Assembly (NCBI RefSeq): GCF_005869855.1
Contig: NZ_SZNH01000007.1
Coordinates: 120,418-178,446, forward strand
Reading direction: 5' to 3'
Length of the DNA: 58,029 nucleotides
DNA from: Nostoc sp. PA-18-2419
GTDB taxonomy: Bacteria; Cyanobacteriota; Cyanobacteriia; Cyanobacteriales; Nostocaceae
Part shown: positions 1 through 58,029 of the stretch, in pieces
How the letters are laid out: every line of letters starts with the position of its first letter
Position numbering within the stretch: the first letter of the stretch is position 1
Position numbers and translations under genes: made by a program
The notes under the pieces: model-generated
What the model saw: the letters and a program-made list of their open reading frames with translations, nothing else
What the model was told of the DNA's origin: nothing
Database searches by the model: none

Positions 1-1004
1 AGCGTCATCAAAGGTTATTAGTCGCTGTTTCTGGTGGACAAGATTCTTTGTGCTTAATTAAATTGCTGTTAGATTTACAACCAAAATGGGGATGGGATTT
101 AGGCATTGCTCATTGCGATCATCGCTGGCGTTCAGACTCCCAAGCTAATGCTAATCATGTAGAAAACTTAGCTACAAGTTGGGGTGTATCCTTCTATTTA
201 CAAACAGCAAACGAACCGATAAAAAGTGAAGCTGCTGCACGCGATTGGCGCTATCAAGCTTTAAGTGCGATCGCCCAAACTAATAATTATCAATATATAG
301 TTACCGGACACACCGCAAGCGATCGCGCCGAAACTCTTCTCTACAATTTAATTCGCGGTACTGGTGCTGATGGTTTGCAAGCCTTGACTTGGCAACGCTC
401 CCTAACTACAGGCATTATCCTAGTGCGTCCACTTTTAGAAATTACTCGCACCCAAACACAGCAATTTTGTCAAGATTTTCAACTACCAGTTTGGGAAGAT
501 TTCACTAATCAAGATTTGCAATATGCCCGTAATCGTATCCGCCAAGAGTTGATACCATATTTACAAGAAAATTTCAACCCACAACTAGAATCAGCCTTAG
601 CCCAAACAGCAGAACTTCTACAAGCAGAAGTGGAATATTTGGAAAAAGCTGCTCAGCAGTTGCGGGAAGAGGCGATGGTCTGGGGCATGGGGCATGAAGA
701 AGAGGACAAGGGGACAAGGAGAATTGGGCACAAGGGGAAAGACTTGTTGCAATTTATGTCCCCACTCCCCTCAACTGTTCCTCTTCCCTTGCGGCTAAAT
801 CGTCGGGTATTGCAGAAAGCGCCATTAGCCTTGCAACGTCGGGTGATGCGTCAGGTATTGCAGCAAGTACTAACTAATGCCCCTAGTTTTGAACACATAG
901 AAAAATTAACGGCTTTAATTACAGCGCCAAATCGATCACAAACCGATCCATTTCCTGGGGGTGCGATCGCTCAAGTCCAAGGCGATTGGATCTGTTTAAA
1001 ATAG
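1..1004 (+). CDS. tilS: tRNA(Ile)-lysidine synthetase TilS (5' end outside window)
   Basis: TilS converts the wobble cytidine of the CAU anticodon of tRNA-Ile to lysidine, using ATP and lysine in the cytoplasm. The reading frame is open from base 3, and the PP-loop ATP motif SGGQDS is read at 30-47, upstream of any start codon in the window, so the true start lies to the left. The TTG at 48 is internal. The rest fits the family: a GHTASDRAETLLYNLIRG-type segment around 306-355, then a helical RNA-binding region. Oddity: about 671-789 encodes a Gly/His/Lys/Pro-rich stretch whose DNA resembles the G-rich repeats between genes here, as if a repeat had inserted in frame. It converges on hmpF. Confidence 0.93.
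   Translation, partial: RHQRLLVAVSGGQDSLCLIKLLLDLQPKWGWDLGIAHCDHRWRSDSQANANHVENLATSWGVSFYLQTANEPIKSEAAARDWRYQALSAIAQTNNYQYIVTGHTASDRAETLLYNLIRGTGADGLQALTWQRSLTTGIILVRPLLEITRTQTQQFCQDFQLPVWEDFTNQDLQYARNRIRQELIPYLQENFNPQLESALAQTAELLQAEVEYLEKAAQQLREEAMVWGMGHEEEDKGTRRIGHKGKDLLQFMSPLPSTVPLPLRLNRRVLQKAPLALQRRVMRQVLQQVLTNAPSFEHIEKLTALITAPNRSQTDPFPGGAIAQVQGDWICLK
671..789. repeat. Repeat-like in-frame insertion inside tilS
   Basis: Low-complexity DNA built of GGGGCATGGGGCATG-like, GGGGACAAGGAG-like and C-rich pieces interrupts the helical part of tilS without breaking the frame. Similar wording (GGCATGGGGCATGGG) lies between genes at 4626-4641. I infer that an intergenic-type repeat entered the coding sequence; no alignment was run. 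Confidence 0.45.
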
Positions 1005-1095
1005 TTCCTATCCTAAGTTTATTACTGTTCTTGAATTATCTTACACAGGATTAGATATATTACTCTTGATTAATTTAGGTGATGCTGATGTAATT

Positions 1096-2856
1096 TTAAG
1101 ACGCTAACAATTCTGGTTGAGATGTCAAACTTTGAAGAGTATAGCGCATCTGAGCGATCGCTTGGAGTTGATGAGCGCCAGTTTCCTGGAATCGATCCAA
1201 AGATTCACCAATTCCTTGGAGCTTTTGTCGTAAGCCGTCTAAAGAATCCTGAATTGGTTGTAGTGCTTCTTCATAAAGATTCACTCGACCACAGCATTGA
1301 GCAGTTGCTGTTCTTAGAGATAGCAAGTTTTCCTCGATTGCTTTAAGTTCTTGGTGCTTTTCATCCAAATCGTGGGTTTGATTATCAATCATTCCCTGAG
1401 CTAGTTCGATACCAGCACGCATCTGCTCGAGATCACGTTCCAATTTTTGGATTTCCTGTGAATATTGTTGTCGCTGGGTTTCAATTTGTAACAGAATTGG
1501 TTCTAAATTAATTTGATTACCTTCTTTTTCCTCAGCAACAATATGTCCTTGCCGCCGCAGCAAGACATTTTGGTGTTGCTTGAGAAACTTTTGATGCTGT
1601 AGCATATTGCGGCGTTGTCCCACCAAACTGGAGTTTAGCATCTGATAAAGGTCGTTTTCATCCGTCAGTTCCATTTGCAAATTGATCTGCTCATGGTCAG
1701 ATGCTTGGTTTATTTTATTTTGTAATTCTTCTATAGCTTCTTGTTTATATTTGAGTTCTTGTTCTTGGTCATGAACAAAACTAGCGTCTATTTCTAATTT
1801 ATGCTGTAAGTCTTGAACTATTTTTTGTAGTTCTTCGAGAGGCATTTTCTGTAAAGCTTTTACATCAACTTGCCGCCCGAAAACTACATCACCAGATGTT
1901 GAAGCCAAAGTGTGAATTTGTTGATATAAATCTTCTTGATTGCGTAACTGTTCTTTAAGTATTTGAATATACTCTTGTTTGGTGTTAAGTTCTGCTGTAC
2001 TTATTTGCAATTGGGCTGTTTGCTGGACTAGAGAATTTTGGCCTTGTTGCGATGCATTTTGGCGATCGCTCAATATTTGTGACAAGCGCTCAACTTCTTC
2101 TTGTTGTTGAGCGATCCCAGTTTTTTGTTGTTGGAGTTGTTCCCAATGTGGAATTAGAATAGCTTGCTGCTTTTCTATTAATTCAAAGGCAAGCTGAAGG
2201 TGTTGTGTTACTGTTTCTGTAGCAGGAATGCGACTTGATAAGCGATCAAGTAACTCACTCATCACTCGACTTTGCTCCTCATCCAAAACCGTTCCTTGTT
2301 GTAAATCTGCTTGACGCTCCTCTAGCCGACGCTGTTCACCGCGCAAATGCTCCCAAGCACCTTCTAATTCCTGACGGTTGCGCTCAATTTCTGTATGTAA
2401 GCGTTCAATCTCCCCGCGGGATGTATCAACTTCTTGTTTTTCTTGCTCTAGTTGTTGCAACTCATCTTCCATGTTTTGCAACTGTTCCAAGCGTGCTTCC
2501 ATTTCCATTTCACGGCGATTCAACTCTTGCGCCTGAAACGTCAACGATTCTTTCCACTGATCAATCTCATCTTCCTTGAGCTTAAATTTCTCCAATTGGC
2601 GAGAAAAATTCTGCAAAATATTGACTAGCGGACGCCCTGCTTCTTGAATTCGCTGCACTTGACGATTCGGATTGAGTTCAGCCAGTACCAAGGCGCCATC
2701 ATTTAACTTACTTGCGTCCTCACCAGCAATCACTTCTTCCGACACAGTACTCCAATTCTGGTCAGTTCGCTGACAAGCTAGTAGTTTCAGTTCGGTTTTG
2801 CCACCACCACTGAGTAAACCACCTTTCTGTTTTTGTACTTCTGCTAAATACAGCAC
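1096..2856 (-). CDS. hmpF: HmpF, coiled-coil pilus motility protein
   Basis: HmpF is a cytoplasmic coiled-coil protein that in Nostoc punctiforme localises dynamically to cell poles and is needed for type IV pilus activity and directional gliding of hormogonia. The 586-residue product has a conserved-looking globular N terminus (MLYLAEVQKQKGG, about residues 1-80) followed by almost uninterrupted Gln/Glu/Leu-rich coiled coil to about 570, with no membrane segment. The start codon is GTG (shown as M), kept because the residues directly after it match the family N terminus. It is transcribed away from hmpA across 589 bp, the known hmpF/hmpA-E arrangement, so the two units may share control sequences. 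Confidence 0.88.
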   Translation of the reverse strand: MLYLAEVQKQKGGLLSGGGKTELKLLACQRTDQNWSTVSEEVIAGEDASKLNDGALVLAELNPNRQVQRIQEAGRPLVNILQNFSRQLEKFKLKEDEIDQWKESLTFQAQELNRREMEMEARLEQLQNMEDELQQLEQEKQEVDTSRGEIERLHTEIERNRQELEGAWEHLRGEQRRLEERQADLQQGTVLDEEQSRVMSELLDRLSSRIPATETVTQHLQLAFELIEKQQAILIPHWEQLQQQKTGIAQQQEEVERLSQILSDRQNASQQGQNSLVQQTAQLQISTAELNTKQEYIQILKEQLRNQEDLYQQIHTLASTSGDVVFGRQVDVKALQKMPLEELQKIVQDLQHKLEIDASFVHDQEQELKYKQEAIEELQNKINQASDHEQINLQMELTDENDLYQMLNSSLVGQRRNMLQHQKFLKQHQNVLLRRQGHIVAEEKEGNQINLEPILLQIETQRQQYSQEIQKLERDLEQMRAGIELAQGMIDNQTHDLDEKHQELKAIEENLLSLRTATAQCCGRVNLYEEALQPIQDSLDGLRQKLQGIGESLDRFQETGAHQLQAIAQMRYTLQSLTSQPELLAS

Positions 2857-3445
2857 ACTGTTAGTCCTTACTGATGCACTTAAAGTTCGTTTTGAATATA
2901 CCTAAGATAATTCTGTTAACTTGTCTCACCAAACCGAGGCTTAGGAAAACAACAACAGATAAAACTATTTATAGACGCGAAATATTACGTCTTGATATTT
3001 ATAGAGGCGGCTTGGCCGCGCCTTTATATTCTGTACTGATGACAGTGACGATGACTTCCGTGTTAACACTAGCTTTGTCAAAGTGTATTACGAAAGATTA
3101 AGGTTTATAGCTTAATTTCTAACTTGATGAGAACAAGGAATAGGGTAAAAATCTTTCCAATATTCCATAATCAATGACTTAAACAAGAAGTCAGAATTTA
3201 GCAATACTTGAAGTGGGGAAAGCAGGTAAGAGAAATAACCTCATGTTCGGTTAAAGATTTATCATTAGGACTGATGCGGGGAAAAAAAGACACTCTGACG
3301 CAAAGAAATTTTAATCATAAATAATTATCCGAGCTTGATATCGCTCCTAACTTCTAAATTCAATTACCTGCTCGAAACTCCAAAAATTGACGCACACAAT
3401 TAATAAATAATATAAATGCAATTATCAGGAGTGTTTTTTAGCTAA
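2857..3445. other. Divergent hmpF/hmpA intergenic region
   Basis: About 590 bp with no convincing gene; it must hold the promoters of both hmp transcription units. A GC-rich hairpin repeat (AGGCG, 9-nt loop, CGCCT) lies near 3005-3023. I could not identify a sigma-factor motif with confidence. The hmp genes of N. punctiforme are under a developmental sigma cascade, which makes this the place to look. Confidence 0.55.
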
Positions 3446-4621
3446 ATGCAGGGAAATTTAAGTGAAATTGATATTTGCAGTATCTTGCAATTAATTGAGT
3501 TGGGACAGCGAACTGGGCAATTATGGGTAGAAGCTCATAGTTACCGTAACAACAAACCTAGTGGAACTATAGTTAGTGAATATACCCTAAAACAACAGTC
3601 TTGGTTCGTTTTTTTCCTCAATGGTCAAATTATCTATTGCCAACAAGGGGAAAGTAGCTTATCCAGGATTAGCGATTATTTACGTCATTACCGAGTTGAG
3701 ATGCAACTTGCCGATAAACAAATTGCCTCCTTATCATCAACCGACGCCCCGGAGTATGCGTATCTTTGGGCACTCTTAGAGCAAAACATCATCAACCCCA
3801 AGATAGCTGCTAGTATTATCTACAACTTGGTGCATGAAACCCTGTTTGACCTACTGAGTTTACACCAAGGTAATTTCATTTTCCGTCAAGGTGCGGCACT
3901 TGCTCCCCAATTACATACTTTGGAAATTACTTACTTTGTAATAAAAATTACTAAAGAATTACAGGAGTGGAAGCAACTTTATCCACACATTCAGTCTCCC
4001 GAACAATTGCCAGTGCTATCTAACAAACTTCAGATAGAGTCGTCGCTACCAGCTGCAACCGTCAATAAACTACAACATTGGGCTGATGGTAAAACATCCC
4101 TGCGTCAACTAGCTCGTTATCTCAACCGAGACATTTTGACAGTCGCTAAGGCAATATATCCATACGTCCAACAGAGTTGGCTACAACTAGTATATTCAAC
4201 GACAAATAAACCAGATACTCACACTGATAACTGGGAATTGAAGAGAAAAAGCAGGGGGCAGATAGTATGTATTGACGATGCGATCGCCATCGGTGAGACT
4301 GTAAATTCCATCTTACAAGCACAAGGTTATGAAGCGATCGTTCTCACCAATCCCCTAGAGGCACTTAGTCTAATTTTTCAACTCAAACCCGATTTAATTT
4401 TATGTGATATAGCCATGTCCCAATTGGAAGGGTACGAGGTTTGCGCCATGCTGCGACACTCAACAGCATTTCGGTTCACACCGATTATCATGCTTACTGG
4501 TAAAGATGGATTTATTGATCGAGTCAAAGCTAGCATGGTTGGCGCAACAGATTATTTAACAAAACCATTTACAGACACTGAATTACTCATCCTTGTAGGG
4601 AAGTATATCAATAACCAATGA
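3446..4621 (+). CDS. hmpA: HmpA, PatA-family response regulator
   Basis: First gene of the hmp chemotaxis-like cluster. The 391-residue protein has an N-terminal PATAN/DUF4388-type domain (about 1-130, beginning MQGNLSEIDICSILQLIE), a middle helical region, and a C-terminal receiver domain (about 268-391). The receiver shows the acidic pair in VCIDDA, a phospho-acceptor Asp at about residue 321 (LCDIAMS) and the conserved Lys in LTKPF. PatA-type regulators are typical of cyanobacterial pilus/phototaxis systems. The next gene starts 256 bp later, so hmpB may also have its own promoter. Confidence 0.87.
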   Translation: MQGNLSEIDICSILQLIELGQRTGQLWVEAHSYRNNKPSGTIVSEYTLKQQSWFVFFLNGQIIYCQQGESSLSRISDYLRHYRVEMQLADKQIASLSSTDAPEYAYLWALLEQNIINPKIAASIIYNLVHETLFDLLSLHQGNFIFRQGAALAPQLHTLEITYFVIKITKELQEWKQLYPHIQSPEQLPVLSNKLQIESSLPAATVNKLQHWADGKTSLRQLARYLNRDILTVAKAIYPYVQQSWLQLVYSTTNKPDTHTDNWELKRKSRGQIVCIDDAIAIGETVNSILQAQGYEAIVLTNPLEALSLIFQLKPDLILCDIAMSQLEGYEVCAMLRHSTAFRFTPIIMLTGKDGFIDRVKASMVGATDYLTKPFTDTELLILVGKYINNQ

Positions 4622-4832
4622 AAAAAGGCATGGGGCATGGGCCAATTGATTATTTCTCCCTTGTCTTCTCAGTCTATGGGGTATATAAAAATCTAAGACT
4701 TGTGGATCTACGAAAAGATGAGGTAAAAGATGTTATCACAGAATGAATCAACTCAGTGAAATATCAATATACAGGAAATTAGTGAAAAACTAAATTTAAT
4801 TTATACAGTTGATACTTAAGGGGGAATCAGGG

Positions 4833-4853
4833 AATGTTCCAAATAGGAACGTT
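4833..4853. promoter_or_regulatory. Inverted repeat upstream of hmpB
   Basis: AATGTTCC, 5-nt spacer AAATA, GGAACGTT: an 8-bp dyad with one G-T mismatch, 24 bp before the hmpB start and just upstream of a strong AGGAGG ribosome site. It could be an operator or a small mRNA hairpin. Role is inferred. Confidence 0.35.
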
Positions 4854-4877
4854 ACATCAGGAGGTAGATAGACACTT

Positions 4878-5243
4878 ATGAGTACAGTTCTGATTGTAGA
4901 AGACAGTATCGCGCAAAGGGAGATGATTACAGACCTCCTGAAAGCAACTGGATTAACGGTCACCCATGCCAGTGACGGATTAGAAGCATTAGAGGCAATT
5001 CAAATAGCACCCCCCGATTTAGTGGTATTGGATATTGTTATGCCCCGGATGAACGGCTACGAAGTTTGTCGGCGGTTAAAATCCGATCCAAAAACCCAAA
5101 ATGTTCCTGTAGTTATGTGTTCTTCCAAAGGCGAAGAATTTGATCGCTACTGGGGTATGAGGCAGGGTGCAGACGCTTACATAGCTAAACCCTTTCAACC
5201 AACTGAGTTGGTAGGTACAGTCAAACAACTGCTGCGAAGATAA
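4878..5243 (+). CDS. hmpB: HmpB, CheY-like response regulator
   Basis: A stand-alone receiver domain of 121 residues that should accept phosphate from the CheA homologue HmpE and act on the pilus motors. It shows the acidic pair in LIVEDS, the phospho-acceptor Asp at about residue 52 (VVLDIVMPRMNGYEVC), the switch Ser in CSSKG and the Lys in IAKPF. The start is supported by AGGAGG shortly upstream. hmpC follows after 13 bp, so the two are co-transcribed. Confidence 0.9.
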   Translation: MSTVLIVEDSIAQREMITDLLKATGLTVTHASDGLEALEAIQIAPPDLVVLDIVMPRMNGYEVCRRLKSDPKTQNVPVVMCSSKGEEFDRYWGMRQGADAYIAKPFQPTELVGTVKQLLRR

Positions 5244-5256
5244 GGATAAAAGCAAT

Positions 5257-5787
5257 ATGGTCAGCAAACCGGACTTTTTAAGTGGCAGTGGTCAAGATCA
5301 TTTTCGACCAGAATTACAAGTAGAAAGTCCTGAAGGTGAGTTACATTTGAGGTTTTACATTCCCTCGCATCAGGAGTTTGCACTACAAGCAACTGGCATC
5401 CGGGAAGTAATTGAATTAAGTCCTGATAGAATCACCCCGATTCCTAATGCTTCTCCTTTACTTTTGGGTACTCTAAATTTACGAGGTCGAGTGATTTGGG
5501 TAGCTGATTTGGGGCAATTTTTAGGCGAACCAAGTGCATTAAACACAAATAAAGCTGAAATTCCGGTGATTGCCATTGAAGAACAAGACACAATAGTAGG
5601 TTTAGCAGTAGAGGAAATTGGTGGTATGGACTGGCTAGATGTCCAAAATCTCATTCCACCGACTAGTGTTCCAGATACTATGGCTCCTTTTTTACGTGGA
5701 GAGTGGGTATTAGGTGCTAAAACTAATCAGTGTCTAAGACTGCTTGATCAAATAGCAATTTTACGGAGTGCGCGGTGGGCAGGATGA
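5257..5787 (+). CDS. hmpC: HmpC, CheW-like coupling protein
   Basis: A 176-residue CheW-domain protein that should link the chemoreceptor HmpD to the kinase HmpE. The CheW fold covers about residues 25-170, with the characteristic stretches [36 protein letters not shown] and [11 protein letters not shown]. The first 25 residues are polar and probably flexible. It lies between hmpB (13 bp before) and hmpD (start 14 bp after its stop if the ATG at 5802 is used). Confidence 0.88.
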
Positions 5788-5801
5788 AATTGGAGGAGGA
5801 A

Positions 5802-8720
5802 ATGGCAGCAAGTATTGATGATTACCAGCCAACATATCAGCAGGCGATGACCGCCTATGTTCAGAGAAATTACGATGTTGCCGCCACTTTAGTTGACCAA
5901 GTGGTGCAAACTTTACCAAATGACCCGAACTCCCATTTGTTAAGGGGGCACATCTACTACGTTTTGCAGCAGTACGATGTCGCAAAACAAGAATATCAAC
6001 AGGTATTACACTTGACTAATGACCCAGAAATTATTGGTTTTGCTAATAATGGAATTGAAAATATAAATCAATACCTAGAGTCATTTGGTGGTCAGGTTGA
6101 TACATCCACAAGCCAAAAGCAAATAAATTCCCTAGATATATCTGATGCGCTGACATATGGCAAAGAAGAATTGGCTGCTAATGAGGAATTTGACAGCACA
6201 AACTTGGATTTGAACTTTTTTGAAGATAATTCTTCAAGTGAAAAACTATCTTCAAATAATCCTTTTGATATACCTACACAAGACAATGTTAGTACAGAAA
6301 AAACATCAGATTCTGCTACAATCTTTGGCGAAGATCCTTTTGCTTTAAATGAAGAATTAGAGGACCCAGAGTCGAATAGCAGCAGTGGGGAGGAAAAAAC
6401 AGAATTAGAGTTACCTGCTTTCTGGCAAGAAGATACCTCGGAAGAAAGCCTAGAAGAATCATTAGTGAATAGTCATTTTACAGATAATGAAGTAAATTCT
6501 ACTAACGAAAATTCAGCTATTAACAATCATAATTTTTTATCTTCTAATTCACAAACTGGTAATACTAAAAATAATTTTACTGATTTTTTTAGTGAGTCAC
6601 AATCTGAAAATTATAGTGCTGGAAGTTTAGAGAATAAGCAGCTTAATTTTGAAGATGAAACTTTACTGATTGTTGAAAAAGAACTAAGCAATCAGTCTCC
6701 AACCAAAGACTTAGGATATAACACTCAAGAGAATTTGTCACCAACCAAACCTAAGAATTGGTTAGAACAAAAAGATTTGGATGCAGACTCAGAATTTCAA
6801 CCAAATTTTTCTGATGATATATCTTTTGACAAAAATTTAATTTTGGACAAAAAGCAGTTTAAATCAGTTGAGTTATTAGAGCAAAATAACTTTGATGACG
6901 ATGAAAGTTTTGATATAGAAGCATTTGAGTCTGCCTTTGGATCAGATAACATCACTTCTGATGAAGACTTAAGCAATGTACTGAGTCGAGAAAATTCTAA
7001 GAGCAATATAGAATTTTTAGATGACTTTGAAGAATTTGATGATTTAGGTAATATTCCAGGGTTTGACTTAATCGAAGGAGATGCTGATTTTGCTGATGTG
7101 GCAATGCATTCTGCCGTAGCAGAAACTACTGGTACTGGACGCCCTCAAATTGTGGAGGCTTTTATAAGTAATGCAGCAGATCGCGAAGAGGAACTATTTA
7201 CAATTACTGGTTCACACGAACCAGTTCCAGTTTTTACTCATCAAACAGATGCCTCGAAGCTAGAACCGAATGTCAGCGTTGAGCAAGGCTGGTTAGCACC
7301 ATTAGAAAATGCCCCCATACAAAGAAAGCAATGGCTAATTGCTGGGACTGTGGGTATTGCCTCGGCACTGGTTGTAGCCGCAGTCAGCTTTGTCGCCACC
7401 ACATTTTCTCCACCTCAACAAAGGGAAAGTGTGCGAAACACAGGTTGGGCAATGGCACTAGCAGCCGGACTGACCGGTTTTACTACCGCAGGGTTGATGG
7501 GGAATCTCACACTCAAGCAAATTCGCCGCACAACCAAGGATTTGCAAACTCAGTTTGAGGCTGTACGTCAAGGAAACTTGAATGCTCAAGCCACAGTGTA
7601 TTCCGAAGATGAATTGGGGCACTTAGCTAGTGGCTTTAATGAAATGGCGCGAGTAATTTTCACGACCACAAATGAAGCCCAACGCAAAGCCGATGAACAA
7701 GAGGAAGCTAAGGAAAATCTCCAACGTCAGGTAATTCGCTTGTTGGATGATGTGGAAGGAGCTGCCAGAGGTGATTTAACAGTCCAAGCTGAAGTCACAG
7801 CCGACGTACTAGGAGCCGTAGCCGACGCCTTTAACCTGACAATTCAAAACCTGCGGGATATTGTCCAACAGGTAAAAGTGGCAGCTAAGGAAGTAACCAA
7901 AGGTGCAACTAACTCGGAAACTTTTGCTAGAGCCTTATCTAGTGATGCTTTACGCCAAGCAGAAGAGTTGGCAGTCACGCTGAATTCTGTACAGGTGATG
8001 ACCGACTCGATTCAACGGGTAGCAGAGGCGGCGCGGGAAGCCGAAACTGTCGCCCGCGATGCGAGTACGATCGCTCTCAAAGGTGGCGAAGCAGTAGAAA
8101 ATACTGTGGCGGGGATTTTAGAAATTCGCGAAACCGTTGCCGAAACAACTCGAAAAGTGAAGCGGCTGGCGGAATCTTCCCAAGAAATTTCTAAAATTGT
8201 GGCGTTGATTTCTCAGATTGCTTCCAGAACTAACTTGCTGGCACTCAACGCCAGTATTGAGGCGGCAAGGGCAGGAGAAGCTGGACGCGGCTTTGCAATT
8301 GTCGCTGATGAAGTGCGCCAGTTAGCAGACAAATCTGCCAAATCTTTGAAGGAAATTGAACAAATTGTCATGCAAATCCAAAGCGAAACAGGCTCCGTAA
8401 TGACCGCGATGGAAGAAGGTACGCAACAAGTAATTAAAGGCACAAAATTGGCAGAAGAAGCCAAGCGATCGCTCGAAAACATCATTCAAGTGGCAAATCG
8501 GATTGATATTCTAGTGCGTTCTATCACTACCGATACTGTGGAACAAACGGAAACCTCCCGCGCCGTTGCTCACGTAATGCAATCAGTAGAACTCACAGCC
8601 CAAGAAACTTCCCAAGAAGCACAGCGAGTTTCCGGTGCCCTACAACACCTAGTAGGTGTATCTCGTGACTTGATCGCTTCTGTGGAACGTTTCCGAGTGG
8701 AAACCCTTGAAACTAGATAA
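5802..8720 (+). CDS. hmpD: HmpD, methyl-accepting chemotaxis protein
   Basis: Receptor of the Hmp array, counterpart of cyanobacterial PilJ. I place the start at ATG 5802, giving [10 protein letters not shown] and a GGAGG site 5 nt upstream; an in-frame GTG at 5775 overlaps hmpC and an ATG at 5784 is also possible. From the N terminus: TPR-like helices (about 1-95), a long acidic Ser/Asn/Asp-rich linker (about 110-460), two hydrophobic segments near 509-532 and 548-570 with only a short loop between, a HAMP domain, then an MCP signalling domain with the hairpin tip near 800-850 ([18 protein letters not shown]). There is no periplasmic ligand domain, so it probably senses inside the cell or through partners. 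hmpE follows after a repeat-filled gap. Confidence 0.88.
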
Positions 8721-8753
8721 ATTGTCATTAGTCATTTGTCCTTTGTTATCTGC

Positions 8754-8809
8754 CAATGACCAATGACCAATGACCAATGACCAATGATTAATGATTAATG
8801 ACTAATGAC
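8754..8809. repeat. Heptanucleotide tandem repeat (STRR) between hmpD and hmpE
   Basis: Eight consecutive 7-bp units, CAATGAC x4, CAATGAT, TAATGAT, TAATGAC x2. Short tandemly repeated repetitive sequences of this kind are typical of Nostoc and Anabaena. It ends 16 bp before the hmpE start codon, leaving little room for a normal ribosome site. Confidence 0.85.
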
Positions 8810-8825
8810 TCTTGACTAAAAAACT

Positions 8826-11800
8826 ATGCTGCCGGAACAACAACAGCGGATTTTAGGTTACTTTATCGAAGAAGCCAGAGACCACCTAAATACTATAGAG
8901 CAGGGGTTGCTGAATCTAGAGAGTACCCTCAACGACCCGGAAATGATTAGCGAAGTCTTCCGGGCGGCTCACTCTATCAAAGGAGGAGCGGCAATGCTTG
9001 GATTGACAAGTATCCAGCATACATCGCACCGTCTGGAAGATTGTTTCAAAGTTCTTAAAGAACATCCGGTTCAGATTGACCAAAAGTTAGAGTCTTTATT
9101 CTTAGGTGTCTCTGATACCCTCAAAGCACTGTTAGAGCATTTGAGTGCGCCATTTGGTCTTTCTGAAGAGACAGCTAATACACTGATGTCAGAAACCGAG
9201 CCTGTCTTTCAGTGGCTAAATGAGCATCTAGAACAACTTGTACAACAAGGAAACAGTGGAGTAACCACTCCCTGTGCAACAGAAGTGACTGGTTCTATAG
9301 AGAATGTCTCCACACTCACAGAACTTTTTCTACGGCGAGATATTCCCAGTTTGGCAGAAGACGCCCATCAGGAATCTATAGAAAAAGATATTTCTGTAGT
9401 ACCTCAGGAGGTGTTATCGTCAGCCAACGCCAAAGAAAATCAAAATTGGAGCGAGTTTCAAGCCCAAGTACTACAAATACTGCGGCAAATGTTGCAACTG
9501 TTTAAGCAAACAACAACATCTTCAACTCGCCAAAACCTCGAGGAATGCTGTTACCAGTTGGTCAAACTTGGGTTAACTTGGAATTTATCCAAGTGGTGCG
9601 GTTTGTGTGAAGCGGCAGCCAGTGCGATCACCAATCCTCAAAACACTTATCTAACTTTAGCTAAAATCGTCATCACCGAAATCAAGCAAGCTCAAGAATT
9701 AGTTTTGCAAGATAGGGAAGCAGAAATTGCAATCAGTCAACAACTAGAAGCACTTTTGAACTTTGCAGAAATTGAGTTGTTAGAAATTCCCTTTAATTTA
9801 GTTGACGAACAGTCTCCACCAAAGCCAATTTCTCAAAAAATTGAAGAAACCGAACACTTAGCCATCACTAACTTATCTGAGCCAATTGAAGAATTTAAGC
9901 TAGACGACGATATCAATGAATACCCATCTTTAGAGTTACAACAAATATCACTAAACGCTACACCTGTAACTAACTTCACTCTTATTCCACATGAGGAAGT
10001 GCATCCAATCAGTAAGAATCTTGACCCCAATGGCCCAGAGGTAGGAATAGCTGAGTTAAATACCTTGGCTGATTTATTTGAAGGTGAAACTCCTGACTTA
10101 GATGAAAATTGGCAACAAGAAGAAACTTTAGATATTACTGTTACTAATGAATTAGGAATTGATTTCAGCAGCAGTGAAACTAACGATAGCGATTTATCAG
10201 ATTTACTTTCATTCGATGAAGATACTGATAACGAGCAGCAAACCACAATCACAGCTAATACAGAAGATTTATCTTTATTATTTGGTGAGAACTTTATAGA
10301 AAAAGAAAATTATGATCTGCAAAATCAACAAACATCTCCTCTGACTAAAGAGTTAAATGATATCACTATAGATAACCTAGATTTCGACTCTTTTTCTGCC
10401 GAAATATATCAAATTTCTGACAGTTTTATTAACACAGAGCAGCCCTCTTTAGATATTGACCAAAAGAATGACAACGAAAACGATGTGCTTGCAGATTTGT
10501 TGGCACTGACACTAGATGATGACAATGAACTTTTAATTACAGGCGAAATAACTGAACCAGAAAATGAGGCGTCAGCCAGTATAAAATTATCTAGCAATCA
10601 AGAAAATAGTCTTGATAACTTATTTTTAGAAACTGAAAATAGAAATTGGGTAGAAGAAATTACCTCTAGTGATTATATAGAATTAACTCAGCCAAAAGAC
10701 TTGTCTTTAGACAACTTATTTGGTGATGATATAGAAGAAAATTCACTACTAGCCACAAGTGATTCAAAACTTAGTGATTTATTTGATATATCTCTGGAAA
10801 CAACAACTGAACTTTCTCAACCAGAAGATGATTTTAGTAACTTCTGGAATCAAGAAACTACAGGAAAACCAGAAAATGAATTCGATTCTATAGTTGAAAA
10901 TAATTTACAAAATACATTAGAAAAAGATTTATTCATTGGAATTGATAATGATATTTTTACTGAAAGTCAAGAGTCTATAGCTTCTTATGACAACAGTTTT
11001 GATCTAGACAATTTTAATTTAAATTTTCCAGAAGATGAGCAATTAGATATATTATCATCTGATTATGGAGATGATTTATTTGAGGATTTAGCACCAAAAA
11101 ATTTGACAATTTATCCTGAAATTAGCCAGAGCGAAGCTTTAACCAGTCTTGAAGGGTCATCAGCTACATTAGAAGATTCAGTTCCATTGTTCGGGCAACA
11201 TCCTGTAAAAGAGGAAATTCATAATTTATCCCAACAGCCAGAAACTGTAGATTTTATTCCAGAATTTACTAATCAACCCTCAGAGATATCTACTGTTGAT
11301 TATTCTCAAACATCTTCTGATGTCGAACTTAATTCCTTTAGTTCTTTTGATAAAAATTTACAATTACTGTTTGAGGATGTAGCCATTCATGACTCCACCT
11401 ACATTCAGATGGAGATTACAGATGATGTGGTGGACGAACTATCGACTCCAGAAACTTTAGAATTAGCCCAAGCACAGTCAGGTGATTTGTTCGGCTCTTT
11501 TGATGAGAATATACAACTGCTGTTTGAGGATGTAACCATTCATGACTCCACCTACATTCAGATGGAGATTACAAATGATGTGGTGGACGAACTATCGACT
11601 CCAGAAGCTTTAGAATTAGCCCAAACACAGTCAGGTGATTTGTTCGGTTATTTTGATGAGAATACACAACTGTTGTTTGAGGATGTAGCTATTCATGACT
11701 CCACCTATATTCAGATGGAGATTACAGATGATGTACTGGATGAACTATCGACTCCAGAAACTTCCACTTCATTGCAAAGAAATCTAGAAGTTTTAAATAC

Positions 11801-14336
11801 TGAAAATTATAGTTTAGAAGCGGCTTTAGAGTTTGCAGATAATGCAGCTTTGGAAAGTACAGAGCTAAGTTTAAAAAATAATTTATTGCTGAGAGAAACT
11901 CCTTTATTAGAAGTAGAAGTAAATAGCATAGTCGAAGAATTATCAACTGTAAATGAATTTGCACAAACGATTATTCAAGTAACTGTAGAAATAGATAAAA
12001 ACTTAGACAAAAATTTAGTAACTGCACCACTACCAACGTTAGAAAATGCTGTTGGCGTAACTGAAGAATCGACAGTCACAGAAATTATTGAAGTAGTTAC
12101 TCTAGAAGATGACTTTGCAAACTTAGAAGCATTACTAAAAGAGGAAGTACCACCTGCTAAAGCTAAGGAGATACCAGAAGTAGATTTTGCTGCTCTAGAA
12201 GAATTGCTAGGTACGGATAACAATCAAGCTGCTGTATCTAGTGCCCAGCCATCAACTCAATCAATCTCAGCCAAAAATGCTGCTTTCTCACCACGCATAG
12301 ATGAATTTAGCGACTTGGAAAAGTTGCTGGCAGAAGCGGATCAAACAATATCACACTCGGCACTGACAAAATCGAATACGAATAAAACTCCACGTCCCTC
12401 TAGTCGTCGTGCTGCGAGATTTGAAGAAACAATGAAGGTTCCAGTGAAGCAACTGGACGATATGAGTAATTTAGTTGGCGAGTTGGTGGTAAATCGCAAC
12501 ACCTTAGAGCAGGATCACGAACGGCTGCGACAATCACTAGATAACTTGCTGATTCAGGTACAACAACTCTCGGATGTGGGAGCAAGGATGCAAGAGTTGT
12601 ACGAGCGATCGCTCTTAGAAGCTTCTCTGTTGGCTGGACGCAAAGCCAAAGACTCTGGCTTCGATTCCCAAGACTCTAATTCTGACAGAGGTTTTAGCGA
12701 GCTAGAAATGGATCGCTTTACTCCTTTCCATACATTGTCCCAGCAAATGATTGAGCGCATTGTACGGGTACGTGAGTCGGCTAGTGACATTGATTTTGTC
12801 ACCGAAGAAACTGAACGAGTAGCACGGCAATTTCGTCAAGTAACCACCCAGCTGCAAGAGGGACTAACAAGAGCGCGAATGGTCCCTTTTGCCCAAACTA
12901 TTGATCGCTGGCGGCGGGGTGTACGTGACAATGCCATTAAGTGTGGCAAACAAGTAGAGTTGGTAATTGAAGGTGGCGATACTTTAATTGACAAGATGAT
13001 TTTGGATCATCTTACCGATCCGCTAACACACATGCTCAATAATGCGATCGCTCACGGTATTGAAACGCCAGAACAAAGGCAAGCTGCTGGTAAGCCACCT
13101 GTGGGAATTATTACTATCCGTGCCTTTCACCAAGGTAACCAGACTGTAATTTCTGTGGGCGATGACGGCGCAGGTATCGATCCGGCAGGCGTTAAGGCTA
13201 AGGCAGTCAAAATTGGTATGATTACGGAAGCCCAGGCAAAAACTATCTCTCGCCTAGAAGTCTACGACTTACTATTCCACTCTGGTTTTAGCATCAAAGA
13301 CCAAGCAGACGAAATTTCTGGTCGCGGCGTAGGTATGGATGTAGTGCGATCGGCAATTAGCGAAATTCGGGGCACAGTAAACACTGATTCTGCAATTGGC
13401 AAAGGAACCACTTTCACCATTCGTTTGCCACTGACTTTGAGTATTTGTAAAGCTCTGTGTTGTGTCTCCGATAGAGCCAGAATTGCCTTCCCAATGGACG
13501 GCGTAGAAGATACCCTCGATATCTCAGTCAAAAATATTCAACATAACGCCAATGGGCAATCATTTATATCTTGGCGCGATACTCTGCTGCCATTCCGACC
13601 TTTGAAGGAACTTTTAACCTTTAATCGTCAAATTACTCGCGGTAATGTGTATGGCGGTAACCGAGATGATGATATGGTTTCTGTGGTTGTGGTGCGATCG
13701 GCAAATACTCTAATTGCCTTACAGATTGACTTGGTGTTAAGCGAACAAGAAATTGTAATTAAGCAATTTGAAGGCCCGGCACCTAAACCTATAGGTGTAG
13801 CAGGTGCTACAGTTCTCGGTGATGGTCGGATTATGCCCATCGCTGACGTGCTAGAAATTATTGACATCTTCCAAGGACGAATTTCTACACAAGTTGGTAG
13901 CAGTTCTTGGCAACAAAAAACTACTCCTACAGACACTCCCGCTACTAAGATTGACCCAACAGTGCTAATTGTCGATGACTCAATTACAGTCCGAGAATTG
14001 CTCTCTCTAACATTCAGCAAGGCAGGTTATCGTGTAGAACAGGCGCGTGACGGTCAGGAAGCTTGGGATAAACTCCGCTCCGGTTTGCCTTGCGATATCG
14101 TTTTTTGCGACATCGAAATGCCCCGTTGCGATGGTCTGGAGTTACTCTCTCGCATCCAGAAAGACTCTAACCTCAACCACCTACCGATCGCAATGCTCAC
14201 CTCACGAGGTGCAGACAAGCACAGACAAATGGCAGTTCAACTCGGTGCAAGTGGCTACTTTACCAAGCCTTATCTCGAAGAAGCGCTATTGGAAGCTGCG
14301 GGGCGGATGGTCAAAGGAGAGAAACTTGTTAGCTAA
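8826..14336 (+). CDS. hmpE: HmpE, CheA-like histidine kinase with C-terminal receiver
   Basis: Hybrid CheA of 1836 residues, central kinase of the Hmp system. Order: Hpt domain at about 1-110 with His49 in AAHSIKGGAAMLG; a very long acidic Asn/Ser/Thr-rich linker (about 320-1190); dimerisation helices beginning near 1198 (KQLDDMSNLVGELVVNRNT); a HATPase domain with the N-box near 1387 (LTHMLNNAIAHGIE), G1 near 1444 (VGDDGAGID) and G2 near 1499 (GRGVGMDVV); a CheW-like domain at about 1538-1680; and a receiver from about 1706 with phospho-acceptor Asp1762 (FCDIEMPRCDG). The linker contains three near-identical 51-residue repeats. A terminator-like hairpin lies 180 bp after the stop. Together with HmpA-D and HmpF it controls hormogonium motility. 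Confidence 0.9.
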   Translation: MLPEQQQRILGYFIEEARDHLNTIEQGLLNLESTLNDPEMISEVFRAAHSIKGGAAMLGLTSIQHTSHRLEDCFKVLKEHPVQIDQKLESLFLGVSDTLKALLEHLSAPFGLSEETANTLMSETEPVFQWLNEHLEQLVQQGNSGVTTPCATEVTGSIENVSTLTELFLRRDIPSLAEDAHQESIEKDISVVPQEVLSSANAKENQNWSEFQAQVLQILRQMLQLFKQTTTSSTRQNLEECCYQLVKLGLTWNLSKWCGLCEAAASAITNPQNTYLTLAKIVITEIKQAQELVLQDREAEIAISQQLEALLNFAEIELLEIPFNLVDEQSPPKPISQKIEETEHLAITNLSEPIEEFKLDDDINEYPSLELQQISLNATPVTNFTLIPHEEVHPISKNLDPNGPEVGIAELNTLADLFEGETPDLDENWQQEETLDITVTNELGIDFSSSETNDSDLSDLLSFDEDTDNEQQTTITANTEDLSLLFGENFIEKENYDLQNQQTSPLTKELNDITIDNLDFDSFSAEIYQISDSFINTEQPSLDIDQKNDNENDVLADLLALTLDDDNELLITGEITEPENEASASIKLSSNQENSLDNLFLETENRNWVEEITSSDYIELTQPKDLSLDNLFGDDIEENSLLATSDSKLSDLFDISLETTTELSQPEDDFSNFWNQETTGKPENEFDSIVENNLQNTLEKDLFIGIDNDIFTESQESIASYDNSFDLDNFNLNFPEDEQLDILSSDYGDDLFEDLAPKNLTIYPEISQSEALTSLEGSSATLEDSVPLFGQHPVKEEIHNLSQQPETVDFIPEFTNQPSEISTVDYSQTSSDVELNSFSSFDKNLQLLFEDVAIHDSTYIQMEITDDVVDELSTPETLELAQAQSGDLFGSFDENIQLLFEDVTIHDSTYIQMEITNDVVDELSTPEALELAQTQSGDLFGYFDENTQLLFEDVAIHDSTYIQMEITDDVLDELSTPETSTSLQRNLEVLNTENYSLEAALEFADNAALESTELSLKNNLLLRETPLLEVEVNSIVEELSTVNEFAQTIIQVTVEIDKNLDKNLVTAPLPTLENAVGVTEESTVTEIIEVVTLEDDFANLEALLKEEVPPAKAKEIPEVDFAALEELLGTDNNQAAVSSAQPSTQSISAKNAAFSPRIDEFSDLEKLLAEADQTISHSALTKSNTNKTPRPSSRRAARFEETMKVPVKQLDDMSNLVGELVVNRNTLEQDHERLRQSLDNLLIQVQQLSDVGARMQELYERSLLEASLLAGRKAKDSGFDSQDSNSDRGFSELEMDRFTPFHTLSQQMIERIVRVRESASDIDFVTEETERVARQFRQVTTQLQEGLTRARMVPFAQTIDRWRRGVRDNAIKCGKQVELVIEGGDTLIDKMILDHLTDPLTHMLNNAIAHGIETPEQRQAAGKPPVGIITIRAFHQGNQTVISVGDDGAGIDPAGVKAKAVKIGMITEAQAKTISRLEVYDLLFHSGFSIKDQADEISGRGVGMDVVRSAISEIRGTVNTDSAIGKGTTFTIRLPLTLSICKALCCVSDRARIAFPMDGVEDTLDISVKNIQHNANGQSFISWRDTLLPFRPLKELLTFNRQITRGNVYGGNRDDDMVSVVVVRSANTLIALQIDLVLSEQEIVIKQFEGPAPKPIGVAGATVLGDGRIMPIADVLEIIDIFQGRISTQVGSSSWQQKTTPTDTPATKIDPTVLIVDDSITVRELLSLTFSKAGYRVEQARDGQEAWDKLRSGLPCDIVFCDIEMPRCDGLELLSRIQKDSNLNHLPIAMLTSRGADKHRQMAVQLGASGYFTKPYLEEALLEAAGRMVKGEKLVS
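11343..11762 (+). repeat. Tandem 153-bp (51-residue) repeats within hmpE
   Basis: Units begin at 11343, 11496 and 11649, each exactly 153 bp apart, the third ending near 11762. Each encodes FD-N-QLLFEDV-IHDSTYIQMEIT-DV-DELSTPE and a spacer ending in SGDLFG. Very few base differences indicate recent duplication. They sit in the acidic linker between the Hpt and kinase core. Confidence 0.92.
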
Positions 14337-14516
14337 ACGAACTAAGCTTTGGCTACGATTCGGTATGTTTACTAGCAGCATTCAATCAAGCATTAATACA
14401 GGTATATAGAAATCCGCATAAAGGTTTAGTTTGCCAGGAAGTATCAAGGTATTAAGTTTTGCTTTTAATTCAATTTAGTAGTACTATTGTTCTATAGGTG
14501 AAAATAGCACGTATTC

Positions 14517-14543
14517 GCCCCGGCTTCTGACGGGGCTTTTTAT
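14517..14543 (+). terminator. Rho-independent terminator after hmpE
   Basis: GCCCCG, 8-nt loop, CGGGGC followed by TTTTTATTTT. It probably closes the hmpBCDE transcript. Confidence 0.75.
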
Positions 14544-14578
14544 TTTAGAACGATTATAATTTTTGTTAGCCCTGTGAT

Positions 14579-15154
14579 TTATCCCAAAATTGGTTGGAGA
14601 TTTAAAATAAAATCTGGAAGAACATCTTCACCAGATAAACTTGTGGGGAACTGTAAAACTTCTGGTGCTTGATGAGGACGATAATTTTCTACTTGTTTAT
14701 CTTTAGGATTAATTAACCAACAGAGTTGTAAGCCATTTGCTAAGTATTCGTGCATCTTAGCTTGAGCATCTTCCAAATCATCAGTTTCAGAAATTAATTC
14801 CACGGCAAAATCTGGACACAAAGGGATAAATTTCTTTGTTTGTTGTAGCGTGAGAGCATTCCATCTTTCTATCTTTATCCAAGAAGCATCGGCGGAACTA
14901 GTTGCACCATTAGGAAGTTTAAAACCAGTGGAAGAATCAAAGGCTTTACCTAAATTATTTTTGCTGTTCCAAAACCACAGTTGTCCTAATAAATCAAAAT
15001 TACGATTACCAGTTTCTCCTCCTGTGGGTGGCATAATTACTAGTTATCGTTGAGCCGTTAATTCTAAACGCAAATCTTGATTGACAGCAATAATCTGTTC
15101 AAATTCTTCATCTGTAAATTGAAGATTAGGGGGTAAGTGTAGAGTTAAAGTCAT
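14579..15154 (-). pseudogene. Uma2-family endonuclease gene broken by a nonsense codon
   Basis: Reading from ATG at 15154, the frame gives MTLTLHLPPNLQFTDEEFEQ and continues to AQR, then a TAA stop at 15044-15046, then LVIMPPTGGETGNRN in the same frame to the natural end at 14579. Uma2 (DUF820) proteins normally read straight through a segment like LTAxGxLVIMPPT, so one CAA-to-TAA change explains the break. The downstream part (151 residues from ATG 15034) keeps the PD-(D/E)XK-like core (PDFAVELISETDDLEDAQAKMHEYLANGLQLCWLINP) but lacks the N-terminal strand. An intact relative is at 41411-42040. Confidence 0.8.
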
Positions 15155-15377
15155 AATTAATTCGTCTCCATTCAGCACAATTACTTTACTAGCCATTCGC
15201 AAATAACAAAGTGCGAAGTCAGCAGCATCAACTCCCGGCGAACAGAACTTTGTAACAAAGGAGTAATGATAGTCTTAACCAAACAATCTGCAACTTTGGT
15301 ACACATTAGCTTAGTATATACTCCAAATCTTGGGTCTATCTTTGTAATATGTAAAATAGTACTTTTAACCTGATATT

Positions 15378-17444
15378 ATGTCGTCTGAAAAATCCCTCGC
15401 CTACCCACCCAGTCATAAGAGCAATCAAGTCGATCACTACCACGGTACTTTAGTTACAGATACTTACCGTTGGTTGGAAGATCCTGACTCCCAAAAAACA
15501 AAGACTTGGATTGAGTCACAAAATCAAATCACTTTTGGCTACTTGAGTGAAATTTCTGCTAGAGAAAAAATTAAACAACGCTTGACTAAACTTTGGGATT
15601 ATGAAAAATACAGTATCCCCTTTAAAGAAAGTGAGCAATACTTTTATTTCAAAAATGATGGACTACAAAATCAAAGTGTCCTCTACACTCTAAAATCTCT
15701 TGATGCTGAACCTAGAGTTTTACTCGACCCTAATAAACTCTCAGAAGATGGTACTGTTGCGCTTTCAGGGTTGTCTATTAGTGAAGATGGTAAACTTTTA
15801 GCATACGGTATCTCCACATCTGGTTCTGATTGGCAAGAGTGGAAAGTCCGGGATATCGAAACTGGAAAAGACTTAGAAGACCACTTGGAGTGGATTAAAT
15901 TTTCTGGTGTATCTTGGACACACGATAGGCAAGGTTTTTTCTATAGTCGCTACGATGAACCAAATGAAAAAACTCAATTAGAAGATGTTAATTATTATCA
16001 AAAACTCTACTATCATCAACTAGGTCAATCTCAATCAGAAGATATACTAATTTACCATCGTCCTGATCAAAAAGAATGGGGTTTTAGTGGCGATGTTACT
16101 GAAGATGGACACTATTTGATAATTTCAGTTTGGCTAGGAACTGATTCCAAAAACTTAGTTTTTTACAAAGATTTGACTAATCCGGATGCTGAAGTTGTAG
16201 AACTAATTAATGAATTTGAAGCTGATTATAGCTTAATTGATAATGATGGTAGTGTCTTTTATTTTCGTACAGATTTAAATGCACCACGAGGCAGATTAAT
16301 TGCTATTGATACAAAAAAACCTACTCCAGAGAACTGGCAAGAAATTATTCCTCAGTCAGCAGAAACTCTAGAAAGTATTGGAATACTCAATAACCAATTT
16401 GTTGTTGATTTTTTGAAAGATGCTCATACCCAAATCAAAATTTTTGACCTCAAGGGTGAATTGATCCGCGAGGTAGAATTACCTGGACTCGGTTCAGCAG
16501 GTGGCTTTGGTGGTAAGCGTGATGATACTGAAACTTTTTATAGTTTTACCAGCTTTACCACACCAGGGACTATCTATCGCTACGATATGGTAACGGGAAA
16601 AAGTGAGGTTTTTCGTGAGCCAAAGGTAGATTTTAATCCTGATGATTACGAGACAAAACAAGTCTTTTATCAGAGCAAAGATGGTACTAGAGTACCGATG
16701 TTTATCACTCACAAAAAAGGCATTAGATTAGACGGAAATAATCCGACATATCTTTATGCTTATGGTGGTTTTAATGCCTCAATGACACCTGGTTTTTCTG
16801 TGAGTGTGTTGGTGTGGATGGAAATGGGTGGTGTGTATGCAATGCCGAATTTACGTGGTGGTGGTGAGTATGGTGAAGAATGGCATCAAGCAGGAATGAA
16901 GGAGAAAAAACAGAATGTTTTCGATGATTTTATTAGTGCAGCTGAGTGGTTAATTGCTAATAAGTATACTAAAACTGATAAGTTGGCGATCGCAGGTGGA
17001 AGTAACGGCGGCTTGTTAGTCGGTGCTTGTATGACACAGCGTCCTGATTTGTTTGGTGCAGCTTTACCAGCAGTTGGCGTGATGGATATGCTGCGGTTCC
17101 ACAAATTTACTATTGGCTGGGCTTGGACTTCCGAATATGGTTCGCCGGATAATCCAGAAGAATTTCCTGCACTCTATGCTTATTCACCATTGCACAATCT
17201 CAAACCAGATACAGCTTACCCCGCAACCTTGATTACTACAGCCGACCATGACGATCGCGTTGTCCCTGCTCATAGTTTCAAATTTGCCGCAGCTTTACAA
17301 GCAAATCACCTTGGTAATGCGCCAGTATTAATCAGAATTGAGACTAAGGCAGGACATGGAGCAGGTAAACCCACAGCTAAAATTATCGAGGAAGCCGCCG
17401 ATAAATGGGCTTTTTTGGTACGTACTTTAAATGTTGAAGTTTAG
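15378..17444 (+). CDS. Prolyl oligopeptidase, family S9A
   Basis: A 688-residue serine peptidase cleaving short peptides after proline. The N-terminal half (about 75-400) is the beta-propeller, and the C-terminal alpha/beta-hydrolase domain carries the nucleophile Ser542 in GGSNGGLLVGA, the catalytic Asp in the DHDDRVVP motif (from about 623) and His660 in KAGHGAG. The N terminus (YPPSHKSNQVDHYHGTLVTD, then YRWLED) is typical of the family. No signal peptide is evident, so it is probably cytoplasmic. It stands alone, with noncoding sequence on both sides. Confidence 0.93.
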   Translation: MSSEKSLAYPPSHKSNQVDHYHGTLVTDTYRWLEDPDSQKTKTWIESQNQITFGYLSEISAREKIKQRLTKLWDYEKYSIPFKESEQYFYFKNDGLQNQSVLYTLKSLDAEPRVLLDPNKLSEDGTVALSGLSISEDGKLLAYGISTSGSDWQEWKVRDIETGKDLEDHLEWIKFSGVSWTHDRQGFFYSRYDEPNEKTQLEDVNYYQKLYYHQLGQSQSEDILIYHRPDQKEWGFSGDVTEDGHYLIISVWLGTDSKNLVFYKDLTNPDAEVVELINEFEADYSLIDNDGSVFYFRTDLNAPRGRLIAIDTKKPTPENWQEIIPQSAETLESIGILNNQFVVDFLKDAHTQIKIFDLKGELIREVELPGLGSAGGFGGKRDDTETFYSFTSFTTPGTIYRYDMVTGKSEVFREPKVDFNPDDYETKQVFYQSKDGTRVPMFITHKKGIRLDGNNPTYLYAYGGFNASMTPGFSVSVLVWMEMGGVYAMPNLRGGGEYGEEWHQAGMKEKKQNVFDDFISAAEWLIANKYTKTDKLAIAGGSNGGLLVGACMTQRPDLFGAALPAVGVMDMLRFHKFTIGWAWTSEYGSPDNPEEFPALYAYSPLHNLKPDTAYPATLITTADHDDRVVPAHSFKFAAALQANHLGNAPVLIRIETKAGHGAGKPTAKIIEEAADKWAFLVRTLNVEV

Positions 17445-17467
17445 AAGAATACAATCTTAAAACAGAA

Positions 17468-17721
17468 GTCATAATTCAGAATTCAGAATGTAATCTGTGG
17501 GAATTTAGACTTGCCTTTTAGAAGCACCAGGGACTTCCAATTAAAAAATATTCTATCGATAGGGTAGGCAGGGGAGCAGGGAGCAGGGGGGAGATAAAAA
17601 TATCACCTGATTGAATTGGATAATTTATTTTTTGGAAGTCCCCACCACAAATTTTTCAAATTTGATGAAGTGTTTCACAGTTTATTCACCAGTTGTACTT
17701 AGGTAAATTCTGAATTATGAC
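17468..17721. repeat. Nested inverted-repeat element (MITE-like)
   Basis: An outer pair, GTCATAATTCAGAAT at 17468-17482 and its complement at 17707-17721 (15 bp, perfect), encloses an inner pair, GGGACTTCCAA at 17530-17540 and its complement at 17632-17642 (11 bp, perfect). The middle holds G-rich low-complexity sequence. No coding capacity. It resembles non-autonomous inverted-repeat elements of Nostoc. Confidence 0.6.
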
Positions 17722-18176
17722 CGCTAATTCCTTGGTTATTCTCGTTAAATTAATGATTATAGGGAAATATTATCTATCAAATAGTTAAAAATTGGTAAGG
17801 ATAAACAATCACAAAATCTACCTTGAAAAGTGAAGTAAATACAGTTAAATTATTATGAGTTCAGGAAAAAGAAAATATTCTTTTGATTAAGGATAATAGC
17901 CCAAACTATTTGTTTTAAAAATTATCTCTAAATTATTTATTAACTATATTTCAATAGTGAATCAAAATTATCGCTATTTGATTCAAAATATTATCTATTT
18001 TACAAATATCCTAATAGTTACATTCATGAAATATAAGAACTTGATAGCTCACGTTTCAAAGTTTTTATATTAGGATGATTACGAGGCTCAATCTTTGAAC
18101 GTTCAAAACAACGCTCTGATTTCTTTACAAAAGAAATTATATTTTATCAACTTGAATTTTTCATTTTCCACTGCTT
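17722..18176. other. A+T-rich intergenic region upstream of the M16 gene
   Basis: About 450 bp of A+T-rich sequence with no gene, tRNA or clear hairpin that I can support. It presumably contains the promoter of the M16 peptidase gene that follows. Confidence 0.5.
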
Positions 18177-20969
18177 ATGAAGCCACGCGCATACATGCTT
18201 ATCGGATTTTTGCTGAGTATTCTCCTAAGTTTAGTGCCGTTTTCAGGCAACTTTACCATTGGAGCAACACCAACAACCACCACACCCGTATCTGCGCTCT
18301 CATTCACCCAAGGAGTGCAAGAAACCGTATTGGACAATGGTTTAACTGTGCTAACTAAAGAAGTCCATACTGCTCCTGTAGTTAGCGTGCAAGTTTGGTA
18401 TAAAGTTGGTTCACGCAATGAGGTTAAGGGACAAAATGGTATTTCCCACCAGCTAGAACATTTGATGTTCAAAGGCACAACCGACCGTCCAGTACAGTTT
18501 GGCAGGTTATTTAGTGCCTTGGGTAGCCAGTTCAACGCCTTCACGAGTTATGACGAAACAGCCTATTTTGGTACAGTGCAGCGAGACAAACTCGAAGCAT
18601 TGCTGACGCTAGAAGCTGATCGCATGGAAAATGCTTTAATTGGGGCTGAGCAACTCACAAGTGAAAAGCGAGTAGTAATCTCTGAATTACAAGGGTACGA
18701 AAATTCACCTGAGTATCGTTTGAATCGGGAAGTTATACGAAATGCTTTCCCCAATCGAGCTTATGGCTTACCAGTAGGAGGTACAAAAGCTGATGTCGAA
18801 AAATTTACGTTAGAACAGGTGCGGAATTATTACCAAACCTACTACAGCCCAGAAAATGCCACCTTGGTAATTACCGGGGATTTTGCCACACAACCTGTAC
18901 TGAAAATTGTCAAAGAAACTTACGGAAAATTGGCAAAAAGAGGACACAGGGACACGGAGAGTTCATTAACAGCGTCAGCGCGTCCCCCACTGCCTGCATC
19001 TTCCTCCGGTGTTAATCAAAAAGCACCCATTGTCCTCAAGCAACCTGGAAGTGCAGCACTATTACAAGCGATGTATCCTCTGCCAGATATCAAGCATCCT
19101 GATGTTCCAGCAATTGATGTGATGGATGCCATCCTCACAGGTGGACGGAGTTCTAGGCTTTACCAGGCTTTGGTGGAATCTGGACTCGCTAGTTCAGCTA
19201 GTGGTGGTGCTGCGGAACTCATTGAGCCAGGTTGGTATGAAATTAATGCTACAGCGGCTCCGGGTCAACAGTTAAGCAAAATTGCTCAGGTACTCCAGGA
19301 ATCTTTGACAAAACTGCAACAGCAGCCAGTGACCCCAGAAGAATTAAGCCGAGCAAAGACGCAACTGCAAGCCTCATACATATTGGGTAACCAAGATATT
19401 ACTAGTCAGGCCAACCAACTAGGATATAACCAAACTGTAGCGGGGGATTATCATTTTATTGAAAAGTATCTAGCTGCGATCGCCAAAGTTACTCCAGCCC
19501 AAATACAGCAAGCAGCTAAAACTTACCTGAATCCAGCTAAACAAACCATTGGCTACTTTGAGCCGACTCAACCAGATGGTCAACCAGGAGCCTCTAGTGC
19601 TGGTTCTAGTCGCACTGTGGAGAATTTCAGCCCTGGTAAACCTGTAGATCCAGCAGAACTGGCTAAATATCTACCACCTGCCACATCAACTACAGATTCC
19701 ACCAAACAATCGCTTCCAGAAGAGTTTACCTTAAATAATGGGATGCGGGTTCTGCTGTTAAGCGATCACAACGTTCCTACTATTAATCTCAGCGGTAAAA
19801 TTGATGCTGGTAGTGAGTTTGACGGTAATCAAAAAGCTGGATTAGCGAGTCTAACTGCAATCAACTTAATGAATGGAACGCAGACTAAAAATGCTCTCAC
19901 CCTAGCAAAAACTTTAGAAGACCAAGGAGCCGGTTTGGACTTTGGCGCTAGCCGCGAAGGCGTAAATATCAGTGGTGAGGGCTTGTCAGCAAACCTGCCA
20001 ATTTTGATTCAAACTTTAGCAGATGTTTTACAAAAAGCGACTTTTCCCGGTGACCAGTTAGAACTGAGTCGACAAAGGGCACTCACCAGTCTCAAAATCC
20101 AGCTAGATGACCCCAGTGGTCTGGGACGACGGGTATTTCAACAGGCAATTTACCCAGAAAATCATCCATTCCACAGTTTTCCTACAGAAGAAAGTTTAAA
20201 AAGCATTACTCGTGATGATTTGCTTGGCTTCTACCAAACACATTACCGACCGGATACCACAACCATCGCTTTAGTGGGAGACTTCCAGCCAGATAAAGTC
20301 AAAGAATTGCTCAATCAGGTATTTGGCAAATGGCAAGCCACAGGTAAGCCGCCTGTTCTAAAAGTGCCGTCCGTAGCATTGCCGCAAACTTCGACACGTT
20401 TAAATAAGGTAATTCCTGGTAAGGCTGAGGCTGTGACCTACATCGGCTACAACGGCATTTCCAGGAAAGACCGACGTTTTTATGCAGCATTAGTGCTGAA
20501 TCAAATTTTGGGTGGTGATACATTAGCAAGCCGCTTGGGTACGGAAGTGCGCGATCGCCAGGGTTTAACCTACGGTATCTACAGTGCTTTTGCCGCCGGA
20601 ATTAATCCCGGCCCCTTCTTAATTCAAATGCAGACTGCTCCTGGAGATGCCCAAAAAGCGATCGTCAGTACTGTTGCTTTACTCAAACAATTACGCGAAC
20701 AAGGAGTTACTGAAGCTGAATTAAACGCAGCAAAACGCTCAATTACTAACAGCTACCCTGTGGATTTAGCCAATCCTAGTAATGTTTCTAGCATCATTTT
20801 GGATAATGCAGCCTTGGGACTTCCACGCGCAGAAATTATCGAATTTCCCCAACAAATTCAGGCAATTACTATGACTCAAATCCAACAAGTAATTCAGGAT
20901 TTAATTAAGCCAGAAAATCTAGTAATTGTCACCGCTGGTCTTGGAGATACTGTGCCCAAAGGTAAATAA
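18177..20969 (+). CDS. Fused two-domain M16 zinc peptidase, exported
   Basis: A 930-residue M16 (pitrilysin/insulinase-like) metallopeptidase. A signal peptide or N-terminal anchor is clear (MKPRAYMLIGFLLSILLSLV), so it acts outside the cytoplasm. The first M16 half has the inverted zinc motif HQLEH at 91-95. The second half, starting near residue 510 (LPEEFTLNNGMRVLLLSDHN), has no HxxEH and is expected to be structural; it ends with an R/Y-type substrate motif (LGTEVRDRQGLTYGIYSAF). Catalytic and inactive halves are fused here, while the same pair is split in two genes at 52970-56182. A repeat-like in-frame segment interrupts the first half at about 18938-19002. Confidence 0.9.
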   Translation: MKPRAYMLIGFLLSILLSLVPFSGNFTIGATPTTTTPVSALSFTQGVQETVLDNGLTVLTKEVHTAPVVSVQVWYKVGSRNEVKGQNGISHQLEHLMFKGTTDRPVQFGRLFSALGSQFNAFTSYDETAYFGTVQRDKLEALLTLEADRMENALIGAEQLTSEKRVVISELQGYENSPEYRLNREVIRNAFPNRAYGLPVGGTKADVEKFTLEQVRNYYQTYYSPENATLVITGDFATQPVLKIVKETYGKLAKRGHRDTESSLTASARPPLPASSSGVNQKAPIVLKQPGSAALLQAMYPLPDIKHPDVPAIDVMDAILTGGRSSRLYQALVESGLASSASGGAAELIEPGWYEINATAAPGQQLSKIAQVLQESLTKLQQQPVTPEELSRAKTQLQASYILGNQDITSQANQLGYNQTVAGDYHFIEKYLAAIAKVTPAQIQQAAKTYLNPAKQTIGYFEPTQPDGQPGASSAGSSRTVENFSPGKPVDPAELAKYLPPATSTTDSTKQSLPEEFTLNNGMRVLLLSDHNVPTINLSGKIDAGSEFDGNQKAGLASLTAINLMNGTQTKNALTLAKTLEDQGAGLDFGASREGVNISGEGLSANLPILIQTLADVLQKATFPGDQLELSRQRALTSLKIQLDDPSGLGRRVFQQAIYPENHPFHSFPTEESLKSITRDDLLGFYQTHYRPDTTTIALVGDFQPDKVKELLNQVFGKWQATGKPPVLKVPSVALPQTSTRLNKVIPGKAEAVTYIGYNGISRKDRRFYAALVLNQILGGDTLASRLGTEVRDRQGLTYGIYSAFAAGINPGPFLIQMQTAPGDAQKAIVSTVALLKQLREQGVTEAELNAAKRSITNSYPVDLANPSNVSSIILDNAALGLPRAEIIEFPQQIQAITMTQIQQVIQDLIKPENLVIVTAGLGDTVPKGK
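18938..19002. repeat. Repeat-like in-frame insertion in the M16 gene
   Basis: DNA reading AGAGGACACAGGGACACGG, then CGTCAGCGCGTCCCCC, matches the style of Nostoc intergenic G/C-tract repeats, and encodes a Gly/Arg/Ser/Pro-rich loop within the first M16 domain, in frame. Inference from composition only. Confidence 0.4.
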
Positions 20970-20997
20970 AACAGTTAAGAAGTGGGGAGTGCTCAGT

Positions 20998-21153
20998 TAT
21001 ATCATGTTTGGCTAATCACTTATGATATATCCGAAGCGAGTGTAACGAGTTGGGAATAAGCAATCACTTTATCTATGCGATTGCTTCACTTCCTACCCTA
21101 CAGGAACGCCAGGAGCGAAGGGAATCACAAGTATTTACCCGAACATGATATTA
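20998..21153. repeat. MITE-like element with about 30-bp imperfect terminal inverted repeats
   Basis: The left end (TATATCATGTTTGGCTAATC...) and right end (...TTACCCGAACATGATATTA) are inverted, imperfect copies of each other. Internal sequence contains CGAAGCGAGTG and a GC-rich hairpin. A related end is present at 50352-50400. No coding capacity; a short open frame across it is judged spurious. Confidence 0.55.
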
Positions 21154-21199
21154 GGAGCAAAGTCAAACACTCCAACTACAAAAAAATAGAATTTTTAAG

Positions 21200-21222
21200 C
21201 CTCTCCCTGTTTCGGGGAGAGG
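21200..21222. repeat. Dispersed hairpin CCTCTCCC/GGGGAGAGG
   Basis: CCTCTCCC, 6-nt loop, GGGGAGAGG. A second copy with a different loop occurs at 56224-56246. A repeat hairpin rather than a terminator, as there is no T tract. Confidence 0.65.
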
Positions 21223-21408
21223 TATGGAGAAGAATTCTTGATTTTTCTGATATGGAATACAAGAGATGTCCTTTAAGATTAGAGTGCTGAAGAATACATC
21301 CATCAGAATATTGAGTGGTTATTTATCTATCTAACGAAGGAATTGAGAAAGATATTATCAAGACAAAATAAACAGATATTCCGATCACCTGACGAACTTT
21401 AACTCCAT

Positions 21409-21445
21409 ATTCCCCCATTTCTTTCTAGTAATGGGGAATTTTTTT
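21409..21445 (+). terminator. Terminator-like hairpin without an obvious upstream gene
   Basis: ATTCCCCCATT pairs with AATGGGGAAT (one bulge), followed by seven T. The nearest plus-strand gene ends about 440 bp earlier. The 20970-21783 gap otherwise holds repeats and no gene. Confidence 0.45.
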
Positions 21446-21562
21446 AAAAGCTACCAAAGTAGAATTCTGATGAAATATTTATCTGTCTTTAGGAGGAATA
21501 AGATAAAGTTGATAAATAATAAAAACTTAGATAGCCCGATTACCCTACCGGACTTTAGTTTT

Positions 21563-21598
21563 AGCTCTCCCCATGTTTTTATCTAACAGGGGAGAGTT
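21563..21598. repeat. Second stable hairpin in the same gap
   Basis: AGCTCTCCCC pairs with GGGGAGAGTT (10 bp with one wobble), loop of 16 nt. Lies 118 bp beyond the previous hairpin and shares its C-rich/G-rich style. Confidence 0.5.
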
Positions 21599-21783
21599 TA
21601 TTTGAAAAAGTTAAAATTCAGAATTGATATGAAGTTTAATATAATTTGTATCTTCATTTATTACATTTTATGTTGAATTATTACACTTTGAAGTTGTATA
21701 ATCACTCCCTAAGTTTGTTGAACTTTAACAGTTAACAATTAATATAAAAAGATATACAAGTTAAATGCAAGGATAGCTGATAA

Positions 21784-22395
21784 CTATTCTTCTTTCTTGT
21801 CTTCAACATTAGTTATTTTAGGATTTTGCATGAGAATATAGTTTTGTTGATTCTGGTGTTCTTCTTTCTTCTCTTGTACAACTTGAGTGGCATATACTTC
21901 CACATCTAGCTGAATAATATTTTCTACTTGACCTGCAAAAAAATTAAAAGCCTGTTCGTGACTTGTATAATTCTGATAAGGGCCTGTCAACTGAGAAAAT
22001 TGCCATCCTTGGGTTTTTAAAGATTCCACGGTGCGGCGATAGTGTCGCCAGCGTTCTCCATAGTGAAAAAATTCTTCAATGGCAGCACTAATAGCAACTA
22101 ATTGACTGAGCGCAAAAGTTGAGCCAATAATTAAATTTCTGGGAATCTTAATTTCAGAAGTAGTACTAATATTTAGACTGACTAATGCCGGGAGAATTAC
22201 ACCACCAATAATGGTTGTTAATCGCAAAAAATAATAGCGATCGCGTGCTAAATTCGCCTTACCTTCCATCCAAAGTACTTGGTCTAACCAGCGCGAGCGC
22301 AAAAAATGTCTTTGCACGTCGCCTAAGTTCATGCCTACAAATAATTTGTGAAAATCTTCCTTTAAAAATTCTTGATAACTATCTTTTTTTGCCAT
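21784..22395 (-). CDS. DUF4231 (SLATT-like) membrane protein
   Basis: A 203-residue protein with an N-terminal cytoplasmic helix, two adjacent hydrophobic segments (about 56-74 and 88-106) and a long C-terminal helical part with basic/aromatic motifs (EEFFHYGERWRHYRRTVESLKTQGW). This matches DUF4231, a member of the SLATT superfamily of two-TM proteins proposed to form membrane pores in nucleotide-triggered conflict systems. It starts 3 bp after the stop of the SLOG gene, so the two are translationally coupled. The charged tail (KKEEHQNQQ...EDKKEE) is probably disordered. Function is by family prediction, not seen directly. Confidence 0.8.
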   Translation of the reverse strand: MAKKDSYQEFLKEDFHKLFVGMNLGDVQRHFLRSRWLDQVLWMEGKANLARDRYYFLRLTTIIGGVILPALVSLNISTTSEIKIPRNLIIGSTFALSQLVAISAAIEEFFHYGERWRHYRRTVESLKTQGWQFSQLTGPYQNYTSHEQAFNFFAGQVENIIQLDVEVYATQVVQEKKEEHQNQQNYILMQNPKITNVEDKKEE

Positions 22396-22398
22396 TAT

Positions 22399-23148
22399 TT
22401 ACTCCTTGGTAGAAAGCAAACCCTTAATTATTTCTCCTAAGTTATCAACTCCCTTTTCGATGTCGATTAAGTCGATGTATTGTAATTTACCAGATTTTGC
22501 TAACTCTTGAGCGCGATCGTCCGTTACTTTTCCAACCAAAGCACTAGCAAGTATATCTGCGGTTCTACCACTGCCAGCGATCGCTAGAACTAATCTACCA
22601 GTATTAATACTAGAAAAAGCATCTTTAAAGGTAACTTCACCACCGTTTAAAAGCACTGTTAGTGAAGGTGCACCACTAGCTAATACCGTTGCAACTTCAG
22701 ATATCCAAGGAGACTCATCCCCCCAATCACTACCAGGAACTAGCACAAAATGAGTATGGTTTGGCTCTAAGGGCGTCAAATCAGCAGCTTTTAACTCATT
22801 GGGTAAAGCCACTTTCCTTTCAGGTGTCACACCAACCAAAGCAAAGCTAGCATCTATCTGGGTACGAGCCGCACCCATCAATCGCATGACTCCCGCATCC
22901 GTACCTCCATCTACAACATAAGTGCCCAAAGTTTCTGCAATCGGGGCTAAAACCTCTACAAACAAGCGTTGGATACGCAGAAAGTCGGCTTCACTGATAT
23001 TACTTGCACCTCCCACCACTACTAAAACAGGACGTGAATTACTAAGTCCTATTTGCTCTAAAGCATTGGGCAATTCTGCTTGCTGATTAACTCGAATAGC
23101 TAATGCTGTTTGTCCGCTATCAAAAGTAAATTTTAAACAATTTTTCAT
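22399..23148 (-). CDS. SLOG-superfamily (LSDAT-like) nucleotide-sensor protein
   Basis: A 249-residue Rossmann-like protein. Strand plus loop VLVVVGGASNIS (about 41-52) and the glycine-rich YVVDGGTDAGVMRLMG (about 87-102) are what is expected of the prokaryotic LSDAT/SLOG domain, related to the nucleotide-binding domain of TRPM channels and to LOG proteins. Further conserved-looking parts: HTHFVLVPGSDWGDESPWIS and LVLAIAGSGRTADILASAL. No membrane segment. It is the first gene of an operon with the SLATT-type membrane protein directly downstream, the arrangement predicted for systems in which SLOG senses a nucleotide and the partner permeabilises the membrane. Confidence 0.8.
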   Translation of the reverse strand: MKNCLKFTFDSGQTALAIRVNQQAELPNALEQIGLSNSRPVLVVVGGASNISEADFLRIQRLFVEVLAPIAETLGTYVVDGGTDAGVMRLMGAARTQIDASFALVGVTPERKVALPNELKAADLTPLEPNHTHFVLVPGSDWGDESPWISEVATVLASGAPSLTVLLNGGEVTFKDAFSSINTGRLVLAIAGSGRTADILASALVGKVTDDRAQELAKSGKLQYIDLIDIEKGVDNLGEIIKGLLSTKE

Positions 23149-23482
23149 TTATCCAAAATACCGACTGCCTAAGTTTTCCAGAGTAGAGCTTCGCAGTCAT
23201 ATTCCGCAATGGTTGTATTACGCACGGTAGTCAATTAATTATGTTTCCATAACGTTTTCATTCTTCTTAAAGGAGGTCTTTTAAACTACGGCGGCCTCAA
23301 GAGTTTCCAGGGACATGAGGTAGGTGTAAAATATGGGCTGAGTGCGGATTTTAAGGAAAGTGAAATAGACAACGTGAGTCTAAAAGCTTGGAGTAAAGCC
23401 TGTTTTACTTCTAAATTCAGAAGTCAGAGGGTGGGCTTGCAGCCATCAAAACTTAGGTGATTTGGAATTATTTAATTGGAGC
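23149..23482. other. Intergenic region between SLOG operon and ABC ATPase
   Basis: About 330 bp, divergent promoters expected. An AAAGGAGG at 23269-23276 looks like a ribosome site but no open frame follows it. No RNA gene recognised. Confidence 0.45.
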
Positions 23483-24388
23483 ATGACCATGACTGCTGTC
23501 TTTTTAGAAAACGTCTACAAGTTTTACAACAACATACCTGTAGTTAATGACCTGTCATTCAAAATTGAAGCCGGGGAAATATTTGCTCTACTTGGCCCCA
23601 ACGGTGCAGGAAAATCCACCACAATTCGGATGCTGACTACATTAACCAAACCGTCCCAAGGACGGATAGAAGTAAATGGATATGATGTGGTCAGCCAACC
23701 AATGTTGGCGAAAAACAGTATTGGCGTAGTCTTGCAACAAGTCAGTGTGGATAACGATTTAACTGTTTGGGAAAATATGGAACTGCATGGAAGACTACAT
23801 CACATTAGCAACCCGCAGCGACAACAATTGATTAATCAATGGCTAGAGTATGTAGAATTAACACAAAAACGCAATCATTTGGTCAAAACCCTATCTGGAG
23901 GTATGAAACGGCGGTTGCAGATAGCGAGAGCTTTATTACATCAACCGCAAATTTTGTTTTTAGATGAACCAACGGTAGGACTAGACCCCCAAACCAGGCG
24001 ACGCCTTTGGGAAATTATTCGAGATTTGAATAAGCAGGGAATGACGATGCTACTAACGACCCATTATATGGATGAGGTCGAATTTTTATGCAATGCCTTC
24101 GGCTCTACCAAGCCAGGACGCATCGGTATTATGGATGGCGGTAAGCTGATTTCTTTGGGAACGCTAAATCAACTGCGTTCTGCTCACGGTGAAGGTTTGG
24201 TGATGAAACAATTGAGTTTATCTAAAGTAGGAAGTGACAGTGCCTTAGCTTGGGAATATTTGTTTTTTCCTTCGTTGGAACAAGCAAATATCTACTTGAA
24301 TGAACAGCCGGATAAAACTGGAATGATGGTGCGTCCCTCTAACTTGGAAGATATTTTTGTGGAATTAACGGGACGCCAGTTAGATTGA
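23483..24388 (+). CDS. ABC transporter ATP-binding protein, DrrA-like
   Basis: ATPase subunit of an ABC-2 type exporter. Walker A GPNGAGKST, signature LSGGMKRRLQIARAL, Walker B ILFLDEPTVGLDP and the switch His in LTTHYMDE are all present. The start is ATG 23483 or ATG 23489; the second has GGAG at a better distance. The frame runs back to a TTG at 23462, which I do not favour. A short insertion (NAFGSTKPG) occurs before the IGIMDGGKLI strand. No permease gene is adjacent: the next gene is on the opposite strand, so the membrane partner must be elsewhere or lost. Confidence 0.88.
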   Translation: MTMTAVFLENVYKFYNNIPVVNDLSFKIEAGEIFALLGPNGAGKSTTIRMLTTLTKPSQGRIEVNGYDVVSQPMLAKNSIGVVLQQVSVDNDLTVWENMELHGRLHHISNPQRQQLINQWLEYVELTQKRNHLVKTLSGGMKRRLQIARALLHQPQILFLDEPTVGLDPQTRRRLWEIIRDLNKQGMTMLLTTHYMDEVEFLCNAFGSTKPGRIGIMDGGKLISLGTLNQLRSAHGEGLVMKQLSLSKVGSDSALAWEYLFFPSLEQANIYLNEQPDKTGMMVRPSNLEDIFVELTGRQLD

Positions 24389-24390
24389 TT

Positions 24391-25071
24391 TCATCCTCCT
24401 AACTGTCGCAGCATGGCTTCTACTCTATCTACCCCATCTAAGTCATTGCGTCGCCGATACAAGTCACGGGCTTTCTGAAGCGCAGTGTTCGCTTGTTTAG
24501 TTTGCCGTCGCTGTTTATACATCGAACCCATCAATTCATAAGTCTGGGCATTGTTTTTATCTAAGCTGAGTGCTTGCTGATATGCCCAGTTAGCTGCACT
24601 ATAATCTCCTAGACGAGATTGAGTGACAGCTAATCCTAAGTAAGCGTTAACGTTGTTACGGTTGAGTTGTATGGCACGACGGTAACCTTCTTTTGCCCCA
24701 GCGGTATCTCCCAAATTGGCTTTGATGTAACCGACGGCGTAATAAAAATCACTATTGCTCGGATTAATAGCGATCGCCTTACGATAAGACGTTAATGCTG
24801 CTTGATAATTTCCTTGTTGAGCGTATAAATATCCAATACCTGAGTGAATTTTAGCATTTTTGGGATCTAAGCCAGCTGCTTGCTGATAAACAGTGATCGC
24901 TCCTCCAAAATCGCCTGTATCAACTAACCTCCGTCCTTCCTCTAGTAGTTGCTTTAACTCTTGATTTTTGGTTTGTGCCACTAATACTTGAGCCTGAGTC
25001 GGCATCGGCATTGTAAAGGCAAAGCATCCTAGTAACACCACACTAAACACAAATGATGTTGGCTTGTACAC
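24391..25071 (-). CDS. Exported TPR-repeat protein
   Basis: 226 residues: a signal peptide (about 1-28, MYKPTSFVFSVVLLGCFAF then PTQAQ) followed by about five tetratricopeptide repeats (for example AKIHSGIGYLYAQQGNYQAALTS and VNAYLGLAVTQSRLGDYSAA) and a short tail RVEAMLRQLGG. TPRs bind other proteins; the partner is unknown. It converges on the ABC ATPase gene with 2 bp between stops. Confidence 0.85.
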   Translation of the reverse strand: MYKPTSFVFSVVLLGCFAFTMPMPTQAQVLVAQTKNQELKQLLEEGRRLVDTGDFGGAITVYQQAAGLDPKNAKIHSGIGYLYAQQGNYQAALTSYRKAIAINPSNSDFYYAVGYIKANLGDTAGAKEGYRRAIQLNRNNVNAYLGLAVTQSRLGDYSAANWAYQQALSLDKNNAQTYELMGSMYKQRRQTKQANTALQKARDLYRRRNDLDGVDRVEAMLRQLGG

Positions 25072-25753
25072 AGTAAATTTCCTGAAATTTTAGAGAACTT
25101 TTTTCTTGTACATTAAAACAAAAATGTGGACTTTTGAAAACTGTATTTTTTCGCATTGATTAAGATGTTGATAGTTCATTTGCTCTTTACTTTACAATCA
25201 ACGCTACATCACAGAGTTTTTACTGAATCAGGAAGTGTAAGTTCTCAATCAACAAAGTAAATTCTTCCAGATATAAATCAGTCAAACAGAAAAAACTACA
25301 TTGTTTTTCAGTGCTTATACGTATAGGATTACAAACTAATGGTGTCTGAGTTAATTATCAATAGACAGTGCACCAATATTAGGAAGAGTTGAATATTCAT
25401 CTGCTGTTTGTTATTTTATTTAACAACTTACTGAGTCTGTATCCAATTTGATAATATTTTTAATCCTTGACGTTAACTTGAGTAAACTAATATCCAAGTG
25501 TTTACATCTTTTTTTAGTTATTAGACGATAAGATAAATGCAACAAGCAAAATGTTCCTGAAAGTCAGTTTGTGCTTAGACAATAATCTAGAGTAAAGTGG
25601 CGATCGCTTTTCTTAATTCTGTGAGAGTATATTTATTAAACCCTTCTACAACACAGGGCATTTTTATAGGTATAAATAACTTTCAATCGCTAGTTTAATT
25701 ATCTTCACCTAGTTAATAAATATCAAATTATATAATATTCATGAGGTTAATTT
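25072..25753. other. A+T-rich intergenic region
   Basis: About 680 bp without a supportable gene. One HIP1 site (near 25602). No tRNA or strong hairpin seen. It contains the divergent promoters for the TPR and YbjQ genes. Confidence 0.5.
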
Positions 25754-26080
25754 ATGATTATAACTACCACTGATGTGATTCAAGGAGCTGTTATCGAATC
25801 ATATTTAGGTATTGTCACAGCAGAAGTTGTCTATGGTAGCAATTTTTTACGAGATTTTTTAGCCGGCATTCGCGATATTGTTGGTGGACGCACTGGTAGT
25901 TACGAGCGTTTATTTGAGCAAGGTCAACGCAAAGCGCTAGAAGAATTACAACAACGGGCACAACGTTTAGGAGCAAATGCTGTAATTGGGATTGAAATTG
26001 ATACTGGCACAATCAATGTTGACCAGTCAGGAGTTCTATTGCTGATTACCGCCACAGGTACTGCTGTGAGAACGCGTTAA
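25754..26080 (+). CDS. YbjQ/UPF0145 family protein
   Basis: 108 residues matching the YbjQ (DUF74, heavy-metal-binding-like) fold: start strand TTTDVIQGAVIESYLGIVTAEVVYG, then FLRDFLAGIRDIVGGRTGSYE, a helix of charged residues and RLGANAVIGIEIDTGT. Members form pentamers; the function is unresolved. Length and motifs are complete. An AGGT-type ribosome site lies just upstream (near 25744). Confidence 0.85.
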   Translation: MIITTTDVIQGAVIESYLGIVTAEVVYGSNFLRDFLAGIRDIVGGRTGSYERLFEQGQRKALEELQQRAQRLGANAVIGIEIDTGTINVDQSGVLLLITATGTAVRTR

Positions 26081-26415
26081 TTTTTTGATTATTTTGCTTT
26101 TGACAATGCTGAGAATATTTTGCCTTAAATCTAATTGCATCTACTGTTAAGCTATTTTTCAAAAAATTAATATTTTTCTCTTAATTTTATTTAAACGCCG
26201 ACAATTTTTTATAAATATTTATTCTTGACTTTAATTTTACACCAGATTATATTACGAATTGTTAAAAAAATAATTTTTTTTCTGACCAAAGATAGACATA
26301 TTAATTCTTTCTATTGATGGATAGTAAAGCAGATAATTCAGTTATTTAATTAAGGATACAACAAGAATATACCTGAATAGAAACTTTGCTGAAACAGCGC
26401 TGGAGAGCATAATTT
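26081..26415. other. T-rich intergenic region
   Basis: About 335 bp of T/A-rich DNA, no gene or stable hairpin seen. Probably the 3' end of ybjQ-type mRNA and the promoter of the membrane protein gene. Confidence 0.45.
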
Positions 26416-27054
26416 ATGTCATACGTGAATCGAACAGGCGACGATGTTATTCCTACTGGGTCTGTGGTACCAGGCCGAGTAGTTGAATATCACGATCTTG
26501 TTCGCTGGGGGCCAATTATTGCTGGTTTGTTAGTTGCTTTAGCTACTCAATTAATTTTGAGCGCTATAATTGGCGCTGTTGCAGCTGGTACAGTTGAAGG
26601 TTCGGGTGCGCCTAGAACGATTGCCTCTAACGCTGCGGGTAACGCAGGACTTTGGTCAACGATTGCTTTGTTAATTTCCCTATTTACTGGTGGTTGGGTT
26701 ACAGCGCGTGCTTGTGGGCCAATGAACCGTAATACAGCTCTTCTTAACGGCGCAATTCTTTGGGCAACTACTTTGGCAGTTAGCTCATGGCTGTTTGCAA
26801 GTGGAGTATCTGGTGCTTTTGGTGTTGCTGCTTCCAATGCAGGGGAAGTCCTAAACCAGGTACAACAGCAAGGTGGTACTGCTAATTTACCGCGAACAAA
26901 TGTAACTGCTCAAGAAGCTCGTGACATTGCAGGAAATGTACGTTCGGGGTTGTGGTGGTTTGTGTTTGGTTCCTTGTTGGGTTTAGTAGCCGCAATGATA
27001 GGCGCTGTAACTGGTACTCGCAGTCCCCGGACTACTAACACTTATAATCCTTAA
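26416..27054 (+). CDS. Four-TM membrane protein of unknown function
   Basis: 212 residues with hydrophobic segments at about 33-56, 74-95, 106-130 and 174-198, rich in Gly/Ala. A Gln/Asn-rich loop lies between TM3 and TM4 (EVLNQVQQQGGTANLPRTN) and both ends are polar. I recognise no catalytic motif. Its own terminator follows, so it is a single-gene unit. Confidence 0.75.
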   Translation: MSYVNRTGDDVIPTGSVVPGRVVEYHDLVRWGPIIAGLLVALATQLILSAIIGAVAAGTVEGSGAPRTIASNAAGNAGLWSTIALLISLFTGGWVTARACGPMNRNTALLNGAILWATTLAVSSWLFASGVSGAFGVAASNAGEVLNQVQQQGGTANLPRTNVTAQEARDIAGNVRSGLWWFVFGSLLGLVAAMIGAVTGTRSPRTTNTYNP

Positions 27055-27089
27055 AGAATTGTCTGAAAAATCAAATATTATTTTCTTAA

Positions 27090-27118
27090 AAAAAGCACCT
27101 TGAAAAAAGGTGCTTTTT
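27090..27118 (+). terminator. Rho-independent terminator
   Basis: AAAAAGCACCTT, 5-nt loop, AAGGTGCTTTTT: perfect 12-bp stem with a T run, 35 bp after the membrane protein gene. Confidence 0.88.
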
Positions 27119-27236
27119 GTTTATTATTTAAGGCTGGGCTTTGTATAGCAATGGCGAAGATGCTTAAGACATCAACAAATGATAAAACCTAAATACCTAT
27201 AGACTTTTCACTCACTCCCCAGTCCACTGCTGTAGC

Positions 27237-27497
27237 TTACCACTTCAAATATGAAGCTTCAATTCCCTGCTCGCGTCTAATTTTGCTATCTTTTTCAAAC
27301 CAGATGATTACTTGTTGTGCTGTCAAGTCTTCTATAGCAATACCGTATTCTTGAGCAATATATTTTAAAAGTTTAAGTGATGAAATTGTCAATCTTGTTA
27401 AAAATTTTTCTGGAGAAGATAATAAAGCCGCATCTACTTTTGCTGACTCTTCCAATGTTAAAAATTGGGTTGATGGTTGCTGTGGTGCTACATCCAT
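27237..27497 (-). CDS. Small conserved-looking hypothetical protein
   Basis: 86 residues, no signal peptide or TM. Helical sequence with FLTLEESAKVDAALLSSPEKFLTRLTIS and a tail EASYLKW. Codon use is like the neighbours. I do not know a function. It lies 137 bp downstream of sufR on the same strand, across a G-rich repeat stretch (about 27541-27620). Confidence 0.6.
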   Translation of the reverse strand: MDVAPQQPSTQFLTLEESAKVDAALLSSPEKFLTRLTISSLKLLKYIAQEYGIAIEDLTAQQVIIWFEKDSKIRREQGIEASYLKW

Positions 27498-27634
27498 AAA
27501 ACGCTATCTCAAATTTAGTTGATTATTGGGGAGTGGAAATTGGCGACTGTGCCACATGAGGGAGATGGGGGATGGGGAAGGTGGGGCCCCCTCTGGGGAT
27601 AAGGGGAGATAGGGAGAAAAACTAAATGAAACTT

Positions 27635-28315
27635 TTACTTACGAACTTTTACTAAATAACCACAACGGTGTTCGCCGTTGATAATCCAGTGGGTGCGTTC
27701 TACGGTACAATCAGGTAAGACAGCTGCAAACATTTCTAATTCATGACCACAGATGGTGGGGAAAGATTCAGCAACGTTGGAAATAGCGCAGTTATGCTCA
27801 ATGAAAATAAAGCTTTCGCCTCTAGAGGAGTCATTAACATCTACTGGGTGATACTCCGCCATGAAACCTTCTGCTTTTCTCAATTCTACTAAACTGGCAA
27901 CACGGTCTCTGAGCGAACCATTACCCAAACGATCGCGATATTCTTGAGCTTTACGCTCCCACTGCTTCTGTAAAATCGATTTGAATTGGTCGTGTCCCAC
28001 AGTTTGAGCTAAGGTATCCAGCAGCGAAACAGCAAAATTGCCACTGGCATCACCAAAGCGATCGCTCATGGTACGATGCAAGCGATCGCGTCCCTGATGA
28101 CTCAGTTGATAAACGTGCTGCGGACGCCCCATTCCAGCTTGCTCTGATGTCGAAAACAAAACTAGCTCTTCTGTCTCCAAATCTTTGAGATGGCGACGAA
28201 TCGCTTGCTTGCTGACATCTAATACTTCAGCTAGCTCAATAGCCGTTGCTTTTTCGTGTTTGTGCAGATACTCTAGGATTTCTTGCTTGGTTGAGGACTG
28301 GTGAATAGTCGCCAT
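27635..28315 (-). CDS. sufR: SufR, iron-sulphur-sensing repressor of the suf operon
   Basis: 226 residues. An N-terminal winged helix (about 7-60: KQEILEYLHKHEKATAIEL, VSKQAIRRHLKDLE) binds DNA; the C-terminal half holds cysteines in CAISNVAES, TICGHE, DCTVE and RCGYL, the arrangement SufR uses to bind an Fe-S cluster. In Synechocystis SufR represses sufBCDS when clusters are sufficient. Here it is divergent from sufB with two matching operators between, so it should also regulate itself. Confidence 0.93.
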   Translation of the reverse strand: MATIHQSSTKQEILEYLHKHEKATAIELAEVLDVSKQAIRRHLKDLETEELVLFSTSEQAGMGRPQHVYQLSHQGRDRLHRTMSDRFGDASGNFAVSLLDTLAQTVGHDQFKSILQKQWERKAQEYRDRLGNGSLRDRVASLVELRKAEGFMAEYHPVDVNDSSRGESFIFIEHNCAISNVAESFPTICGHELEMFAAVLPDCTVERTHWIINGEHRCGYLVKVRK

Positions 28316-28374
28316 CTTCTGATGTCAGACGCTGCGGGAACGTCCCAAAAATTTCTGGGAAAATTTGACTTTGA

Positions 28375-28388
28375 CAACATTGTTGTTG
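28375..28388. promoter_or_regulatory. SufR operator 1
   Basis: CAAC-N6-GTTG (CAACATTGTTGTTG), matching the SufR recognition pattern described for Synechocystis. It lies 60 bp from the sufR start and probably serves sufR. Confidence 0.8.
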
Positions 28389-28419
28389 TTAATTTAGCGT
28401 AAAATGAAGATACATAAAA

Positions 28420-28433
28420 CAACATAGTTGTTG
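28420..28433. promoter_or_regulatory. SufR operator 2
   Basis: CAAC-N6-GTTG (CAACATAGTTGTTG) within a longer dyad AAAACAACATAGTTGTTGTTTT-like. Centre-to-centre 45 bp from operator 1. Lies about 125 bp upstream of sufB. Confidence 0.82.
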
Positions 28434-28558
28434 TTTTACTCTCCACTACCATTCTAGCAGCCGTGTAACTATTCCGTAATGCCAGATGGGAGTCACCAAA
28501 ATAAGAGCTTGTCTCCCATTCTTAAAGAGATAGAACCGAACACGAGAGATTATTACCG

Positions 28559-29998
28559 ATGAGTGCCACTGTCAAAACCTTAGTCAACCAACCTTACAAG
28601 TACGGCTTTGTTACCGATATTGAGACGGACACTATCCCTCGCGGACTGGACGAGGACGTTATCCGCTTAATCTCGGCGAAAAAGAACGAGCCACAGTTCA
28701 TGTTGGATTTTCGCCTCAAGGCTTATCGCCAGTGGCAAAAAATGACAGAACCAACTTGGCCTAATGTCAAGTATCCGCCAATTAATTATCAAGATATCAT
28801 TTATTACTCAGCACCAAAAGTCAAAAAAGAAAAACTCAACAGTTTGGATGAAGTCGATCCCACCCTCCTAGAAACCTTTGAAAAGCTGGGTATTTCCTTA
28901 TCGGAACAAAAGCGACTGGCAAATGTTGCTGTGGACGCGATTTTTGATAGCGTTTCTGTTGCCACTACATTTAAGGAAAAGCTAGCCAAAGACGGGGTTA
29001 TTTTCTGCTCGATTTCCGAAGCGTTGCAAGAACACCCAGAACTAGTAAAAAAATACCTGGGTAGCGTCGTTCCCACAGCAGACAACTATTTTGCCGCCCT
29101 TAACTCTGCCGTATTTAGCGATGGTTCCTTTGTCTACATTCCCAAAGGCGTCAAATGCCCAATGGAACTGTCTACCTACTTCCGCATCAACTCCGGTGAC
29201 ACAGGGCAATTTGAGCGGACTTTGATTGTTGCCGAAGAAGGTAGCTATGTTTCCTACCTGGAAGGTTGCACCGCGCCAATGTATGACAGCAACCAGCTGC
29301 ACGCTGCTGTAGTGGAACTCGTCGCCCTCGACAACGCCGAAATTAAATACTCTACCGTGCAAAACTGGTACGCTGGCGATGCTAACGGCAAAGGCGGTAT
29401 TTACAACTTTGTCACCAAACGCGGTTTGTGTCAGGGGGTAAATTCCAAGATTTCCTGGACTCAAGTAGAAACAGGTTCGGCAATTACTTGGAAGTATCCT
29501 AGCTGCGTGTTGGTAGGTGATAACTCTGTGGGTGAATTCTACTCGGTGGCGCTGACAAATAACATGCAGCAAGCCGATACGGGTACAAAGATGATTCACG
29601 TTGGCAAGAATACCCGCAGTACAATTATTTCTAAAGGAATCTCCGCAGGTAAATCTAGTAACAGTTATCGGGGTTTGGTGAAAGTCAACCCGAACGCTAA
29701 AGGAGCGAGAAACTATTCCCAGTGCGACTCAATGCTGATTGGGGATAATGCCCATGCCAATACTTTCCCTTATATCCAGGTGCAAAATAATACTGCCAAA
29801 GTAGAGCATGAAGCTTCTACTTCCAAGATTGGGGAAGATCAGCTATTTTACTTTGCTCAACGGGGAATTTCCTCAGAAGATGCGATTTCGATGATGATTA
29901 GCGGCTTCTGTAAGGATGTTTTCAATCAGCTACCGATGGAATTTGCTGTGGAGGCTGATAAGTTGTTGAGTTTGAAGTTAGAAGGCAGTGTTGGATAA
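28559..29998 (+). CDS. sufB: SufB, Fe-S cluster scaffold subunit
   Basis: 479 residues, full length. Together with SufC and SufD it forms the SufBC2D scaffold on which Fe-S clusters are built. Family stretches are clear: [59 protein letters not shown] and the C-terminal [21 protein letters not shown]. It is the first gene of sufBCDS, and the SufR boxes lie upstream. A small inverted-repeat element separates it from sufC. Confidence 0.96.
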
Positions 29999-30001
29999 AG
30001 C

Positions 30002-30107
30002 TTGTAGTCAGCATTTTAGTGCTGGAAAATCACTACGAACCGAAAAGATCAACCCTTGGAGTTAGGCACTTTAGTGCTGGATAAAAGCGCTTTAGCGCCG
30101 ACTACAA
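30002..30107. repeat. MITE-like inverted-repeat element between sufB and sufC
   Basis: Termini TTGTAGTCAGC (30002-30012) and GCCGACTACAA (30097-30107) are inverted with 10 of 11 matches. Inside are small palindromes of the form GCACTTTAGTGC and GCGCTTTAGCGC. The element is 106 bp and noncoding; it fills most of the 130-bp gap. Confidence 0.7.
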
Positions 30108-30128
30108 ATCTAAGAGAAGAGAGAGAAG

Positions 30129-30917
30129 ATGATTATTGAAAATAGTGAACTTGTGCTGTCAGTACGGGATCTGACAGCTAATGTTGATGGAACACCAATT
30201 CTCAAGGGTGTGAATCTAGAGGTGCGATCGGGTGAAATTCATGCGATTATGGGGCCGAATGGTTCTGGTAAGAGTACCTTTTCTAAGGTATTAGCTGGAC
30301 ACCCAGCGTATGAAGTGACTGGTGGTGAAGTGATTTTCCAAGGACAAAATTTGCTGGAGTTGGAACCAGAGGAACGCGCCAGAAGTGGTGTGTTTTTGGC
30401 TTTTCAGTATCCTTTGGAAATTCCCGGTGTGAGTAATTTGGATTTCTTGCGGGTGGCGTACAATTCCCGGCGAAAAGCACAGGGTTTGGAAGAAATAGAT
30501 GCCTTTGATTTTGACGATTTAATTGAGGAAAAGCTGGATGTCGTAAAAATGAATGCCGCTTTCCTCAATCGGAGTTTGAATGAAGGGTTTTCTGGTGGTG
30601 AGAAAAAGCGCAATGAAATTCTGCAAATGGCGTTGCTAGAACCGAAGTTGGCAATTCTGGATGAAACAGATTCAGGTTTAGATATTGATGCGCTGAGAAT
30701 TGTGGCCAATGGCGTAAATCAGCTATCAACTCCAGAAAATGCCACGATTTTAATTACCCACTACCAACGGTTACTCGATTATATTGTGCCAGATTTTGTG
30801 CATGTAATGGCTAACGGACGGATTCTCACTAGTGGTGGTAAGGAATTGGCACTAGAATTGGAGTCTCGCGGTTATGACTGGGTACTGGCAGAATTTGCAG
30901 CTGAGGTGGGTGTCTAA
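30129..30917 (+). CDS. sufC: SufC, ATPase of the SufBCD complex
   Basis: 262-residue soluble ABC-type ATPase. Walker [11 protein letters not shown]-loop [10 protein letters not shown], signature [14 protein letters not shown], Walker [15 protein letters not shown] and switch His in [23 protein letters not shown] stretch precedes the ATG. Its stop codon overlaps the sufD start by one base (TAATG). Confidence 0.96.
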
Positions 30918-32275
30918 TGACTATTCAAGTTTCTCCTAGTCCAATTCCTAACTCGGATGCAGATAGTTTGACAGCAACTGTGTTGGATAAAGATGATTAT
31001 TTAACTAACTTGTTAAATCAAGTAGCTGTATCAAACACACAAGGATGGCTGCAAAATTTACGTGAAAGTGCTGCTAATTTGGTACGTCACTCCAGTATCC
31101 CTAAAACCCGCGAAGAAGAATGGCGATTTACTGATTTGTCATCTTTGCGACAGGTGCAATTTCATGTAGAAACAGCAAATCTCACATCTCCACAATTCGA
31201 GATTTTGCCAGAAGCGGCTAATAGTCGTTTGGTTTTTGTAAATGGTGTTTATGCACCTGGATTATCCGCAGTCGCAGATTTACCGCTTGGGGTGGTAGTG
31301 AGTAATTTGGCTGGGTTACCTGTGGCTGAACAGGAAGCTGTACAACAGTATTTAGCTCAAGCTGAAGGAGCGCAGGAGGTTTTTACGGCTCTCAATACTG
31401 CGGGAATCACTGATGCAGCAGTGGTTTGGGTGAAAAAAAATGTAGTAGTTGAGACGCCAATTCATCTAGTATTTATTGCAGTTACGGGTGAGAGTGCGAC
31501 GATTTCCCAACCCCGTTGTTTGGTTGTAGCGGAAAGTGGCTCGCAAGTGACTTTGGTTGAAGAGTATAGGAACCGTACAGAACAAAAGGTTTACTTGACT
31601 AATGCGGTTACGGAAATTTGGATTGGTGAGAATGCTGAAGTAAGTCACACTAGGGTTGAGCAAGAAGGTAGAGAGGCTTTTCATATTGGCAAGAGTGCGA
31701 TCGCTCAAGCTCGTGATAGTCGATATACTTGTCATGCGATAACTTTCGGTGGAAAATTATCGCGGCATAATTTAGAAATTTTGCAAACTGGCGAGCAAAC
31801 CCAAACGACTCTCAATGGGTTGACGATGATTTCAGGCAGACAACTGGCGGATACCCACAGTGCGATCGCTCTGAATTATCCTTATGGTACAAGTAAACAA
31901 TTGCATAAGTGTATTGTCGGCGATCGCGCTCATGCAGTATTCAATGGTAAAGTTTTTGTTCCCAAGCCGGCGCAGTTGACGGATGCAGCCCAGTTAAATC
32001 GCAATTTGCTGCTATCATCAAAAGCCAGAGTCGATACCAAACCCCAATTAGAAATTACTGCGGATAATGTCAAATGCGCTCACGGCGCTACCGTCAGTCA
32101 ATTGGAGGATGATGAAATCTTCTACCTGCAAAGTCGGGGAATTGACGAAAATGATGCTCGTAAACTGTTAATTAACGCCTTCGCTGCGGAAATTATCAAC
32201 CAAATACCCATTCCCTCTCTTAGAGAACTATTACTAAACACAGTCAATAGTCTTAAGTCTCTAACTAATGAGTAA
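30917..32275 (+). CDS. sufD: SufD, Fe-S cluster assembly subunit
   Basis: 452 residues, partner of SufB in the scaffold. N-terminal helical part (SIPKTREEEWRFTDLSSLRQV) and the beta-helix core with SAIALNYPYGTSKQLHKCIV, FNGKVFV, AQLNRNLLLSSKARVDTKPQLEI and CAHGATVSQLEDDEIFYLQSR are diagnostic. Coupled to sufC by overlap. Confidence 0.95.
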   Translation: MTIQVSPSPIPNSDADSLTATVLDKDDYLTNLLNQVAVSNTQGWLQNLRESAANLVRHSSIPKTREEEWRFTDLSSLRQVQFHVETANLTSPQFEILPEAANSRLVFVNGVYAPGLSAVADLPLGVVVSNLAGLPVAEQEAVQQYLAQAEGAQEVFTALNTAGITDAAVVWVKKNVVVETPIHLVFIAVTGESATISQPRCLVVAESGSQVTLVEEYRNRTEQKVYLTNAVTEIWIGENAEVSHTRVEQEGREAFHIGKSAIAQARDSRYTCHAITFGGKLSRHNLEILQTGEQTQTTLNGLTMISGRQLADTHSAIALNYPYGTSKQLHKCIVGDRAHAVFNGKVFVPKPAQLTDAAQLNRNLLLSSKARVDTKPQLEITADNVKCAHGATVSQLEDDEIFYLQSRGIDENDARKLLINAFAAEIINQIPIPSLRELLLNTVNSLKSLTNE

Positions 32276-32336
32276 TGACTATTGTACAGACGTGATTAAT
32301 CCCATGACTATTGTACAGACGCGATTAATCGCGTCT
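32275..32336. repeat. Direct repeat and 20-bp perfect palindrome between sufD and sufS
   Basis: ATGACTATTGTACAGACG occurs at 32275 and again at 32304. The second copy runs into AGACGCGATTAATCGCGTCT (32317-32336), a perfect 20-bp palindrome; the first copy has lost it by point changes. A dispersed Nostoc-type repeat; it may weaken read-through to sufS or act as an mRNA processing site. Confidence 0.75.
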
Positions 32337-32364
32337 CTATCAAAGACTAATAACTAATCTACCA

Positions 32365-33630
32365 ATGACTTTTACCACTACTAAAACCCTTGCCGATAAA
32401 GTTCGCGCTGACTTCCCAATCTTGCATCAGGAAGTCAATGAGAAAACGCTAGTTTATCTCGATAATGCCGCAACATCCCAAAAACCTTTGCTCGTATTAA
32501 ATACCCTGCGGGATTATTACGAGCAATATAATGCCAACGTGCATCGGGGTGCCCATACTCTCAGTGCTAAGGCTACCGATGCTTATGAAGCTGCACGAGA
32601 CAAAGTTGCTAAATTTATTAATGCTGCATCGCGTCAGGAAATTGTTTACACCCGCAATGCTAGTGAGGCAATTAATTTAGTTGCTTACAGTTGGGGAATG
32701 AACAATTTGCAGCCGGGAGATGAAATTATTCTCTCGGTGATGGAACATCATAGTAATATTGTGCCCTGGCAATTTGTTGCCCAAAAAACTGGTGCAGTCT
32801 TGAAATTCATTGAACTAACGCCTGAAGAAACTTTGGATTTAGAGCAGTTTAAAAAGCTGATATCCGAGAAAACAAAATTGGTATCAGTGGTGCATATTTC
32901 TAATACTTTGGGTTGTATTAATCCCGTAGCAGAAATTGGGGCGATCGCTCACAGTTACGGTGCGAAATTCTTAGTCGATGCTTGTCAAAGTGTACCCCAC
33001 TTTCCCATCAATGTCCAAAAAATAGACTGTGATTGGTTAGTAGCTTCCGGTCATAAAATGTGCGCTCCAACTGGCATCGGATTTTTGTATGGCAAGTTGG
33101 AATTATTACAATCAATGCCGCCATTTTTTGGTGGTGGGGAAATGATTGCAGAAGTGTTTTTAGACCATTCTACTTATGCAGAATTACCCCATAAATTTGA
33201 AGCCGGTACACCTGCGATCGGGGAAGCGATCGCCCTTGGTGCTGCTATAGATTATTTAACTAATATTGGCATGGATAAAATCCACGCCTACGAAGCTGAA
33301 TTAACAGCTTATTTATTTCAACAATTAGAGCAAATTCCCCAAATTAGAATTTACGGCCCCAAACCAAACGCTCAAGGAGAAGGTAGAGTCGCTTCAGCTA
33401 CATTCACCGCCAGAGAAGTTCACCCCAACGACTTATCTACATTATTAGATCAAGAAGGCGTCGCCATTCGTTCTGGACACCACTGCACTCAACCATTACA
33501 CCGCTACTTAGGGCTTTCTGGAAGCGCACGAGCAAGTTTATCTTTCTATAACACCCGTGAGGAAATTGATATTTTTATCAAAGCACTAAAGGAAACCCTA
33601 GACTTTTTTGCTGAATTCTCTAATTCATAA
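32365..33630 (+). CDS. sufS: SufS, group II cysteine desulphurase
   Basis: 421-residue PLP enzyme that takes sulphur from cysteine for Fe-S assembly. PLP-binding Lys in [15 protein letters not shown], and active-site Cys in [13 protein letters not shown], with the short loop of group II enzymes. Other family parts: [11 protein letters not shown] and [16 protein letters not shown]. Last gene of the suf operon; no SufE gene follows in this window. Confidence 0.95.
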
Positions 33631-33797
33631 TTCTTAAATTCTTAACTACGAATTACGAATTAATTTAACCTGAGTTCGATAAAATCTAACCCCTTCCCTT
33701 GTAGAGAAGGGGCAAAAAATCTCCAACTTGATACCAAAGAATAGGTTTTTTAAGTCTCTCGCGGAAGCGGGGTTCTTGAGAATCTATCAAACTGACG

Positions 33798-35618
33798 TTA
33801 ACTTAAAAGTTCTCCAGTTTCTTGGAGGGAGTGCAAGCGGCGATAAATACCCTCGTGACGTAAAAGTTCATTGTGGCTACCCACTTCTACAATCCTTCCT
33901 CGATCTAGAACTACAATCTTATCTGCTTCCCGTACTGTACTCAGACGGTGGGCGATGACAATCGTAGTACAAGTACCCTGAATCGATCGCATCGCTAGCT
34001 GAATGGAACGTTCGGATTCATAATCTAAGCTAGAGGTGGCTTCATCAAAAACTAGCACGTCTGGTTTTACTAGCAACGCCCTGGCAATTCCCAAGCGTTG
34101 TCTTTGTCCTCCAGATAAGCGAACGCCTCGTTCCCCGACGACAGTGTAATAACCTTCAGGTAAGTGCTGCACTACTTCATCGACTCTGGCAATTCTACAG
34201 GCTTCTTGAACCTCCTCCAAACTAGCATCCGGCTTACCATAAGTGAGGTTATCCAATACGGTACCGTTAAAAACGTCTACTTCTTGATGAACGATCGCTA
34301 ATCTTCGTCTATATTTACCCACATCTAAAGTACGAATATCTTGACCATCAATTAAAATTTCACCTGATTGGGGTTCAAAATATCGCAATAGCAACTTCAC
34401 TAAAGTAGACTTCCCAGAACCAGAACGTCCCACTAATGCCACTGTTTGATATGGCTCAATCAACAAGTTAATATCTTGCAAAACTTGACGGTTGACATGA
34501 TATCCAAAACTCACATGAGTTAACTCAATTTTGCCGCTAAATTTATAAGGTGATTCTATCTGCTTATTCTGTTCTAAAAGATTAGCTGAATCAGACGCAG
34601 CTGGCTCTTGCAGAAATTCGTGAAACCGCAGCATGGGAGAATAGCGACGGGCAAAAACTTCTGCCAAAGTGCTAATAGGTTCTAATTCAGCGTATGCCAT
34701 GCTAGAAAGAGTTAAGGTCATGATAAAGTGACCGAGAGAAATTCTCCCGTCTAGTGTTGCTGCTAAAGTCAAACCCAGAATTGTAAATACACAAAACTGA
34801 ATTACGGTTGTTTGCCAAGTATGTAATTTTACATACCCCTTATGGATGCGATAATCAAGCACTATTAGTTCGCGATCTAAACGTTGCTCTTGGCGCTTAA
34901 GTTCCCTAGCTTCTGTAGCAAATGCTTTCACTGTTTTAATATTAGTGATCAGTTCGGAAGTGCGGCTTTCAGTGTTCTCTGAATATTTATCCAAACGACT
35001 TTCGTACTCAATCAATTGCTGTAAATTTTTCAGCGTTAAGCTGAGAATGATTACAAAAGAAATTAGATATAAAATCGCAATTCGCCACTCAATCACCAAA
35101 ATAAACACAAAAATTCCTATTAGACGAATTAGTTTCGGAATCAACTGTCCGGCGATTTCGGGATATGCCCAAGTGTGGTTAGTAACACCTCTAGATACTC
35201 TACCGGCGATGCGTCCGGGGTTATTTTCATCATAAAATTCCAGTGGGAGAGTAAGAACTTTAGCGATGGCTGCTTGATTTTTTTCTCGACGCGACCTAAG
35301 AGCTATATCCCAATGAAACCAAACAGTCAACCAGGGCTGTGTTGGCGCTTTCACTACGGTGACAAGGAAAATTAAACCCAGTAACACCCCTAAAGATAAA
35401 GTTTTATTAACTGGGTAATTGGTGATGTCAGAAAAAATTGCGATCGCACTTGCAAGTGGTTTATCCAAGGGTTGATTGGACAAAACGTTTAAAATCTGCC
35501 CAATCGCATAAGGTACAACTAAATCAATAACTTCGTAAATGCTAGATGCTGTAATACTGAAAATACTCAACTTCCAGTCAGCATGAAAGTAATTGACAAT
35601 ATCTCGAAATGTCGCCAT
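33798..35618 (-). CDS. ABC exporter, fused permease and ATPase
   Basis: A type I (MsbA/McjD-like) half transporter of about 606 residues. I start at ATG 35618 (MATFRDIVNYF), which has GGAAGG 8 nt upstream, rather than the GTG at 35627. Six hydrophobic stretches occupy about 15-310; the ATPase follows with Walker A VGRSGSGKST, signature LSGGQRQRLGIARAL, Walker B VLVFDEATSSLD and switch IAHRLSTV. Substrate unknown: no export cargo gene lies next to it. Confidence 0.9.
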   Translation of the reverse strand: MATFRDIVNYFHADWKLSIFSITASSIYEVIDLVVPYAIGQILNVLSNQPLDKPLASAIAIFSDITNYPVNKTLSLGVLLGLIFLVTVVKAPTQPWLTVWFHWDIALRSRREKNQAAIAKVLTLPLEFYDENNPGRIAGRVSRGVTNHTWAYPEIAGQLIPKLIRLIGIFVFILVIEWRIAILYLISFVIILSLTLKNLQQLIEYESRLDKYSENTESRTSELITNIKTVKAFATEARELKRQEQRLDRELIVLDYRIHKGYVKLHTWQTTVIQFCVFTILGLTLAATLDGRISLGHFIMTLTLSSMAYAELEPISTLAEVFARRYSPMLRFHEFLQEPAASDSANLLEQNKQIESPYKFSGKIELTHVSFGYHVNRQVLQDINLLIEPYQTVALVGRSGSGKSTLVKLLLRYFEPQSGEILIDGQDIRTLDVGKYRRRLAIVHQEVDVFNGTVLDNLTYGKPDASLEEVQEACRIARVDEVVQHLPEGYYTVVGERGVRLSGGQRQRLGIARALLVKPDVLVFDEATSSLDYESERSIQLAMRSIQGTCTTIVIAHRLSTVREADKIVVLDRGRIVEVGSHNELLRHEGIYRRLHSLQETGELLS

Positions 35619-35730
35619 GATGCACACCTTCCAAGAGCGCGATCGTTAACTTGGAACTTATAAACTACAATTATACTACAAAAATTTCCACGGTTAAAAT
35701 TTGAAATCACTCTTTTGAAGTAGTAAGCAT

Positions 35731-36507
35731 TTATGCAGGGACAAATTTTAGGTGATAGCGATAAAGAGCAACTGGCCGAGAACCTGCGGTAAAGTAACTT
35801 GGATCTTGCGGTGAAAGATAAACAGCAGTCACTTGATCTGCTTCAATTGTTGGATTATTTGGAGAAAGTTTATGGTAAGCCGTAGTAGATTCTACAGAGT
35901 TTAAATAGGGGCGAGAATTGCCTTTAAATAGTTGTTGAAATACCTCTGTGGTAATGAACTTGCTATTAGGAGTAGTTTCTGTAGCCCGTGCAGTCACAAT
36001 AGAAACTAGTTGGTGACTACTACGTAAGAATGTAATTTGACGATTAGGTGAATCTGGATCTACTTTAACTGCTAACACCGCTTCCTTTCCTAAAGAAGCC
36101 CGTGCTAAATTCAAACTATTAAATGCTCTATCTGCTACTAAAATTGATGATTTTTTATCTATCCAAGGGAGTATTTTTAACCCAGTGAGATGTGGTTGCT
36201 CTTTTACAAATTTTACTAGAAAACTCACAGGTTGATTTAATTGTCGGCGGTTACCTTCAAACCCTGGCGTAACGATATCTGGTGCTAAAGGCGCAACCAG
36301 ATCTACCAACGTACTTGTCACTTGCCAAGTACCAGCCATCCATTCTGGGTAAACTAAATCACCCGAAGCTGGTTGCACAGAAGTTAATTTTTCCCACTGA
36401 GGAAAATTAGCTAAACGTTGAGATAACTCTCCCGCAATAGCCTCACCACTCCCCAATAGAAATAAAATTACCAAGCAAAAACTAAAAAATACCTTGATTA
36501 TAAACAT
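35731..36507 (-). CDS. Exported protein, DUF6816-like (lumenal-type)
   Basis: 258 residues with a signal peptide (about 1-26, ending GEAIAGEL) and a probable beta-rich domain containing FPQWEKL, YPEWMAGTWQVTSTLVDL and TPGFEGNRRQLNQPVSF. The WMAGTWQV-type segment resembles a family shared by cyanobacteria and chloroplast lumen. The role is not known; assignment is from memory of the motif pattern. Confidence 0.6.
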   Translation of the reverse strand: MFIIKVFFSFCLVILFLLGSGEAIAGELSQRLANFPQWEKLTSVQPASGDLVYPEWMAGTWQVTSTLVDLVAPLAPDIVTPGFEGNRRQLNQPVSFLVKFVKEQPHLTGLKILPWIDKKSSILVADRAFNSLNLARASLGKEAVLAVKVDPDSPNRQITFLRSSHQLVSIVTARATETTPNSKFITTEVFQQLFKGNSRPYLNSVESTTAYHKLSPNNPTIEADQVTAVYLSPQDPSYFTAGSRPVALYRYHLKFVPA

Positions 36508-36665
36508 CAGCAGTTTTTTATTAAACGTTGATTATTAATTGAATAAATATTAATTTATTGGATAATAAAGCACTTAAGATATTGCATATTATCTAAATAG
36601 AAAATATGGTTTAATCATTAACTTTATACAGTTTACAAAAATCTTTGCAACAAAATAAATTCACT

Positions 36666-36693
36666 GTAGGGGGATACAGCTGTACGCCCCTAC
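36666..36693. repeat. Palindromic repeat upstream of the CcmK-like gene
   Basis: GTAGGGGGATACAG/CTGTACGCCCCTAC, an imperfect palindrome of 28 bp ending 30 bp before the start codon. A common Nostoc intergenic palindrome type; could affect transcription start or mRNA folding. Confidence 0.6.
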
Positions 36694-36723
36694 CCACATA
36701 TAATCTTAAATTTTGGTACAAGC

Positions 36724-37062
36724 ATGACATTGGCACTAGGCATGATTGAAGTTTACGGCGTTCCCACAGCAGTGGAAGCGGGAGATGCTATGTGTAAAGC
36801 TGCCCGTGTCACTCTTGTTGGTTATGAAAATACTGATTTGGGACGAATTACCGTATTAATTCGAGGGGTTATAGGCGAGGTGAATGTAGCAATAACGGCA
36901 GGACTAAAGGCAGCCTTGCGAGTAAACGGTGGTGAGGTGCTTTCTCATCATGTTATTCCCCGCCCTCACGAAAATCTAGAATATGTTTTACCAATTTATC
37001 ACAGCGTTAACGTCGAACAATTCAGTGCAGATATCCGATTTCCTCCACCGCTATCTGTTTAG
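36724..37062 (+). CDS. BMC-domain carboxysome shell protein, CcmK-like
   Basis: 112 residues forming one BMC domain, expected to make hexameric tiles of the beta-carboxysome shell. MIEVYGVPTAVEAGDAMCKAARVTLVGYE and PRPHENLEYVLPI are typical of CcmK. The pore loop differs: residues 36-39 read NTDL, where CcmK1/2 have KIGS, so the central pore would be bulkier and more acidic. The gene stands alone, away from a ccm operon, as minor shell paralogues (CcmK3-6 types) often do. I cannot say which number it is. Confidence 0.85.
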   Translation: MTLALGMIEVYGVPTAVEAGDAMCKAARVTLVGYENTDLGRITVLIRGVIGEVNVAITAGLKAALRVNGGEVLSHHVIPRPHENLEYVLPIYHSVNVEQFSADIRFPPPLSV

Positions 37063-37067
37063 ATAAA

Positions 37068-37472
37068 TTAAATTTCTGCTGGTAAAGGTTGCCAAATTTG
37101 CCCATACTTTTCTTTTAAAGTCTGCCAATTTTCTACTTGACCTGGTTCATATTCTCCTGGCTTACCCCATTGTAAAAATAAACTTAAAGCAGGTTCTTGT
37201 TTATCATCTAAAAATCGAATAGCATAGGTTGTAAAATTACCTCTTTTTGCTTCACCTGTTTCAAATTTCACTTGAGTAATTTTGTCCATATTCAAGTGAA
37301 ATTCAAAGCCTTCTGTGTGCATATTTGCATATTTTCCTTTGGGTAATTCAGCATAAAATAGCTTTTCTAACTTACCCCTTGCTTCTAAAACAGCACCGCT
37401 GCTAGTAACAATTAGACGCAAAGTTCCGAGATTCTCACAAGCTGCTAAAAATTCTTTTAATGTTGTAGTCAT
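37068..37472 (-). CDS. ChuX/HutX-like protein
   Basis: 134-residue soluble protein: EFLAACENLGTLRLIVTSSGAVLEA, then GFEFHLNMDKITQVKFE and FLDDKQEPALSLFLQWGKPGEYEPGQVENW. This looks like the ChuX/HutX haem-carrier-like fold found in cyanobacteria, where haem binding is unproven. Converges on the shell protein gene with 5 bp between stops. Confidence 0.6.
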   Translation of the reverse strand: MTTTLKEFLAACENLGTLRLIVTSSGAVLEARGKLEKLFYAELPKGKYANMHTEGFEFHLNMDKITQVKFETGEAKRGNFTTYAIRFLDDKQEPALSLFLQWGKPGEYEPGQVENWQTLKEKYGQIWQPLPAEI

Positions 37473-37529
37473 TTGTTATTTGTCCTTTGTCATTAGTTAA
37501 TTAATTTATTTCCCCCAATTCTCTAATCC

Positions 37530-38483
37530 TTATTTTTCATATTGTTCATAAGCAGCCACAATTCGTTGAACTAAAGGATGGCGAACGACATCTTTTTGAG
37601 AAAATTCACAAAAGGCAATGCCTTCAACATGTTTTAAAATTTGCAACGCTATTGTTAAGCCTGATGGTTGGTTAAGTGGCAAGTCGGTTTGGGTAATATC
37701 ACCAGTAATCACCATTTTGGAACGGAAGCCTAAACGAGTCAAAACCATTTTCATCTGACCCGGTGTAGTATTTTGGGCTTCATCTACAATTACAAAGGCA
37801 TTATTGAGAGTACGTCCGCGCATATAGGCGAGTGGTGCAACTTCAATCACACCGCGTTCGATTAAGTTGGGTATTTTTTCTGGGTCAATGAATTCATAAA
37901 TAGCATCATAAAGTGGGCGGAGGTAGGGGTTGACTTTCTGCTGCAAGTCTCCAGGTAAAAAGCCGAGTCGTTCGCCAGCTTCCACAGCAGGGCGAGTTAA
38001 AATGAGTTTTTCAAACTGGTTAGCCAGAAGTGCTTGAACGGCGACAATCACAGCGAGATAAGTCTTGCCAGTACCGGCAGGCCCAACGCCAAAGATGAGG
38101 TCACGCCTGCGTATTGCGTCGATGTACTGACGTTGGCGAAAGGTTTTGGCGCGGACTTCTTCGCCTCGGCGACTTTTGGCAAGGACATCTCGCTGTAAAT
38201 CTTGCAGTTCTCCTTGCCGATCGCTATCCAAAGCTTGACGAGCTGTTGAAATATCAGCAGTGGAAATAGTATTGCCTTTAGTCCAGAGTTCTTCAAGCGA
38301 TCGCACTAATTTACTAGCCAGATCGATTTGCTTATCTGTACCAGAAATCAGTAATTCTTGCCCGCGCAGTACCAAGTTAGCTCCTGTTTGCCGAGATAGG
38401 TATTTGAGATTTTCTTCTCCATCTCCTGCTAGAGCGATCGCACTCGGAATATTCGGCAACTGAATTGTTAAAGCACCTACCAT
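37530..38483 (-). CDS. phoH: PhoH-family ATPase
   Basis: About 317 residues from ATG 38483 (MVGALTIQLPNI); a GTG at 38507 is less likely. N-terminal KH-like region, then the PhoH P-loop domain: GVGPAGTGKTYLAV, LTRPAVEAGERLGFLPGDL, FVIVDEAQNTTPGQMKMVLTRLG and VITGDITQTDLP. PhoH proteins are tied to RNA processing and ribosome maturation. It lies downstream of ffh-rpsP-khpA on the same strand, though 470 bp away. Confidence 0.9.
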   Translation of the reverse strand: MVGALTIQLPNIPSAIALAGDGEENLKYLSRQTGANLVLRGQELLISGTDKQIDLASKLVRSLEELWTKGNTISTADISTARQALDSDRQGELQDLQRDVLAKSRRGEEVRAKTFRQRQYIDAIRRRDLIFGVGPAGTGKTYLAVIVAVQALLANQFEKLILTRPAVEAGERLGFLPGDLQQKVNPYLRPLYDAIYEFIDPEKIPNLIERGVIEVAPLAYMRGRTLNNAFVIVDEAQNTTPGQMKMVLTRLGFRSKMVITGDITQTDLPLNQPSGLTIALQILKHVEGIAFCEFSQKDVVRHPLVQRIVAAYEQYEK

Positions 38484-38956
38484 AGTAATTCTAGATTTTG
38501 GTCGCACCTTTAGTGCGCTGAGAGCATAACTTAGATTTTGGATTTTGGAATTGCTTTTTTAGTACCCTTACTTTTAAAGCTTGCGACATGCCCTACCCCT
38601 TGTGCATGGAATAAATCTTAATTACACTCATACCTCTATTAAATGAGCAAGCTAAGCGTAGCTTGTCGCAGACAGTACTCGACCTAGCTAGGCTTAGCAA
38701 ATTAAAATTCTTAAGCTGCAATCCAAGAATGGGTACAGTCAATTTAAAAGACGCTCACTAACACGGCAAATCACTACTCTATAACAAATCTCAAATCCAA
38801 AACTGATTGACATTCAGAACATATTACCCACTTTCAAAAATATGGGATTGGTGAAGAGGCTGAAAAAAGACATAAAAATCTTTGTGCCACTTTTCCATTT
38901 TCACAATAATTCTGAGCGGAGTTAACCACAACCGCTCAGATTTCTTTAGTTTTAAT
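38484..38956. other. Repeat-containing gap between khpA and phoH
   Basis: About 470 bp with no gene. A hairpin CAAGCTA-AGCG-TAGCTTG is at 38648-38665, followed by Nostoc-type repeat wording (GTCGCAGACAGTACTCGACC). Nothing else supported. Confidence 0.5.
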
Positions 38957-39391
38957 CTAGCGAATGCGGGGTTTAACAATGGGTTTAGGCCCATTTATTC
39001 GCGGTTCTCTTGTTTTTGGTGGTGGGGGCGATCGGTCTTCTGTATCTTCATCAAAAGACATCCCCTCCCGTCCTGGAGTAGTGCTGCCATAGATATCCAG
39101 GTATACCGATTGCCCAACTGCTGCTGCGGCTGCGGCAATTACTGTACGAATCGCCTGAATATTGCGTCCTCCTCGACCAAACACTTTTCCTTTATCCGTG
39201 CTTTCAAAGGCGATGCGAATCCAAACCCGATTCAGGGTATGAGAAATTTCACTATCGACGCTTAAAGTCTCTGGAGATTCTAAAAACGGTTGCACCAAAA
39301 ATCTAACCAGCCCAACATAGTTGGGACTAGCTATTAGGGATTTTGTTCCGAAATTATGATGAGGCTGTGGCACTGACCTGTTCAAAAACAT
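38957..39391 (-). CDS. khpA: KH-domain RNA-binding protein (KhpA-type)
   Basis: 144 residues. The KH core spans about 35-100, with the GxxG loop GRGG in [20 protein letters not shown]. The N terminus ([22 protein letters not shown]) is family-like; the C-terminal 35 residues are basic, Pro-rich and probably flexible. Its start lies inside the end of rpsP (38-bp overlap). The ffh-rpsP-khpA order is the classical bacterial arrangement. Confidence 0.85.
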
Positions 39392-39614
39392 TGGCTTTTA
39401 CTAAGATGCGACGTACCGTGTCAGTGGGTTGAGCGCCTTGTTGTAGTCGCTTGACGATGCCGGGAACATCTAGTCGCACTTCATCGGTTCTGGGGTTGTA
39501 GAATCCCAATTCTTCTAGGGGACGACCATCGCGACGAGCGAGGTTGTTAATCGCGACAATGCGGTAACTTGCTTCCCGTTTTTTACCGTATCGCTTCAAG
39601 CGCAGTTTGATCAT
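39354..39614 (-). CDS. rpsP: 30S ribosomal protein S16
   Basis: 86 residues, starting [22 protein letters not shown] in slightly varied form of the family signature, with [14 protein letters not shown]. Assembly protein of the small subunit. Lies between ffh and khpA on the minus strand. Confidence 0.97.
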
Positions 39615-39754
39615 GGCTGAAGAATCATTCTCCTGTTAGTTAAGTATACCGAAATGCTAATTCTAGCACTCGTCTCGTGTTTGCTGCTATTTGTCATCTG
39701 TCATTAGTCATTAGTCATTGCTTATTTCTTCCCCTGCTTCCCCATCTCCAATCC

Positions 39755-41218
39755 CTAAAGATTACCGAATCCTTTTTTCTTTTTATCTTTCTTTTTCTTC
39801 TTCGTAGCTGGGGCGCCAGCATTGTAACCCCGCCATCCGGGGGCAGGGGGACGATTGCCTGCACCTGCGAAGGCGTTGCCCATACCACCGCCGCCGAACA
39901 TTCCCGGCATCCCAGGGAAGCCTCCTTGACCCATTTGCTGCATGAGCGATCGCATTTTTTGGAAGTCGGCTACCAGTTTACTCACGTCGGCTTCTTTATA
40001 GCCTGAACCAGTAGCAATCCGTCGCCGCCGACTGGGAGAACTTGCCAATAAATCGGGGTCGTGGCGTTCTTGGCGGGTCATGGAGTTAATCATCGCTTCA
40101 CAGCGTTTTAGTTGGGTTTCTCCATGTTTTAGCTGGTCGTCTGATAGCTTGTTCATCCCTGGAATCATCTTCATGATCCCTCCCAGTGAACCCATGTTTT
40201 TTAGCAAACGTAGCTGTTTGAGAAAGTCGGTGAAGTCGAACTTTGCCGTCAGGATTTTCTCCTGCATTTTCTCGGCATCTGCTAAATCAATTTCTTCCTG
40301 GGCTTTTTCTACCAAGGTTAATACATCACCCATTCCCAGAATCCGCGATGCCATGCGATCAGGATAAAACGGTTGCAGTGCCTCGACTTTTTCACCAACG
40401 CCCACAAACTTGATTGGCGCTCCCGAAATTCGTCGTACTGAGAGCGCTGCACCACCCCGGCTATCGCCATCCAACTTAGTGAGAATCGCTCCTGTAATCC
40501 CGATTTGCTCGTGGAAGGTGCGGGTCAAATTGGCTGCCTCTTGACCAGTCATGGCATCTACCACCAACAGAGTTTCGTCAGGTTGGACAGTTTCTTTGAT
40601 CCGAGCTAATTCCGCCATCATGTCTTCGTCAATTTGCAGACGCCCAGCGGTATCGATAATAACTGTATTTACACCTTCTGCTCTGCCGCGTTCTACGCCT
40701 TGCCGCGCGATTTCTACAGGGTCGGCATCACTTCCAAGTTCAAAAACTGGTACGTCAATTTGCTTACCCAGCGTTACGAGCTGGTCGATGGCTGCTGGGC
40801 GATACACGTCTGTCGCTACCAACAAGCAACTACGGTCTAATTTCCTCAGATGTAAAGCTAGCTTCGCAGTAGCGGTGGTTTTACCAGTACCTTGCAACCC
40901 AGCCATTAGCACAATGGTAGGTTGCTGTTGGGCTTCTACTAAAGGAACATTCTCATCCCCCATTACCTCCACTAGCTCATCGTGAACAATTTTGATGAAC
41001 TGTTGGTCAGGTCGCACGCCGGAGATTACCTCGGCTCCCTGTGCCTTGGTTTCGACTTCGCTAATAAAATCTTTGACTACCAGGAGATTGACATCTGCTT
41101 CCAACAAGGCGCGGCGTACTTCTCGCAAAGCGTCTTGAATGTTGGCTTGAGAAATTTTGTCTTGTCCCCGCAGTTTTTTCCAGGCGGCTTCTAAACGGTC
41201 AGATAGAGCATCAAACAT
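39755..41218 (-). CDS. ffh: Signal recognition particle GTPase Ffh (SRP54)
   Basis: 487 residues: N domain (MFDALSDRLEAAWKKLRGQ), G domain with GLQGTGKTTATAKLA, DTAGRLQID and TKLDGDSRGGAAL, then the methionine-rich M domain that binds 4.5S RNA and signal peptides. The C terminus is Gly/Met-rich and ends in a Lys-rich tail. Directs membrane proteins to the translocon. First gene of the ffh-rpsP-khpA group. Confidence 0.97.
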   Translation of the reverse strand: MFDALSDRLEAAWKKLRGQDKISQANIQDALREVRRALLEADVNLLVVKDFISEVETKAQGAEVISGVRPDQQFIKIVHDELVEVMGDENVPLVEAQQQPTIVLMAGLQGTGKTTATAKLALHLRKLDRSCLLVATDVYRPAAIDQLVTLGKQIDVPVFELGSDADPVEIARQGVERGRAEGVNTVIIDTAGRLQIDEDMMAELARIKETVQPDETLLVVDAMTGQEAANLTRTFHEQIGITGAILTKLDGDSRGGAALSVRRISGAPIKFVGVGEKVEALQPFYPDRMASRILGMGDVLTLVEKAQEEIDLADAEKMQEKILTAKFDFTDFLKQLRLLKNMGSLGGIMKMIPGMNKLSDDQLKHGETQLKRCEAMINSMTRQERHDPDLLASSPSRRRRIATGSGYKEADVSKLVADFQKMRSLMQQMGQGGFPGMPGMFGGGGMGNAFAGAGNRPPAPGWRGYNAGAPATKKKKKDKKKKGFGNL

Positions 41219-41410
41219 AATGTAATTACAAGTAGTTCGCCAGTGAGGAATTCTGAACCACCCCTAAATGCGATTCAGAGTTTCCAGTAAAATTTCAACG
41301 TGCTATTTACCAGCTTAGTAGTTTTCACCTCGACTGTAGCAACTAGATACCTACGTTTGTTGAATTGACATCCAAAAACCAGCAACTTACAAAATACTCA
41401 AAAAATAGCT

Positions 41411-42040
41411 ATGACTAGCAACACTCTGATTCAACCCACAGAAATCATCCACTTATCAGGTATCAGTTGGCAAACCTATGAAAACTTGCTAACCGAACTT
41501 AGTGCTAATCGCCGCCTCCGGCTTACTTACAATCGAGGTACTCTAGAAATCATGGTTCCTTCACCTGAACACGAGAGTTGCAAAAAAGTCTTGGGACGAT
41601 TTGTGGAAACTCTAGCCGAAGAATTAGAAGTCAATATTCAACCTCTTGGTTCTACTACTTTCAAGCTTCCAGAACTGAGTGGTATAGAACCAGATGAATG
41701 CTTTTATATTAAAAATATTAATGTCATCAGAGGCAAAAAAAGAATAGATTTAGCCCAAGATACACCGCCAGATTTAGTAGTAGAAATTGATATTACTAGC
41801 AGTTCTAAAAATCGCTTTCAAGTCTATACTGATATGGGGGTGCCTGCAATATGGCGATATGATGGTAAAGATTTTAGTATTAACGTTCTACAAAATCAGA
41901 AATATATATCTATTGAACAGAGTTTAGCATTTCCCAATTTGCCACTAACAGAAATTTCTAATTTTTTAGAACAGGTGGGCAAAAAAGATTATTTGGAATT
42001 AGTTAAAGAATTTCGCCAATGGGTTAAAAGCAAAATTTAA
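41411..42040 (+). CDS. Uma2-family endonuclease (intact)
   Basis: 209 residues of the Uma2/DUF820 family, PD-(D/E)XK-like fold. SGISWQTYENLLTELSANR, RLTYNRGTLEIMVPSPEHE, then SGIEPDECFYIKN and DLVVEIDITSSSKNRFQVYTDMGVPAIWRYDG, which supply the D...E-x-D catalytic-like residues. These genes are highly multiplied in Nostoc; the role is unclear. 43 bp before the next gene. Confidence 0.88.
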   Translation: MTSNTLIQPTEIIHLSGISWQTYENLLTELSANRRLRLTYNRGTLEIMVPSPEHESCKKVLGRFVETLAEELEVNIQPLGSTTFKLPELSGIEPDECFYIKNINVIRGKKRIDLAQDTPPDLVVEIDITSSSKNRFQVYTDMGVPAIWRYDGKDFSINVLQNQKYISIEQSLAFPNLPLTEISNFLEQVGKKDYLELVKEFRQWVKSKI

Positions 42041-42083
42041 TATCAAAATAGCGAATTAATTGAGATAGCTATTAAAAGAACAT

Positions 42084-42728
42084 ATGTCCCAGCGAATCAA
42101 AGTTTACTCATACTCGATATACCACTCAGCGAATTCATACATTGGGATCATTCTTGCCCAAAGAGCGTTGCAGGGGTTACCTGTTGATATTGAACGACGA
42201 CCGATTTACATTCCCAAGGAGCGAGGTATTAAAGTAGCCGATCTCCAAGGAGGAAGTGAAAGTGCGGTTGTATCGTTGTATCACAAAGAAGATTGTCTGC
42301 GGTGGGCAAAAAAGTACGGTATTGAAATTCGATTTAAGGAACTTGAGGAATTTCGGAGGTGGGTAAAGCGCTGGCAAAAAATGAAATTTAGTCGGGAAGA
42401 ACTTCCCGCTAGAGCATATTACGCGGCTCATGGAAGTGGGAAGGAGCATCTTCTGGATGCTGCTTTTTATCGAGCCAGCTATGTTGACTTGCTTGATGTG
42501 AATGATGAGTCTGTAATTAGAAAAGTTGCTGATGATGTCGGGTTAAATGGCGATCGCATTTTAGAATTAGCCCACGGTGAAGCAGCGGGACTTGCCGCAG
42601 TGGCAGCTTTAGCAGAATACGAGCAATTTGCCTGTCCTGGTGTACCAACTTGGGTGGTGGAAGGCGAAAAGTTTTGGGGCAAGGATCGTGTCGATTGGCT
42701 GACTGAAAAAGTAAAACAATTATCCTAA
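42084..42728 (+). CDS. DsbA-like oxidoreductase, 2-hydroxychromene-2-carboxylate isomerase family
   Basis: 214 residues with the kappa-GST/HCCA-isomerase pattern: a first strand KVYSYSIYHSANSYIGI, central helical insertion, and the C-terminal thioredoxin-fold part GVPTWVVEGEKFWGKDRVDWL with the cis-Pro in GVPTW. There is no CxxC at the first strand (SANS instead), so it is not a disulphide catalyst; a glutathione-dependent isomerase-type role is likely but the substrate is unknown. Confidence 0.75.
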   Translation: MSQRIKVYSYSIYHSANSYIGIILAQRALQGLPVDIERRPIYIPKERGIKVADLQGGSESAVVSLYHKEDCLRWAKKYGIEIRFKELEEFRRWVKRWQKMKFSREELPARAYYAAHGSGKEHLLDAAFYRASYVDLLDVNDESVIRKVADDVGLNGDRILELAHGEAAGLAAVAALAEYEQFACPGVPTWVVEGEKFWGKDRVDWLTEKVKQLS

Positions 42729-42847
42729 CTGTTAGTTATTAAATAAAAGCCTGCTTTTTAAGTAACGTTGTAACTTCTGTTTATAAATTTTCTTGTTTTG
42801 CAATCACTTTGTGCTGAGTCTACAATTTTGTACGTGCAGTAATAGTT

Positions 42848-44668
42848 TCAGCCTATATTGCCCCTTGTGAGAGCTACACCATCTAATGAGTAACAATAGC
42901 GATCGCGCCCCTTTTGTTTGGCATCGTACAGTGCTTTATCAGCTGAAGCAATCAGAGCATCTGGCTTTACATCCAAAGTGGGTATGCGAGAGCTAATTCC
43001 TATACTAACGGTGACGATATCCTTGACATCAGACTTTGCATGGGGAATGACCCGGTCGTGAATTGCTTGCTGAATATTTTGTGCTACTTTGATGGCTCCC
43101 ACTAAGTCAGTATTGGGAAGGAGTACCGAAAATTCTTCTCCACCGTAACGCGCTACTAAATCGGCAGGACGACGAGCTGCCTGTTGCACTGTTTGCGCTA
43201 TTGTGATTAGACAATCATCACCTCTTAGATGACCATAATAGTCATTATATGATTTGAATTTATCAACATCAAATAAAATCAGTGACAGGAATTGTTGTTC
43301 TCGGGCAAGGCGTTTCCATTCTGCTTGCAGTCGTCCATCGAAGCAGCGACGGTTAGCTACCTGAGTCAAACCATCTAGATTTACCAGTTGTTCTAGTTTT
43401 AGATTTGCGTCTTCTGCTTTTTCTTTAGCAATTACTAACTCTGCTGTTCTCTGTTGTACGCGTTGTTCTAAAGTTTCAAAAGATGTTTGTAACTCAAATG
43501 CCATGTCGTTAAACGATTTTGCCAGTTGACCTATTTCGTCTTTTGAACTAATTTTGGCGCGGATATCTAAGTTACCTGCGGTAAACTGGAAGACTATATT
43601 GGTAAGGTAAATTATCGGCTTTGTTAGTAGTTGCCCAATGGCAAAAGCGATGAGTGTGACTACTGAAGCGATAATTGCAAATAGAAACATTGCGTCACGA
43701 ATTTGCTTTTCTACAGGTGCTAGGGCAACAGTAAGGGGCTGTGCGAACAACACAGACCAAAGTTTATATTTTAAACGAGCGATCGCAATCAGGTTCAGCC
43801 GATCGCCTGTTGCTGACAAAGATGTAATTAAATACGACTGTTGATTATCCAATGCTTGCTTAAGTTTGGACTCATTAGTTGCTAATTCTTTGAGAGAATA
43901 ATTAAGCAAACGCCCTTGACTTTGTAGTTGAGTTACAACGTCTAAAGGCAGTGGTACAATTGATTTAAAAAGCAGTTTTGGTGCACTACTATGTGCTAAA
44001 TAAATATTATATTCATCTAAAAGAATAGCAAATGATTTTGCCCCAGCCCTTTCAGTTTCTCGAGTTACTAATTGCTGGACAACAGTAGCATTGTATGAAA
44101 CACGCAATACACCCAAGATATCTCCCTTAGCATTGCGAACCGGACTGCTAAAAAAGAGGTTGACAAGGTCAGGAATTGTCAGCGATCGCTTCATACTAGA
44201 AACAAACGATAACCCAGTTTGCAGCGGTTTTTTAAAATAATTTTCAACTGATTCATCTTTGCCAATATTCGATGTACGTGTATCCAATACATTTTTGCCA
44301 TTTAAGTCGAGCAAAGCATAGGAGAGAATATTGAGCATATCTTTGCGGCTGAGACGAATTAATGTTTCTATCGCCAATTGCATTTCCGGGCTGTCATCTC
44401 GCTGTTTTGGAGTTAGGCTGAGGTAGCGTGCCAAACCTGGTAAAATCGCCTCTACACGTACGGCATTGAGATTTCCATCAATAAAGGCATCTATTCTATT
44501 AGCGGTTTCGTTAGCAGCCACAGATAAGGCTTGTCGGGCGTTGTTAGTTAGTATTTTTTCGGTTGTCTGTTTGTTGATAAATGCCAACACCAGCAAAGGA
44601 ATTAAAGCAACAATGAGAAACGAGGCGATCAACTTTCTACGGATACCACCCAAAAAATGCTGCTGCAT
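42848..44668 (-). CDS. Membrane diguanylate cyclase (Cache-HAMP-GGDEF)
   Basis: 606 residues: TM1 at about 13-31, a large extracytoplasmic Cache-type region to about 300, TM2 at about 327-350, HAMP (about 350-405), a coiled segment and a C-terminal GGDEF domain (about 435-600). The active site GGEEF is intact, as is the inhibitory I-site (RPAD, five residues earlier). It should make cyclic di-GMP in response to a periplasmic signal. The gene for a periplasmic binding protein ends 9 bp before this one starts, so both are one operon. Confidence 0.92.
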   Translation of the reverse strand: MQQHFLGGIRRKLIASFLIVALIPLLVLAFINKQTTEKILTNNARQALSVAANETANRIDAFIDGNLNAVRVEAILPGLARYLSLTPKQRDDSPEMQLAIETLIRLSRKDMLNILSYALLDLNGKNVLDTRTSNIGKDESVENYFKKPLQTGLSFVSSMKRSLTIPDLVNLFFSSPVRNAKGDILGVLRVSYNATVVQQLVTRETERAGAKSFAILLDEYNIYLAHSSAPKLLFKSIVPLPLDVVTQLQSQGRLLNYSLKELATNESKLKQALDNQQSYLITSLSATGDRLNLIAIARLKYKLWSVLFAQPLTVALAPVEKQIRDAMFLFAIIASVVTLIAFAIGQLLTKPIIYLTNIVFQFTAGNLDIRAKISSKDEIGQLAKSFNDMAFELQTSFETLEQRVQQRTAELVIAKEKAEDANLKLEQLVNLDGLTQVANRRCFDGRLQAEWKRLAREQQFLSLILFDVDKFKSYNDYYGHLRGDDCLITIAQTVQQAARRPADLVARYGGEEFSVLLPNTDLVGAIKVAQNIQQAIHDRVIPHAKSDVKDIVTVSIGISSRIPTLDVKPDALIASADKALYDAKQKGRDRYCYSLDGVALTRGNIG

Positions 44669-44677
44669 AGTTTTAAA

Positions 44678-45658
44678 CTAGGAGGGAGGATTCAAGAACG
44701 AAGAATTGAACAAACTTTTTAGTTCAGGAATGCGGGTTATATTTCCAGAGCGAATAAAAAAGTCTGCATATATCTTGGCTGCTTTGTAAATAGAGTTAGG
44801 ATCGCTAGCTTGAAATAATTTTTGATTTTCAGCTAGATTGGTTAGGTTTACTCCTTCCAAAGAGAGTGTATTGCTAGGAATATTTAAGGCTTTGCTGACA
44901 ATCGCGTTTCCTTCTTGAACATTTGCTTTCCAGTAGGCTGCGGCTTGCAGCCATCCTCGGATAAATGCACGAATATCTTCGGGGCGATCGCGGATTATTT
45001 CACCGCGAAAGATAATCATATCTAAAATCAAGCCAGGGGTTTGTTTGCTGCTAAATAGGACATGTCCTCCTGATTTAATAGCTTCAGAAAGATAAGGTTC
45101 CCAAGTGTGTCCGGCTTGAATAACATTATTTTTCAGACGTTGAGGAATTTCTGAAGCATCTAATTTAAGCAAATTCAGATCGTCGCTGGTTAAGTTGGCA
45201 CTTTTCAACATCTCAGTCACAAAAACTTCGCTAAAACCGCCTAGATTTGCACCCAGCTTTTTTCCTTTTAAGTCAGCAACAGTTTGAATTTGTGATTGGG
45301 CAACTACCACATCTGCTCCTGTTGATTCATCCATGATTATCACGCTTTGTATATCAGGATTTGTGGCACTCAACATTATAAAACTGCCCAAGGATAATGT
45401 AATACCATCATATTTACCCGCATTGAAATTTGCTTGTTCCAATTGGGTGTATCGTTTATGAATGAGTTCCACATTTACCCCTTGGGCTTTGAAGAATCCT
45501 TTTTTTTGAGCAATGATACCTGGATACTCCCCAATAAAAGATGCAAATTCTACTTTTAAAGGAGGATGTTTTAATTCGGTTGGTGCTGAACTATTACAAG
45601 CAAATAGCAAATAGGTGGTAATAATAAAAATATTAAGGTATTTGAGTAGTTTGAACAT
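44678..45658 (-). CDS. Periplasmic solute-binding lipoprotein (SsuA/NMT1-like)
   Basis: 326 residues with a lipobox (LLFAC, Cys21), so tethered to the membrane. The fold is the type II binding protein used for sulphonates, nitrate or thiamine precursors: EFASFIGEYPGIIAQKKGFFKAQGVNVELI, DLKGKKLGANLGGFSE and GHTWEPYLSEAIKSGG. No permease or ATPase is adjacent; instead it is co-transcribed with the diguanylate cyclase, suggesting it presents a ligand to the Cache domain. Confidence 0.88.
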   Translation of the reverse strand: MFKLLKYLNIFIITTYLLFACNSSAPTELKHPPLKVEFASFIGEYPGIIAQKKGFFKAQGVNVELIHKRYTQLEQANFNAGKYDGITLSLGSFIMLSATNPDIQSVIIMDESTGADVVVAQSQIQTVADLKGKKLGANLGGFSEVFVTEMLKSANLTSDDLNLLKLDASEIPQRLKNNVIQAGHTWEPYLSEAIKSGGHVLFSSKQTPGLILDMIIFRGEIIRDRPEDIRAFIRGWLQAAAYWKANVQEGNAIVSKALNIPSNTLSLEGVNLTNLAENQKLFQASDPNSIYKAAKIYADFFIRSGNITRIPELKSLFNSSFLNPPS

Positions 45659-45823
45659 AAAATCTTTAGTTTTTTATAATTATTTATTAACTCTTCAACT
45701 AAATAAACTATCTGTTACAATTTCAATTTATGAAGAAAGAGTTTGAGAAATTAAGTTTTTAATATTCATTCTTTCATTCAGCAACACTGAAACGAAACTA
45801 TTCCAAGAAAAGTAAGCATTTAG

Positions 45824-45943
45824 ATGATTACATTTCGTCAAATATCTGGTGACAGCTCGCCTCCAGCCGCGACCGAACAAGAAGTGGGAATAGCACTAGC
45901 TCTCAAAAGTATTGATACAGCTTGCTTGTACCAACTAAAGTAA
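45824..45943 (+). CDS. Possible 39-residue small protein
   Basis: ATG at 45824 opens a frame reading MITFRQISGDSSPPAATEQE, then VGIALALKSIDTACLYQLK. Its stop codon is inside the stem of a strong terminator, which is what a short real transcript would look like. There is no clear ribosome site, and I recognise no family. Treat as speculative. Confidence 0.35.
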   Translation: MITFRQISGDSSPPAATEQEVGIALALKSIDTACLYQLK

Positions 45944-45982
45944 GAAATTAAATTCTGAAGTTTCTTACTTTAGAGGTTTTTT
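45935..45982 (+). terminator. Strong Rho-independent terminator with no annotated gene before it
   Basis: CTAAAGTAAGAAA pairs perfectly with TTTCTTACTTTAG (13 bp), followed by AGG and six T. Nothing else on the plus strand upstream within 3 kb needs it, except the 39-codon frame at 45824. Confidence 0.8.
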
Positions 45983-46080
45983 AAAGCATTTCTCGCTCTC
46001 CCTGGTACCAGTCAGCAATGCCTATGCAGTTGTGAAAAGTGAGATAAGTAAACACCCTCTTTGCCCACTTGCTGAGTTTC

Positions 46081-46581
46081 TTAAGAACTTCCTCTTGAGC
46101 GTTGGGTTGCTGCTGGTTTTGAGTGCTGTTGTTGGTAAAAACTGACAACTTTTTGCACATAGTCAGCAGTGAAGCCTTTGTTGCAGCCTGTATAGCTACC
46201 AGTCATCCACCAACAAGCGACGCCACGCACAGATGCAATTTCATTATTTTTAGTGACGGCGAACTGATTGGTTAACTCGCGCCGAGTGATACATGATACA
46301 ACAGAACGGGCGATCGCCGGACTGTTTTCAAACTGCGTTGGTGTTAATTCTCTTTTGAGACAAGTTCTTGACCAGCCTTTGAGGGTTTCTGGTTTCACTT
46401 GCCATTCACTGTAAAGTCCATCGTTGGGATTTTTTGTTTGCGGTGCAGCTTGTCGTAACGCTTCTACCATTGCTGCAACTTGGGCATCGGAAATCGGCTG
46501 TTGTGCTTGAGCTAATGATGGTAATACTCCGAAGCTGAGAATAACTCCACTCAGTAGTAATCCTATAGGGTTTTTTGTCAT
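46081..46581 (-). CDS. Exported hypothetical protein with four cysteines
   Basis: 166 residues; signal peptide about 1-26 (LLLSGVILSFGVLPSLAQAQ). The mature part begins with a helix (ISDAQVAAMVEALRQAAPQ) and has Cys in RTCLKRE, VVSCITRRE, VACWWMTG and GCNKGF, suitable for two disulphides in the periplasm. No function known to me. Single-gene unit. Confidence 0.75.
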   Translation of the reverse strand: MTKNPIGLLLSGVILSFGVLPSLAQAQQPISDAQVAAMVEALRQAAPQTKNPNDGLYSEWQVKPETLKGWSRTCLKRELTPTQFENSPAIARSVVSCITRRELTNQFAVTKNNEIASVRGVACWWMTGSYTGCNKGFTADYVQKVVSFYQQQHSKPAATQRSRGSS

Positions 46582-46659
46582 GAATTTGAAATTATTTTAG
46601 ATATCAGGAGGTATCATATTATATTTTTACCAAGCCACCAGAGTAATTTTATTTTTACT

Positions 46660-47022
46660 ATGCCAATAGCCAAACGGAATAATTGGAAAACAGAACCTAT
46701 GCCTTCTGCATCCACAAATATAAACGTAGAAAAGCTTTATTCCCACAAAGAATTTGACCGAATTGCCGCTGGAGTAATTCCCCAGCAGATGGAAGATAAG
46801 TGGTTTATTTTCTATGAGGCTCCTTGGTTATACTTGCATCGTAGTTGGACTGGTTTTTGTATTTTTAAAGTGCGTTTTGAGATAGTTGGAGAAAGCTTCA
46901 AAATTGCCCAAGTAGAGGTAAATCGAAATCCAGCAGAATACTCTAACACCAACGATGAGCGTGATGTCTCTTTGTTAGAAGCCTTGCTGGATTTGTTAGC
47001 TAAGAATAGACTCAGCTATTAA
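46660..47022 (+). CDS. Hypothetical protein, 120 residues
   Basis: Soluble, probably alpha/beta: EKWFIFYEAPWLYLHRSWTG-like stretch (DKWFIFYEAPWLYLHRSW) and FCIFKVRFEIVGESFKIAQVEVNRNP. The start could also be ATG 46699, which would drop 13 residues. Its end overlaps the convergent aminopeptidase gene by 11 bp. Function unknown. Confidence 0.65.
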   Translation: MPIAKRNNWKTEPMPSASTNINVEKLYSHKEFDRIAAGVIPQQMEDKWFIFYEAPWLYLHRSWTGFCIFKVRFEIVGESFKIAQVEVNRNPAEYSNTNDERDVSLLEALLDLLAKNRLSY

Positions 47023-48394
47023 CTAGATTTTCTATAATATTGGCATCATTGGGTAATGCAGCTGTTAAAACTTCGCTGCCTTCTGTGGTAACTAAAACAT
47101 CATCTTCAATCCGAATTCCGCGGACATCAGCAAATTCTGATAACCGCTGCCAATTTACTACATTTTGATATGTTGAGCGGACATTGGCATCATTTAAAAT
47201 TGCTGGTACTTGGTAAAAACCAGGCTCAATTGTAACTAGCATTCCTGGACGCAAAGGACGATTCAAACGCAAATAGCCCAAGCCAAAGCGATCGCTTCTT
47301 GTTCTTCCCTCTTCATATCCTGCCAAATCGCCTAAATCTTCCATGTCATGGACATCTAAACCCAATAGATGACCAATACCGTGAGGAAAAAACAGCGCGT
47401 GGACATCCATTTCTACTAAATCTTGCGGATTTCCTCGGAGAATTCCTAAATCCACTAAACCTTCAGCTATTACCGTGGCAGCTAACAAATGAATATCCCC
47501 ATACTCTACACCAGGATATATCTTGGCTATACAAGCATCGTGAGCTGCTAAAACAACATTATAAATCTCTCTTTGGGTAGATGAAAAATTACCAGAAACC
47601 GGCCATGTGCGAGTCACATCAGCAGCCCAACCAGTCTCGGTTTCAGCACCAACATCAGCAAGCAGTAAGTCGCCTGGTTGCAAATGATGGTGATAGTGTT
47701 CATTGTGCAAAACTTCGCCGTGAACAGTGACAATGCTGTTGTAAGAAGTGGTCATATTGTTAGCAATAATTACCCCTTCCATTGCTGCCCTAACTTCTGC
47801 TTCCAACTTGGCTTGAGGTGTTGCAGCCATACCAGCTTTATGTACTTGGACAGTTACAGCCGCAGCTTTTCGCAACTCGGTTAATGCAGCATCATCATGG
47901 GTGAGACGGAGAAAAACGATCGCCTTCGCTAACTCTAAATCAATTTCTTGGGGAAGACTTTGGGGCAAAACCCATCTATTTAAAAGCTGTGATTGCTGCG
48001 TCCAAGTAGCGGCATCTTGGACAGCAATCGTTGCAGCATCTTCTAACCAAGAGCCTAATTCTGCCATTGGTCGAGCCACGTCTGCCCCAATTTGCTCAGC
48101 GATTTCTTCTCGCGTTGGCATTTCTCCATGCCAAAGGGCGCTGCTGGGTGAAGGGTCTTCCATGAATAATTCTAGCTTGCCCGCTTCTAGGCGAATTGCC
48201 GCGTTTGCTAGAGGTAGTCCCGCGAAATAGAGGAAATGACTATTAGCGCGAAAAGCAAAGGAATTTGCCGGAAAGTTACGCGGACTGTTGCTACCTGACC
48301 AGAGAATTGCGGGAAAATCAATCAGGCTGGCTAGTTTTTGCCGTCGCTGGCGTAAAGTATCAACCAGGGAACTAGAAGTTTGGGGAATAAGCAT
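47012..48394 (-). CDS. pepP: Xaa-Pro aminopeptidase P (M24)
   Basis: 460 residues; removes N-terminal residues before proline using two metal ions. N-terminal AMP_N domain, then the pita-bread domain with the metal ligands in LLADVGAETETGWAADVTRTW (two Asp), HGIGHLLGLDVHD (His), TIEPGFY (Glu) and IRIEDDVLV (Glu). Cytoplasmic, full length. Confidence 0.93.
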   Translation of the reverse strand: MLIPQTSSSLVDTLRQRRQKLASLIDFPAILWSGSNSPRNFPANSFAFRANSHFLYFAGLPLANAAIRLEAGKLELFMEDPSPSSALWHGEMPTREEIAEQIGADVARPMAELGSWLEDAATIAVQDAATWTQQSQLLNRWVLPQSLPQEIDLELAKAIVFLRLTHDDAALTELRKAAAVTVQVHKAGMAATPQAKLEAEVRAAMEGVIIANNMTTSYNSIVTVHGEVLHNEHYHHHLQPGDLLLADVGAETETGWAADVTRTWPVSGNFSSTQREIYNVVLAAHDACIAKIYPGVEYGDIHLLAATVIAEGLVDLGILRGNPQDLVEMDVHALFFPHGIGHLLGLDVHDMEDLGDLAGYEEGRTRSDRFGLGYLRLNRPLRPGMLVTIEPGFYQVPAILNDANVRSTYQNVVNWQRLSEFADVRGIRIEDDVLVTTEGSEVLTAALPNDANIIENLVNS

Positions 48395-48426
48395 AAATAG
48401 AAACTCGAAAAAAGGATAAAGGTTAT

Positions 48427-48681
48427 TTAGTCTTTATCATCATTCTTTTTATCATCATTGTCTCCATCGTCATTGTCATCATCGTGTTTATCATCTTTAT
48501 TTTTGTTATTCGGGTTCGCCTGGTTAGGTTCTACCGTTGGTTTTTGTTGCTCAATTGGAAAAAGTGGTTTCGGTGCTTGAGGAATACAGCTAACTAATCC
48601 TGCACAAATTAATACTAAGTTGAAACTAGCAAAGATGCCTTTGAAGATTTTTAGCTTCATGCTTCGGTTTACTGCTTTCAT
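48427..48681 (-). CDS. Small lipoprotein with Asp-rich tail
   Basis: 84 residues. Basic N terminus, hydrophobic segment and lipobox (LVSC), then a Pro-rich spacer and a tail made almost only of Asp, Asn and Lys. The tail is surely disordered and could bind cations. Start ATG 48681 has AAAGGA 7 nt upstream; ATG 48660 (MKLKIFKG) has no such site. Start and ribosome site fall in DNA that on the other strand is a PhzF relic, so this gene's 5' end may be recent. Confidence 0.6.
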   Translation of the reverse strand: MKAVNRSMKLKIFKGIFASFNLVLICAGLVSCIPQAPKPLFPIEQQKPTVEPNQANPNNKNKDDKHDDDNDDGDNDDKKNDDKD

Positions 48682-48769
48682 GAATACATCCTTTGCAGAT
48701 AATCCTGCTATGAGTAGCGATGGAGAAGTGAAAGTGTATTATAAAGGAAGCGATGTCTGCCTTTTACCG
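48674..48769 (+). pseudogene. PhzF relic with large internal deletion
   Basis: The plus strand reads AFMNTSFADNPA and then, directly, SSDGEVKVYYKGSDVCLL. The first part matches the start of the intact PhzF gene at 48925 (AFTNTPFAGNPA), the second part its end (SSRGGVVKVYYDGGDRVLL). The junction is near 48710, and about 630 bp of gene is missing between. A duplicated copy reduced to its two ends. Confidence 0.8.
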
Positions 48770-48924
48770 CCACAAAGATTGTCATTATCATCTATATCCT
48801 ATATCTGTCTAAAGATAGGTGACTTGATACATTAGTAGAACTCATGTAAAAGTTATCTTTTGCTACCTAGTTCTGGTTGTCAGGATTCACGAACAGTAAC
48901 TAACACTACTTTAAGACTAATTTC

Positions 48925-49725
48925 ATGGGACAAATCATTACTCAAGTTGATGCCTTTACGAATACACCGTTTGCAGGTAATCCTGCTGCTGTCTGTGTTT
49001 TGCCTACTCCCCAAGATGATGTTTGGATGCAAAATGTGGCGCAGGAAATGAATTTATCTGAGACAGCTTTTCTATTTAAACAAGATGATGGCTTCAATCT
49101 GCGTTGGTTTACGCCAACAGTGGAAGTACCGCTTTGTGGTCACGCAACTTTAGCTAGCGCCCATGTACTTTGGTCAGAAGGACATTTGTCACAAAATGAT
49201 ATCGCACGTTTCTACACTAAAAGCGGAGTACTCATTGCTAAATTACAAGGTGAATGGATTGAGTTAGATTTTCCCGTAAATCACTCCAAAGCAACGATCG
49301 CTCCTCCACAATTAAACCAAGCTTTGGGTGTACCATACAAATCTGTGTTGGAAAATTCACTCGGCTATTTAGTGGAATTAGAATCTGAAGAATTAGTGCG
49401 GCAAATACAGCCCAATTTTCAGCTATTAAAAACATTGCCCATTTCTGATGTGATTGTTACCAGTACTACTCATCCTGATTCTGAATATGATTTCGTTTCG
49501 CGCTTCTTTGCACCAGGATTAGGTATTAATGAAGACCCAGTGACAGGGGCGGCTCATTGTTGTCTTGCTGCCTTTTGGCGCGATCGCTTGCACAAACAGC
49601 AGTTTTTAGCTTATCAAGCTTCGAGTCGCGGTGGCGTGGTGAAAGTGTATTATGATGGGGGCGATCGCGTTTTACTTGCCGGACAAGCAATAACTGTTCT
49701 GCGAGGCGAATTAACCACTGCTTAA
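48925..49725 (+). CDS. PhzF-family isomerase
   Basis: 266 residues of the PhzF/diaminopimelate-epimerase fold. The proposed catalytic Glu46 is in MNLSETAF, with RWFTPTVEVPLCGHATLASAH in the first half and NEDPVTGAAHCCLAAFW in the second. Many cyanobacteria carry such genes without phenazine synthesis, so the substrate is unknown. A relic of a second copy lies 155 bp upstream. Confidence 0.9.
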   Translation: MGQIITQVDAFTNTPFAGNPAAVCVLPTPQDDVWMQNVAQEMNLSETAFLFKQDDGFNLRWFTPTVEVPLCGHATLASAHVLWSEGHLSQNDIARFYTKSGVLIAKLQGEWIELDFPVNHSKATIAPPQLNQALGVPYKSVLENSLGYLVELESEELVRQIQPNFQLLKTLPISDVIVTSTTHPDSEYDFVSRFFAPGLGINEDPVTGAAHCCLAAFWRDRLHKQQFLAYQASSRGGVVKVYYDGGDRVLLAGQAITVLRGELTTA

Positions 49726-49732
49726 ACTTGCA

Positions 49733-50197
49733 CTACAAATTAATTGCATCCGGCAAAAACTCAGCATCAAGAACTTGGGCAATAGAATAAGGACATTCTG
49801 CTGGAAAGGTATTTACTGGTAGTTTAGTTTCATTACTAGCAGCTTTTAACCCCCGATTATAGGACTGAGCTAATACTTCTTCTAAATAGGACTTGAGGCT
49901 GGGACTCTCTTGCAGCAAATCTGTAATTCGGTTGCGTTGCTCGTCAATCGTATTTTGCCAGGAGCCACTTTGCAAACTAGACTGATATTGCCATTTGAGC
50001 AAATGTTGTAATAATACCTCCAAGCGGCTTTTCAACTCCCGCCGTTCTGAGTGTCCCAAGCTTTCAATCTCTTCAATCACAGCATCCCAGTCTACTTGTT
50101 CAAATTCTCCAGCACGAATGAGTTGCACAGTCTGTTTTGTCCATGCCACAAAATCTGTTTCATACAATTGGGCTGTGATTTTTGGAATTGGGGTCAT
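49733..50197 (-). CDS. DUF29 family protein
   Basis: About 154 residues from ATG 50197 (MTPIPKITAQLYETDFVAW); a TTG at 50221 would add eight residues and is not favoured. YETDFVAWTKQTVQLIRAGEF, DWDAVIEEIESLGHSERRELKSRLEVLLQHLLKW are the DUF29 hallmarks. All-helical, cytoplasmic, unknown function; abundant in cyanobacteria. Converges on phzF with 7 bp between stops. Confidence 0.88.
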   Translation of the reverse strand: MTPIPKITAQLYETDFVAWTKQTVQLIRAGEFEQVDWDAVIEEIESLGHSERRELKSRLEVLLQHLLKWQYQSSLQSGSWQNTIDEQRNRITDLLQESPSLKSYLEEVLAQSYNRGLKAASNETKLPVNTFPAECPYSIAQVLDAEFLPDAINL

Positions 50198-50269
50198 GAA
50201 TTTTCTGCAATCCCCAGTCAACTAGTTAAATTTGAGATATCTGACTTTATGTTAACGCTAAGCGCTTGT

Positions 50270-50400
50270 GATTGCTTCTCTACGAAACGCTCTTGCTAGC
50301 TTGCTTCCACGTTGCGTAGCGTCCCGCAGGGAAGTGGTGCATTTCACTTAGCTACACTCGCTTCCGACATATCACAAGTAATTTCCCACACATGATATTA
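50270..50400. repeat. Composite dispersed repeat
   Basis: Contains a GC-rich hairpin-type repeat (CCACGTTGCGTAGCGTCCCGCAGGGAAGTGG region, about 50308-50338) and, at 50352-50400, a sequence ending CACATGATATTA closely related to the ends of the element at 20998-21153. Confidence 0.55.
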
Positions 50401-50585
50401 AAAATGCAAGCCGAGGCATTAACAATGCAAGCCGAGGCATTAACAATGCGAGTCGATGCATTAACAATGCGAGCCAATGCATTAACAATGTAAGCCGATG
50501 CATTAACAATGCGAGCCAATGCATTAACAATGCGAGCCGATGCATTAACAATGCAGGTCGATGTATTAAAATTGCACGTTAATAC
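50397..50585 (+). repeat. 21-bp minisatellite, nine units
   Basis: Nine units of 21 bp, consensus ATTAACAATGCGAGCCGATGC, last unit diverged, no unique spacers. In the frame from ATG 50392 each unit codes a heptapeptide of type LTMRADA, with changes such as MQAEALT, MRVDALT and MRANALT. A TAA at 50491-50493 (unit five) breaks this frame, which would otherwise run to 50595. Confidence 0.92.
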
Positions 50586-50642
50586 AAAACCTTAAAAGCA
50601 GTTGTCACAATATTTAAATAAGCTTATATTTTAGTTTTACAA

Positions 50643-51089
50643 ATGTTTCCTAAACAGACAAATCATCGAAGTCCTGTCACATCTAGTGACTGGCCAATTG
50701 AGCAATTACCTGGACTCAGCCAAGACGAACAATCTCGACTGCAAAATTGTGGGATTCCCACTACAGTAGCACTACTTAAACAAGGAAAAACTCCACAGGC
50801 AAGACTGGCGTTAGCAAATAAACTCCAGATTCATCTTCAGTATGTAAATAAATGGATGGCTTTAGCTGACTTGGCGCGTATTCCCAGCGTCGGAACGCAA
50901 TATTGCGGTTTATTGCTTCATGCGGGTATTGGTTCTGTGGCACAGTTAACTCAGACTCCAGCTCACAGATTGCACAGACAGATTTTGCGCTTGCAGGTAG
51001 CAACAATCCAGCGGCGAGATTTGTGTCCAGCAATTGAGTTAGTACAGCAGTGGAGTCAGGAAGCAAAGATGGTGGGGAGTGGTGAATGA
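50643..51089 (+). CDS. DUF4332 helix-hairpin-helix protein
   Basis: 148 residues. Two helix-hairpin-helix-like modules: IEQLPGLSQDEQSRLQNCGI with TTVALLKQ, and LARIPSVGTQYCGLLLHAGI with SVAQLTQT. DUF4332 domains are relatives of nucleic-acid-binding HhH units; the role is unknown. The start follows directly the minisatellite. Confidence 0.8.
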   Translation: MFPKQTNHRSPVTSSDWPIEQLPGLSQDEQSRLQNCGIPTTVALLKQGKTPQARLALANKLQIHLQYVNKWMALADLARIPSVGTQYCGLLLHAGIGSVAQLTQTPAHRLHRQILRLQVATIQRRDLCPAIELVQQWSQEAKMVGSGE

Positions 51090-51099
51090 TAACTGATGA

Positions 51100-51143
51100 A
51101 AGCCAGTTACCTCAACGGGGAAACCCCCGCAACGTACTGGCTT
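51100..51143. repeat. Nested hairpin repeat
   Basis: Outer arms AAGCCAGT and ACTGGCTT enclose an inner CGGGG-AAAC-CCCCG stem. Noncoding, 11 bp after the DUF4332 gene; a dispersed Nostoc-type element rather than a standard terminator because no T tract follows. Confidence 0.65.
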
Positions 51144-51325
51144 GTGATGAATGCTGACTAGTCACTGATGACTTATAGGACTTTGTAAAAAACAAATGGC
51201 ACAGACTTACTTGCAATGCGACTGGGTTGAGGTATTTTAATCCCCTAATACATGTCGATTTAGTGTTCAGGTTCACTCTGGGTCGCTTGTCACTAACTGT
51301 GTATACCTATTGTTAGAATTGACGA

Positions 51326-51964
51326 TTATGTTCCCGGACGAGAGCGAATAGAATCGGGTATATGATGGCGATCGCCTAATATTTCTAACAAAGGGCCATT
51401 AACGTCAAATTTAATCATACTTACCGACGCGACCAATATATTCACTCGATAGCGATAGCGTCCCAGATCGATTCCCAGTAAATTGCAAATCATAATCCGA
51501 ATCGTGGCTTTATGGGAAACTACTAAAACATTACCTTTGGCATGTTTTTCTTGAATTTCAGCAATTACAGGTATAGAACGGTTAGCAATATCTACCGCAG
51601 TTTCTCCATTTAGTGGTGCATTCCAAGCGGGTTCTGTCAACCATTTTACATAGTTTTCTGCGTAATTCTCTTGGACAAACGATTTACTTTTAGTTTCCCA
51701 TTCGCCGTAACTACCTTCTCTAAGTCCGTCACGCAACTGCATATCCATACTGATAGCATCACAAAATGGCTTGGCAGTTGCAATTGTGCGCTTCATCGGG
51801 CTAACATAAACAGCCTCCCACTTCAATTTTTGATAAACATCGGCAAAACTCTCTGCCATCTGCGTCCCTTCAGAAGTCAACTCGGCATCGGTTTTACCGC
51901 AGAAATTACCACTTTGACTAAAAGTAGTTTCTCCATGTCGCAGTAAATATAAATTGAGTGTCAT
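51326..51964 (-). CDS. Histidine phosphatase family protein (phosphoglycerate-mutase-like)
   Basis: 212 residues from ATG 51964 (MTLNLYLLRHGETT); an upstream GTG/ATG extension to 52057 gives an unlikely N terminus. Catalytic RHGE at residues 9-12, the second Arg in SPMKRTIATA, Glu in GLREGSYGEWE and the second His in VVSHKATIRI. Likely a phosphatase of small phosphorylated metabolites. Confidence 0.88.
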   Translation of the reverse strand: MTLNLYLLRHGETTFSQSGNFCGKTDAELTSEGTQMAESFADVYQKLKWEAVYVSPMKRTIATAKPFCDAISMDMQLRDGLREGSYGEWETKSKSFVQENYAENYVKWLTEPAWNAPLNGETAVDIANRSIPVIAEIQEKHAKGNVLVVSHKATIRIMICNLLGIDLGRYRYRVNILVASVSMIKFDVNGPLLEILGDRHHIPDSIRSRPGT

Positions 51965-52202
51965 AGTTTGTATAGCGATTGGGATAAAGGAGTTGTGCAA
52001 AAATAAAATACCATCAATCTCACAATCGAGTCTGTGACACGAGGACAAAGTAATCAACCAAAAAAGTCAATAGACCTCTTGCAAAAGGTCTACTGATGAT
52101 TAATGACTATTTAGTGAGAAGTTATTATTCGCTCCTCTGCTCTCTCATCCCCTGATCTTTCTATTCCCCAATCAACCATCAATCGTTAACCATCAACCAT
52201 TC

Positions 52203-52817
52203 CTAATCTTTCATCAAAACCCCGTTGAGAAAGATATCAGCTAGTCCTTCGGCCATTTGTTGCATTTCTTGGGGGGAGGCGTTCGGTTCCATGAGGGTGT
52301 TGTTGGAAAAACCGGCGATCGCGAACATTCCTAAAAAAACTTTGGCGACTAGATTGGCATCCATTTGGCGATAAATGCCTTTATCCATAGCTGTTTGAAA
52401 GAACACTTCCGCAACATCGGTCATTTTGGTAATCACTTCTAATTGAATGCGATCGCGCAAATCGGGATGAAATTGCACTTCCATAAAACAAACGCGCATC
52501 ATATCAGCATTTTTTTGGAAATTCCACATCCGCCGCCGCATTACTTGCGCTACAGCTTTATAGCTGCCCATTTCACTTAATTCTGTAAGTAAATCCGTTA
52601 AAATCTCTACCCATCCACTGGTAGCTACTTCTATCAAAATTGCCTTCTTATTGGGAAAATGGCGAAATAGAGTGCCTTCAGCTACACCTGCTGCCTGTGC
52701 TAAATCACGGGTAGTAGTGCCATCAAATCCGTGAGAGGCAAACAAGCGTTGTGCTGCCTGTAAAATCCGGGTGCGTGTCTGAGCCTCTGAAGGTGGGGAA
52801 GAATTAAAAACTCGCAT
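52203..52817 (-). CDS. TetR/AcrR-family regulator
   Basis: 204 residues. N-terminal helix-turn-helix (about 15-60): RILQAAQRLFASHGFDGTT, DLAQAAGVAEGTLFRHFPNK. The C-terminal ligand-binding part is helical; ligand unknown. Divergent from the M16 pair with 152 bp between, in which an inverted repeat lies, so it may control those genes and itself. Confidence 0.9.
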   Translation of the reverse strand: MRVFNSSPPSEAQTRTRILQAAQRLFASHGFDGTTTRDLAQAAGVAEGTLFRHFPNKKAILIEVATSGWVEILTDLLTELSEMGSYKAVAQVMRRRMWNFQKNADMMRVCFMEVQFHPDLRDRIQLEVITKMTDVAEVFFQTAMDKGIYRQMDANLVAKVFLGMFAIAGFSNNTLMEPNASPQEMQQMAEGLADIFLNGVLMKD

Positions 52818-52852
52818 AACTGTTATGGTGAAATATCCGGAACAGGACTTGT

Positions 52853-52913
52853 AGCATTAATTGTCTAACGTCAAGTACAAAAAGCCGAAAAAGCTTAATA
52901 CAACATTAATGCT
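52853..52913. promoter_or_regulatory. Inverted repeat between tetR and M16 genes
   Basis: AGCATTAAT (52853-52861) and ATTAATGCT (52905-52913) are perfect 9-bp inverted copies, 43 bp apart. The spacing is long for one operator; they may be two half sites or two contacts of one regulator. Inference. Confidence 0.35.
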
Positions 52914-52969
52914 CTGTTTGCTAATTAGCCTATTTATTCGGTAGTGTAACTTTATCTTAACTTTGGCTT

Positions 52970-54631
52970 ATGAACAAACTCACTCGGTCAATTTTAGATT
53001 TAAGGTGGCAGCAAAGATGCACTCACAGGACAACTTCGATTTTGCAGTTCACTAAAAAACTATCTCTGACATTCCATCGCCTGCTTATTAGCTTGTTGGC
53101 TTTGCTCGTGTTTAACTGGGGATTGCAGCCAGAAATTGCTCTGGCTCAAACTCAAACAATATCTCCTCCAGCCAAAACTCAAATGCCAGCTGCAAGTTCG
53201 ATTCAACCTTATCTAGATCGAGTCATCGATCAGTTAACTGAGTTTCGCCTAGAGAATAATTTAAAATTTATTGTTTTAGAACGACATCAAGCACCTGTAG
53301 TTTCTTTTCTGACTTATGCTGATGTCGGTGGTGTGGATGAGCCTGATGGCAAAACTGGTGTAGCTCACTTTCTAGAACATTTGGCGTTTAAAGGGACGAC
53401 GCGCATCGGTACAGAAGATTACAAAGCAGAAAAACCGCTACTCGAACGCTTGGAACAGTTGGATGCCCAAATAAGAGCAGCAAAAGCTAATGCTAAAAAA
53501 GATGAAGTAGTACGGTTAGAAGCTGAGTTTAAGCAAGTAGAATCCCAAGCCGGTAAATTAGTCAAGCAAAACGAACTAGGGCGAATTGTCGAACAAGCCG
53601 GAGGTGTGGGTTTAAATGCTACTACTTCAACTGAAGCTACCCGTTACTTTTACAGCTTTCCTGCTAATAAGTTGGAACTTTGGATGTCACTGGAGTCGGA
53701 GCGATTTCTCGACCCTGTAATTCGTCGTGAGTTTTATAAAGAAAAAGATGTGATTTTAGAGGAGCGACGGATGCGGGTGGATAATTCACCCATTGGCTTG
53801 ATGTTGGAAAAATTTACTGACGCTGCTTACAAGGTTCATCCTTACAGGCGTCCAGTGATTGGTTATGACAAAGATATCCGTAACTTAACCCCAGAAGATG
53901 TACAAAAGTTTTTCGATGCTTATTATGTACCAAGTAATTTAGCGATCGCCATTGTTGGAGATGTCAATCCCGCCCAGGTGAAACAACTGGCACAAGTTTA
54001 TTTTGGACGCTATCGAGCCAAAGCTAAAGCTACTGAACAAATCCCCGTGGAACCGCGACAACAACAAACACGGGAAGTTTCTTTAGAACTACCTGCTCAA
54101 CCTTTATATTTAGAAGGTTATCACCGTCCCTCAGTTACTCATCCAGATAATGTAGTCTATGAAATCATTGGCAGTTTATTAAGCGATGGGCGCACGTCGC
54201 GACTGTATAAGTCTTTGGTAGAAAAGCAGCGTTTGGCGCTCAATGCTCAAGGTTTCAGTGGTTTTCCTGGAGATAAATATTCAAATTTAATGTTGTTTTA
54301 CGCTCTGACTGCTCCCGGTCACACGCTTGATGAGTTGGCGGTGGCTTTGCGTCAGGAAATTGACAAATTAAAAACTCAGCCTGTAGCAGCGGTTGAATTG
54401 GAACGGGTGAAAACCCAAGCACGGGCAGATTTATTACGCACCCTGACTTCTAATACCGGAATGGCTCAACAATTGTTGGAATTTGAAGTCAAAACTGGCT
54501 CTTGGCGGAATTTGTTTAAGCAGTTGGATGAAATTGCGGCGGTAACTCCTGATGATATTCAGCGGGTAGCAAAGACGACGTTTACGCCGGAAAATCGCAC
54601 AATTGGTAAGCTGTTGTCAAAACAAGGATAA
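52970..54631 (+). CDS. M16 zinc peptidase, active subunit, exported
   Basis: 553 residues. A long N-terminal signal/anchor region (hydrophobic near 40-62, LLISLLALLVFNWGL) places it outside the cytoplasm. Zinc motif HFLEH at 133-137 (GVAHFLEHLAFKGTT), with the downstream Glu in DVILEERRMR. A charged helical insertion (about 155-205, LEQLDAQIRAAKANAKKDE) lies between. The next gene codes the inactive partner, 6 bp downstream; the two should form a heterodimer. Confidence 0.92.
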   Translation: MNKLTRSILDLRWQQRCTHRTTSILQFTKKLSLTFHRLLISLLALLVFNWGLQPEIALAQTQTISPPAKTQMPAASSIQPYLDRVIDQLTEFRLENNLKFIVLERHQAPVVSFLTYADVGGVDEPDGKTGVAHFLEHLAFKGTTRIGTEDYKAEKPLLERLEQLDAQIRAAKANAKKDEVVRLEAEFKQVESQAGKLVKQNELGRIVEQAGGVGLNATTSTEATRYFYSFPANKLELWMSLESERFLDPVIRREFYKEKDVILEERRMRVDNSPIGLMLEKFTDAAYKVHPYRRPVIGYDKDIRNLTPEDVQKFFDAYYVPSNLAIAIVGDVNPAQVKQLAQVYFGRYRAKAKATEQIPVEPRQQQTREVSLELPAQPLYLEGYHRPSVTHPDNVVYEIIGSLLSDGRTSRLYKSLVEKQRLALNAQGFSGFPGDKYSNLMLFYALTAPGHTLDELAVALRQEIDKLKTQPVAAVELERVKTQARADLLRTLTSNTGMAQQLLEFEVKTGSWRNLFKQLDEIAAVTPDDIQRVAKTTFTPENRTIGKLLSKQG

Positions 54632-54637
54632 GGCAAT

Positions 54638-56182
54638 ATGGTAAGAAAGTCTTTTGCTGGCATAAATCTCAAATTTCGCTTCAGAACAATTCAAAATCTC
54701 AGATCACAAATTCCAAATGGCAAGAGGCTTATTTATGCGTTGGTTGGGGCTTTTGCTTTTTTACTTTTAACTTTTAACTTTTCTGTGGCGGCGACAGTAG
54801 AGGCGAAGCATTACACAGAGTTACAGCTACCACCGCTACCTGAGATTAAGATACCTAAGTATGAGCGGTTTGTGCTGCAAAACGGCATGGTTGTCTATTT
54901 GATGGAGGATCGCGAGTTACCCTTGGTGAAGGGTACGGCGTTGGTCAGGACTGGGAATCGTTTGGAACCCTTGGAAAAAGTCGGTTTGGCTGGTTTTACA
55001 GGCGCGGTGATGCGGACTGGCGGAACTACGAAGCATTCGCCCGATGAACTCAATGAGATATTAGAACAACGGGCGGCGTCGGTGGAAACTAGTATTAGTG
55101 AAACAGCCGGTAGTGGAAGTTTTGATGCGCTCAGTGAAGATTTAGAAACGGTGTTTGGGCTATTTGCTGAAGTATTGCGATCGCCTGTATTTGCTCAAGA
55201 AAAGCTAGATTTGGCAAAAACCCAAGCTAGAGGTAGTATTGCGCGACGCAATGACGACCCAAGTGGAATTGCTAGTCGAGAATTTCGCAAGTTGCTGTAT
55301 GGCAAAGATAGCCCTTATGGTCGCACCACAGAGTATGCAACGGTAGACCGAATTGAGCGTGAGGATTTGCTCAAGTTTTATCAGCAGTATTTTTACCCGA
55401 ATAATATGATTTTGGGGATTGTGGGGGATTTCGACGCCAAGAAAATGCGATCGCTCGTTCAAGCTAAATTTGGCGACTGGAAGCCAAACCCTAAAATTGC
55501 CAAACCCCAATTACCAGAGGTTTCGCCAGCTAATAGTGGCGGAGTGTTTTTTGTCAATCAGCCGCAACTCACGCAAAGTAGTGTGTTGCTCGGACATTTA
55601 GGCGGACAGCTCGACAGTCCAGATTATCCAGCGTTGAGTGTATTGAACGATGTGTTGAATGGGTTTGGCGGACGCTTATTTAATGAAGTGCGATCGCGCC
55701 AAGGTATAGCTTATTCTGTATACGGCGTTTGGAGTCCCCGTTACGATTATCCGGGAATGTTCATTGCTGGTGGACAAACGCGATCGGATGCTACTGTGCA
55801 GTTTGTCGTCGCTTTACAAGCGGAAATTAAGCGCATCCAAGCTCAAACAGTCACACCAAAGGAACTAGCTTTTGCCAAAGAATCTACCCTCAACTCCTTT
55901 GTATTCAACTTCCAAGACCCCGGTCAAACCTTATCACGGTTGATGCAATACGAATATTACGGCTATCCGGCTGATTTCCTCTTTCGCTATCAAAAAGCTG
56001 TCGCCGCCACTACAGCCGCCGATGTGCAACGGGTAGCACGAAAATACCTCAAGCCAGAAAATATCGTGACTTTAGTGGTGGGAAATCAAACTGCCATTCA
56101 ACCGCCTTTGACACAGCTAGCTGCACAGGTAACACCAATAGATGTCACAATTCCTAACTCACAACCACAAGTCAAAAATTAA
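54638..56182 (+). CDS. M16 family protein, inactive partner subunit
   Basis: 514 residues. Hydrophobic N-terminal segment (LIYALVGAFAFLLLTFNFSV), then two M16 domains. At the place of HxxEH it reads GFTGAVMRTGGT, so no zinc site. The C-terminal R/Y motif is present (NEVRSRQGIAYSVYG). It completes the substrate chamber for the active subunit encoded just upstream. Confidence 0.92.
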   Translation: MVRKSFAGINLKFRFRTIQNLRSQIPNGKRLIYALVGAFAFLLLTFNFSVAATVEAKHYTELQLPPLPEIKIPKYERFVLQNGMVVYLMEDRELPLVKGTALVRTGNRLEPLEKVGLAGFTGAVMRTGGTTKHSPDELNEILEQRAASVETSISETAGSGSFDALSEDLETVFGLFAEVLRSPVFAQEKLDLAKTQARGSIARRNDDPSGIASREFRKLLYGKDSPYGRTTEYATVDRIEREDLLKFYQQYFYPNNMILGIVGDFDAKKMRSLVQAKFGDWKPNPKIAKPQLPEVSPANSGGVFFVNQPQLTQSSVLLGHLGGQLDSPDYPALSVLNDVLNGFGGRLFNEVRSRQGIAYSVYGVWSPRYDYPGMFIAGGQTRSDATVQFVVALQAEIKRIQAQTVTPKELAFAKESTLNSFVFNFQDPGQTLSRLMQYEYYGYPADFLFRYQKAVAATTAADVQRVARKYLKPENIVTLVVGNQTAIQPPLTQLAAQVTPIDVTIPNSQPQVKN

Positions 56183-56223
56183 TTTTGTTTGGAAGTACCT
56201 AAATACGTGAAAACTGCTATAAG

Positions 56224-56246
56224 CCTCTCCCTGAAGCGGGGAGAGG
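56224..56246. repeat. Dispersed hairpin CCTCTCCC/GGGGAGAGG, second copy
   Basis: Same stem as at 21200-21222 with loop TGAAGC. Lies 42 bp after the M16 gene. The remainder of the 266-bp gap to 56448 is A+T-rich and holds the promoter of the next gene. Confidence 0.65.
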
Positions 56247-56448
56247 TTTAGAGAGAAGTTATTCAATATTTATCTAATTCACTTTATTTTATGGACAAAT
56301 TTACAGTATTTTTGTCTATATTTTTACTCTCTCAAGCTTAATTTTTTCAATTAGTATTTCACAATGAAAGAGAGAAATTATGAATTTATAGCTTAATGCT
56401 ATCTAAAGCTATATTAAATAATTTCATTATGTTTTAGGAGGCAATCAA

Positions 56449-56676
56449 ATGACGAGAATAATAATATCAAACCTACAAGTTCCTAATAGTGAAGAGAATC
56501 TGCTCACTGAACTAACCATTTGGCAAATGAGAAGTGTAGAGGGCGGAATCAGAAGAATAACCAAGGAAGATAATTCCGGAATGCTTTCATCAGAGAATAT
56601 AAAACAGACTGTTAGTGATTGGTTAGCTAACATAGATAAACAGATCGTAGATCTGCGAAATCAGCTTAGTGTTTAA
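56449..56676 (+). CDS. Small peptide with double-glycine-type leader
   Basis: 75 residues, preceded by AGGAGG 8 nt before the ATG. The N-terminal 33 residues (ISNLQVPNSEENLLTELT, IWQMRSVEGG) follow the pattern of leaders cut after Gly-Gly by peptidase-containing ABC exporters: an acidic amphipathic helix with hydrophobic spacing, ending EGG at 31-33. The remaining 42 residues are polar and Cys-free. A perfect-palindrome terminator follows, so it is a one-gene transcript. No exporter is in the window. Assignment is from the leader pattern only. Confidence 0.6.
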   Translation: MTRIIISNLQVPNSEENLLTELTIWQMRSVEGGIRRITKEDNSGMLSSENIKQTVSDWLANIDKQIVDLRNQLSV

Positions 56677-56711
56677 CAATAATGTTGAACACGGAAAATT
56701 TCATATTACTT

Positions 56712-56750
56712 AAAAACCTGCGCTCTTAATTAAGAGCGCAGGTTTTTTAT
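56712..56750. terminator. Perfect-palindrome bidirectional terminator
   Basis: AAAAACCTGCGCTCTTAA and its exact complement form a 36-bp perfect palindrome (56712-56747) flanked by A and T runs, so it can terminate in either direction. It closes the 56449 gene. Confidence 0.9.
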
Positions 56751-56968
56751 TTAGATATTTTTGCAATTCCTTGAAATCAACAAAATTATTGAGGCATTGG
56801 TTAAATTACAGCATGATTCAGATTCATAGTCGATAAAACTGAAAAATTTTATAAATATTACCAATTTATTTAACTCATACAGAAAGACTTAACCCATATA
56901 TTAATGTCTTACCAATCAGGTTTTCGAGCTTGAATTTTCTAATTTTTATCAATAAAAATGGAATCAGT
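56751..56968. other. A+T-rich region before the peptide array
   Basis: No gene seen. The promoter of the first array copy is expected here; homology to the inter-copy spacers begins only at about 56965. Confidence 0.45.
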
Positions 56969-56992
56969 AGTTAAGCAATACACAGCTTAATT
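56969..56992. promoter_or_regulatory. Conserved hairpin upstream of peptide copy 1
   Basis: AGTTAAGC, 8-nt loop AATACACA, GCTTAATT: 8-bp stem with one G-T pair, 47 bp before the start. Same loop in all three copies. Confidence 0.65.
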
Positions 56993-57039
56993 CGCAGCCA
57001 AATTCTGGTCAGTTGTGATAATTATCTTAGGAGAAAATT

Positions 57040-57300
57040 ATGGCAAATATCGCTCTTTCTCAACTAAATACCACTGGTTCTGAACTGTTTCAAGATTCTG
57101 AAAGCTTCCTCAACGACCTCAACAATGTAGATTCCATCACGATTTATGGTGGTGGTAGTGATGTTTCTAATGTTGCCGAAGGTCTAGACCCACTTTTAGC
57201 TTACGGTGTTAAGGGACAAGAGTTCGGATTGTTAGCCTTTGGCGCTAGCTTGACTGCACACATCGTCAAGTCATTCAGCGACGCAACTAATTATTTCTAA
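57040..57300 (+). CDS. Secreted-peptide precursor, array copy 1
   Basis: 86 residues, AGGAGA ribosome site. Leader-like half 1-38 (LFQDSESFLNDLNNVDSITIYGG) resembles double-glycine leaders with an acidic amphipathic helix; the putative core 39-86 is Gly/Ala/hydrophobic (LLAYG, GLLAFGASLTAHIVKSFS) with no Cys and ends in an aromatic residue (NYF). Likely a bacteriocin-like or signalling peptide; the exact class is unknown. First of three tandem copies. Confidence 0.65.
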   Translation: MANIALSQLNTTGSELFQDSESFLNDLNNVDSITIYGGGSDVSNVAEGLDPLLAYGVKGQEFGLLAFGASLTAHIVKSFSDATNYF

Positions 57301-57344
57301 AGTACTACTGAGCTAGATTGCTCTGTGGGACTTTTGCAATTAGC

Positions 57345-57368
57345 GATTAAGCAATACACAGCTTGATC
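57345..57368. promoter_or_regulatory. Conserved hairpin upstream of peptide copy 2
   Basis: GATTAAGC, AATACACA, GCTTGATC: 8-bp stem with one T-G pair, 46 bp before the start. The outermost pair is G-C here but A-T in copy 1. Confidence 0.65.
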
Positions 57369-57414
57369 GCAGCAAAATTCTACTCAACTGTGACAATTAT
57401 CTGAGGAGAAAATT

Positions 57415-57675
57415 ATGGCAAGTATCGCTCTTTCTCAACTAAATACCACTGGTTCTGAACTGTTCCAAGATTCTGAAAGCTTTCTCAACGACCTCAACAA
57501 TGTAGATTCCATCACAATTTATGGTGGTGGTAGTGATGTTTCTAGTGTTGCCGAAGGTCTAGACCCACTTTTAGCTTACGGCATTAAGGGACAAGAGTTC
57601 GGATTGTTAGCCTTTGGCGCTAGCTTGACTGCACACATCGTCAAGTCATTCAGCGACGCAACTAATTATTACTAA
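57415..57675 (+). CDS. Secreted-peptide precursor, array copy 2
   Basis: 86 residues, differing from copy 1 at N3S, N44S, V57I and F86Y. GAGGAGA ribosome site at the same distance. The preceding and following spacers are nearly identical to each other, so each copy brings its own control sequence. Confidence 0.65.
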   Translation: MASIALSQLNTTGSELFQDSESFLNDLNNVDSITIYGGGSDVSSVAEGLDPLLAYGIKGQEFGLLAFGASLTAHIVKSFSDATNYY

Positions 57676-57719
57676 ACTACTACTGAGCTAGATTGCTCTG
57701 TGGGACTTTTGCAATTAGC

Positions 57720-57743
57720 GATTAAGCAATACACAGCTTAATC
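57720..57743. promoter_or_regulatory. Conserved hairpin upstream of peptide copy 3
   Basis: GATTAAGC, AATACACA, GCTTAATC: perfect 8-bp stem, 46 bp before the start. Confidence 0.68.
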
Positions 57744-57789
57744 GCAGCAAAATTTTACTCAACTGTGACAATTATCTGAGGAGAAAATT

Positions 57790-58029
57790 ATGGCAAGTAT
57801 CGCTCTTTCTCAACTAAATACTACTGGTTCTGAACTGTTTCAAGATTCTGAAAGCTTTCTCAACGACCTCAACAATGTAGATTCCATCACGATTTATGGT
57901 GGTGGTAGTGATGTTTCTAGTGTTGCCGATGGTCTAGGCCCACTTTTAGCTTACGGCATTAAGGGACAAGAGTTCGGATTGTTAGCCTTTGGCGCTAGCT
58001 TGACTGCACACATCGTCAAGTCATTCAGC
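57790..58029 (+). CDS. Secreted-peptide precursor, array copy 3 (3' end outside window)
   Basis: The visible 80 codons match copy 2 except E47D and D50G, both in the putative core; the other base changes from copy 2 are silent. The gene runs off the window, so the array may continue. Confidence 0.65.
   Translation, partial: MASIALSQLNTTGSELFQDSESFLNDLNNVDSITIYGGGSDVSSVADGLGPLLAYGIKGQEFGLLAFGASLTAHIVKSFS

What the first reader, a model, noticed from the sequence alone, without database searches (positions are those of the whole stretch)
57040..58029. Tandem array of near-identical double-glycine-leader peptide genes, core varying faster than leader
Three 86-residue genes repeat at exactly 375 bp. 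By eye, copy 1 to copy 2 and copy 2 to copy 3 changes in codons 1-38 are six silent and one amino-acid altering, while in codons 39-86 one is silent and five alter the protein (N44S, E47D, D50G, V57I, F86Y). That is the pattern of a fixed export leader with a diversifying product. The core has no Cys and no known modification motif, so it does not fit lanthipeptides or cyanobactins as I know them. Numbers are small.
Basis: partly seen in the sequence, partly recalled or inferred. Interest (0 to 1): 0.8.

Follow-up and report, generated by a model that had tools for sequence, protein, structure and literature searches.

The report
Cysteine-free modified-peptide gene array
A Nostoc-family cyanobacterium carries five near-identical genes in a row for a small, probably exported peptide, next to enzymes related to those that build sulphur-bridged antibiotics, although this peptide has no cysteine with which to form such bridges.

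Summary
The array runs past the window: five 86-aa copies (alpha) and a diverged companion (beta), then an APH-like kinase (LanK type), a HopA1-like lyase (LanY type), a HetP-like gene, PpiC, HlyD and a CAP_ED-C39 ABC exporter. This is a "group II" cyanobacterial bacteriocin-type cluster (Wang 2011) of the LanK/LanY RiPP kind. The leader reading is supported: the same leader precedes unrelated cores elsewhere in this genome and in other families.

"Diversifying product" is not supported. Over 34 arrays the core body (51-80) is as constrained as the leader (pN/pS 0.17 versus 0.22); only the post-GG linker and last six residues vary. K58, E61, S78 and S80 are identical in 164 of 164 copies (45 loci).

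184 of 186 alpha/beta cores lack Cys, so they cannot form lanthionine, the defining bond of class V lanthipeptides. The lyase's catalytic Lys is kept in 70 of 70 loci with a leader-bearing precursor and lost in 12 of 13 without.

Best reading: a Ser/Thr-dehydrated, GG-cleaved, exported helical peptide with partners gamma and beta; role unknown. Against it: the exporter is not local in over half of array loci. Side finding: the cluster's HTH protein ends in a leader-like IxIxDL motif.

The parts
57040..57300 (+). alpha precursor copy 1, 86 aa (leader 1-38 ending GG, core 39-86)
57415..57675 (+). alpha precursor copy 2, 86 aa
57790..58029 (+). alpha precursor copy 3, cut by the window end; copies 4, 5, beta, LanK, LanY, HetP-like, PpiC, HlyD, C39 ABC and HTH genes follow in L013 (window position = L013 position + 55582)
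56449..56676 (+). gamma peptide gene, 75 aa, leader-like IIISNL start and GG; homologue in 44 of 45 array loci
56712..56747 (+). perfect hairpin with a T-rich end after gamma, likely terminator
   Evidence: -24.7 kcal/mol, z -7.9; the consensus scan did not list it
57343..57370 (+). inter-copy hairpin, 45-72 nt before the ATG of copy 2
   Evidence: -15.5 kcal/mol, z -5.8
57718..57745 (+). inter-copy hairpin GCGATTAAGC/GCTTAATCGC before copy 3
   Evidence: -15.4 kcal/mol, z -8.0; same stem in other genera
52970..54631 (+). M16 peptidase-family gene 1, part of the group II neighbourhood
   Evidence: PF05193 6e-30, PF00675 9e-17
54638..56182 (+). M16 peptidase-family gene 2
   Evidence: PF05193 4.5e-39, PF00675 8e-7

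Best explanation
The array encodes precursors of a ribosomally made, modified and exported peptide. Shown by sequence: leader (1-38, GG), Cys-free conserved core, and (in this genome) an adjacent kinase, lyase and C39 exporter with their catalytic residues. Inferred: the LanK-like kinase phosphorylates core Ser/Thr (S78 and S80 are the best candidates), the LanY-like lyase eliminates phosphate to leave dehydroalanine, and with no Cys no lanthionine ring forms. The C39 domain then cuts after GG and the ABC/HlyD machine exports a mainly helical peptide of about 48 residues. Multiple copies raise the dose; gamma (one) and beta (one) are partner peptides exported by the same route. The role outside the cell is not shown. 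I lean slightly to a self-directed role (matrix or signal, as for EbfG) over a killing role, because the cores examined are neutral to acidic and I recognised no immunity gene among the annotated neighbours (no dedicated search was made).
For: Operon: in 45 of 45 array loci all alpha copies lie on the same strand upstream of kinase-lyase; 40 of 40 loci chosen only by the alpha peptide hold both enzymes. Kinase: PF01636 5.3e-6, NCBIfam LxmK 3.6e-17 but 62.5 bits against a cut-off of 315; K54, E71, H220, D222, N227 in 83 of 83. Lyase: PF17914 6.9e-61, LxmY-type crystal chain 9dk1_B E 7e-4; K232, R242 and Y249 have the spacing of CaoY K219, R229, Y236. The Lys is kept in 70 of 70 loci with a leader-bearing precursor and lost in 12 of 13 without. 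C39 Cys, His, Asp present in 42 of the 42 transporters with letters there (4 of 46 have a gap). Where no C39 domain lay in the fetched stretch of an alpha-chosen locus, 25 of 25 genomes hold one elsewhere. K58, E61, S78, S80 in 164 of 164 alpha copies. Model: helices 6-30 and 43-85, GG in the low-confidence hinge.
Against: No expression, mass or activity data. The kinase is far below the LxmK equivalog cut-off. Only 20 of 45 array loci (15 of 40 alpha-chosen) hold a C39 domain in the stretch fetched; in 22 of the 25 without, at least 8 kb beyond the lyase was held, so export there would mostly be in trans (for L050 a C39 lies just outside the stretch). S78/S80 invariance could reflect structure, not modification; alpha membership was set by a profile, which favours conserved positions. 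Most of the 12 lyases without Lys are one related type, so few evolutionary events. The model is weak (pLDDT 67.9, pTM 0.28).
Confidence: 0.66

Rival explanations
1. The peptides are unmodified GG-leader secreted proteins of the EbfG kind (matrix or signal); kinase and lyase serve other precursors.
For: Tandem GG proteins exported by a C39 transporter and needed for biofilm are known in Synechococcus elongatus (PMC4997328, passages read). The core is hydrophobic and neutral to acidic (net -3, -2, 0 in three alpha examples). Near-identical copies suggest dosage.
Against: Kinase and lyase follow the array in 45 of 45 loci, and the lyase's catalytic Lys tracks presence of leader-bearing precursors.
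Confidence: 0.18
2. It is a bacteriocin with core diversification driven by an arms race.
For: The window array alone shows pN near pS in the core (0.036 versus 0.035); linker and tail have pN/pS 0.49 and 0.73; similar clusters are called bacteriocins (PMC3140520).
Against: Core body pN/pS 0.17 (0.14-0.20) over 34 arrays and four invariant core residues. Pooled, both variable stretches are still below 1. I recognised no immunity gene.
Confidence: 0.14
3. Decaying or selfish tandem duplication without function.
For: Copies within an array are often each other's nearest relatives (120 of 153), as with recent duplication or gene conversion; two of the matches listed contain a stop.
Against: Purifying selection, conservation across 45 loci and a conserved gene order.
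Confidence: 0.02

Closest known systems
Group II cyanobacterial bacteriocin clusters (Wang, Fewer and Sivonen 2011, PMC3140520)
   Same: Long CAP_ED-C39 ABC transporter, HlyD, SurA/rotamase, M16 peptidase, HetP-like gene, several GG precursors
   Different: The main text does not contain the words HopA1, kinase, phosphotransferase or cysteine, and the parts read describe no gamma-alpha-beta order; its supplementary tables were not seen
Class V lanthipeptides (LanK/LanY; cacaoidin, lexapeptide; PMC9486802, PMC12291118)
   Same: Separate APH-like kinase and HopA1-like lyase next to a precursor; catalytic residues kept
   Different: 184 of 186 cores lack Cys; no LanC at the three precursor-bearing clusters of this genome; GG leader and C39 export. 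PMC9486802 collected only Cys-containing ORFs for its cyanobacterial 'type-B' precursors
EbfG1-4 of Synechococcus elongatus (PMC4997328)
   Same: Tandem small GG proteins, C39 exporter
   Different: No kinase/lyase pair is mentioned in the passages I read; sequences not compared here
CTB family bacteriocins (NF038167)
   Same: Tandem array of small genes near a C39 gene in the same genome (contig C60, 4 copies)
   Different: Alpha does not match the model

Membership tests
Group II cyanobacterial bacteriocin cluster | C39 ABC transporter with N-terminal CAP_ED/cNMP domain | tested here: met
   PF03412 2.3e-40, PF00027 1.9e-7 in one 1058-aa protein
Group II cyanobacterial bacteriocin cluster | HlyD and rotamase (SurA-like) genes | tested here: met
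Group II cyanobacterial bacteriocin cluster | M16 peptidase and HetP-like genes nearby | tested here: met
   two M16; HetP family 3.8e-25
Class V lanthipeptide | HopA1-like lyase LanY with catalytic Lys/Arg/Tyr | tested here: met
   residues mapped by spacing and the 9dk1_B alignment, not by a CaoY alignment
Class V lanthipeptide | APH-like kinase LanK | tested here: inconclusive
   PF01636 just over cut-off; LxmK model 62.5 bits against cut-off 315; kinase-type residues conserved
Class V lanthipeptide | Cys in the core for (methyl)lanthionine | tested here: not met
   184 of 186 alpha/beta cores Cys-free; five copies and beta in this genome Cys-free
Class Vb lanthipeptide | LanC cyclase in the cluster | tested here: not met
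   two LanC-domain matches in the genome at E <= 0.01, in 1124-1133 aa frames on other contigs
Class Va lanthipeptide | LanD decarboxylase and LanX | not tested
   no dedicated search
Class V lanthipeptide | lanthionine in the product | not testable with these tools
   needs mass spectrometry
CTB family (NF038167) | match to the model | tested here: not met
   the matches in this genome over the cut-off are on C60, none on the array
Two-peptide (class IIb) bacteriocin | two different peptides, cationic, with immunity gene | tested here: inconclusive
   alpha and beta present but alpha core net charge -3; no dedicated immunity-gene search; the defining features are recalled

The most novel reading that the evidence does not exclude
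A LanK/LanY peptide family in which dehydroalanines at the invariant S78/S80 are not captured by Cys but stay free or are captured by a conserved Lys (K77 nearby, or K58 of a neighbour), giving a lysinoalanine-stapled or cross-linked helix; made and exported as a three-peptide set (gamma, alpha, beta), with an HTH protein whose leader-like tail lets it compete with precursors for the same enzyme or exporter and so report precursor supply.
Probability: 0.14. Interest if true: 0.82.

Novelty: new variant of a known kind. Interest (0 to 1): 0.56.

Why it matters
The characterised LanK/LanY-type products I know of carry sulphur-based bonds (class V lanthipeptides in PMC9486802, kintamdin in the abstract of PMC9415263; the thioamitides from recall). 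A large conserved family that keeps the enzymes' catalytic residues while its peptides lack Cys would show that dehydration alone, or a non-sulphur cross-link, is a product class. A survey that requires Cys in the ORF, as in PMC9486802, would miss it. The leader-like tail on the cluster's own HTH protein, if real, is a testable feedback mechanism for peptide export.

Tried and rejected
Known-family look-up: alpha, gamma and beta of this genome match no Pfam or NCBIfam model, nor do one beta and one gamma relative in Pfam. Of 30 alpha members a few have single weak matches to unrelated models, best DUF6944 at E 0.0069 in 1 of 30, taken as chance. PDB look-up of alpha gave only KtrA at E 0.016 over 47 residues, taken as chance; the kinase found no PDB chain. 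CTB family: rejected. Lanthipeptide by membership: rejected because Cys is absent. Lysinoalanine between K58 and S78 within one helix: unlikely on the model, where they lie 20 residues apart in one helix; K77 remains. Promoter scan: 4 sites against a mean of 5.4 in shuffles. No fold search was run, because two plain helices at low confidence would match too much. A second structure job was not used. Literature searches for the kinase/HopA1 pair in cyanobacteria, HetP with C39 clusters, lysinoalanine and an HTH/leader link listed no paper that I recognised as describing the Cys-free family or the HTH tail; most listed papers were seen as title and start of abstract only.

Recount: an earlier tally of C39 genes by a full-length profile (23 of 40 alpha-chosen loci) counted other ABC proteins too; with the peptidase domain alone it is 15 of 40, and the latter is used. 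The HetP tally (22 of 45 against 1 of 38) holds at E <= 1e-5.

Rows dropped: of 275 leader-bearing ORFs, 14 with leader E over 0.2 were left out; of the 75 non-family ones, 5 with leader E of 1e-8 or more were not counted for Cys. The dN/dS set leaves out two family copies with ambiguous residues (copy 3 of this genome and one in L063) and the 11 single-copy loci. Of 102 HopA1 places listed, 40 were fetched; of 49 other genomes in the displayed match list, 40 were fetched.

Full report
What is there. The three copies are as described, and the by-eye count of changes is exact. The window ends inside the array. In the same contig (L013; window position = L013 position + 55582) copies 4 and 5 follow at 2584 and 2959, then beta at 3644 (70 aa, with YGSVDD where the others have GG), an APH-like kinase 3928-5127, a HopA1-like lyase 5269-6360 and a HetP-like gene 6400-6708. 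On the other strand follow PpiC 6777-7559, HlyD 8020-9567, a CAP_ED-C39 ABC transporter 9845-13021 and an HTH_32 protein 13107-13706. Upstream lie two M16 genes and gamma (56449-56676) with a strong terminator-like hairpin behind it.

Leader and core are separate modules. In the same genome the leader occurs at contig C102 (five precursors) and C84 (four) in front of unrelated cores, each beside its own kinase, lyase and C39 exporter. Over 388 genomes drawn from the class, 36 match the alpha profile at E <= 1e-8. The listed matches outside the window's family end at positions 39-74 of 81; those that run to 76 or beyond are in the family. Within the family 135 of 217 genomes match at E <= 1e-5, a threshold that leader-only matches can also pass. 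Named relatives are Nostoc, Anabaena, Trichormus, Cylindrospermum, Nodularia, Calothrix and kin.

The core is conserved, not diversifying. I fetched 40 loci by the alpha peptide and 40 by HopA1, 83 with three of this genome. A core profile gathers 186 alpha/beta members in 45 loci; 164 are alpha by leader and core score and have no ambiguous residue. Nei-Gojobori counts within 34 arrays give pN/pS 0.22 (0.17-0.27) for the leader and 0.32 (0.28-0.37) for the whole core; the core exceeded the leader in 99.8% of resamples, so it does evolve faster. By region: linker 39-50 0.49 (0.39-0.61), body 51-80 0.17 (0.14-0.20), tail 81-86 0.73 (0.52-0.99). In the ten closest arrays the tail has pN 0.203 over pS 0.158, so local positive selection on the tail is not excluded. 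K58, E61, S78 and S80 are identical in 164 of 164 copies; K77 in 156. Between loci mean entropy is 0.90 bits for the leader, 2.02 linker, 1.47 body, 2.90 tail: over long distances the body changes more than the leader. Copies of one array are often nearest to each other (120 of 153), so counts within arrays are not independent; intervals come from resampling loci.

The enzymes. Kinase and lyase are of the class V type. CaoK and CaoY were shown to phosphorylate and dehydrate a precursor (PMC9486802, abstract, passages and sections 6 and 7 read). The lyase here matches the lyase chain 9dk1_B (E 7e-4); 9DK3 is given as the lexapeptide kinase LxmK in a passage of PMC12291118, from which I take that chain to be LxmY. 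K232, R242 and Y249 have the spacing of CaoY K219, R229, Y236; this mapping is by spacing and by the 9dk1_B alignment, not by a CaoY alignment. The Lys is present in 71 of 83 loci. All 70 loci with a leader-bearing precursor (leader E below 1e-8) keep it; 12 of 13 without have lost it. That is the best sign that the lyase acts on these peptides. It rests on few lineages; the one that keeps it (L094) holds a beta and a gamma gene, and one that lost it (L123) holds a weak leader-like ORF.

The exporter. In this genome a C39 ABC gene and HlyD are in the cluster. With the peptidase domain as probe, 20 of 45 array loci hold one in the stretch fetched. For the 25 alpha-chosen loci without, 25 of 25 genomes hold a C39 gene elsewhere. 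Export by a distant C39 protein is therefore assumed, not shown, in more than half of the loci.

No Cys. 184 of 186 alpha/beta cores lack Cys; the two exceptions carry it near the C-terminus. Of 70 other leader-bearing precursors, from 25 of the 83 loci, 47 lack it as well. With no LanC at these clusters of this genome, lanthionine is excluded for alpha. Free dehydroalanine, a Lys adduct or an unmodified peptide remain.

A three-peptide set. Gamma (IxISxL-like start, GG or AG, usually an Arg-rich stretch, then a C-terminal segment) is found in 44 of 45 array loci; beta next to the kinase in 38 of 45. HetP-like genes go with array loci (22 of 45 against 1 of 38 others), M16 genes too (25 of 45 against 0 of 38), whereas an aldo/keto reductase goes with the other loci (0 of 45 against 16 of 38). 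Loci differ in how much flank was held, so absences are upper bounds.

HTH tail. HTH_32 proteins were found in 40 of 83 loci. Their last 48 residues carry [IVL]x[IV]x[DN]L in 33 of 40, and in 14 of 19 after thinning by similarity, against a mean of 0.2 and a maximum of 2 in 500 shuffles; in 457 other ORFs of the same loci the rate is 0.4%. Two of the five thinned misses (L015, L100) have it just before the last 48 residues. Precursors start with the same pattern loosely (259 of 275) but strictly in only 66 of 275. In this genome the HTH family has three close members, each at one of the three clusters with precursors, kinase, lyase and exporter, plus one weak match. Common descent of the tails is not excluded by the shuffle test.

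What is known. Group II clusters with C39, HlyD, SurA, M16 and HetP-like genes were described in 2011 (PMC3140520, three of five parts read and the main text searched), so the cluster type is not new. PMC9486802 reports cyanobacterial type-B precursors but collected only ORFs with Cys and Ser/Thr. My searches listed no paper that I recognised as describing the Cys-free family; subscription journals are largely outside that library.

Function. The core is hydrophobic and neutral to acidic in the examples computed and modelled as one helix at modest confidence. I recognised no immunity gene but made no dedicated search. A matrix or signal role like EbfG (PMC4997328, passages) and a bacteriocin role both stay open; I lean slightly to the former.

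Noticed in passing
L013:13107-13706, L014:15462-16052, L015:3132-3851 and 37 other loci: HTH_32 protein beside the C39 transporter ends in an IxIxDL motif like the precursor leaders (33 of 40 strict; shuffles near zero after thinning).
   Followed up: partly
L087, L091-L093, L095-L099, L101, L102: Stand-alone kinase/HopA1 pairs with no recognised precursor and no C39 domain in the stretch held; the lyase's catalytic Lys is replaced by Gln or Glu, suggesting a pseudo-lyase with another function.
   Followed up: partly
L014:5636-6649 and 15 other loci (e.g. L103, L110, L115): Aldo/keto reductase near kinase-lyase in loci with other cores (16 of 38), not found in alpha loci (0 of 45); possible dehydroalanine reductase.
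   Followed up: no
window 57343-57370, 57718-57745 and other genera: Hairpin GCGATTAAG...CTTAATCGC about 72 nt before the ATG of many array copies, stem kept while the loop varies; operator or processing site. Not found in several other loci examined.
   Followed up: partly
L017:9373-9651 (contig C89, outside the window): Leader-like GG peptide with a Cys/Tyr-rich repeated core (CGYANGCHDYGY...).
   Followed up: no
L016:9242-9415: Orphan leader-bearing peptide beside a gene that looks like an integrase by eye.
   Followed up: no
G000:C60:276474-277944: Four-copy CTB-family array, a second tandem small-peptide array, near a C39 gene.
   Followed up: no
window 50352-50551: Short in-frame repeats (RIVNAS-like) in a small ORF, by eye.
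   Followed up: no
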